Origin: a virus
DNA: 26,256 bases
IMG/VR virus record: IMGVR_UViG_3300009788_000277
Coordinates: 1 to 26,256 of that record
Reading direction: 5' to 3' (one strand)
The notes below the pieces were generated by a model that was not told where the DNA came from, searched no databases, and saw nothing but the letters and a program-made list of their open reading frames with translations. Positions 1 through 26,256 of this stretch are shown here, piece after piece. How positions within the stretch are numbered: position 1 is the first letter of the stretch; every line of letters begins with the position of its first letter. The translations under genes and the position numbers were made by a program.

Positions 1-517
1 AACATTTAGCCCGGTTGATATGGGTACACGTAGGATCAAACCCAAAATTACCGAGACTGACGTTACGAGAATATACCTGTCCATTGTCAACCAGAACATC
101 GTCAAAATTAAGTAACTCACCTGTAGCCTTGATGCCTGTTCGCATGATACCCCAGCCGAACAAGGCGTTTGTTATCCATGCTCTTAATTCATCCTTCAAT
201 TTAATCTGCCGGGAAACCGTATCGAGGCCAAGACCAAGGAGTTCGGCGTACCCCTTATGGGCTGTATAAGGGGTAGTGACGTTTGTAATGGGGTTTAGCA
301 TCACGAGATTAGGTACGAACGCGCGTATAGTATTGAACACAAGATTGATTGGCTCGGCAACGTCATTATGACTGTATCTCATCGGCTTGTCACGCTGATA
401 ATATTCAGGAACATACGACTTAAACATCATGCGTGTGACTTTATTGAACCTCTCAACCCGATCAAAACCGAGTATGACTATCTGCTCAATCTGTGCTGGT
501 GTTACAGTTTCTGCCAT
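1..517 (-). CDS. Portal-like protein, N-terminal part (runs off window)
   Basis: Reading the minus strand from ATG at 517, 172 codons stay open to the window edge. The product begins MAETVTPAQIEQIVILGFDR and continues with a region rich in N, P and aromatic residues (EPINLVFNTIRAFVPNLVML), which resembles the start of tailed-phage portal proteins. Portals form the dodecameric head vertex through which terminase packages DNA. The start codon overlaps the terminase stop as TAATG, and a CAGGAG Shine-Dalgarno lies inside the terminase 3' end, so the two are probably translationally coupled. Position directly after the large terminase is the classic portal place and is the main argument. The C-terminal part, where portal folds are easier to recognise, is outside the window. 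Confidence 0.6.
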   Translation of the reverse strand, partial: MAETVTPAQIEQIVILGFDRVERFNKVTRMMFKSYVPEYYQRDKPMRYSHNDVAEPINLVFNTIRAFVPNLVMLNPITNVTTPYTAHKGYAELLGLGLDTVSRQIKLKDELRAWITNALFGWGIMRTGIKATGELLNFDDVLVDNGQVYSRNVSLGNFGFDPTCTHINRAKC

Positions 518-2445
518 TACGCTACTCCTGAAAAATCATAACCCCGAAGCCGTTTCGATGGGTCATGTCGTCGCTTCATATTTTTCCTATGTTGCAAAAA
601 CCGATACCCAGCCGTGTTCCTGGCGGGGGTCTTTTTACCCGCCGCAGTCTTGGGTAACTCCTTGTCATCTATCGTCAAGGCATCAGCGATAACTCTGTCA
701 CCATGCGTTTTCTTGGCCGATGCGTTCTCGTGCATCAGATTGGCCGGGCCTATCCCACCACTTGAGAAATGAATATAAGTCCGAGCTTCTTCAAGTGCTA
801 TTTTAGACCTGTTGGCATATCCGCCATATATCAAAGCCTTATCATATATTGACAGCAATAGGTATTTGCTTTCGCGTGACATATGAAAGCCATACTGGTC
901 TTTCTTCTTATCAGTCACCTTACCAGTTGACTCAACACGGTAGAAATATGGATACAAACACTTTTTAACAATAATCCGGCCTATGTCCCAACCTGGCCCA
1001 TTATTCTCCCAATTCAAAAACGGAAGACGGAATGGTTTAGCTCCGCCAAACCATAACGCCACCGCGATAATAATCTGTGCAAAATCGTAGGGCGGATACG
1101 TAGCGTCTGCCCACTCACCCACCTTCTCTCCTGTCTCCTTACATTTGATGGAGATGACTGAGTTCGATGCTCCCTGACCCTTCCCCGTATCTATCCCGAA
1201 TATATAACTCAGAGCTTGGTCTGGTCGGCCATTCTCCAGTTCACACCATATTTTAAGTGGACCACTCGCACGCTCCACAGCAAATACCATACTTAAGTCT
1301 TTAGTCTTGATATAATGAGCTAAATCCCCATATCCCCGATCTTTTCTCCACTTGATGTCCCACACTGAACTGGGTGGTTTAGCATACATGGCCTCGTGGT
1401 TATCAATATTCTGTATCTGAAAGAATGACAGGCCCGGCTCGGTATCCTCGCGGAGCACTTCAGTCGCCATATACTTGGCCCCACGTTCTTTTTCCTCTTT
1501 ATCGAACCAAGGCGAACGTATTTCCCACTTACCAGCTTTTGTTTGTTGGGTATATCGTCCCGCACCCTTATCAGGGTGCTCCCAATATGGCATGATAAAT
1601 ACTTTAATGGTTTTATCAGATCGCCATTTATTATACTCAGACCCCGGAACCGAGGTTGAATTTATAATCCGTACCAGACAGGCATCACGAGAGGCCATAC
1701 GCATAGCAGAGCCATTCTGTACTGCCCCGAACTCGTCAAGTAACCCTATCAGTCGCCTATCACCCCTCGCCGCGTGCTTAGTTGTAGATTCACCATCCAG
1801 TGTAGCCCCAGTTATGGGGTTATGCCAGTGCATGTGTGACCGATTGGCCTGACCCCGAAAGCAATCAGGAGGTCTCATCCAATCTGGTAGCCACTTATTA
1901 ACATAATCATGCTTCTGAAACAGGGCTTTCATATTGCCTGGCTTATCAACGTAATCCTCATTACGTGACATCTCAAGCAATTCGGTCGGTTTTTGTGACT
2001 GTCTGAAGAGCATCAGCCAATGCAAGTGATAAGCACAACACCAAGATGCACCCATATCACGGGCCTTGTCTATCAGAATGTCATCACCTGTAGTCACGCA
2101 GTCTTCAAACCTCAACAGAAGTTCATCCTGTATTGGCCACGTTATCATCGGCTGATCGGCGTGCCTGGACTCGATTCGCTTGCCTTTGTCATCCACATCG
2201 AACTGATGGAACGTCATACCAAAGGCATTTATCCAGAACAGTTGAGACTCCGCACAGGCTGCGAGTAGGTCTTTCTGCATCCCCTCATCTTTCCCAGCTT
2301 TTTCCATCAGGTCCATACGCCATTCGAGATTAGTGTGGGGAGACTTCGATATGGTTAGACCCGTCTTGGGGTCTTTCCATTCCTTCGTTGGGATTGGGAA
2401 TGGTGTCGATAACTGCGGTCGTATGTCAGTTAAATGGCGCGACAT
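517..2445 (-). CDS. terL: Terminase large subunit (packaging ATPase-nuclease)
   Basis: A 642-residue protein with the two-domain plan of TerL, the motor that pumps phage DNA into proheads and cuts it. The ATPase part shows a deviant Walker A, KARDMGASW (about 127-135), and Walker B LIGLLDEFG (232-240, D237-E238). The C-terminal RNase H-like nuclease shows acidic motifs at FGIDTGKG (D419), NWENNGPG (E480) and HGDRVIADAL (D583). Length fits the upper range of the family. The tail is basic (KKTPARN, KNMKRRHDPSKRLR). The start is the ATG just after two consecutive TAA codons, the first of which ends the upstream 57-codon gene; no strong Shine-Dalgarno is visible, so coupling is likely. The portal-like gene follows with a 1-nt overlap. 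Confidence 0.92.
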   Translation of the reverse strand: MSRHLTDIRPQLSTPFPIPTKEWKDPKTGLTISKSPHTNLEWRMDLMEKAGKDEGMQKDLLAACAESQLFWINAFGMTFHQFDVDDKGKRIESRHADQPMITWPIQDELLLRFEDCVTTGDDILIDKARDMGASWCCAYHLHWLMLFRQSQKPTELLEMSRNEDYVDKPGNMKALFQKHDYVNKWLPDWMRPPDCFRGQANRSHMHWHNPITGATLDGESTTKHAARGDRRLIGLLDEFGAVQNGSAMRMASRDACLVRIINSTSVPGSEYNKWRSDKTIKVFIMPYWEHPDKGAGRYTQQTKAGKWEIRSPWFDKEEKERGAKYMATEVLREDTEPGLSFFQIQNIDNHEAMYAKPPSSVWDIKWRKDRGYGDLAHYIKTKDLSMVFAVERASGPLKIWCELENGRPDQALSYIFGIDTGKGQGASNSVISIKCKETGEKVGEWADATYPPYDFAQIIIAVALWFGGAKPFRLPFLNWENNGPGWDIGRIIVKKCLYPYFYRVESTGKVTDKKKDQYGFHMSRESKYLLLSIYDKALIYGGYANRSKIALEEARTYIHFSSGGIGPANLMHENASAKKTHGDRVIADALTIDDKELPKTAAGKKTPARNTAGYRFLQHRKNMKRRHDPSKRLRGYDFSGVA

Positions 2446-2448
2446 TTA

Positions 2449-2622
2449 TTAGTCATCATTCTTATAAAATGTTATTGCGGTTGGGCCAAGGTTAAAATGT
2501 GTTCCTCTGGGGCAACCAGAAAACCATCCAAAACCTATAAGCCACCTGGATATATTTATATTAACTTCAATATTATATCCAAAACGATTCAAGAATATCT
2601 TACTGTATAAACACGCCTTCAT
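2449..2622 (-). CDS. Small phage protein, 57 aa, upstream of terminase
   Basis: A 57-codon frame starting at ATG 2622, which overlaps the stop of the preceding gene as ATGA. A GAGGTGG Shine-Dalgarno sits just upstream inside that gene. It stops at TAA, immediately followed by another TAA and the terminase ATG. The C-terminal half (RWLIGFGWFSGCPRGTHFNL, then GPTAITFYKNDD) is aromatic and glycine rich and resembles small beta-rich proteins seen in many phages, whose function I do not know. The overlaps on one side and near-abutment on the other make this a real gene in the late operon. Confidence 0.7.
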   Translation of the reverse strand: MKACLYSKIFLNRFGYNIEVNINISRWLIGFGWFSGCPRGTHFNLGPTAITFYKNDD

Positions 2623-2813
2623 CCCACCACCTCTGTCTCTTTCTTATACCATATCGCCTGTTTCCTCAAAGGACACCGATCACTGATACCATCTCCAGAA
2701 CCAATATTATCCTGCAACTTATCACACACCCAACTCTCAGGTGGGTGCTTGGTATCGCCACAAGACGAGTATGGGCACTCTTTACAGTTTTTAATATCAA
2801 TTGTAATTTGCAT
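2619..2813 (-). CDS. Cysteine-rich small protein, 64 aa
   Basis: A 64-residue protein with five cysteines: C10, C13, C18, C30 and C47. The CxxCx4C start (NCKECPYSSC) and the later SWVC and DRCPL segments suggest a small metal-binding knuckle. ATG at 2813 is preceded by AAAGGGGAAAG, a strong Shine-Dalgarno similar to those of several neighbours. Its first 17 nt overlap the end of the upstream 51-aa gene in another frame, and its stop overlaps the next start as ATGA. Function unknown; similar Cys-rich miniproteins are common in phage operons. Confidence 0.68.
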   Translation of the reverse strand: MQITIDIKNCKECPYSSCGDTKHPPESWVCDKLQDNIGSGDGISDRCPLRKQAIWYKKETEVVG

Positions 2814-2952
2814 AATTTACTTTCCCCTTTATACTTGGCGATGGAAAAGCCCCATCAATCCCCCGCATCATGTAATATTCAATTCTGTCTGCCATTATTT
2901 TGGCTAAAACTTCATGTAACATTTTCCAACCTTTTGGCATTTTCTTTTTCAT
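2797..2952 (-). CDS. Small basic hypothetical protein, 51 aa
   Basis: A 51-codon frame from ATG 2952 to TGA 2797-2799. The product starts MKKKMPKGWKMLHEVLAKIM and is predicted as a mostly helical, basic peptide with no family I recognise. Support comes from architecture: the start overlaps the upstream stop as ATGA, an AAGGGGAAACAGACATG ribosome-binding cassette shared with other genes of this arm precedes it, and it fills what would otherwise be a 135-nt gap. Its end overlaps the following gene by 17 nt. Confidence 0.6.
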   Translation of the reverse strand: MKKKMPKGWKMLHEVLAKIMADRIEYYMMRGIDGAFPSPSIKGKVNYANYN

Positions 2953-3326
2953 GTCTGTTTCCCCTTAATATTTGGTACGTTACTAATTGGTCTCTGCGGT
3001 CCGCCCAGCCTGTCACTCAGTCTCTGTGCGGTCTCGCTACTATACCGGCCCGGCTTGGCCTTGCCCTTGTCCTCGGCCTGTTCCTGAACAGCGGCCTTAC
3101 CCTCGGTGAACTCTCTGATGGTCTTGGCTACATTATGGTTGGGTTTGTGGACCACCTTTATGGTCTCACCATCCTCTAATATCTCCTCGACCCCACCCCT
3201 GGCCATCAGGAACATTTTCCTGGCCAGAGCCTCGGTTCGAGTGACCTTCTTCTTTTTGCCATCGATAATAATAGTTACCGATTCTTCGCCTATTTCTTTG
3301 AGGTATTGGGTTAGGGATTTAGGCAT
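2949..3326 (-). CDS. DUF5681-like or small-terminase-like protein, 125 aa
   Basis: A 125-residue charged protein. Residues about 30-75 (RTEALARKMFLMARGGVEEI through VAKTIREFTEGKA) recall DUF5681-type proteins found beside terminases, in which a helical segment is followed by a conserved E.L.GKA stretch. The C-terminus is polar and probably disordered. Position a few genes upstream of the large terminase is compatible with a small terminase or packaging accessory role, but that is inference. ATG 3326 directly abuts the upstream TAG, with CAGGGA as a modest Shine-Dalgarno, and the stop overlaps the next gene as ATGA. Confidence 0.6.
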   Translation of the reverse strand: MPKSLTQYLKEIGEESVTIIIDGKKKKVTRTEALARKMFLMARGGVEEILEDGETIKVVHKPNHNVAKTIREFTEGKAAVQEQAEDKGKAKPGRYSSETAQRLSDRLGGPQRPISNVPNIKGKQT

Positions 3327-3575
3327 CTATGTCCCTGTCGGATTTGTTGAATAAGTAGTTGGTACATAACAACCAGTCACCTTGAGTTTATCTATCCAAT
3401 GCGGGCCAAACCATTCAAATTGCCCACATCCAGAATTAGCCCGAAATCCACCAGACATTATCGCATGACAATGTTCTCTTGCTTTAGCACCAAGCCAATT
3501 ATCTGTATCGGCACTTATTTTATAACTATGAACAGTACCACCTTTCAAATATATAGTTATAGTCGCTTCTTTCAT
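3327..3575 (-). CDS. Hypothetical protein, 82 aa
   Basis: An 82-residue protein starting MKEATITIYLKGGTVHSYKI, which reads as two beta strands, followed by a helix with KAREHCHAIMSGGF and a C-terminal FGPHWIDKLKV segment. I recall similar short phage proteins, but no function. It has the recurrent ribosome-binding cassette AAAGGGGAACAGACATG, the clearest evidence that this start is used. The gene ends directly against the next ATG. Confidence 0.65.
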   Translation of the reverse strand: MKEATITIYLKGGTVHSYKISADTDNWLGAKAREHCHAIMSGGFRANSGCGQFEWFGPHWIDKLKVTGCYVPTTYSTNPTGT

Positions 3576-3594
3576 GTCTGTTCCCCTTTCTGTT

Positions 3595-3786
3595 TCATAC
3601 CCTAAACCTCCCCTTAACCTGTTTACGCTTCCGAGCCACCTTACGACGTTCCGGCAACCCGGCCTGGGTCTGGCCAGCGGTCATCTCCTTGGCCTCGCTG
3701 GGTGACATACCGGGCAGTTTGGCGTCGCCTGATTCGACTGCCTTAAACAGCCTGAACTGGGCTTTACTGGTGGCTTTGCGGGGCAT
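3595..3786 (-). CDS. Small basic DUF3008-like protein, 63 aa
   Basis: A 63-residue, strongly basic protein. The opening (MPRKATSKAQFRLFKAVESG) followed by a PSEAKEMT segment resembles DUF3008-type small phage and bacterial proteins with the pattern K.QRLF...G........A.E. The tail (RRKVARKRKQVKGRF) could bind nucleic acid. ATG 3786 shares its A with the TGA of the upstream zinc-ribbon gene. A GAGGACACC stretch upstream is the only Shine-Dalgarno candidate, so coupling probably helps initiation. Role unknown. Confidence 0.62.
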   Translation of the reverse strand: MPRKATSKAQFRLFKAVESGDAKLPGMSPSEAKEMTAGQTQAGLPERRKVARKRKQVKGRFRV

Positions 3787-3953
3787 CAGGAGGTGTCCTC
3801 AAATCTTGATTGGTTTACATAAAGCGACCACTTTACCCGCTTTTCTTTACCGCAACCTACACATTTAATAATTCCAGTCACACCACAATCTTTCACAAAT
3901 GAATATTTCCTTTTACTACAAACACTACACGGTCTTACTCCATGATAAGGCAT
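3786..3953 (-). CDS. Zinc-ribbon miniprotein, 55 aa
   Basis: A 55-codon frame from ATG 3953 to TGA 3786-3788. Cysteine pairs at C9-x2-C12 and C31-x2-C34 sit about 19 residues apart in a basic context, a typical zinc-ribbon layout; C23 is extra. Start and stop each overlap a neighbour by one base (TGATG), and TTGGAG lies 9 nt before the start. It may bind nucleic acid, but nothing identifies a target. It fills the only gap between two other late genes. Confidence 0.65.
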   Translation of the reverse strand: MPYHGVRPCSVCSKRKYSFVKDCGVTGIIKCVGCGKEKRVKWSLYVNQSRFEDTS

Positions 3954-4282
3954 CAGAGCTTACTCCAAGTCAGTGGCCCATCCCTCTGCTCCAGCAACTG
4001 CAACACCACATCAGCCGTCAGATAAAACCCCATCTCGGTAGTCACGAACCCACCTATATCAGTCCCAACCGGGACAATGACTATCTTAAACCCCATCGTA
4101 GGGTGTGGGGTTACTGTAAGCGGCTGGGCCTCCACCTCGGTTGTGGCACATCCTGTCCCCCAGACAGCCACAGCCAGTGCTATCAGTATTGCGATTACCA
4201 CGCTTATTTCTGTTACCCGTCTCATTGCTTCGGCTCTCCGTTCTGCTCTCGATCCGTCTCTCGTCTCCATCCGTGGCTCCAT
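3953..4282 (-). CDS. Membrane-anchored or lipoprotein-like protein, 109 aa
   Basis: A 109-residue protein with a charged N-terminus, one strong hydrophobic segment (about 26-42, ISVVIAILIALAVAVW) and then GTGCATTE. C45 just after the hydrophobic stretch looks like a lipidation site, but the residue at -3 is Gly rather than Leu, so the lipobox is atypical. The rest would be periplasmic or outside. An outer-spanin-like or superinfection role is conceivable, not shown. A tandem 12-bp duplication (4268-4291) covers the start and gives two in-frame ATG codons (M1, M5), each preceded by GGAG. M20 is another possible start for a shorter signal peptide. Confidence 0.6.
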   Translation of the reverse strand: MEPRMETRDGSRAERRAEAMRRVTEISVVIAILIALAVAVWGTGCATTEVEAQPLTVTPHPTMGFKIVIVPVGTDIGGFVTTEMGFYLTADVVLQLLEQRDGPLTWSKL

Positions 4283-4298
4283 CCGTGGCTCCTTACTC

Positions 4299-4559
4299 CT
4301 AAAACGCTACTGGTTTATTTTTGTCCTTGGGACACCACGCCATTTCTACCCAACCTATCATTTTACCACTGTCGTCCAACACTGGGCCGGGGGCCGGAGC
4401 TAACTGCACAATACTTCCGTTCCACACCCTATGGAATTGATGTCCTTTTTCATAGAACAAACTGACTGGATTTTCAATATGAATCCTATGTTGTAATTCA
4501 TCAGACCCATATATTGTATAGTGCCTGTTTTTCTCATCACTTATGTCATATTCTTTCAT
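4299..4559 (-). CDS. Hypothetical protein, 86 aa
   Basis: An 86-residue soluble protein, MKEYDISDEKNRHYTIYGSD at the start, with mixed beta-strand character and no motif I recognise. It carries the same ribosome-binding cassette as several neighbours (AAAGGGGAACTGAAATG), with the matching upstream element AAACAGA, which strongly supports the start. It lies between the lipoprotein-like gene and the decoration-like gene. Confidence 0.62.
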   Translation of the reverse strand: MKEYDISDEKNRHYTIYGSDELQHRIHIENPVSLFYEKGHQFHRVWNGSIVQLAPAPGPVLDDSGKMIGWVEMAWCPKDKNKPVAF

Positions 4560-4582
4560 TTCAGTTCCCCTTTACATTCTGT

Positions 4583-4948
4583 TTACTCTGTAGGCTCCTC
4601 ATTGATCTGCGTCTTAATCCGCACCAGCCAGCCAACACCACTGTTCGTGTCCGTCTGGTAGTGCAGCGTTGTGTACCCGTTCGGTATCTGTATCTCAATG
4701 CTGTGGCCAATCCCCACTGCCCACCGGATATTAGTCGCGGTCGCGGTCGTGGCCAATCCGAATAGGAACGCGCCTGTCTTAGTGCAGGTAAATCTATATC
4801 GAGCACCAGCTACGACTGTGGCCGTGGTGTTTGTGGCCGCACTCCCATTGGTCAGTTTTTGGCTCGTTGCCCCCGTGCCTATAATTGGCTGACTCTGGCC
4901 GGGGCTTGGGCTGGTATTGAATCCACCATTATCTATTGGTAATCCCAT
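4583..4948 (-). CDS. Phage structural or decoration-like protein, 121 aa
   Basis: A 121-residue protein rich in Thr, Ala and Gly. The N-terminal 30 residues are low-complexity (NGGFNTSPSPGQSQPIIGTG). The body (VVAGARYRFTCTKTGAFLFG, then HSIEIQIPNGYTTLHYQTDT) reads as a compact beta-sandwich of the kind seen in small head-decoration or tail-associated virion proteins. An AGGAG Shine-Dalgarno lies 8 nt before ATG 4948. Assignment as structural is inference from composition and from its place in the late arm; no active-site motif is present. Confidence 0.55.
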   Translation of the reverse strand: MGLPIDNGGFNTSPSPGQSQPIIGTGATSQKLTNGSAATNTTATVVAGARYRFTCTKTGAFLFGLATTATATNIRWAVGIGHSIEIQIPNGYTTLHYQTDTNSGVGWLVRIKTQINEEPTE

Positions 4949-4966
4949 GTTATTTTCTCCTATTAT

Positions 4967-5314
4967 TTATGACGTATATGATCTCTCTATCTTCAATGGT
5001 ATTGGTGAGCCAGCAGTCCATTTACCCCCTCGTATAGTTCCATCAGGATACCATACGAGGCTCTGGCCTTTTTTGATGGGTTCGAGGCAATACACCATAG
5101 TATACACGTGCCAAGAAAGATTATACTCAATATTATAACAACACATTGGTCCTGGGCCAGTATAAATCTGACACCATCCCACTGGGTAGTCATACCGAGC
5201 CACACCATACCACACGGCCCTGTCAGTCTCGACCTCCTTAACTTCCACCCGCTCGGCTACCAGACCCACGAATGGGGCCAATATCGCTGTCTTGAGTATT
5301 TCACGTCTGTTCAT
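4967..5314 (-). CDS. Small exported protein with twin-arginine signal, 115 aa
   Basis: The protein opens with MNRREILKTAILAPFVGLVA, which has the two arginines (R3-R4), the following x-hydrophobic-L-K pattern and a hydrophobic core of a Tat signal. The mature part has four cysteines (including a CC pair) and several aromatics (YPVGWCQIYTGPGPMCCYNI). It should be exported folded across the inner membrane if the host Tat machinery recognises it. AAAGGGGAACTGATATG precedes the start, the cassette shared with neighbours. A second, unrelated Tat-signal protein lies in the right arm at 19976. Function unknown. Confidence 0.6.
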   Translation of the reverse strand: MNRREILKTAILAPFVGLVAERVEVKEVETDRAVWYGVARYDYPVGWCQIYTGPGPMCCYNIEYNLSWHVYTMVYCLEPIKKGQSLVWYPDGTIRGGKWTAGSPIPLKIERSYTS

Positions 5315-5326
5315 ATCAGTTCCCCT

Positions 5327-5539
5327 TTATTTACTCTGTTTACCCGCGTGTCTCCGCAACTGTCCTGTCGTTCGATTATTCCTATGAAATTTGGCCTCCA
5401 GTTTGCCTTTTCGCACTCGGAAACTTATATCATGGGTCAAATAACAGTCGCAACATGCCAGCTTCATTCCAGTTTTGGGCATGTTAATCCATTCTCCATC
5501 CCATACTTGTTCGTATGTCACTGCTGTTTTGGCTGTCAT
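5327..5539 (-). CDS. Small phage protein with CCDC motif, 70 aa
   Basis: A 70-residue protein with the conserved-looking core MKLACCDCYLTHDISFRVRK and a basic C-terminus (KFHRNNRTTGQLRRHAGKQSK). I have seen this type (ACCDC..H...F) in many phage early and late operons, with no known function; the cysteines and His may bind metal. The start is ATG 5539. Its Shine-Dalgarno, GGTGAT, is formed by the 3' acceptor strand and discriminator of the tRNA-like structure immediately upstream, so access to this start may depend on that fold. Confidence 0.65.
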   Translation of the reverse strand: MTAKTAVTYEQVWDGEWINMPKTGMKLACCDCYLTHDISFRVRKGKLEAKFHRNNRTTGQLRRHAGKQSK

Positions 5540-5541
5540 AT

Positions 5542-5599
5542 CACCGGGCCAGGGAATTGAACCCCGCAGCGTCCTGACTGGCCATCTCCAGTGCCCGGT
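5542..5599 (-). ncRNA. tRNA-like cloverleaf, 58 nt, lacking normal central arms
   Basis: On the minus strand a 7-bp acceptor-like stem pairs ACCGGGC (5593-5599) with GCCCGGT (5543-5549), all Watson-Crick. A complete T-arm follows tRNA rules: CGGGG, loop TTCAATT, CCCTG, containing the B-box-like GGTTCAATTCC. Between them only 26 nt remain. They fold without spare bases into two hairpins: ACTGG/CCAGT with loop AGATGG, and CAG/CTG with loop GACG. A normal tRNA has about 41 nt there, so no standard anticodon arm exists and no CCA is encoded. It starts 3 nt after the stop of the 43-aa gene and ends 2 nt before the next ATG. It could be a degraded tRNA or a tRNA-mimicking translational control element. 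Confidence 0.5.
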
Positions 5600-5602
5600 A
5601 TA

Positions 5603-5734
5603 TCAGAGCGGTAAGGATTGTCCACCTATTGTAGCGCAACACGCCGCCGCTCTGTTACTATTAGCCTGAGCCGACTCCGCAGAGTACACGCCCTGGCCTG
5701 TTGAGGACTGTTGCCCTCTATATCTACCGAACAT
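5603..5734 (-). CDS. Small hypothetical protein, 43 aa, first gene of left arm
   Basis: The product begins MFGRYRGQQSSTGQGVYSAE and continues with Ala/Asn-rich sequence ending GGQSLPL. I chose ATG 5734 because a perfect AGGAGG lies directly before it. Longer in-frame starts upstream would run through the 12-bp repeats and add a repeated MEFY peptide, which looks accidental. No family recognised. It is the first gene transcribed to the left from the central region, and the tRNA-like element follows 3 nt after its stop. Confidence 0.55.
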   Translation of the reverse strand: MFGRYRGQQSSTGQGVYSAESAQANSNRAAACCATIGGQSLPL

Positions 5735-5760
5735 TTCCCTCCTGAGCCAGTGTTTTGGCC

Positions 5761-5820
5761 AAAATTCCATATAAAATTCCATATAAAATTCCATATAAAA
5801 TTCCATATAAAATTCCATAT
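5761..5820. repeat. Five perfect 12-bp tandem repeats
   Basis: The unit AAAATTCCATAT occurs five times without a mismatch, in phase, directly upstream of the leftward operon. Just before it lies a 12-bp palindrome TTTTGGCCAAAA (5753-5764). The number of identical copies suggests recent expansion or active selection, as for protein-binding iterons. On the minus strand a frame starting at ATG 5825 and ending at TAG 5724-5726 would read the repeats as YGIL units (33 aa), but no Shine-Dalgarno is at the right distance. Confidence 0.9.
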
Positions 5821-6184
5821 CTCATTTTTGACCAGTGGGTGTCAGAGACTCCTTAAATTAAACCAAATTAAACCAAATTAGATTAGATGGCCAACCCATA
5901 TAACACACGATTTGGCCTGTTTTGTGTTCAAAATGGTTCTTACATGTGATGAGCATCTCATCTACTGTATTTTTATCCCACCTATTTTTGGCCGGTGGGT
6001 GTCACTCGATTTGGCGTTTTTTGTGCTGGCCGGCGGGGTCCGAGAGGGGGGAGGGGACTCCGGCCTGGCCAAATCCGAGGGTGGGACCCCCCACCCATAC
6101 CCGATACAGGCCCGATACAGGCCCGATACAGGCCTTGCCTATACGTGCCCCTACAAGCTCGCTGCTGCCCGTCTAATGGACGAT
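5821..6184. other. Gene-poor intergenic DNA with degenerate duplications
   Basis: No convincing gene. The 10-bp unit AACCAAATTA occurs twice (5861-5880), with a partial third copy before it. A 21-nt element ending GTGGGTGTCA occurs at 5824-5844 and, with two changes, at 5984-6004, exactly 160 bp later. CGATTTGGC recurs at 5908 and 6007. A GC-rich hairpin with arms GGGTGGG and CCCACCC lies at 6079-6096. A rightward frame at 5912-6250 stays open but runs through repeats and palindromes and lacks a ribosome-binding site. Confidence 0.6.
6100..6132. repeat. Three 11-bp tandem repeats
   Basis: CCCGATACAGG is repeated three times exactly. It sits between the GC-rich hairpin at 6079-6096 and the inverted-repeat array. 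The related string CCGATACAGGG recurs at 6877-6887 in the leader RNA, so it may be a binding site. Confidence 0.85.
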
Positions 6185-6371
6185 CTCCATGCCATGCGTA
6201 TGGAGGCGGCTATAGTATCAGGGGGCAAGTGTTACACTTGTAACAGTTGATCTGGACACCACCGATACGACAAGTTGTCGTACCATAATAGGATTACAAC
6301 TGTAATCGTAGTGTACTACGTCAAGTAGTACAATTGTACGAAGGTCTTCGTAGGAGTTAGTTTATCCTAAC
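6185..6371. repeat. Array of consecutive inverted repeats with different arms
   Basis: At least eight inverted repeats follow each other: CTCCAT/ATGGAG (6185-6205), TGTTACA/TGTAACA (6230-6245), TACGACAA/TTGTCGTA (6266-6282), GATTACA/TGTAATC (6292-6307), GTAGT/ACTAC (6308-6319), TGTACTAC/GTAGTACA (6312-6332), the perfect palindrome GTACAATTGTAC (6328-6339), TACGAAG/CTTCGTA (6337-6352) and GTTAG/CTAAC (6356-6371). Several have 7-bp arms and a 2-nt centre, and from 6292 they abut or overlap. Arm sequences differ, so this is not one repeated operator. No coding frame explains it. Plausible roles are a structured replication origin or a hairpin-rich transcript. Confidence 0.8.
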
Positions 6372-6376
6372 AATTA

Positions 6377-6696
6377 CATATGTAGGGCTTTAGGTATGGT
6401 GCAGGTTTTTCCAGAGATTAGATTCTCTAAATAAAACTCAAGTTAGCCTATAGGTTCTGCACCATATGTAGGTAGGTACATAGGTAAACGTACATCTAAT
6501 GTGTCGTTTAGTAAGACTAATATAGTATTATACGTACATATGTAGGTAGGTAGGTATGGTGTAGGTTTATACACATAACTTTAAAAAATATTAGAGAATC
6601 TAAAGTCTGTAAAAAACCATAGCATATGTAGGTAGGTACATATATAAAACTGAGTATTATATCGGGTAAAGTCTGACAAACCAGGTGTCTAATCGC
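6377..6696. repeat. Diverged 160-bp tandem duplication with CATATGTAGG iterons
   Basis: CATATGTAGG occurs at 6377, 6463, 6537 and 6623, spaced 86, 74 and 86 bp, which means a 160-bp unit repeated twice. The unit heads match best: CATATGTAGGTAGGTACATA is identical at 6463 and 6623, and TAGGTATGGTG-AGGTTT recurs at 6391 and 6551. Within the first unit TATGGTGCAG pairs with CTGCACCATA about 50 bp away. GATTCTCTAA (6421) appears as its exact reverse complement at 6591. An AT-rich palindrome TAAAATATATTTTA follows at 6715-6728. Iterons beside AT-rich DNA suggest an origin or a control region. Confidence 0.75.
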
Positions 6697-6792
6697 TCGG
6701 CACTGATGATAAAATAAAATATATTTTAGGATGTAAATACCGTCTGATACTGGGGTTATAGTCTGACTCTGATATTTATTCGAGAAAAAGAC

Positions 6793-6832
6793 TTGACAAA
6801 ATACAGTTTTTGTCTATAATTAGGTATAGACA
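6793..6832 (+). promoter_or_regulatory. Consensus sigma70 promoter with overlapping palindromic operator
   Basis: TTGACA (6793-6798) and TATAAT (6815-6820) match both consensus boxes exactly with a 16-bp spacer, pointing rightward. A perfect inverted repeat, TGTCTATA (6811-6818) and TATAGACA (6825-6832) with a 6-bp centre, overlaps the -10 box and the expected start site, the usual place for a repressor operator. A second TATAAT at 6833-6838 with TTGTCT 17 bp upstream could be a weaker tandem promoter. This is the obvious promoter for the rightward genes; the cognate repressor is not identified here. Confidence 0.8.
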
Positions 6833-6940
6833 TATAATGCTATTTGACAATTGTAAAATAGGAGGTTATCATGTAACCGATACAGGGAAAGCCTGTAGTC
6901 AATGACCGTTATTCTTGATGGTCATTGACTATGAGTTTTT
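6827..6940 (+). ncRNA. Leader RNA with start-stop minigene and hairpins
   Basis: From the likely start near 6827 to the T-run at 6940, about 114 nt carry no normal gene. AGGAGG (6860-6865), spacer TTATC, then ATG-TAA (6871-6876) form an ideal initiation site followed at once by a stop. GGTTA/TAACC (6864-6878) can fold around that ATG, and TACAGG/CCTGTA (6881-6897) forms the next hairpin. Then comes the terminator-like hairpin. The element could be a small RNA or an attenuator controlling the early operon. Confidence 0.5.
6894..6940 (+). terminator. Terminator or attenuator hairpin before first rightward gene
   Basis: AGTCAATGACC (6897-6907) pairs perfectly with GGTCATTGACT (6920-6930) across a 12-nt loop. 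The stem can grow by three outer pairs (two of them wobbles) to 6894 and 6933. TTTTT follows at 6936-6940. The outer bases overlap the 3' strand of the preceding TACAGG/CCTGTA hairpin, so the two structures compete slightly. It lies 24 nt before the first rightward ATG, which fits attenuation. Confidence 0.6.
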
Positions 6941-6963
6941 AATATTTATTGGAGATTGAGATT

Positions 6964-7173
6964 ATGAAACGAGTGTCAAAAATTATAGAATATCAAAAAG
7001 TAATTAACCGACTTGTTGCAATACGAGATTATGACTTATTTGAACTTGAGAATATTTGTTTGTGTAGAATTGGTCATATTGCTTGTTGGGAAAGTTTTGT
7101 TCATGCTTTGGAAGATTTACTTGCAAATGGCAGTATTAATAAAGTCGGAAACGTAGTATTTAAGAAACGATAA
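6964..7173 (+). CDS. Small early protein, possible winged-helix, 69 aa
   Basis: A 69-residue protein starting MKRVSKIIEYQKVINRLVAI. The second half (HIACWESFVHALEDLLANGS, then INKVGNVVFKKR) has the rhythm of a recognition helix followed by a beta wing, so a small winged helix-turn-helix is possible but unproven. I start at ATG 6964 rather than an in-frame TTG 15 nt earlier because the GGAG Shine-Dalgarno would lie inside the longer version. The 22-nt leader before the ATG is repeated almost exactly before the next gene. Confidence 0.6.
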   Translation: MKRVSKIIEYQKVINRLVAIRDYDLFELENICLCRIGHIACWESFVHALEDLLANGSINKVGNVVFKKR

Positions 7174-7193
7174 TTTTATTGGAGATTGAGATT

Positions 7194-7421
7194 ATGATTA
7201 CATTAAAACAAGCAAAAGCATTAAAATATGGTGATTACGTTCACCACAAAACAGCAAAAAACTCAGACGGCACGCCACAACGGTTCCGAGTAAATGGCAA
7301 ACCTAAAACTTGGAAGCGATCCCCGGAACGTGTACAAGTGCCAGTCAAACGAGGTATGTATGAATTTGGTTATTTGACAGAGCATAATATATCTGAGTTT
7401 AATCTCGGGTATAGTGACTAA
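7194..7421 (+). CDS. Conserved small phage protein, 75 aa
   Basis: A 75-residue basic protein with the stretch KNSDGTPQRFRVNGKPKTWK, followed by RSPERVQVPVKRG and YGYLTE-like residues, a pattern I recognise from uncharacterised small phage proteins. It probably folds as a small beta-barrel, but the role is unknown. The start is ATG 7194; its leader ATTGGAGATTGAGATTATG duplicates that of the preceding gene. A large hairpin follows 8 nt after the stop. Confidence 0.7.
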   Translation: MITLKQAKALKYGDYVHHKTAKNSDGTPQRFRVNGKPKTWKRSPERVQVPVKRGMYEFGYLTEHNISEFNLGYSD

Positions 7422-7428
7422 TCATTTT

Positions 7429-7480
7429 CTAATACCATAGCGTAGTCGATACGATATAATACAATACGCTATGGTGTTAG
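7429..7480 (+). promoter_or_regulatory. Long intergenic hairpin, 16-bp stem
   Basis: CTAATACCATAGCGTA (7429-7444) pairs with TACGCTATGGTGTTAG (7465-7480) along 16 bp with a single U-G wobble; the loop is 20 nt. No T-run follows, so it is not a standard intrinsic terminator. Position between two early genes, and similar hairpins downstream, suggest mRNA stabilisation, processing or separation of translation units. Confidence 0.75.
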
Positions 7481-7516
7481 GTAATGATAATATTAATTTA
7501 TTTAAGGGAAACGATT

Positions 7517-8239
7517 ATGGATAAGAACATTTTAGTACAATACGACGGCGGCGGATACGACGGATGTATCTGGGAGTGGAATTTCTTTTATATTGACCAA
7601 AACGGTGGATTTGAGAATATCCATAGTTCTGGTAGTGGTGGAATCATGGACCTGATAGCCGCAACCGAATTAATAGAGAACGGCAAGAATAGTTTTTCCA
7701 GTAGAGTTTTCATCTATCATCTTGATAATGAGGATGAATTGACCGAATTTGCCAATGAGAATAATGTCGGCCTGATCGCTGGAGTGGTCAAGTGGTTTAA
7801 TGACTACAACGTGCCGGATGTGCAGCCGTTCGCTATTTGCTCCGGTTGTGGGCAGCAATTTGACGACTACGATGATATATGTCTTGAGGACTTTGCTGGT
7901 TGTGGTGGTATCGCAATATCGGCTAATACTCTGTTATGTTATGAGTGCCGATCGGCTAATACTTGTGATTGTTGTAGTGAATATGTTGGCGAATCAGAGA
8001 TAATAGCTTTATATCAAGTAGAACCTGAAAGCGATTTAGCACGCGAAAACAAATATACTTTACAGGCTGTTCAAGAATTGATAGATGATAGTATTGGCTT
8101 AATTTGTTCTTATTGTCTTGACGATAGAGCAGGGCAAATAGAACAGAACGAACACGAGGACTTGCGCTGGCAATCGTTCGCAACCGGCATGCCTGATATG
8201 TTTTCGGACGAAATGCGTTGGTTGTGGGCAGCATATTAA
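7517..8239 (+). CDS. Cysteine-rich putative zinc protein, 240 aa
   Basis: A 240-residue acidic protein. Residues 1-100 hold a Gly- and aromatic-rich domain (VQYDGGGYDGCIWEWNFFYI). From 108 on there are several knuckles: C108-x2-C111, C122, C129, C141-x2-C144, C150, C152-C153 and C197-x2-C200, suggesting two or more zinc sites. No catalytic motif is evident. I start at ATG 7517, 8 nt after AAGGG, rather than at the in-frame ATG 7484, which would lie in the leader. That leader is largely repeated before the gene at 8343. Confidence 0.6.
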   Translation: MDKNILVQYDGGGYDGCIWEWNFFYIDQNGGFENIHSSGSGGIMDLIAATELIENGKNSFSSRVFIYHLDNEDELTEFANENNVGLIAGVVKWFNDYNVPDVQPFAICSGCGQQFDDYDDICLEDFAGCGGIAISANTLLCYECRSANTCDCCSEYVGESEIIALYQVEPESDLARENKYTLQAVQELIDDSIGLICSYCLDDRAGQIEQNEHEDLRWQSFATGMPDMFSDEMRWLWAAY

Positions 8240-8253
8240 TATTGACATAATCT

Positions 8254-8296
8254 CTCTTAATACCGGGCCGGACCGTTTCCGGTTCGGTATTAGGGG
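8254..8296 (+). promoter_or_regulatory. Intergenic hairpin, 18-bp stem with wobbles
   Basis: CTCTTAATACCGGGCCGG (8254-8271) pairs with CCGGTTCGGTATTAGGGG (8279-8296); 14 Watson-Crick and 4 G-U pairs, loop 7 nt. No T-run. The same sequence with few changes recurs after the next gene, so this is a repeated intergenic element. Confidence 0.75.
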
Positions 8297-8342
8297 AGTA
8301 GGTAATGATAACTTATTAATGGTTTATTTAAGGGGAACGATT

Positions 8343-8534
8343 ATGACCGAAAAAATGACACAATATAAAGCATGTAGTATAGCCGAAGGGTTTTGTGGTT
8401 ATGAACCAACAGAAGAAGAACAAATTGAAGCTTGGCAATACTTGATTGATACTGGATTGTGTTGGAGCTTACAGGGTTTTTATGGTCGAACAGCAACCAC
8501 CCTGATTGAACAAGGTATTTGTAATGCAGCATAA
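8343..8534 (+). CDS. Small phage protein of DUF7417 type, 63 aa
   Basis: A 63-residue protein. The core EEQIEAWQYLIDTGLCWSLQ followed by GFYGRTATTLIEQGIC matches my memory of a very widespread short phage family (DUF7417: AWQ.L.dTG..W.LQG..GR.A..LIe.G). Function unknown. ATG 8343 follows AAGGGGAACGATT; the leader closely repeats that at 7480-7519. A longer in-frame start at 8319 lies inside the leader and is unlikely. Confidence 0.75.
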   Translation: MTEKMTQYKACSIAEGFCGYEPTEEEQIEAWQYLIDTGLCWSLQGFYGRTATTLIEQGICNAA

Positions 8535-8537
8535 TCT

Positions 8538-8585
8538 CTCTCTTAATACCGGGCCGGATCGTTTTCGGTTCGGCATTAGGGGAGG
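8538..8585 (+). promoter_or_regulatory. Second copy of the intergenic hairpin
   Basis: CTCTTAATACCGGGCCGGA (from 8540) is identical to the hairpin at 8254 over its left arm. The right arm CGGTTCGGCATTAGGGG differs by one base, which causes an A-C mismatch in the stem. Adjacent CTCTCT and GGGGAGG extend the pairing. No T-run follows. GGGGAGG could also act in ribosome binding, but the next ATG is about 40 nt away. Confidence 0.7.
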
Positions 8586-8624
8586 TTGCCCAGTAGTGGA
8601 CGGGCAAAAAGAAGGGGTAAGAAA

Positions 8625-8822
8625 ATGGCATATAGAAACTTAACGCAAGATCAATTTTCAGCTGTCAAGGATTTGGCGGCGTATATTTGTGAGGAAAGAA
8701 AGCTAAAAACTATTGGTGAATATAAACGTGTTGGCAACGAGATCATTGATGAAATAGAGGCAGGTACAAAAAGTTTCTCGACTGATTGCCAAAACAAAAT
8801 ATCAATTATAGAGGTTAATTAA
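8625..8822 (+). CDS. Hypothetical helical protein, 65 aa
   Basis: A 65-residue protein starting MAYRNLTQDQFSAVKDLAAY, mostly helical, with a C-terminal acidic segment. No family recognised. ATG 8625 has AAGGGG 9 nt upstream, which decides this start over an in-frame ATG at 8586 within the hairpin region. A GC-rich stretch with CGGGAT/ATCCCG arms follows the stop. Confidence 0.6.
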   Translation: MAYRNLTQDQFSAVKDLAAYICEERKLKTIGEYKRVGNEIIDEIEAGTKSFSTDCQNKISIIEVN

Positions 8823-8888
8823 CCGCAGGCCGGGCCGGGATACTCCTCCTCTCCTAATCCCGCCGGTTTGCTTTGAAAGAATGGTAAA

Positions 8889-9269
8889 ATGGAATTAACG
8901 AACGAAAATGTAGAAAATGTATTTATGGATTGCTTGTTCAAGGATGGAGAAAATACCGATGAGCATATAAAGGCTGAAGGCATAACTTCAGTGGTTGGAT
9001 TTCACCCAGAACGGCTTGAATCTTGTCGAGAAAATGTAAAGTCTATGTTAGATTGTTTGCCTTCTGACTTTCATCAAAACGAAGGCGGTGGAATGTCTTT
9101 TCTCAATGCCTGTAATGATAAAAACGGCAAACAATGGACAGATTTTCACCAAAGGATGGAGCAACTATTTCAATTGGGCATTGCCCTTGATTTGGCGAAA
9201 TACCTAATGCCAAAAGAAATGTGGAGAGCATTGCCCGGCGGAATGCCCTACATAGTTATTGTTGCTTAA
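8889..9269 (+). CDS. Hypothetical early protein, 126 aa
   Basis: A 126-residue protein starting MELTNENVENVFMDCLFKDG. It has a conserved-looking motif VKSMLDCLPSDFHQNEGGGM and a segment WTDFHQRMEQLFQLGIALDL, suggesting a globular helical fold. I associate the L..LP..F....GGG.SFL pattern with small phage proteins of unknown function. The ribosome-binding site is weak (GAAAGAATGG). It belongs to the run of early genes separated by hairpins. Confidence 0.65.
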   Translation: MELTNENVENVFMDCLFKDGENTDEHIKAEGITSVVGFHPERLESCRENVKSMLDCLPSDFHQNEGGGMSFLNACNDKNGKQWTDFHQRMEQLFQLGIALDLAKYLMPKEMWRALPGGMPYIVIVA

Positions 9270-9291
9270 CTCAACAACCCTCTCCTCTATA

Positions 9292-9318
9292 CCCGGCTCT
9301 ATTATGGGGCGAGTCGGG
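9292..9318 (+). promoter_or_regulatory. Short intergenic hairpin
   Basis: CCCGGCTC (9292-9299) pairs with GAGTCGGG (9311-9318), 8 bp with one G-U, loop 11 nt, no T-run. It falls in the same position relative to its genes as the hairpins at 7429, 8254 and 8540. Confidence 0.55.
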
Positions 9319-9357
9319 ACTTGATGAGAATGATTAACCTTATTATGAGGTGTGAAA

Positions 9358-9546
9358 ATGACAGAACAAGAGTACATCCATGCTACAAATTTGGCAAAAG
9401 TGCATATAGCATATAACGCATTAAGAGATACCTTAATAAGTGCCGAGGACAAAACATTCACCGAAATTGAGCATATTAACATAATGCGTGGCCTTGATAA
9501 ATGGAGAAGTAATTTGTTAAATTTACTGCAAAAAAAGATTGATTAG
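9358..9546 (+). CDS. Hypothetical helical protein, 62 aa
   Basis: A 62-residue, almost entirely helical protein starting MTEQEYIHATNLAKVHIAYN and ending NLLNLLQKKID. A small coiled or bundle fold is likely; no function is recognised. ATG 9358 has GAGG 7 nt upstream; an in-frame GTG at 9352 is less well placed. Confidence 0.6.
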   Translation: MTEQEYIHATNLAKVHIAYNALRDTLISAEDKTFTEIEHINIMRGLDKWRSNLLNLLQKKID

Positions 9547-9592
9547 CTCCCAAATATCACAGCAATAGCTGGACATATAGTCGGGCTTAACC

Positions 9593-9617
9593 GAGATCGT
9601 CGCTTAGGCGGCGTCTC
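9593..9617 (+). promoter_or_regulatory. Intergenic hairpin with TTAG tetraloop
   Basis: GAGA-T-CGTCGC (9593-9603) pairs with GCGGCG-TCTC (9608-9617): ten pairs, one U-G, one bulged T, loop TTAG. It lies 19 nt upstream of the next start and has no T-run. Confidence 0.6.
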
Positions 9618-9636
9618 TGATTGAAAGGGTAGGGAA

Positions 9637-9936
9637 ATGAGTGAAAGCAAACATACGCAGGGGCCGTGGTCGTATCATTACACCTCGAATCACGATGATA
9701 TGATAATTGACAGTGAGGATGATACAGTTATTTACCATGCAGCAAATTGGCCCGTAGACGAAGCCAACGCCCGCCTCATAGCAGCCGCCCCGGATTTGCT
9801 GGGAGCGTGCGAGGCTGTGGCTATCGAATTTGAGTGTTTATCTATTGGCTTGACACCTCCCGAATGCACTAATAAAGATAATTTATGTGTTGTATGCCAA
9901 TGCCAAGCTGCTATAGCTAAGGCCAAAGGAGAATAA
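9637..9936 (+). CDS. HTPGPW-type phage protein, 99 aa
   Basis: The N-terminus SESKHTQGPWSYHYTS and the later segment EANARLIAAAPDLLGACEAV match a widespread phage family with the signature HTPGPW ... ANARLIAAAPDLL. Its function is not known to me. C-terminal cysteines (CVVCQCQ) may add a metal site. AAAGGGTAGGGAAATG supplies the ribosome-binding site. The following small membrane gene begins one base after the stop. Confidence 0.8.
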   Translation: MSESKHTQGPWSYHYTSNHDDMIIDSEDDTVIYHAANWPVDEANARLIAAAPDLLGACEAVAIEFECLSIGLTPPECTNKDNLCVVCQCQAAIAKAKGE

Positions 9937-9937
9937 A

Positions 9938-10075
9938 ATGGAAAAGATACACCCATACTACCAAAAGCAAGAACGTAAGAATATGGAACTCGTGGACTGC
10001 TGGGGCAAGGCTATGTGGTATGGACTACTGATCTGCCTGGTGGTACATTGGTTAATTTGTGTATTGGAACATTAA
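9938..10075 (+). CDS. Small single-pass membrane protein, 45 aa
   Basis: A 45-codon frame starting MEKIHPYYQKQERKNMELVD, followed by a hydrophobic segment (about 25-43, AMWYGLLICLVVHWLICVL). AAAGGAG lies 7 nt before the ATG, inside the upstream gene's last codons. The basic N-terminus and short C-tail suggest an N-in/C-out single span. Role unknown; several other tiny membrane proteins are scattered in this operon. Confidence 0.6.
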   Translation: MEKIHPYYQKQERKNMELVDCWGKAMWYGLLICLVVHWLICVLEH

Positions 10076-10096
10076 TATTAATTGAAAGGAAATAAA

Positions 10097-10519
10097 ATGC
10101 CAACAGTAACAAAAACCAAACGTAAAAAAATGTTGGAACGACAGCAGTATCATTGTGCCTGCTGCAAAACCCACACTCCAACCACAACCGATGCACGGCA
10201 CGATACAGTGTCCAACTACATGCTCTGCCCTCTGTGTATGATCCTGATAGGCAGCGTCCGAGCCTCGCTGGACCGGGGAGTAGGTCGTGACCACATCGCA
10301 ATGTACCTCGGCCTGCCCCCACTCGAACTCCCTGCTGATGGTACACAGTCAGCGGCTGAGAAACGGGCAGCAGGACGCCAGGCAGTTATCGACAAACAGG
10401 TACGCAACTCTGATGGGTCATTGATGACCATCGAACAGTACGACGCTCAGTTCGGTACTGACGAAGCACGAGCAGCCCATCATCAGTCAACCCATGATGG
10501 CCTTATGAAGCACGAGTAG
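10097..10519 (+). CDS. Endonuclease VII-like Cys4 protein, 140 aa
   Basis: The region LERQQYHCACCKTHTPTTTD through YMLCPLCMILIGSVRASLDR has the two cysteine pairs (C20/C22/C23 and C44-x2-C47) and the LC..C...G spacing of phage recombination endonuclease VII (His-Me finger) proteins. The usual catalytic DH.H between the pairs is not intact (DARHDTVSN), so nuclease activity is doubtful. The C-terminal half is polar. A related smaller protein lies two genes downstream. ATG 10097 is preceded by GAAAGGAAAT. Confidence 0.55.
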   Translation: MPTVTKTKRKKMLERQQYHCACCKTHTPTTTDARHDTVSNYMLCPLCMILIGSVRASLDRGVGRDHIAMYLGLPPLELPADGTQSAAEKRAAGRQAVIDKQVRNSDGSLMTIEQYDAQFGTDEARAAHHQSTHDGLMKHE

Positions 10520-10581
10520 TCTATTGTGGACTGACTGGTGAATAAGCAATAACCGAGTAATTGAATTTTGGAGATCGAATT

Positions 10582-10944
10582 ATGTTTAAGATAATATGTA
10601 TAAAACCTATGTACACAATTCAAGATGAGGAAAATGGTAACTATCTACACTCTGATGGTAGCTGGTTTATGCTGTGTCCAGAGTGGTGGCCCACCCGCGA
10701 ATTCGCCCAGGCCGTGCTGGATAAGTACCAGCCACCCAAGCCAGAGCATGTGTGGGAGCATGGGGATGTGTTTAGGAGAGAGTCCGGGACAGTAATGGTG
10801 TATTTGGTTATAGCCGATGTGGGGCCAGTCGTGTATTTATTAACTTACGCTGGTCCCGGCAAAGGCATGTTAGACATTTGTTTGGCAGATGCCACCTTCA
10901 TTTGCAACATCAAAGACGCCGTGTCCATGTGGGAGTCACTCTAA
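10582..10944 (+). CDS. Hypothetical protein, 120 aa
   Basis: A 120-residue protein starting MFKIICIKPMYTIQDEENGN with aromatic-rich middle (WFMLCPEWWPTREFAQAVLD) and a conserved-looking HVWEHGDVF segment. The pattern suggests a compact alpha/beta fold, but I do not recognise the family. I use ATG 10582 with GGAG 8 nt upstream rather than an in-frame TTG at 10561. The stop overlaps the next start as TAATG. Confidence 0.6.
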   Translation: MFKIICIKPMYTIQDEENGNYLHSDGSWFMLCPEWWPTREFAQAVLDKYQPPKPEHVWEHGDVFRRESGTVMVYLVIADVGPVVYLLTYAGPGKGMLDICLADATFICNIKDAVSMWESL

Positions 10945-11198
10945 TGCCCAGAACCACCAAAGAAGTTGCGATCAGGCGAACCAAAATACTCTACGAACAG
11001 CAGGACCGGCGATGTCCGGTTTGTGACCTTGAGATGGCACACAAAGATGAGAATGATAATACTGTACGCAAATACGAGGACAAACCAACTGGGGTGATAC
11101 TATGTGCAAGCTGCCGGTTCATGGTCAATTATGTGCGTCGTCATGCTGGCCCCCGGCTTGACCGGGCTATTCGGCTGGTTAGGACTGGTAAAGTATAA
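10944..11198 (+). CDS. Endonuclease VII-like zinc protein, 84 aa
   Basis: An 84-residue basic protein. ILYEQQDRRCPVCDLEM and PTGVILCASCRFMVNYVRRH give C24-x2-C27 and C54-x2-C57 in the layout of endonuclease VII proteins, including the TG.(I/L)LC..C signature. As in the gene at 10097, the catalytic DH.H is missing (RKYEDKPTG), so it may only bind DNA. Start and upstream stop overlap as TAATG. It is the last gene before the hairpin region at 11.2 kb. Confidence 0.6.
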   Translation: MPRTTKEVAIRRTKILYEQQDRRCPVCDLEMAHKDENDNTVRKYEDKPTGVILCASCRFMVNYVRRHAGPRLDRAIRLVRTGKV

Positions 11199-11285
11199 AC
11201 AGGTAAAATACACAGGTAAAGTATAAGCTGTGCTTATAGTAGGGTAAGTACAGCTTATACAACCTGTTGTGATTAATTTTTTATA
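11198..11285 (+). terminator. Long hairpin with competing folds; terminator or attenuator
   Basis: GTATAAGCTGT (11221-11231) pairs perfectly with ACAGCTTATAC (11250-11260) over an 18-nt loop, and ACAGGT (11212-11217) can extend it with ACCTGT (11262-11267). TTTTTT follows at 11277-11282, about 9 nt after the extended stem. A smaller alternative hairpin, ATAAGC/GCTTAT (11223-11237), uses the same left arm, because GCTTAT occurs twice. The ACAGGTAAA block is also duplicated upstream. Mutually exclusive folds suggest a switch rather than a plain terminator. Confidence 0.55.
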
Positions 11286-11347
11286 TTTTTTGGTCTGAAA
11301 TAGTGGCTTAAAAGGGATAAGTCTGGTATATGTAGCAGGAGAACATA

Positions 11348-11713
11348 ATGAAACGAAATCTAACTATCAACGAAGAAAAAGCCATACGTTTGGTACACCA
11401 TGAGTTCGGGGGCAAGGGTATTAAAGAAGCAGCCGCGTGCATGGGCCGGTCGATAAGAGCCGTGCAACGGCTGCTTAATAGTGCGAATAAAAAAGCCCCG
11501 CAGATATTCCCGATCCTCACTCCCCAACATCGGGCAATTTTGTCTATGTACGACCAACACATGAGCCGTGCATCTATAATGGCTGGGTTGGGTATTACAA
11601 AAAAGGTACTGGCTCGTGAGGTGGAGTCTCTACGATCATGGGGATTTTTATTCAATCGTGTTATGAACCAGTACCGGCCTTCGATGGATGGTCGGGTTCG
11701 GGAGAGGTTTTAA
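11348..11713 (+). CDS. Helix-turn-helix protein, 121 aa
   Basis: A 121-residue basic protein with two HTH-like stretches. The first is KGIKEAAACMGRSIRAVQRL (about 23-42). The second, about 73-100 (SRASIMAGLGITKKVLAREV), is followed by RSWGFL. This resembles sigma-like or Trp-repressor-like winged DNA-binding modules used by phages. GCAGGAGAAC precedes ATG 11348. It is the first gene after the switch-like hairpin and may regulate this operon or the left arm; that is inference. Confidence 0.65.
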   Translation: MKRNLTINEEKAIRLVHHEFGGKGIKEAAACMGRSIRAVQRLLNSANKKAPQIFPILTPQHRAILSMYDQHMSRASIMAGLGITKKVLAREVESLRSWGFLFNRVMNQYRPSMDGRVRERF

Positions 11714-11730
11714 TTGAAAAGGGTAAGATA

Positions 11731-11982
11731 ATGCTAAAACTAACAGGCGAAAGAAAAACAAGTGTTTGTGTATCAGAAATGAAAGATGGGGATGTGGCGG
11801 TTATTGTGGACTGGACGTGTCGTTCGTATATTGGCAGGGTAGTCCAGCGATACGGCGATTATCTAATAACCATTGGAGGCAGGTGTAGTCAAGGTTGGGG
11901 TGAATATTTCAAAAGTGAAAACATAGGTGGTTCTTGTGAAGTTCGTATTCTCGAAAAAGATGAAACCCTCGTTGTGGAGTAA
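11731..11982 (+). CDS. Small conserved phage protein, 83 aa
   Basis: An 83-residue mostly beta protein starting MLKLTGERKTSVCVSEMKDG. The segments DGDVAVIVDW, IGRVVQRYGDYLITIGG and GWGEYF recall short phage proteins with an SH3-like barrel. No function assigned. ATG 11731 has AAAAGGG just upstream, so the longer in-frame start at 11638 inside the HTH gene is rejected. RecG-like gene follows after 3 nt. Confidence 0.6.
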   Translation: MLKLTGERKTSVCVSEMKDGDVAVIVDWTCRSYIGRVVQRYGDYLITIGGRCSQGWGEYFKSENIGGSCEVRILEKDETLVVE

Positions 11983-11985
11983 AAT

Positions 11986-13941
11986 ATGACCTACCACTGG
12001 ACAACCCCAATCCGATACGTTAAAGGACTCGGCCCAGTCAAAGCCCGCGAACTTACCAAACTCAAAATAAATACAGTCGGAGACCTGTTGGAGTATCCCC
12101 CGCTACACTACATTTATCCCGGCGGAACATCCATTGCTGATGCTAAAGAGGGGCATGTAGTCATTAAGGCTGTGGTCGCCGAACTCAAACGAGCACTGGG
12201 CCGAGGTAATATTGTCGAGGCCGTATTGGTTGACCAGTCCGGGGCGTGTCGGGCGCGATGGTACAATGGGGCATACATGCTCCAGAGTCTCCGACCCGGC
12301 ATAACAGTGACATTCTGGGGTAAGTATAAGGGTGGAACACTCCAACAGCCCAAGTGGACTACTATCGGATCGAGTATGGAGGACGTGTACGGAGGACAGT
12401 ATGGGGTACACCATCAGACGATTCGGGCTGCACTGAAGGAGGTATTGGGTAACGTGGAGTTGCCGCCCCTGTATCAAGGGCTTAGTAGAGAACTTACTTT
12501 TAGTATGTTCCATTTTCCCGAAACCAAAGATGCAGAAAAGGAAGCTCTTAACACCCTCAAATTCGACGAGTGCCTTCAGATGCAACTGGCCTTGGCCGAG
12601 CGGAGGAAGGGGCAGAGAAGGCGAGCAGGATTGGGACAGCGGGTATCACGGGTTATGAAATGGGATGAACAACTTGATGGTGCAATTATATCATATTTTC
12701 CTTATGTCCGTACTTTTGAACAAAAAAGAACCATGTTCACAATTGCAAGAGAATTATGCCACAAGGCCACCCCCATGCAACGCCTCATTCATGGCGAGGT
12801 CGGGTCGGGTAAGACCGCCGTGGCGTTCTATGCGGCCATGCTCGCTGCCTTGAATGGCAAACGCACCCTGATCCTGTGTCCAACTACGATCCTCGCCCAG
12901 CAACACTACGACACCCTCAAGGGGATGGGGTGGGATGATGTGTCATTATACATTAGTAAAAAGAATAAGCTAATGGATGTGTGCTATGGTGGGCTTGGGC
13001 CTTGCATTACAATTGGTACTCACGCTTTATTAAATAATGAACAATTATTAAAAGGTGCATCCCTCGTCATCATAGACGAGTTCCAGAAATTCGGCGTCGA
13101 ACAGAGACAGAAAATACAACGTCATAATCCTCATCTCCTCCTGCTAAGTGCCACACCCATACCGCGTACACTCGCGGCGTCGGTTTTCGGAGACTTGGAT
13201 GTGAGCACAATCAGGCAGTTGCCCATCGAGCGGGGTACAGTCATCACTCGGTGGGTGCTGCCTGAACGCAGGGAGGCGATGTATGAGATTATTGAACGGG
13301 AACTGGCTGTAGGGCATCAGGCGTATGTGGTGTATCCTCGTATCAGTGGTGGGGATGAGGATGTGGTGTCAGCGGAGAGGGGATATGAAGAATTAGTGGA
13401 AAAATATTTTGGCAAATATTGTACATACTTATTAACAGGAAAAAATGATACCAACTATAAGAGTAAAGTTTTACGCTGCTTCCGAGAAGGCAGTATAAAT
13501 ATTCTCGTCTCCACTATCATAGCCGAGGTCGGACTGGACAACCCCAACGCCACTGTCATGGTGGTGGAAGGGGCAGACCGCTTCGGCCTGTCTCAACTCC
13601 ACCAACTCAGAGGCCGGGTATGTCGGTCAACAGACACGGCGTTCTGTTTTCTGGTATCAGAGACAGCCAACCAAACCAGCATCGACCGACTGGAGGTGAT
13701 TGAACGGTGTAATGATGGATTCGAGATAGCCGAGGCCGACCTGCGGTTACGCGGGCCAGGCGAGGTGTTCAGCACTCATCAGCATGGATTGCCTGATTTG
13801 AAATTCGTGTCGTTGGTCGATGACTACGACCTAATGGTTGAAGCTAAGGAATTGGTTCAGTCCAGGTCGGTCGGGGGTGGTGTGAGGGAAATGATGAAAC
13901 TAAAATATGGTGATAACTTAAATTTAGGGAGTGTGACATGA
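11986..13941 (+). CDS. recG: RecG-like ATP-dependent DNA helicase
   Basis: A 651-residue protein with RecG order: a helix-hairpin-helix-like start (VKGLGPVKARELTKLKINTV), an OB/wedge domain (about 55-130), then two RecA-like lobes. Motif I is GEVGSGKT (270-277), motif II DEFQ (364-367, usually DEQH), motif III SAT (388-390) and motif VI QLRGRVCRS (540-548). The RecG hallmark FGVEQR follows motif II. The C-terminal ADLRLRGPGEV (584-594) fits the TRG region. RecG remodels stalled forks and Holliday junctions. Phage copies are uncommon; here it heads the replication operon. GGAG precedes the start, and the stop overlaps the next gene as ATGA. Confidence 0.9.
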   Translation: MTYHWTTPIRYVKGLGPVKARELTKLKINTVGDLLEYPPLHYIYPGGTSIADAKEGHVVIKAVVAELKRALGRGNIVEAVLVDQSGACRARWYNGAYMLQSLRPGITVTFWGKYKGGTLQQPKWTTIGSSMEDVYGGQYGVHHQTIRAALKEVLGNVELPPLYQGLSRELTFSMFHFPETKDAEKEALNTLKFDECLQMQLALAERRKGQRRRAGLGQRVSRVMKWDEQLDGAIISYFPYVRTFEQKRTMFTIARELCHKATPMQRLIHGEVGSGKTAVAFYAAMLAALNGKRTLILCPTTILAQQHYDTLKGMGWDDVSLYISKKNKLMDVCYGGLGPCITIGTHALLNNEQLLKGASLVIIDEFQKFGVEQRQKIQRHNPHLLLLSATPIPRTLAASVFGDLDVSTIRQLPIERGTVITRWVLPERREAMYEIIERELAVGHQAYVVYPRISGGDEDVVSAERGYEELVEKYFGKYCTYLLTGKNDTNYKSKVLRCFREGSINILVSTIIAEVGLDNPNATVMVVEGADRFGLSQLHQLRGRVCRSTDTAFCFLVSETANQTSIDRLEVIERCNDGFEIAEADLRLRGPGEVFSTHQHGLPDLKFVSLVDDYDLMVEAKELVQSRSVGGGVREMMKLKYGDNLNLGSVT

Positions 13942-14252
13942 AATGTATAATAATTTGTATTATGGTGTTTGTAATACTGGGTTTGATGTTAGTAGGTTCT
14001 TTACAACATAAAGAATTTCTTAAATCAAACGCAACAGAGAAATGGGTTAAACAAGGATTTGAAGTTATAGATTATGAGGGGTGGCAACTTGGTTTTGGTA
14101 TTGTTGGCACATCGTATGGAGGTGCTCGTGTGTGGCATCGATTGCGAAAAATACCTGATAACGGTATTACATATAGTGGTAGTCTTTTAAGATGGGGTAA
14201 TGAAATACACGTATATGGCCCCGATGCTGTTGAGGCAATTCCACCCAAATAA
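13938..14252 (+). CDS. Membrane-anchored hypothetical protein, 104 aa
   Basis: An N-terminal hydrophobic segment (about 3-20, CIIICIMVFVILGLMLVG) is followed by a soluble domain with KQGFEVIDYEGWQLGFGIVG and a C-terminal proline end. It could be an uncleaved signal anchor with the domain outside the inner membrane. No motif identifies a function. The start overlaps the RecG stop as ATGA. Confidence 0.6.
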   Translation: MKCIIICIMVFVILGLMLVGSLQHKEFLKSNATEKWVKQGFEVIDYEGWQLGFGIVGTSYGGARVWHRLRKIPDNGITYSGSLLRWGNEIHVYGPDAVEAIPPK

Positions 14253-14276
14253 CATTATAGGATTAGGAGAAGTGAC

Positions 14277-14915
14277 ATGAAATTCAAAGTAGATGACGAA
14301 GTTAGAGTTATAGCGAGCAAGGAGAGGCTGGAGGAGCTTAGTATTGGGATAGATATAACTGGACAAATGGGAGTTATAGTTTATGTAGGTAAGACAAGCT
14401 ATGATATAAAGATTGGAAGTAATAACTGGTGTGTTGAAGATCAAGACATCGAACTGGCCTACACCGCTGCACAGACAGACGAACCAGATCGCACCTTTGT
14501 CGAGTATTCTGGTGGGAGGTTAGAAATAAAAAACCCACCACCAGGCACAAGTGGTGCTTCTATCCGCACCTTCGACACAGGAGCAACCCGCGACACAGCC
14601 GAGGGTAAACTGGACTACGTGAGGGCATTGTCACCTATAGTCCTGCGTCGGTATGTGCAATACCTAAACAAGCATAGGCTACAATCCGATGGTTCGTACC
14701 GGGATTTCGATAACTGGAAGAAAGGCATTCCACAAGAGACCTATCTAAGTAGTGGGGCACGTCATTTTATGGCTGTTTGGCTACTGGCTGAGGGTTATGA
14801 GGTATCAGACAACCACGGCCCGGTCAACGAAGAGGACGCCCTGTGTGGTGAAATTTTCAACGCAATGGGCAAACTGCATGAAATATTGAAGGCGAAATTA
14901 AATGTGGCAAGATAA
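14277..14915 (+). CDS. DUF5664 (dATP/dGTP diphosphohydrolase N-terminal-type) protein, 212 aa
   Basis: Two parts. Residues 1-62 (MKFKVDDEVRVIASKERLEE onward) look like a small KOW/SH3-like barrel, similar in style to the protein at 24474. Residues about 97-205 match DUF5664: FDTGATRDTAEGKLDYVRAL, LRRYVQYLNKHR, NWKKGIPQETYLSSGARHFM and a GYEV tail. The same domain is annotated as the N-terminal region of phage dATP/dGTP diphosphohydrolases. On its own its activity is unproven. An HD phosphohydrolase lies two genes downstream, so nucleotide-pool control is plausible. AGGAG precedes ATG 14277. Confidence 0.75.
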   Translation: MKFKVDDEVRVIASKERLEELSIGIDITGQMGVIVYVGKTSYDIKIGSNNWCVEDQDIELAYTAAQTDEPDRTFVEYSGGRLEIKNPPPGTSGASIRTFDTGATRDTAEGKLDYVRALSPIVLRRYVQYLNKHRLQSDGSYRDFDNWKKGIPQETYLSSGARHFMAVWLLAEGYEVSDNHGPVNEEDALCGEIFNAMGKLHEILKAKLNVAR

Positions 14916-15174
14916 CGTAAATGGATTATTTGAGTTTCTAAGTGGATTTTTTATCCTACTTCATTGTGTTAAAATGTTTAAGGATAAAAAAATACGAGGT
15001 GTGAGTTTATTGGCTGCTGTTTATTTCACTACTTGGAGCTATTGGAATTTACATTATTATCCACATCTTGAACAATGGTGGAGTTTTGGTGGGGGTGTTT
15101 TTACTACAATGGTACATACTCTTTGGTTTTTTATGATAGTGTATTACATTTGGAAGGAAAAACATGAATACTAA
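14902..15174 (+). CDS. Multi-pass small membrane protein, 90 aa
   Basis: A 90-residue hydrophobic protein with about three membrane segments: 9-25 (LFEFLSGFFILLHCVKM), 34-52 and 66-84 (VFTTMVHTLWFFMIVYYIW). The pattern WQDNVNGLFEFL ... RGVSLLAAVYFTTWSYWNLHYYP is one I recognise from a widespread phage membrane protein of unknown function. It overlaps the upstream gene by 14 nt and the HD gene by 11 nt, so it is firmly embedded in the operon. Confidence 0.75.
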   Translation: MWQDNVNGLFEFLSGFFILLHCVKMFKDKKIRGVSLLAAVYFTTWSYWNLHYYPHLEQWWSFGGGVFTTMVHTLWFFMIVYYIWKEKHEY

Positions 15175-15727
15175 GATCGTGACATACACAGGCAAGTCCT
15201 TTGACTTGCTCAACCCAACACCAGAAATGGTGTGTATAGAGGACATTGCTCGCTCCCTGAGCTTGCTGTGCCGGTATACGGGCCATACCAAGGAGTTCTA
15301 TAGTGTAGCTCAACACTGTGTACTGATGGTCAAATCAAACTTATTTAATGACCCATTGGCTGTGCTACTCCATGATGCAGCCGAGGCTTATATCGGGGAT
15401 ATGTCGAGTCCTTGGAAGCAGTTGTTGTGGATACATAGGTTCCGGGGAAGTGAGGCATCTGTTCAGTCTGTTAAAGACTACGAAAACAGAATCCAAAAAG
15501 TAATAGGAACAGCACTGGGAGTTGACCTATCTCACTCTCCAGAAGTCAAAGAGATTGATAACAGGATGTATGCCACAGAAATCCGTGACCTGATGCCAGA
15601 GTCCGAGGAGTTTGGAAAATGGCGGGGTAATTTGAAGCCTTTTGATTTCCATATAACACCTTGGGAATGGTTCTCAGCAGAACAAATATTCTTACGAACA
15701 TACTATGAATTGAAGGAGACCAAATGA
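15164..15727 (+). CDS. HD-domain phosphohydrolase (YfbR/DatZ-like superfamily)
   Basis: A 187-residue HD hydrolase. Motifs: CRYTGHT (H41), FYSVAQHC (H51), LLHDAAEAYIGD (H70-D71, E74, D79) and a later EIDNRM aspartate. This is the metal-binding set of the COG1896-type deoxynucleotidase family, which removes phosphates from dNMPs or dNTPs. Some phage members (DatZ) destroy dATP in phages that use 2-aminoadenine; many others do not. Next to a DUF5664 protein and a DNA polymerase it most likely adjusts the dNTP pool. The stop overlaps the following damaged gene as ATGA. Confidence 0.85.
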   Translation: MNTKIVTYTGKSFDLLNPTPEMVCIEDIARSLSLLCRYTGHTKEFYSVAQHCVLMVKSNLFNDPLAVLLHDAAEAYIGDMSSPWKQLLWIHRFRGSEASVQSVKDYENRIQKVIGTALGVDLSHSPEVKEIDNRMYATEIRDLMPESEEFGKWRGNLKPFDFHITPWEWFSAEQIFLRTYYELKETK

Positions 15728-15831
15728 GCCGAGTCCTCATCATAGGCGACCCTCACGAACCACCTTGTCACCCTGGATACCGAGCGTTTTATCAGAAACC
15801 AAAGGAGATCAAATGCCAACCCCAAAATTAG
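15724..15831 (+). pseudogene. Truncated metallophosphoesterase N-terminus, 35 codons
   Basis: A frame starting at ATG 15724 (ATGA overlap with the HD gene, strong AAGGAG) encodes MSRVLIIGDPHEPPCHPGYR plus AFYQ and then an unrelated tail to TAG 15829-15831. VLIIGDPHEP is the first beta strand and D-x-H metal motif of calcineurin-like phosphoesterases, where the domain should continue for over 150 residues. The break comes just before AAAGGAGATCAAATG, the ribosome-binding site of the next gene. That site resembles the one at 15713-15727, so recombination between these two sites could have removed the body of the gene. Confidence 0.6.
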
Positions 15832-16952
15832 ACACAAAAACACAACAAAAAATTGAACAAGACTTAGCAGCGGGAAAAACCGCTAAGTCAATTATGAAAT
15901 CTTACGGAGTGAGTGCTGGGACTGTTAGCAATGTGAAAAATGGTATCCTCGCAACAGATTTAGAACTTAAAAGGCTTCAACAACGAGCTTCTGATTCAGG
16001 TCGTAGGTATAAAAATGCTCTGTTAGAAATCGACCGACTTAATAAAGAACTCCAACAATTCGTAACAGTCACAGACCACATGAGGTATTTTCGTCCTGCG
16101 ATTATTAAACCAAAACAAGGTGGAAAAGGTGAGGCCACCGCGATGGTTTCGATAACAGATTGGCATTTTGAAGAAACTGTTGACCTTGCCGCAGTTAATG
16201 GAGTGAATGAGTTTAATCTTAAAATTGCACAAAAAAGAATAGAACGATTATGGCAGAGTGTCGCTGGGATTGTAGATATGTGTCGAACCAAAGACCGGAT
16301 TGACACAATTGTTGTTATGCTCCTTGGTGATTTGGTTAATGGTTGGATTCACGAAGAATTTTTAGTTACAAACTCTCTAACACCCCCCGAAGCTGTTTTA
16401 CAAGTTTTTGATGCTTTGATACCTGGATTAAATTTTTTACTCAAAGAAACAAAAGCCAAGGAACTTATTGTACCATGTGTATGTGGTAATCATGGTCGGA
16501 TTACAAAACGAAAAATGTCTAAGAAGAGTGCTGAGACTACTTATGATTGGCTTATCTATCAACTACTTGCTCGGTGGTTTGAAGCCCAAGGTGAAAAACG
16601 AATTCGATTTATATTACCACGTGGTGACATAACCTACATCAAAATATATGATAAGGTTATACGCCTTACACATGGTGACAACATCAGATACCAAGGTGGA
16701 ATTGGTGGGGTACACATCCCATTACGGAAAGCATTAGATAGGTGGAACACCTGTATGCGGGCTGATTATAATTATTTGGGGCATTGGCATACAAATCTAT
16801 CTGGTGAAGATTATCGAATGAGCGGGTCTCTGATTGGTTATAATGAATTTTGTATCCGCATTAAGGCACAATACCAACCAGCAAGTCAAGCATTTGAGTT
16901 GCAACATCCCCGTTACGGGGCAACTGGAGCTTTTCCGCTTATATTGTCTTAG
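15813..16952 (+). CDS. HTH-metallophosphoesterase fusion, 379 aa
   Basis: Residues about 20-45 (AGKTAKSIMKSYGVSAGTVS) form a resolvase-like helix-turn-helix; 46-85 is probably coiled coil. From 108 a calcineurin-like phosphoesterase has all metal motifs: D116-W-H118, G172-D173, G225-N226-H227, H287 in THGD and GHWH at 323-326. Substrate unknown; DNA ends or nucleotides are possible. I start at ATG 15813 with AAAGGAG upstream; the longer frame from 15765 would lack a site. It appears to have replaced the truncated phosphoesterase just before it. Confidence 0.8.
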   Translation: MPTPKLDTKTQQKIEQDLAAGKTAKSIMKSYGVSAGTVSNVKNGILATDLELKRLQQRASDSGRRYKNALLEIDRLNKELQQFVTVTDHMRYFRPAIIKPKQGGKGEATAMVSITDWHFEETVDLAAVNGVNEFNLKIAQKRIERLWQSVAGIVDMCRTKDRIDTIVVMLLGDLVNGWIHEEFLVTNSLTPPEAVLQVFDALIPGLNFLLKETKAKELIVPCVCGNHGRITKRKMSKKSAETTYDWLIYQLLARWFEAQGEKRIRFILPRGDITYIKIYDKVIRLTHGDNIRYQGGIGGVHIPLRKALDRWNTCMRADYNYLGHWHTNLSGEDYRMSGSLIGYNEFCIRIKAQYQPASQAFELQHPRYGATGAFPLILS

Positions 16953-16960
16953 GTGAACTA

Positions 16961-17113
16961 ATGTCCAAAGGATCAGCAAGACGCCCAACAGCCATTACCC
17001 GCGAAGAACACGAACTCAGATGAAAGTTGGCTGAGGGCCGGATCACGTTCGATGAGTTCGAGAAGCGGTATAAGGTGTTGGCCCAGCAGGGTAAGACTAA
17101 AAGGAGGTTCTAA
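16961..17113 (+). pseudogene. Small phage gene interrupted by in-frame TGA
   Basis: The frame MSKGSARRPTAITREEHELR is followed by TGA (17021-17023), then KLAEGRITFDEFEKRYKVLA and QQGKTKRRF to TAA 17111-17113. Both halves belong to one recognisable short phage protein type (MSKGS.RRP ... REE..LRW.LA.G.I...F..RY), in which Trp is expected at the TGA. The reading frame is otherwise intact, with AAGGAGG near its end and a TAATG overlap with the next gene. Either a TGG-to-TGA nonsense mutation or readthrough explains it. TGA is used as an ordinary stop throughout the window. Confidence 0.6.
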
Positions 17114-17328
17114 TGGAAGCGTTTATAATATGGGTGAGACATAATAAAAAAGCATGGATTGATAAGCGTCATACCTGTGGTGAAATAATTGCAAGAGATC
17201 GAGGGCAAAAAGAAGGTTGGCGGGCCGCTTTGGAATGGACATTAAAAACAGCAAAAGAATTGGACGAGCAAGATATCCCTATTGATATGGGGGATGTAAT
17301 CAGACAAGAACTGGAGACCGAGGACTAA
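17113..17328 (+). CDS. Hypothetical protein, 71 aa
   Basis: A 71-residue charged protein starting MEAFIIWVRHNKKAWIDKRH, with helix-rich sequence RAALEWTLKTAKELDEQDIP and an acidic end. Family not recognised. AAGGAGG lies 7 nt upstream. Start and end both share bases with neighbours as TAATG, consistent with tight coupling. Confidence 0.6.
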   Translation: MEAFIIWVRHNKKAWIDKRHTCGEIIARDRGQKEGWRAALEWTLKTAKELDEQDIPIDMGDVIRQELETED

Positions 17329-17522
17329 TGACCAAACCCAACCCAGACCTGATACCAATACGACGACCCATCTCCCCGCTCACGGCTGATAGGGTCGCCC
17401 AGGTTACGTTTGATCGGCTCGTGGCCGGGTGGGGGCTGGTCAACGTCAAGAAGATTGTTAAGGCTCTGAGTGGACAGGTGAAGGCCGAGGCCAAGCGTAG
17501 GAAAGGGATGAAGGGGAAATGA
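17328..17522 (+). CDS. Small basic protein, 64 aa
   Basis: A 64-residue protein starting MTKPNPDLIPIRRPISPLTA, with a basic C-terminal tail (KAEAKRRKGMKGK). It probably binds nucleic acid weakly or is partly disordered. No family recognised. The start overlaps the upstream stop as TAATG, and the codon use is more GC-rich than its neighbours. Confidence 0.55.
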   Translation: MTKPNPDLIPIRRPISPLTADRVAQVTFDRLVAGWGLVNVKKIVKALSGQVKAEAKRRKGMKGK

Positions 17523-17523
17523 G

Positions 17524-17712
17524 ATGAAAGACTATACGGCAGGACTAATAAGACATCGTTGTTCAAATTTGATGCGAATAGGTAAACCAATAAAAATTTA
17601 CAAGGACGACGAAAAAAAGGTGGATTGTCCAAATTGTAAAAAGAGGATTCAAGTATATATCACTAAAAAATTCTACCGCCATGTATCAACAGCGAGGGTA
17701 ATATGCCCCTAA
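17524..17712 (+). CDS. Small zinc-knuckle-like protein, 62 aa
   Basis: A 62-residue basic protein with C13, C35-x2-C38 (VDCPNCKKRI) and C61, consistent with one zinc site. The layout recalls small rubredoxin-like or ribbon folds. Function unknown. It starts one base after the upstream TGA, with GGGGAAATGAG as the Shine-Dalgarno region, and overlaps the SEC-C gene by 10 nt. Confidence 0.6.
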   Translation: MKDYTAGLIRHRCSNLMRIGKPIKIYKDDEKKVDCPNCKKRIQVYITKKFYRHVSTARVICP

Positions 17713-17918
17713 ACAAATTCAGAAACCAATCCTGCCCCTGCAAATCAGGGAAGAAGTTCAAGTACTGCTGTCTCCAAGACCATTACGATGCACGGGCCAA
17801 GGTGGTGACACCGATACAGAAACAAGAGAAGGCCAAAGAGCAGAAGTATTGGAAAAAGAAGTATGATGATGCTACATTAAATAAAATCAGTGCTTCAGTA
17901 GGAGAATCAAGTGTCTGA
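17703..17918 (+). CDS. SEC-C motif protein, 71 aa
   Basis: The N-terminus carries CPCKSGKKFKYCC (C11, C13, C22, C23), the CxCx8C[HC] zinc motif found at the C-terminus of SecA and in many small proteins. The rest is a highly charged helix (PIQKQEKAKEQKYWKKKYDD). SEC-C motifs mediate protein or nucleic acid contacts; no partner is suggested here except the DNA polymerase gene, which starts 8 nt before this one ends. Confidence 0.8.
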   Translation: MPLNKFRNQSCPCKSGKKFKYCCLQDHYDARAKVVTPIQKQEKAKEQKYWKKKYDDATLNKISASVGESSV

Positions 17919-19836
17919 TTACAAAACCATACTCGAACAGGTAAGCTACCCAACCGACATTCTATGTCTTGATTTCGAGTCATATTTCGACACCGAATAC
18001 AGCCTCGACAAGATGTCCACGATAGAATATATCAACGACCCTCGGTTTGAGTTGACGGGGTTGGGATACGGGCAGTGTGGTAGAATGGCATTTATCCCCC
18101 CACACTTAGTAAAATTTTTCCTTGATGATGAAGTAGCATGGGACACTACCACCATCCTCGTCAAGCACGCCCGATTCGATGTTACCATACTCCAGAACCA
18201 CTTCAATATAATTCCCAAATATATCATTGACCTCGAAGACCTCAGTCGTCACTACGATTCTCGCATGTCCCATAAGCTCAAAGACCTTGCCCCAATGTTT
18301 GGCCTCAAACCCAAGGGTGATACCATGCAGTTTAAGGGTCTACACTGGGTCGACATGACCCCTTACCAGCATAAAAACTTGGCCGAGTATACCATAACCG
18401 ATGTCGAGGACGAAACAGAACTATTCAAAATACTCCTACCCAAATTGACCAATCCCAAAACCGAACTCGCCTTGGCACGTCACACCCTTGATCTCTGGTT
18501 GCACAAAAGGTTCGTAGTTGATCTCGACTTGGCCAGCAAAATCAAAGTACAAATGCGAGGTAAGATAGCCTCGGCCATAGCCGCATCAGGTCACACACCC
18601 AAAGAACTCCGCAGTAAGAAATTCGTAGGTTGGTTACAAGAAGTACTCCCTGATGGCGGGACCGTACCAATGAAACAAGGCAAGCGGGGTAACATCCCGG
18701 CTTTGGCTAAGACCGATGCGGAATGTCAACAGCTTGCGGTACATTCCAAAAAAGAAGTTCGTGATCTTATTGCTGCTAAACAAGGAGCAAGCGAATGGAA
18801 CGCGCATATTAAGAAGGTTGGTAATATCGTTTCCCAATCTATAGCTAATGGTGGTTTGCTTCGGGTAGCAATGAGTCACAATGGATGTCATACTGGTCGT
18901 TGGAGTGGTTGTGAAAAATATAATTTGCTTAATATGACCAAACGAGATCGTGATGGTATTATAACAGACCCACTAAAAAAAGAGACTCGTAAAACACTCT
19001 CAGCCCCAAAGGGATATATTTTTGGTGTTTGTGATTCATGTCAGATCGAAGCTCGTATTGCTTTTTGGCTTGCTGGGCAACAGGATATGCTCGATAAGTT
19101 TGCTGAGGGAGTTGATTTATACTCTGAATATGCGTCTGAATTATTCAATGAGCCAGTACGTAAACCAAAAAAAGACGATCCCCCTGATATATTTTTTAGA
19201 CTTGATCTTATGCGTAACACCATCGGAAAAACGAATATGTTAGGCGACCAGTATGGTCTTGGGGCAACTCGGTTCTATAATAATTGTTTATCTAACCCAA
19301 TCCTTCGGCCTTTGTTTGACAATGGAACTTATAATTTCAAATTTTGTAAACAAGCTATTGACCTTTACCGGAGTAATTGTTATAAAGTACCCCAATATTG
19401 GGACGAAGTAGAAAAGGCGTTCCGCCGAGTGATTAGGTTCCCGCACCTTGAAGTTAAGGTGGGGTTGATGATATTCAGGTGTGTAGGTACTACTGTTGAA
19501 ATAGAACTACCCTCTGGCCGGGTACTGTATTATCGCCACTGTAAAATCGACAGAAAGAAAAAAATCAAATGGCATCACGGGACACTATGGGGTGGTAGTA
19601 TTTTAGAGAATATAGATCAGGCCATTAGTCGGTGTCTGTTAGGCTATTGGATACTGAAATGTGAAGAAGTTGGTATCCCTATTCAGATGCACATATATGA
19701 TGATATAACAACGATATTGCCTGTCGATCAGGCCGATGAGCTACTGGCCAAGCAGATGGAAATCATGCGGTCTCTGCCCGACTGGGCTGCGGGGTTGCCG
19801 GTGGATGTTGAGGGTAAGTTATCAAGGACTTTGTAG
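17911..19836 (+). CDS. Family A DNA polymerase with 3'-5' exonuclease
   Basis: A 641-residue enzyme. The DEDDy proofreading domain has CLDFES (D21, E23), ARFDVTIL (D90) and YTITD (Y160-x3-D164). The polymerase has HTGRW, motif A DSCQIEAR (375-382), motif B R435-x4-K440-x3-LGDQYG and motif C HIYDD (594-598), where pol I has VHDE. It lacks a 5'-nuclease domain, as usual in phage polymerases of this size. It should be the replicative polymerase. GTG 17911 is the start, with AGGAG 7 nt upstream; no ATG fits. The architecture is shared with many phage polymerases including DpoZ types. Confidence 0.9.
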   Translation: MSDYKTILEQVSYPTDILCLDFESYFDTEYSLDKMSTIEYINDPRFELTGLGYGQCGRMAFIPPHLVKFFLDDEVAWDTTTILVKHARFDVTILQNHFNIIPKYIIDLEDLSRHYDSRMSHKLKDLAPMFGLKPKGDTMQFKGLHWVDMTPYQHKNLAEYTITDVEDETELFKILLPKLTNPKTELALARHTLDLWLHKRFVVDLDLASKIKVQMRGKIASAIAASGHTPKELRSKKFVGWLQEVLPDGGTVPMKQGKRGNIPALAKTDAECQQLAVHSKKEVRDLIAAKQGASEWNAHIKKVGNIVSQSIANGGLLRVAMSHNGCHTGRWSGCEKYNLLNMTKRDRDGIITDPLKKETRKTLSAPKGYIFGVCDSCQIEARIAFWLAGQQDMLDKFAEGVDLYSEYASELFNEPVRKPKKDDPPDIFFRLDLMRNTIGKTNMLGDQYGLGATRFYNNCLSNPILRPLFDNGTYNFKFCKQAIDLYRSNCYKVPQYWDEVEKAFRRVIRFPHLEVKVGLMIFRCVGTTVEIELPSGRVLYYRHCKIDRKKKIKWHHGTLWGGSILENIDQAISRCLLGYWILKCEEVGIPIQMHIYDDITTILPVDQADELLAKQMEIMRSLPDWAAGLPVDVEGKLSRTL

Positions 19837-19847
19837 GAGACAGAGAA

Positions 19848-19979
19848 ATGAAAATTAAAACAGCGATCAAACATTTTGTCAAAGAGGATAAATTAAAAGA
19901 ATTTAATTGGTTGGGTAATTTATTTATAGCTATAATATGTATTCCATGCAACATTCTATTTCTTAGGGAACCAAAATGA
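19848..19979 (+). CDS. Small single-pass membrane protein, 43 aa
   Basis: A 43-codon frame starting MKIKTAIKHFVKEDKLKEFN with a hydrophobic segment (about 21-37, WLGNLFIAIICIPCNILFL). AGGAG lies 7 nt upstream of the ATG, right after the polymerase stop. The stop overlaps the Tat-signal gene as ATGA, which argues it is translated. Function unknown. Confidence 0.6.
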   Translation: MKIKTAIKHFVKEDKLKEFNWLGNLFIAIICIPCNILFLREPK

Positions 19980-20230
19980 ACCCAACCCGTAGACAATTCC
20001 TAAAACAAGCAGCAGTCACGGTCGCTGCGACTGTTGTGGCTCCGAGTGTATTGGCTGGGAGGGAACCATCAGTTTGTAAAGGCTTTCCGGGGTATAAACA
20101 GCAGCCGTATATGAAATGGAGAAATTATACTTGCACTTATAATTCTGCACATCAAGAAGATGCTGTAGATAAAATGAGAGTAGCTTCCAAAGCCCGCCCC
20201 TTCAAAGTTCCTCTTGGTGGCTGGATATGA
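19976..20230 (+). CDS. Small Tat-signal protein, 84 aa
   Basis: MNPTRRQFLKQAAVTVAATV is a textbook twin-arginine signal: TRRQFLK, then a moderately hydrophobic core, with a likely cleavage after SVLA (residue 27). The mature part would be only about 57 residues, with C34 and a second cysteine in NYTCTYN that could form a disulfide. It lies inside the replication operon, overlapping both neighbours as ATGA. An exported protein here is unexpected; a role in superinfection exclusion or envelope modification is conceivable but unsupported. Confidence 0.65.
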   Translation: MNPTRRQFLKQAAVTVAATVVAPSVLAGREPSVCKGFPGYKQQPYMKWRNYTCTYNSAHQEDAVDKMRVASKARPFKVPLGGWI

Positions 20231-20664
20231 AAACCAAAAAACAAAAAATCCTCGACTTTAACACCTTCTACGAAGCAGCCAAGGTCGGTCAACGCCCGAA
20301 ACGCCAATCCAAGAGTGGCATCCCAACTCACCCGGTCGTGCCTGTACCCCCACTACCGGAACTGGGCAAGGGCGGGGTGCAAGATTTATGCTACAGATGG
20401 CTCAAAGCCCGGCGTATCCTATGTAATACCCATGCCTGCGGGTCTGGGCCGGGCCATGCCATCTATGGGATTAAACACTCTGGGGACATTCACGGCTATC
20501 TACCTGATGGAAGGGGATTCGAGATTGAGACCAAACCGGGCAAGGGAGGCAGGCTGAGTACTGGCCAACAGGAACGGATGATGGATGTTCTGGCCACGGG
20601 GGGGTTGTATTTTGTGGTGCATGGGGTTGCCGAGTTAGAGTATTATATGAAGGGGTTGGTATGA
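20227..20664 (+). CDS. VRR-NUC domain nuclease, 145 aa
   Basis: A stand-alone VRR-NUC (PD-(D/E)XK) fold. GGVQDLCYRWLKARRILCNT begins the domain. HSGDIHGY (D87) and FEIETKPGKGG (E99/E101, K103) form the active site, and STGQQERMMD (Q114) follows, then GGLYFVV. Phage VRR-NUC proteins are structure-specific or Holliday-junction nucleases, and they often sit in replication and recombination operons, as here. The start overlaps the Tat gene as ATGA and the stop overlaps the next gene likewise. Confidence 0.85.
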   Translation: MKTKKQKILDFNTFYEAAKVGQRPKRQSKSGIPTHPVVPVPPLPELGKGGVQDLCYRWLKARRILCNTHACGSGPGHAIYGIKHSGDIHGYLPDGRGFEIETKPGKGGRLSTGQQERMMDVLATGGLYFVVHGVAELEYYMKGLV

Positions 20665-20894
20665 TAGTGTTTCATGTATGTTCCTATAAGAAACTGCAAA
20701 GATATATGAAAACTGGTTATATAATTCCCCCGGTAAAAGCATGGGAAGTCATTGAACAAGCAAAACGTATGAGTATTAGCACGGGTAGAAGAATCATATT
20801 AAGACTACGATTCCCTAATAATGCAGCTAAACTCAAGGGCCATTTCAATCAGGCTCGTGTATTATATAACAAATATAAAATAGAGAATATATAA
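20661..20894 (+). CDS. Small conserved phage protein, possibly ART-like, 77 aa
   Basis: A 77-residue protein: MIVFHVCSYKKLQRYMKTGY, then IIPPVKAW, EQAKRMSISTGRRIILRL and a C-terminal GHFNQARVL. I recognise the FHV..YKKL..Y..TG.I.PPVRAW...A.R.S..TGR.IILRL pattern as a conserved phage protein. The HV...L..Y...G.I arrangement resembles the start of ADP-ribosyltransferase-like folds, but no complete catalytic set can be confirmed. Overlaps both neighbours. Confidence 0.65.
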   Translation: MIVFHVCSYKKLQRYMKTGYIIPPVKAWEVIEQAKRMSISTGRRIILRLRFPNNAAKLKGHFNQARVLYNKYKIENI

Positions 20895-21736
20895 TGCAGA
20901 GACCGAGACAAACGACTCAACAACTGATACAAGGGGACTGTCTTGAAGTCATGGCTGGTATGGAACCAGACAGTAAAGATTTAGTTTTTGGCTCACCACC
21001 CTACGAAGACGCTCGTACTTATGGTATTGATTTTAATATCAAGGGACAGGAATGGGTTGATTGGATGGTTCAGGTGTATATCGAGTCACTTCGGGTATGT
21101 AAAGGGCTTGTGGCTTTTGTGGTTCAGGGCAAAACCAAAAAATTTCGTTGGTCAGCCACCCCTGCCCTTCTTATGGCCGATCTGCATCGTAATGGGATAC
21201 ATTTACGAGATTGTGTTATTTTCCATAGATATGGTATTCCTGGTAGTGGTGGTCCTGATTGGCTTCGGCACGATATAGAGTATATCATTTGTGCAACATC
21301 TGGAGGTAAACTCCCGTGGAGTAACAATATTGCTTGTGGGAAGCCACCTAAATATAAAACTGGTGGGGCTATGTCACACAGATTAAAAAATGGCAACCGC
21401 AAAGAAGTTCCTTCATGGTTCAAAGATGGTATGCATACAGGTAAACAAAATACATATCGTATACCCGAAATATCTAATCCCGGTAATTTATACCAACATG
21501 GGGCCGCTGGTGGTTGTAATATTGGTTCCAAACTCGCCCACGAAAACGAAGCCCCATTTCCAGAGAAATTAGCTGAGTTCTTTATCAAATCCTTCTGCCC
21601 GCCCGGAGGGACAGTCCTCGATCCGTTCATGGGATCAGGAACAACACTGGCCGTAGCTAAGAAAAATAACCGTAATAGTATTGGTATTGATATAAGGGAA
21701 TCACAAATAGAACTAACACAAAGGAGACTAAAATGA
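20894..21736 (+). CDS. DNA methyltransferase (beta-class, SPPY)
   Basis: A 280-residue enzyme. The catalytic motif GSPPYED (34-37) lies near the N-terminus and the SAM-binding DPFMGSGTT (243-251) near the C-terminus, so motif order is beta-class. SPPY is typical of N4-cytosine and some N6-adenine enzymes. The middle (GIPGSGGPDWLRHDIEYIIC) is the target recognition region. No restriction enzyme is adjacent, so it is probably an orphan methylase that protects phage DNA. The start overlaps upstream TAA as TAATG, and the stop overlaps the acidic gene as ATGA. Confidence 0.88.
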   Translation: MQRPRQTTQQLIQGDCLEVMAGMEPDSKDLVFGSPPYEDARTYGIDFNIKGQEWVDWMVQVYIESLRVCKGLVAFVVQGKTKKFRWSATPALLMADLHRNGIHLRDCVIFHRYGIPGSGGPDWLRHDIEYIICATSGGKLPWSNNIACGKPPKYKTGGAMSHRLKNGNRKEVPSWFKDGMHTGKQNTYRIPEISNPGNLYQHGAAGGCNIGSKLAHENEAPFPEKLAEFFIKSFCPPGGTVLDPFMGSGTTLAVAKKNNRNSIGIDIRESQIELTQRRLK

Positions 21737-22200
21737 AACCGTACCTGGTAACAGTAGAAGCAAAACTCAAATATACTATAGAAGTCCACGCCGAGACCGA
21801 GACCGAGGCCGAACAGACAGCCGAGGAACTGGACATCGACAACATTGAGAACGCCGGGGAGTTCGTAGAACTGATGGGTGTTGAGGCCATTGATGTAGAA
21901 TGTCTATTATCAGAAAAAGAAGAAAAGGAAGAGGACATGGCTTTGGCAGAGGCCACAGCAGAGGCTTCGGAGGAGGCCATAAATGAACGGGATCAAGAGA
22001 TGATTGATAGTCTACCACCCTTATCTGAACCAGTATCCCGGCCAACAGACCCAGCAAACCCGGCAGCAGACACGGCTTCGGGGGATGAGGTAGTGGAATC
22101 AGACCCAGACATAGTGGCGGAACAGAATGTGGCGACAGACAATGAGACAGTCATCTTGGCAGCAGATGGGACGATTGCGGAGGGGGCCAACCATGAGTAA
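21733..22200 (+). CDS. Highly acidic protein, 155 aa
   Basis: The N-terminal 60 residues read as beta-alpha-beta (KPYLVTVEAKLKYTIEVHAE onward). The remainder is low-complexity, acidic and probably disordered. By hand count there are about 44 Asp/Glu against about 7 Lys/Arg. A DNA-mimic role, such as against restriction, is one idea suggested by charge and by the neighbouring methylase, but such acidic tails are also common in phage proteins with no such role. Overlaps both neighbours (ATGA; 8 nt). Confidence 0.6.
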   Translation: MKPYLVTVEAKLKYTIEVHAETETEAEQTAEELDIDNIENAGEFVELMGVEAIDVECLLSEKEEKEEDMALAEATAEASEEAINERDQEMIDSLPPLSEPVSRPTDPANPAADTASGDEVVESDPDIVAEQNVATDNETVILAADGTIAEGANHE

Positions 22201-22384
22201 GAAAGTTGAAATATTTCGGGTGCTTCGTTATGTGGGAACCCCTGAATTTATCGGGGAACACATAGAAAAAAGAGGTGTTAAAGGTAGACGCCAAATGGAA
22301 GGGAAATACGTTGGTTGTTTTATAGAAGAAGCGTTTCTTGGTGAGACCCCCAAGGCAATAGAACAGGAGGCCGATCATGACTGA
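22193..22384 (+). CDS. Hypothetical protein, 63 aa
   Basis: A 63-residue protein starting MSKKVEIFRVLRYVGTPEFI, with a basic stretch KRGVKGRRQMEGKYVGCFIE. It looks like a small beta-rich phage protein of the kind found before recombination nucleases; function unknown. I use ATG 22193, with GGAGGGGG upstream, not the longer frame from 22127. It overlaps the nuclease gene by 8 nt. Confidence 0.6.
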   Translation: MSKKVEIFRVLRYVGTPEFIGEHIEKRGVKGRRQMEGKYVGCFIEEAFLGETPKAIEQEADHD

Positions 22385-23534
22385 CCAATTAAACCTATCA
22401 GCAACCTCCATCCAATGCTTCAAATCATGCCCAATGAGATACTATTACCGTTACATCCTTGGCCTCACCCCCATCGAGGATACGGACGCCCTCCGGGTCG
22501 GTACTAATTATCATAGGATACAGGAGATAGCCGATGCCGAGCCGGGCGGGGTGTGTGAGTGCATAGATGATGGACAACTTGCAAAAGAGTGCACACTTTG
22601 TGGAGGCATTGGTACTAACCCAGAAGACCCGATGGACGCCGTGATCCGACATCTCAACGAGCGGTATGATACACCGCCCCTGTCTAAGACCGTAGAGGAG
22701 TGGGAGACCGAGAAGATCACCCTACTCTACACTCTGGTCGGCTACCGTTGGTGGTACGAACAACAGGACGCAGGGTACGATGTCGAGAGCCTGGAACAGA
22801 GCTTCGACATCCCCCTGCTGTCGCCCAACACTGGGGCCAAGCTCAAAGGGAATCTTAGAGGTAAAATAGACCGGGTGTTCTCGGCTGGCCCGGCCAACAG
22901 GTTCGTCCACGATTACAAGTCCACCAGTAAAAGCATCGACCCTGATTCGACATTCTGGGCACACCTTACGTTAGACACCCAGACCCGGCTCTATACCTAC
23001 GCAGCCAAACAGCTGGGACTGGGGATGTGTGGGGTATTATATGATGCCTGGCACAAGCCGGGGATCAAGCCTAAGAAATTGTCACAGGCTGATAGTAAAA
23101 AGTTCGTGGCTTCGGGGGAGTACTGTGGTGAAAAATTTGAGATCAAGACGGAATCAGGTGGTGATATAGGTGTGATCGCTGTCAACGGGTCGCAGGCTGA
23201 TATTGAACCTGGAGCCAAAGAAGGCACGTTCGCCATCAGAGAGACCCCACAGATGTTCGGTGCTCGACTACTGGCTGACATCACCGAGCGACCAGAGTTC
23301 TACTTCGCCCGGAAGGAGATCGTCCACCACAGTACAGACATCGAGGCGTTTCAGTGGGAACTATTTAATATCTATCATAGCATCAGGCAGATGAAACTGA
23401 GGGACAGATGGTGGGGTGATGAATCCCAATGCGAGGCCACGTTCAAATGTCCGTATATTGATTTCTGTTACAACCATATTAACTTGGGGCCGGATGATGT
23501 CCCTGAGAATTTTCAGAAAAGGGGTGTTAAATGA
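22377..23534 (+). CDS. RecB/Cas4-like PD-(D/E)XK nuclease, 385 aa
   Basis: A nuclease of the PDDEXK_1 type. The start LSATSIQCFKSCPMRYYYRY matches the family's N-terminal signature. The catalytic parts are GKIDRV (D165), HDYKSTS (D179, K181) and QTRLYTYA (Q202). Cysteines C14/C18 with C352, C358 and C364 (QCEATFKCPYIDFC) could hold a 4Fe-4S cluster as in AddB and Cas4. An inserted CECIDDGQLAKECTLCGG (60-77) looks like an additional zinc knuckle. Paired with the adjacent Sak4-like ATPase it forms a phage recombination module. Confidence 0.88.
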   Translation: MTDQLNLSATSIQCFKSCPMRYYYRYILGLTPIEDTDALRVGTNYHRIQEIADAEPGGVCECIDDGQLAKECTLCGGIGTNPEDPMDAVIRHLNERYDTPPLSKTVEEWETEKITLLYTLVGYRWWYEQQDAGYDVESLEQSFDIPLLSPNTGAKLKGNLRGKIDRVFSAGPANRFVHDYKSTSKSIDPDSTFWAHLTLDTQTRLYTYAAKQLGLGMCGVLYDAWHKPGIKPKKLSQADSKKFVASGEYCGEKFEIKTESGGDIGVIAVNGSQADIEPGAKEGTFAIRETPQMFGARLLADITERPEFYFARKEIVHHSTDIEAFQWELFNIYHSIRQMKLRDRWWGDESQCEATFKCPYIDFCYNHINLGPDDVPENFQKRGVK

Positions 23535-23620
23535 TACAATATATAGCTATTGTTGAACTACCAATTATTATAGGGTTATTACTTGTAATTGCTATACACA
23601 CGGGAAGGAGTAAAAAATGA
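23531..23620 (+). CDS. Membrane micropeptide, 29 aa
   Basis: A 30-codon frame (ATG 23531 to TGA 23618-23620) coding for MIQYIAIVELPIIIGLLLVI plus AIHTGRSKK, almost wholly a membrane helix with a basic tail. It is bounded on both sides by 4-nt ATGA overlaps, with the nuclease stop and the ATPase start, which strongly suggests it is translated. AAAAGGGG lies inside the nuclease 3' end. Function unknown. Confidence 0.55.
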   Translation: MIQYIAIVELPIIIGLLLVIAIHTGRSKK

Positions 23621-24471
23621 GACCAATACCACCTAAACCCGGAACCAAACCATCACCGAGGCCCGGCTCCGGCCCGGCCAAGCAGTTCACCATAGAGCAG
23701 TGGGATGGGTCAACGTCTGGTGAGAAGGTGATGCTCTATGCCGAAACAGGTATGGGTAAGACCACCCTCGCTTCAATGTCACCCAACCCGGTATTCATCG
23801 GCCTTGATGACGGTGGCCGGAAACTCAAACATCCTCAGACTGGGGAACTCTTGCGACACATTCCCAACATTAGTACGTTCGAGGATGTCCGGGCTGCTCT
23901 GGGAGCTTGCCTGACCCTTGATTGTGATACGGTTGTGATAGACACAGGGACTATCCTTGAATCATGGGCTGAGGCTTACGTGCTGAAAACAGTACCCACT
24001 CCCCAAACTGCAAAACAAAAGAATCTTGAGAGTTATGGTTATGGCAAGGGGTACAAACATCTGTATGATGCTATGCGACTACCTCTACTTGATTGCGACC
24101 GACTGATTGAAGCGGGCAAGAATGTTATAGTGATTTGTCAGTCAGTCAACAACAAAAAGGCCAATCCCGCTGGTGACGATTACCTATGTAATGAGCCTCG
24201 GTTATACCATAGTCGAGCATATTCAGTCCTCTTAATGTGGTGTGAATGGGCTGACCACATCCTTCGTATCGACTATCAGGGAACATGGGTAAAGAAGACC
24301 AACCCAGATGCTTCATTTGGTAAGGTATCAGGTGACGTCACCCGTGTAGTTCAAGCCAAAGAGGAGACTTATTTCAAAGCCAAAAGTCGAACACTGGATG
24401 ATCCAGTGATAGCGTTTAGTACCAAGGACGATGATTCGTTGTGGACGTTGATGTTCCAGAAAGGGGAATAG
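23617..24471 (+). CDS. Sak4-like RecA-family ATPase, 284 aa
   Basis: A 284-residue AAA_24/RecA-core protein. A proline-rich N-terminus (1-22) precedes the core. Walker A is ETGMGKTT (43-50, GMGKT), Walker B TVVID (105-109); a later KNVIVICQSVNNKK strand fits the RecA fold. Proteins of this type (Sak4) are phage single-strand annealing or recombinase partners. The flanking nuclease and SSB-like gene support the role. GGAAGGAG precedes the ATG, which overlaps the micropeptide stop. Confidence 0.85.
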   Translation: MRPIPPKPGTKPSPRPGSGPAKQFTIEQWDGSTSGEKVMLYAETGMGKTTLASMSPNPVFIGLDDGGRKLKHPQTGELLRHIPNISTFEDVRAALGACLTLDCDTVVIDTGTILESWAEAYVLKTVPTPQTAKQKNLESYGYGKGYKHLYDAMRLPLLDCDRLIEAGKNVIVICQSVNNKKANPAGDDYLCNEPRLYHSRAYSVLLMWCEWADHILRIDYQGTWVKKTNPDASFGKVSGDVTRVVQAKEETYFKAKSRTLDDPVIAFSTKDDDSLWTLMFQKGE

Positions 24472-24473
24472 AG

Positions 24474-24683
24474 ATGGCACGTAAATTTAGTATAGGAGAT
24501 ACGGTAGAGGTTGTATCTGGGCCTGTGAATAGTGTGAAAATAGGGCATAAAGGTAAGGTAATAGGTTATGGACCGGGTATACCATATCCTTACTTGGTGC
24601 AACGAAGAAATGGTAATACAGGTGCTTTTAGTACAAGAGAACTCAAACTAATCAGAAAGGGAACTAAAAATGGGACTAATTAA
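24474..24683 (+). CDS. Small KOW/SH3-like protein, 69 aa
   Basis: A 69-residue basic protein, MARKFSIGDTVEVVSGPVNS and then GHKGKVIGYG, TRELKLI. The pattern (F..GD.V.V......G..G.V) is that of a small KOW/SH3-like barrel, also seen in the first 60 residues of the protein at 14277. AAGGGG lies 8 nt before ATG 24474, so a longer frame from 24441 is rejected. It overlaps the next gene by 14 nt. Confidence 0.6.
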   Translation: MARKFSIGDTVEVVSGPVNSVKIGHKGKVIGYGPGIPYPYLVQRRNGNTGAFSTRELKLIRKGTKNGTN

Positions 24684-25473
24684 TCAAGTAGGTTACTTCA
24701 AGGGTTACATAGTAGATGGTGGGCTGGGACAGTCAAGTGGTGGTTTGCCACAAGAAGAATGGGCACTTAAAGCAGAAGAAGTTTATGACGGAGATAATCA
24801 AGAATATGTCCCAGTAGACAATGAACACGATGAGATTACAGCGTATTTGATCCTTATGAGTTATAAAGATAAGGAAACCAAAACTGCCCAACAGATAAAG
24901 AAGATTACAGGATGGGACGGAGCCAGTTACGTAGACCTATGTGAAATGGACTTGGCTAATGTGCCATTATCATTCCTGGTAGAGGAAAATACCTATGAGG
25001 GCAATACAACACTTCAGGTCTCATGGGTGGCCGAACCCGAAGCCCCACCAACCAGGTCAGTAAGTAAAATTAGTAAGGAAGACGCGCAGGCACTTCAGCA
25101 ACGCTACGCTGGTATCCTCGCTTCGACCAAGGCTCCGACTAAGGCTGCATCGGCTAAGTCAGGCAAACCGGCAGCGACCGAGCCAGAGACCAAGACAGAG
25201 ACCGAGCCAAAGACTACGGCTAAGGGTAAGAAAACTTCATCTAAGACCATCAGACCGATCGCTCCTAAGACCACAACACCAGTGGGTAAATGCTCGGCTG
25301 ATGATGCATACAATACCTGTCACAAATTGAAACGGGATGACGTGACGGTTGAGAAGCTGAACGAGTTGTGGACAGCGGCTGCGGCTGAGGTCAACAAGGA
25401 CGAGGCCAAGATCACAGAAGAGCAGTGGTTCCAGATCAAGGAGAATCTATTGAAGGCTGTGAGTAAGGTGTAA
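24670..25473 (+). CDS. Candidate ssDNA-binding/recombination accessory protein, 267 aa
   Basis: The N-terminal domain (about 1-120, MGLINQVGYFKGYIVDGGLG onward) is beta-rich with an acidic character and resembles phage DUF669-like or SSB-like proteins. A linker rich in Lys, Thr, Pro and Ala (about 150-205) is disordered. A small C-terminal helical domain follows (CSADDAYNTCHKLKRDDVTV, then NELWTAAAAEVN). Position directly after the nuclease and Sak4-like gene suggests it acts as ssDNA-binding partner. AAAGGGAAC precedes the start. An alternative is a scaffold protein with no DNA role. Confidence 0.55.
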   Translation: MGLINQVGYFKGYIVDGGLGQSSGGLPQEEWALKAEEVYDGDNQEYVPVDNEHDEITAYLILMSYKDKETKTAQQIKKITGWDGASYVDLCEMDLANVPLSFLVEENTYEGNTTLQVSWVAEPEAPPTRSVSKISKEDAQALQQRYAGILASTKAPTKAASAKSGKPAATEPETKTETEPKTTAKGKKTSSKTIRPIAPKTTTPVGKCSADDAYNTCHKLKRDDVTVEKLNELWTAAAAEVNKDEAKITEEQWFQIKENLLKAVSKV

Positions 25474-25482
25474 CGAACTCTG

Positions 25483-25592
25483 GCGAGGCGGTGGCGGTAG
25501 CCTGATATGTTTGTTAAGGCGATGTATAAAACCCAACTAAAGAAGCAACCGTATTGCGGTTTGAATAGGAACCGCCCGCCTCGCTAATTTTT
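25483..25592 (+). ncRNA. Structured RNA ending in a terminator-like stem
   Basis: GCGAGGCGG (25483-25491) pairs with CCGCCTCGC (25576-25584), then a 2-nt bulge, then GCGGT (25494-25498) with ACCGC (25571-25575). Inside this 14-bp closing stem are two more hairpins: GCCT/AGGC (25500-25520) and AACCG/CGGTT (about 25547-25562). This makes a three-way junction. TAATTTTT (25585-25592) follows at once. It may be a terminator for the upstream operon, a small RNA, or a riboswitch-like element before the zinc gene. No known family recognised. Confidence 0.6.
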
Positions 25593-25605
25593 GGGAGTGA
25601 TTGAG

Positions 25606-25800
25606 ATGGAACTACAAATAAACCCTAACAAATTAGTACGTATAACAGAAAATCATGGTGGTTATCTTAGCGGGGAATGTGTAGTTTGTGGGGCATCAGG
25701 ATGGTTTGACGGAAAATTAGGACGTAAATATGGTGACAAAAAGAATCCTGGGGCTGATTTAGAACATAAAAAGAATTGTCCCATAAACAAGGAAATTTAA
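25606..25800 (+). CDS. Small zinc-finger-like protein, 64 aa
   Basis: A 64-residue protein with C25-x2-C28 (GECVVCGASGWF) and H54-x3-C58 (EHKKNCPI), a C2HC arrangement that would bind one zinc ion. Family not recognised. ATG 25606 has GGGAG 9 nt upstream, located right after the terminator-like stem, so it starts a new translation unit. The next gene begins 3 nt after its stop. Confidence 0.65.
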   Translation: MELQINPNKLVRITENHGGYLSGECVVCGASGWFDGKLGRKYGDKKNPGADLEHKKNCPINKEI

Positions 25801-25803
25801 CCC

Positions 25804-26256
25804 ATGCCTAACCTAAACACGTTCCACGACATCTATGTACAGAACATTGCAAGGTTCCCAGTCCTCTATGACGAACTCGCCAGTCAACTCGGCGTATCGC
25901 CAGAATCCACGTTCAAAATAGGTACTGGCCTGATCCCACTGGATGAGCAGGGCAATTGGTCATGGACAACCCCGGAACGTGATGCACAGGGGATAGTAAC
26001 TGGCCTCTCCAAACGACTCATAGGTGGTTCCAAGTACATGGTCAAAGGCTCAAAACGTGGCCTGATCTACGCGGTCAACCACGACATCACACGCTATGAG
26101 AAACGACAATGGGTACGAGTCTCAATAGACCACCCGTGCCCCCTTTGTGACAAACCGGATGGATGCCTGTACCCAGAAGGAGAATACGACAATCCTAATG
26201 CCGTGATCTGTGTTCACATTGCTTCGGGTGCGGCCAAACCAATGGAAATCGGCCAC
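25804..26256 (+). CDS. Primase-like protein, N-terminal part (runs off window)
   Basis: 151 codons are visible and stay open to the window edge. WSWTTPERDAQGIVTGLSKR followed by YMVKGSKRGLIY matches the pattern W..PERDA.G...G...R...G.K...KGSKRGL seen in phage primase and primase-helicase proteins. A zinc site follows: C112-x2-C115, C121 and C136 (HPCPLCDKPDGC and VICVH). The catalytic Toprim or helicase part is not in the window, so identity is provisional. It would complete the replication set (polymerase, nuclease, recombinase). Confidence 0.6.
   Translation, partial: MPNLNTFHDIYVQNIARFPVLYDELASQLGVSPESTFKIGTGLIPLDEQGNWSWTTPERDAQGIVTGLSKRLIGGSKYMVKGSKRGLIYAVNHDITRYEKRQWVRVSIDHPCPLCDKPDGCLYPEGEYDNPNAVICVHIASGAAKPMEIGH

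What the first reader, a model, noticed from the sequence alone, without database searches (positions are those of the whole stretch)
5542..5599. 58-nt tRNA-like cloverleaf filling an intergenic gap and holding a ribosome-binding site
A perfect 7-bp acceptor stem and a rule-abiding T-arm with a TTCAATT loop frame only 26 nt, which fold into two small hairpins with no spare bases. This is too short for a normal tRNA. The fold fills the gap between two genes, and its 3' acceptor strand runs into GGTGAT, the Shine-Dalgarno of the next gene. It could be a decayed tRNA or a mimic that gates translation or recruits a tRNA-binding protein, as thrS-type leaders do in bacteria. The gating idea is inference.
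Basis: partly seen in the sequence, partly recalled or inferred. Interest (0 to 1): 0.75.

Follow-up and report, generated by a model that had tools for sequence, protein, structure and literature searches.

The report
Anticodon-less tRNA-like element in phage
A phage genome carries, squeezed between two late genes, a 57-nucleotide RNA that copies the shape of a transfer RNA but has no room for an anticodon; similar odd tRNA-like RNAs turn up in other phages, including the laboratory phage N4, so it is probably a tRNA mimic or a tRNA relic rather than a working tRNA.

Summary
The acceptor-plus-T-arm combination occurs 0.003 times per shuffled window. It is not a decoding tRNA: no anticodon, and ARAGORN and Rfam reject it. 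Its only homologue (L002) is identical and truncated, so covariation of this element cannot be tested. Near the same place, some terminase relatives carry true tRNAs (Gly, His), tRNA-likes with odd anticodon arms, or a 40-45-nt 'mini' class in which 9 of 11 pairs show two-sided changes. Independently, phage N4 and about 60 relatives carry a mostly unannotated 62-nt tRNA-like with encoded CCA and no anticodon arm of normal form, with compensatory changes. Best reading: an anticodon-less tRNA-like RNA, probably excised from the late message by tRNA-processing enzymes (inferred). Main rival: a decayed tRNA. Ribosome-site gating and thrS-type mimicry are not supported. Caveat: in a 221-nt context the cloverleaf is not the favoured fold.

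The parts
5543..5599 (-). 57-nt compact tRNA-like cloverleaf without an anticodon arm of normal form
   Evidence: not a tRNA by ARAGORN or Rfam
5593..5599 (-). acceptor stem, 5' strand ACCGGGC
   Evidence: 7/7 Watson-Crick pairs with 5543-5549 (sequence)
5577..5592 (-). D-like arm ACTGG-AGATGG-CCAGT, loop ends in GG
   Evidence: fold
5567..5576 (-). 3-bp, 4-nt-loop stub CAG-GACG-CTG where the anticodon arm would be
   Evidence: fold
5550..5566 (-). T arm CGGGG-TTCAATT-CCCTG
   Evidence: fold; matches the T arm of RF01684 at 15.6 bits
5543..5549 (-). acceptor stem, 3' strand GCCCGGT
   Evidence: sequence; runs into G5542 (discriminator position), no encoded CCA
5540..5545 (-). GGTGAT, Shine-Dalgarno-like, overlaps the last 3 nt of the acceptor
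   Evidence: sequence; -7.7 kcal/mol with the anti-SD, about half paired
5327..5539 (-). 70-aa ORF directly downstream; no database family
   Evidence: only an identical copy found
5603..5734 (-). 43-aa ORF directly upstream (probable true start at 5734 behind AGGAGG; listed from 5818)
   Evidence: sequence; inference on the start

Best explanation
A tRNA-like RNA without an anticodon, embedded in the phage's late transcript. SHOWN: a compact cloverleaf with acceptor, D-like and T arms can form; there is no regular anticodon arm; it lies between two late-strand genes; true tRNAs or other anticodon-defective tRNA-likes lie near the head of the late operon in some relatives; two other anticodon-less phage tRNA-like classes (mini class, N4 class) show compensatory changes. 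INFERRED: the RNA closes a tRNA-like elbow (GG of the D loop against the T loop), so that host tRNA-processing enzymes (RNase P at the 5' end, RNase Z or exonucleases at the 3' end) excise it from the late message, leaving a small stable RNA and a processed message end close to AUG 5539. It would not decode. What the free RNA then does (mere processing punctuation, protection of the message end, or binding a host tRNA-binding protein) is open; I rank punctuation plus a small stable RNA first.
For: Perfect acceptor plus T arm, expected 0.003 times per window. Tight position between genes. In 8 of about 66 terminase-family contigs with 3 kb or more upstream, a tRNA or tRNA-like lies in operon orientation 1.9-4.0 kb before the terminase gene; the nearest relative L003 has a mini tRNA-like at the matching place, also directly before a start codon. 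Mini class: 7 independent phage loci, 9/11 pairs with two-sided changes, 0/500 shuffles. N4 class: 62 nt, followed by ACCA, in a tRNA cluster, 6 pairs with two-sided changes. mascRNA, equally linker-free and 57 nt to the acceptor end, folds as an L and is released by RNase P and RNase Z (PMC11693755); RNase P also acts on phage M3 and C4 RNAs and on mRNAs (PMC11143913).
Against: No covariation data for the element itself. Long context favours another fold. No encoded CCA. Most terminase relatives, including close ones (L011/L207, L209, L212, L214), have no tRNA-like there. No transcript data. Weak CM scores and no match to the mini model.
Confidence: 0.45

Rival explanations
1. A decayed tRNA: the phage once carried an ordinary tRNA in the late operon, an internal deletion removed most of the anticodon arm, and what remains is a recent fossil without function.
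For: True tRNAs in a similar place in L067, L039 and L167, and partly degraded ones in L042 and L062; no sign of conservation of the window element beyond one identical contig.
Against: All four stems are fully paired; the stub uses every base; other anticodon-less phage tRNA-likes are demonstrably kept by compensatory change, so loss of the anticodon need not mean decay.
Confidence: 0.34
2. A cis-acting translation gate: the acceptor stem hides the GGTGAT ribosome site of the 70-aa ORF; a ribosome ending at TGA 5605-5603, or a tRNA-binding protein, changes access to it.
For: The 3' acceptor strand overlaps GGTGAT by 3 nt; the upstream stop codon lies 3 nt before the element (sequence).
Against: GGTGAT is about half paired with or without masking of the 5' strand; L003 has no such site; no synthetase or other gene known to use tRNA mimicry follows.
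Confidence: 0.1
3. A remnant of an attachment site: the phage integrates into a tRNA gene and carries part of it.
For: Integrating elements do leave partial tRNA genes in genomes (PMC9897764).
Against: No integrase recognised in the window (the record may be a fragment); attachment sites carry a stretch of a real tRNA, whereas here both acceptor strands and a D-like arm are present around a missing middle.
Confidence: 0.05
4. Chance: a GC-rich inverted repeat with a T-arm-like hairpin, no tRNA connection.
For: Modest z-scores (-1.5 to -2.2) and a competing fold in the longer context.
Against: 0.003 expected per window for acceptor plus T arm; tRNA-like element at the matching place in L003.
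Confidence: 0.06

Closest known systems
mascRNA / menRNA (RF01684), tRNA-like RNAs cut from MALAT1 and MEN-beta
   Same: Same size to the acceptor end (57-58 nt), 7-bp acceptor, standard T arm, small D arm with GG, no single-stranded linkers at the junction, within a longer transcript (PMC11693755).
   Different: Different kingdom; D-like arm longer (16 against 10-11 nt) and middle arm shorter (10 against 15-17 nt); score far below the Rfam cut-off; processing not shown.
N4-class phage tRNA-like (phage N4 EF056009.1 about 32,869-32,930; found here, labelled tRNA-Undet or tRNA-OTHER in a few records)
   Same: Phage-encoded, compact, acceptor plus T arm, GG, no ordinary anticodon arm.
   Different: Encoded CCA, lies in a cluster of true tRNAs, middle hairpin with conserved GUGCAC loop, no sequence relation to the window element.
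Mini class, 40-45 nt (L003, L069, L088, L094, L103, L122, L124; found here)
   Same: Acceptor plus T arm; in L003 at the matching place of the late operon.
   Different: No D or anticodon hairpin, invariant ACCGGGYAT connector; the window does not match the model.
RNase P substrates other than tRNA (phage M3 RNA, C4 antisense RNA, his operon mRNA)
   Same: Acceptor/T-arm half inside a longer transcript.
   Different: Cleavage not tested here; listed from PMC11143913.

Membership tests
canonical tRNA | 7-bp acceptor stem stacked on a 5-bp T arm with TTCRANN loop | tested here: met
   7/7 and 5/5 pairs (one G-T), loop TTCAATT
canonical tRNA | 5-bp anticodon stem with 7-nt loop and an anticodon | tested here: not met
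   only CAG-GACG-CTG; ARAGORN finds none
canonical tRNA | RF00005 score at or above gathering (29 bits) | tested here: not met
   no match; best of the clan 13.6 bits to tRNA-Sec
canonical tRNA | 3' CCA after processing, charging | not testable with these tools
   CCA is not encoded; addition by enzyme unknown
mascRNA-menRNA (RF01684) | compact linker-free cloverleaf with D-loop GG | tested here: met
   sequence and fold against PMC11693755
mascRNA-menRNA (RF01684) | covariance-model score at or above gathering (42.5 bits) | tested here: not met
   15.6 bits, T arm only
mascRNA-menRNA (RF01684) | release by RNase P and RNase Z | not testable with these tools
   needs enzyme assays
mini class of this report | ACCGGGYAT connector and match to model R1 | tested here: not met
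   5.7 bits at a different register
thrS-type operator or other synthetase leader mimic | anticodon-like loop before a synthetase gene | tested here: not met
   no anticodon-like 7-nt loop; next gene is a 70-aa ORF without family
tmRNA | tRNA-like ends around a tag-coding region | tested here: not met
   57 nt in all; ARAGORN finds no tmRNA

The most novel reading that the evidence does not exclude
Phages encode a widespread, largely unannotated group of tRNA-like RNAs that have lost the anticodon and are kept by selection (about 40-62 nt, several independent architectures). They are made from tRNA clusters or the late operon, processed by host tRNA enzymes, and act on the host's tRNA machinery or on processing of phage messages rather than in decoding. 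The window element is one such form.
Probability: 0.4. Interest if true: 0.75.

Novelty: new variant of a known kind. Interest (0 to 1): 0.5.

Why it matters
tRNA finders discard, or label as undetermined, tRNA-like genes without an anticodon. If phages keep such RNAs under selection, as the mini and N4 classes indicate, then well-known phages hold a layer of small RNA that can be tested directly for RNase P processing, CCA addition, charging and binding partners. The window element itself is a single example whose conservation is untested.

Tried and rejected
Rfam at gathering and permissive thresholds. Pattern search for the 57-nt form in viral contigs: only the identical L002. Blastn against cultured phages: nothing for the region, only short T-arm-sized chance matches for the element. 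Idea that cleavage after the acceptor generally makes leaderless messages: dropped, because the ATGs next to the minis of L094 and L122 do not open convincing genes. Membership of the window element in the mini class: rejected. Conservation in all terminase relatives: rejected, about 8 of 66 contigs. A competing hairpin (CGGGU/ACUCCG) that RNAfold prefers for some minis was set aside because T-stem pairs 18-32 and 19-31 covary. The mini core in 84,980 bacterial and archaeal genomes: no hit, which is also what chance predicts. Literature searches in the open papers held found no description of anticodon-less phage tRNA-likes; subscription papers could not be searched, so prior description is not excluded.

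Full report
WHAT IS THERE. The interval reads on the minus strand. From 5599 down to 5543 it is ACCGGGC ACTGG AGATGG CCAGT CAG GACG CTG CGGGG TTCAATT CCCTG GCCCGGT: a perfect 7-bp acceptor, a 5-bp D-like arm whose 6-nt loop ends in GG, a 3-bp hairpin with a 4-nt loop, and a 5-bp T arm with loop TTCAATT, with no unpaired base at the junction. G5542 follows in the discriminator position, then AT, then ATG 5539 of a 70-aa ORF (5327-5539). Before it stand TAT and the TGA (5605-5603) of another small ORF. That ORF is listed from 5818 and runs through five copies of a 12-bp repeat, but an ATG at 5734 behind AGGAGG is the better start. The window is a 26-kb virus record with matches to a family-A polymerase, RecG-like helicase, PD-(D/E)XK nuclease, AAA ATPase and DNA methylase. 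ORF 517-2445 is taken as the terminase large subunit from weak similarity to annotated phage terminases. No integrase or synthetase was recognised.

IS IT MORE THAN CHANCE? The isolated element folds into the cloverleaf as MFE and centroid (-26 kcal/mol, z -2.1), and so do 62-nt and 100-nt contexts. Dinucleotide shuffles of the window give a 7/7 Watson-Crick acceptor stacked on a T arm of this quality 0.003 times per window, and none in 300 with a D-like hairpin as well (the last criterion is post hoc). Two caveats: the 100-nt context is not unusually stable (z -0.08), and in a 221-nt context a longer competing fold reduces the cloverleaf acceptor to about 6%. Translation of the upstream ORF or co-transcriptional folding could change this; that is inference.

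WHAT IT IS NOT. ARAGORN finds no tRNA or tmRNA. Rfam has no match at gathering level; permissive scanning gives mascRNA (15.6 bits, T arm only) and tRNA-Sec (13.6 bits), both far below cut-off. There is no anticodon and no encoded CCA.

RELATIVES. The element and the ORF behind it have one homologue, an identical contig cut inside the element, so covariation of the element itself is untestable. I therefore collected relatives of the terminase and of the gene at 4583-4948. In 8 of about 66 distinct contigs with at least 3 kb upstream of the terminase gene, a tRNA or tRNA-like lies in operon orientation about 1.9-4.0 kb upstream. These are tRNA-Gly(TCC) in L067; tRNA-His(GTG) in L039 and L167; two odd elements in L042 (ARAGORN: one undetermined with an 8-nt anticodon loop, one called Arg but without an Rfam match); two in L062 (one with a 5-nt anticodon loop, called Ser; one with an AGCG-GTAA-CGCT hairpin instead, not found by ARAGORN); 40-45-nt minis in L003 and L069; and the window. 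Elsewhere one tRNA was found in the record of L041. L003 is the nearest relative covering the region. Its mini lies about 0.55 kb before the homologue of 4583-4948 and directly before a start codon; the window element lies about 0.6 kb before 4583-4948 and also directly before a start codon, although the genes between differ. Other close relatives (L011/L207, L209, L212, L214) show none. So the site sometimes holds a tRNA-like, and its architecture changes.

THE MINI CLASS. A pattern from L003 and L069 found seven independent phage loci sharing the core ACCGGGYAT-GNNGG-TTCRACT-CCNNA inside acceptors of quite different sequence. In the five that align without gaps, 9 of 11 pairs have changes on both sides and 96% of cells pair; no shuffle of 500 reaches either, and slid controls collapse. 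The core has no match in 84,980 cellular genomes. The window element does not match this model: it is an analogue at a matching place, not a member.

N4. Scanning all fetched DNA for compact tRNA-likes turned up a 62-nt element followed by ACCA in E. coli phage PGN829.1. More than 60 records hold it (76-100% identity), including phage N4 at about 32,869-32,930, where nothing is annotated between gp47 and gp48; a few records call it tRNA-Undet or tRNA-OTHER. In N4 it lies in a cluster with four ordinary tRNAs. Eleven sequences show two-sided changes in 4 of 5 pairs of the middle hairpin and 2 of 5 of the T stem, with a conserved GUGCAC loop. A copy occurs in a myovirus of another group (05F01). 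This is independent evidence that phages maintain tRNA-likes without an anticodon.

MECHANISM. A compact cloverleaf with GG in the D loop and a TTCAA T loop has the parts that make the tRNA elbow. mascRNA, 57 nt to the acceptor end and also without junction linkers, folds as an L and is released by RNase P and RNase Z (PMC11693755). RNase P also acts on phage M3 and C4 RNAs and on mRNAs (PMC11143913). The most likely behaviour is therefore excision from the late message by tRNA enzymes, giving a small RNA and a processed message end. Everything beyond the possible fold and the location is inference for this element. The strongest rival is recent decay of a tRNA like those of L067 or L039. Gating of GGTGAT is weak: it is about half paired whether or not the 5' strand is masked, and L003 has no such site.

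VERDICT. The single element is a modest finding; the group it points to is more interesting and can be tested in phage N4.

Noticed in passing
Phage N4 EF056009.1 about 32,869-32,930 (L217:870-931); L204:907-968 and >60 related records: 62-nt tRNA-like followed by ACCA, no normal anticodon arm, conserved palindromic GUGCAC loop on a covarying hairpin, inside the tRNA cluster; mostly unannotated. The palindrome could allow loop-loop dimers (untested).
   Followed up: partly
L003:3154-3193, L069:503-547, and the matches in L088, L094, L103, L122, L124: Mini class of 40-45-nt tRNA-likes: acceptor plus T arm with invariant ACCGGGYAT connector, in unrelated phages; L088 lies beside true tRNA genes.
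   Followed up: partly
L204:638-729, L200, L201 (PGN829.1, swi2, Mulvp2; also Klebsiella phage GP-1): About 90-nt unannotated element with a 10-bp or longer acceptor-like stem and T arm GCGG-TTCGACT-CCGC, same T arm as the mini class, in four unrelated enterobacterial phages.
   Followed up: partly
L217:about 938-1042 (N4) and L204:about 975-1097: Longer tRNA-like elements with long acceptor-like stems and T arms next to the 62-nt element; the L204 one ends in ACCA.
   Followed up: no
L119, L121, L128; possibly L084, L085, L126: tRNA-like genes that ARAGORN misses, with roughly 60-90 extra nt in the anticodon region; might be intron-bearing tRNAs.
   Followed up: no
L101 and L135, around the matches: tRNA-likes whose anticodon arm is replaced by CCGGG-TGCA-CCCGG or CCGGA-TGCA-TCCGG, a compensatory pair of changes.
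   Followed up: no
L133:254-13007, especially 4677 and 5774: Phage contig with 38 predicted tRNAs in 13 kb and further 59-65-nt tRNA-likes without anticodon that ARAGORN does not call.
   Followed up: no
L203:701-800 (Erwinia phage Hallingskeid): GCCAGT...ACTGGC element holding two complete T arms, one of them where the D arm would be.
   Followed up: no
L082 and L083:5667-5707 (-): 41-nt acceptor-plus-T-arm element in terminase relatives, on the strand opposite to the late genes (19.9 bits).
   Followed up: no
window 5761-5820, 5855-5880, 6100-6134: Perfect tandem repeats (12, 10 and 11 bp units) in the gene-poor stretch between the divergent gene blocks.
   Followed up: no
window 6793-6872 (+): Perfect sigma-70-like promoter TTGACA-16-TATAAT and two near-perfect ones in tandem, facing the early genes.
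   Followed up: no

Follow-up and report, generated by a model that had tools for sequence, protein, structure and literature searches.

What role is played by the tight run of inverted repeats at positions 6185–6371 of the viral record IMGVR_UViG_3300009788_000277? We analysed positions 1–26,256 of this record (the whole 26,256-bp stretch is called the window below), starting from a preliminary description that had proposed selection for cruciform or hairpin formation, for instance at an origin, or for a structured transcript.

Extent and setting of the array

A mechanical count over 6185–6371 returned seven inverted repeats with arms of at least 6 bp and a centre of up to 3 nt, all inside 6226–6352, and eight once centres of up to 8 nt were allowed; a ninth, weaker one (arm 5, centre 6) lies at 6356–6371. 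The report of eight or more inverted repeats in under 190 bp is thus borne out. The dense array proper (6226–6352, no strand assigned) holds seven repeats with arms of at least 6 bp and centres of 0–2 nt, plus one with 8-bp arms and a 5-nt centre. Repeats are present from 6185 onwards, a start explained by a perfect CTCCAT/ATGGAG pair with a 9-nt centre (6185–6205), but the dense part is restricted to 6226–6352. Where the preliminary description gave many 7–8-bp arms around a 2-nt centre, a 2-nt centre is present in four dyads (three with 7-bp arms, one with 6-bp arms), and the centres of the others measure 0, 1, 1 and 5 nt.

From left to right, CAAGTGT-t-ACACTTG (6226–6240) overlaps TGTTACA-ct-TGTAACA (6230–6245), which contains the operator-like core TACANNTGTA at 6233–6242. 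The dyad TACGACAA-g-TTGTCGTA (6266–6282) lacks this core, and GATTACA-ac-TGTAATC (6292–6307) has it at 6295–6304. Next come CGTAGT-gt-ACTACG (6307–6320) and TGTACTAC-gtcaa-GTAGTACA (6312–6332), which overlaps the neighbouring dyads. The array ends with GTACAATTGTAC (6328–6339; core TACAATTGTA at 6329–6338) and TACGAAG-gt-CTTCGTA (6337–6352), the latter having its outer TACGA/TCGTA in common with 6266–6282. Most dyads in the array span 14–17 bp in total, a usual size for dimer sites.

Shuffles that keep the 1-, 2- or 3-mer composition gave means of 0.17–0.39 repeats against the seven observed, and seven was reached in none of 1000 shuffles of each type, which rules out a composition artefact as the source of the array. 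By type, the means were 0.17 for single letters, 0.21 for dinucleotides and 0.29 for trinucleotides. Equal density in shuffled sequence had been named beforehand as a possible refutation; the density was never equalled, and the non-randomness stands. In 187-nt steps, the array is the densest segment of the 26,256-bp record (seven dyads against a mean of 0.16), and of all 101 loci in the comparison (numbered with an L), the 100 other than L001, which is a copy of part of the window itself, reached at most four dyads in their best segment, compared with seven in the array. The inverted-repeat array is therefore non-random and far from chance.

The array sits in a 1.4-kb non-coding gap (5540–6963) that divides leftward from rightward operons, between the last gene of the former (5327–5539, minus strand) and the first gene of the latter (6964–7173, plus strand). 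On the leftward side lies a TerL-like gene (517–2445) of low identity to annotated terminases; the rightward genes include a RecG-like helicase, a family A DNA polymerase, a PD-(D/E)XK nuclease, an AAA protein and an N6/N4 methylase. A sigma-70-type promoter of the rightward operon (6793–6820, plus strand; 12/12 match to TTGACA-16-TATAAT) is found ~440 bp from the array, and the dyad TGTCTATA-attagg-TATAGACA (6811–6832) lies over its end. Beside the array there is one 9/12 promoter match (6189–6216), and such matches are no more numerous in the region than chance would give (9 found, 7.4 expected). The cumulative G-C curve reaches its minimum at 5982 and is almost flat to 6371; this is also where the genes change strand.

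Upstream of the leftward operon, the gap contains a conserved GC-rich element of ~73 bp (6019–6090, plus strand), defined by profile matches and an alignment of 14 members, all 14 of which keep GGT(N3)ACCC; the array lies ~135 bp beyond it. An iterated profile built from eight loci gave 18 matches at E<0.01 in 97 sequences (same-contig copies included; the search set omitted L001, L013, L015, L016 and L026). The element's consensus fold consists of four pairs without covariation and no Rfam family matched it; it may serve as a promoter, in packaging or as part of an origin. In L062 the element was matched by eye only and was not retrieved by the profile at E<0.5, and L013 was rejected as an element locus, because its match to the pattern lies within a coding region and is due to chance.

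Several other features were noticed in the gap. About five tandem copies of AAATTCCATAT occupy 5761–5820, and three of CCCGATACAGG occupy 6100–6132. To the right of the array, a tract of TATGTAGGTAGGTA-like repeats runs from 6376 to 6660, and a long imperfect inverted repeat pairs 6374–6404 with 6457–6487. A tRNA-like fold at 5543–5599 (minus strand) has a 7-bp acceptor-like stem, a T-arm (GGTTCAATTCC) and an anticodon arm that is just a stub; ARAGORN called no tRNA at this fold, and L003 and L017 have a T-arm-like motif in their equivalent gap.

A shared core and private arms

The core TACANNTGTA occurs just five times in the 26,256 bp of the window (6233, 6295, 6329, 6375 and 6535), against 0.52 expected for the whole window, and five copies were reached in none of 100 shuffles. 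All five fall within 312 bp (6233–6544), four of them within the array or at its margin; the core TACATATGTA at 6375–6384 and the outlying TACATATGTA at 6535–6544 show no further symmetry. Over all loci, TACANNTGTA totals 34 in 1.10 Mb, a figure in which the window's five are counted a second time through L001, which copies part of it. Across the window, the looser ACANNTGT shows no excess (12 copies against 8.75 expected).

Beyond the five cores the symmetry continues for 3, 3, 1, 0 and 0 bp with differing letters, so the full-length sites are not alike. There is likewise little in common among the outer arms at the first two core sites and the dyads at 6226, 6266, 6307, 6312 and 6337. When the four cores in 6220–6390 were held fixed and the remaining single letters shuffled, the seven, five and six dyads observed at three thresholds were reached in none of 5000 shuffles, and neither were the four, three and four dyads not centred on a core. 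Since the excess persists with the cores fixed, some of the "same shape, different sequence" pattern remains.

These results divide the earlier assertion that the arms share no sequence: wholly unrelated arms are rejected for the four or five TACANNTGTA sites, which cluster here against 0.52 expected in the whole window, yet most other arms do differ, and their excess survives the fixed-core shuffles (0 of 5000). The same four or five sites contradict the corollary that no single protein has a repeated operator here. A scan for dyads repeated in several copies within 400 bp, run over 96 sequences, recovered only the window (five copies) and L020 (three copies), and none of the 96 shuffled sequences; L001, L013, L015, L016, L024 and L026 had been dropped, since each either duplicates the window or another locus or is a chance match. 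The same dyad thus stands here in several clustered copies, as a repeated operator would.

Dyads in related phages

Relatives were drawn from a TerL scan, a helicase scan and one element pattern, giving ~100 loci. The nearest (L002) has a TerL 100% identical to that of the window, and by its coordinates the locus ends before the array. An 18-base exact array pattern retrieved 0 contigs, and a search with a neighbouring small protein retrieved four loci (L102–L105), which lack the core and gave no profile match better than E 4.3. In the relatives examined, the array pairings are absent and other dyads occupy the gap, none so densely. Relatives without these pairings had been named as a possible refutation of the hairpin proposal; their absence refutes it only in part, because the relatives compared are distant.

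The gap dyads of relatives include GTGTAACGA-t-TCGTTACAC in L008, CATTATCAG-g-CTGATAATG and CTACTACA-ac-TGTAGTAG in L014, the latter with the TACANNTGTA core, and TACACGAT-a-ATCGTGTA in L023. In the gap of L020, ATAAG-N5-CTTAT recurs in three copies 29 bp apart, as TATAAG-N5-CTTATA at 4901–4976; in both this set and the TACANNTGTA set of the window, the dyads are found in the part of the gap to the early side of the conserved element. Some dyads are shared between different relatives, as expected of regulator sites: CTGCCAT-N-ATGGCAG is present once in L039 and twice in L062, and TTGATNNNNATCAA, an FNR/CRP-type site, is common to L014 and L023 (L001, L013, L015, L016, L024, L026 and L070 were dropped from this count and from the open reading frame comparison below). 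The FNR-like dyad TGTTGAT-N4-ATCAACA was seen in these two different phages at ~1898 in L014, with further partial copies alongside, and at ~1363 in L023. In L062, many ATGAACGAT copies in both orientations lie beside a dyad group at 2410–2800, an origin-like arrangement. Palindromes in L041 (13433), L055 (15419) and L072 (15416) have a common core, GTAGTATATATACTAC, flanked by outer arms that match each other but are specific to each phage; here again a shared core is combined with private outer arms, with changes on both sides between phages.

Dyads with arms of at least 7 bp and centres of up to 4 nt occur at 0.572 per kb outside open reading frames of at least 100 aa and at 0.316 per kb inside them. 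Among 24 relatives, the early side of the conserved element holds 17 dyads in 10,391 bp (shuffle mean 3.93) and the late side 14 in 11,532 bp (shuffle mean 3.80); L017, L024, L084 and L091, which share a contig with or nearly copy other loci, were also dropped from this count. With enrichment on both sides of the element, and with the L071 cluster on the late side, an early-side dyad array conserved in relatives was rejected; dyad enrichment is instead a general property of these gaps. Within a 1.2-kb zone (arm at least 7, centre up to 8), the number of shuffles out of 200 that reached the observed count was mixed overall: 6 for L003, 1 for L008, 118 for L009, 16 for L014, 27 for L020 and 8 for L023.

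Hairpins, duplex sites and the probable role of the array

The array does fold better than its shuffles (z = −3.7 for plus-strand RNA, −4.1 for minus-strand RNA and −4.5 for plus-strand DNA), as the proposal of selected hairpins would have it. Any set of dyads would behave in this way, however, and both strands fold alike. A hairpin needs a loop of ~3–4 bases, so the loop letters are free. Of six array hairpins with stems of at least 6 bp, five have a loop of 3 or 4, and in 5/5 of these the dyad symmetry runs on into the unpairable loop, compared with 191 of 785 (24%) in the background over the loci (84+11 of 401 for loops of 4, 96 of 384 for loops of 3). L001, L015 and L016 were excluded from this background, which does contain other copies as well as the window. 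By arithmetic from it, 5/5 has a probability of ~0.001, or 0.004 if an overlapping pair is counted once. The centre symmetry, few as the sites are (five), favours duplex sites read by symmetrical dimers over hairpins or cruciforms. Hairpin selection would also not predict the common TACANNTGTA core, and Rfam returned no match at gathering score (one sub-threshold match, E 0.5, lies outside the array); no tRNA was found either. Selection for hairpins, whether in RNA, in single-stranded DNA or as cruciforms, is thus disfavoured, and we regard it as improbable.

It is unlikely, too, that the array forms part of a replication origin, with its dyads as initiator or helicase-loading sites and bidirectional replication starting from the gap. 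The skew minimum near the array, the repeat tracts flanking it on both sides and the ATGAACGAT repeats beside dyads in L062 would suit such an origin, but the switch in gene strand at the same point would by itself give such a skew, no initiator protein was recognised, and the array has no constant repeat unit except TACANNTGTA. Iteron-type origins resemble the locus in combining repeats with a skew minimum in a long gap; here, however, the array has no constant iteron and no initiator was recognised. A purely mutational account, in which inverted repeats that were once imperfect have been made perfect by replicative template switching and so take on a shape without selection, would explain the private perfect arms and the overlapping dyads that share a segment (6307–6332); quasi-palindrome mutation has been attributed to this process (PMC3820800). 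It leaves unexplained the five TACANNTGTA cores in one place and why the process would act at this one place in 26 kb, and we judge it very improbable.

The 10-base core of CopR/CopY and BlaI/MecI operators is identical to TACANNTGTA, present here in five copies. According to the CopR/CopY study (PMC7253601), the extended 16-base operator consensus is RNYKACANNTGTMRNY, and the ten bases of TACANNTGTA are necessary, not sufficient, and alone no reliable predictor of binding. Judged by eye from the flanks against this consensus, only one of the five core sites fits (6292–6307) and four miss it. A Pfam scan of 40 window proteins turned up no CopY/BlaI-type repressor, which leaves room for one encoded by the host. 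The array was therefore not assigned as a CopY/BlaI operator, which would need the extended consensus and a nearby repressor in addition to the core; the resemblance is one of site alone.

Phage genetic switches have multi-site operator regions, for example OR and OL of lambda, and the array resembles these in placing several dimer-size dyads in a gap between divergent operons. It differs in that only the 10-bp core is shared, several dyads have private arms, and the genes flanking the gap include no recognisable repressor. In L014 and L023 the equivalent gap holds the FNR/CRP-type site TTGATNNNNATCAA, a dyad comparable in size, which is absent from the window. No scanned window protein was recognised as binding the array; the clearest helix-turn-helix resemblance, below Pfam cut-offs, belongs to the protein encoded at 11348–11713, which is kept in relatives (34–55% identity in six listed loci of seven matches). 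This protein is the clearest candidate regulator found, without a tie to the array; its structure prediction without alignment (mean pLDDT 60) was left unused.

On the sequence evidence, we place slightly above even chances the reading that the array is a phage-specific cluster of operators in the control region between the divergent operons of a tailed phage; its palindromes most probably do not form hairpins but are bound by regulatory proteins acting in pairs. The absence of a recognised binding protein, the weak predictive value of the core alone, the chance level of the promoter match beside the array, dyad enrichment on both sides of the conserved element, the irregular spacing of the dyads, the distance of ~440 bp to the strong promoters, private outer arms (ACA, ATC) that would be unexpected in a repeated operator of one protein, and the lack of a repeated dyad set in most relatives of the 96-sequence scan count against an operator cluster. 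We infer protein binding, a dimeric state and regulation of transcription at the array as follows. A dimeric regulator would bind the 10-bp TACANNTGTA dyads as duplex, four of them in ~150 bp and a fifth 160 bp further on. One or more further dimers, or extended contacts of the first, may use other 14–17-bp dyads (6266, 6337 and 6307). Proteins on several neighbouring sites would then control the switch between the leftward operon, with terminase and presumably other late genes, and the rightward operon, with replication genes.

The array is ordinary in kind, with operator-like dyads in a phage control region, and unusual in its density and private outer arms. A broader and distinctly improbable idea is that the divergent-operon gap in this phage family is a hub that keeps its shape and place while its letters are free: each phage would have its own 14–20-bp dyads, partly for distinct host regulators (FNR-like and CopY/BlaI-like cores), and would thereby read or titrate several host factors. 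The private surplus of symmetry raises the question of whether several regulators act at one place or palindromes have been perfected by mutation. If the array is an operator cluster, it would mark, together with the conserved 73-bp element, the control region of an uncultured phage family.
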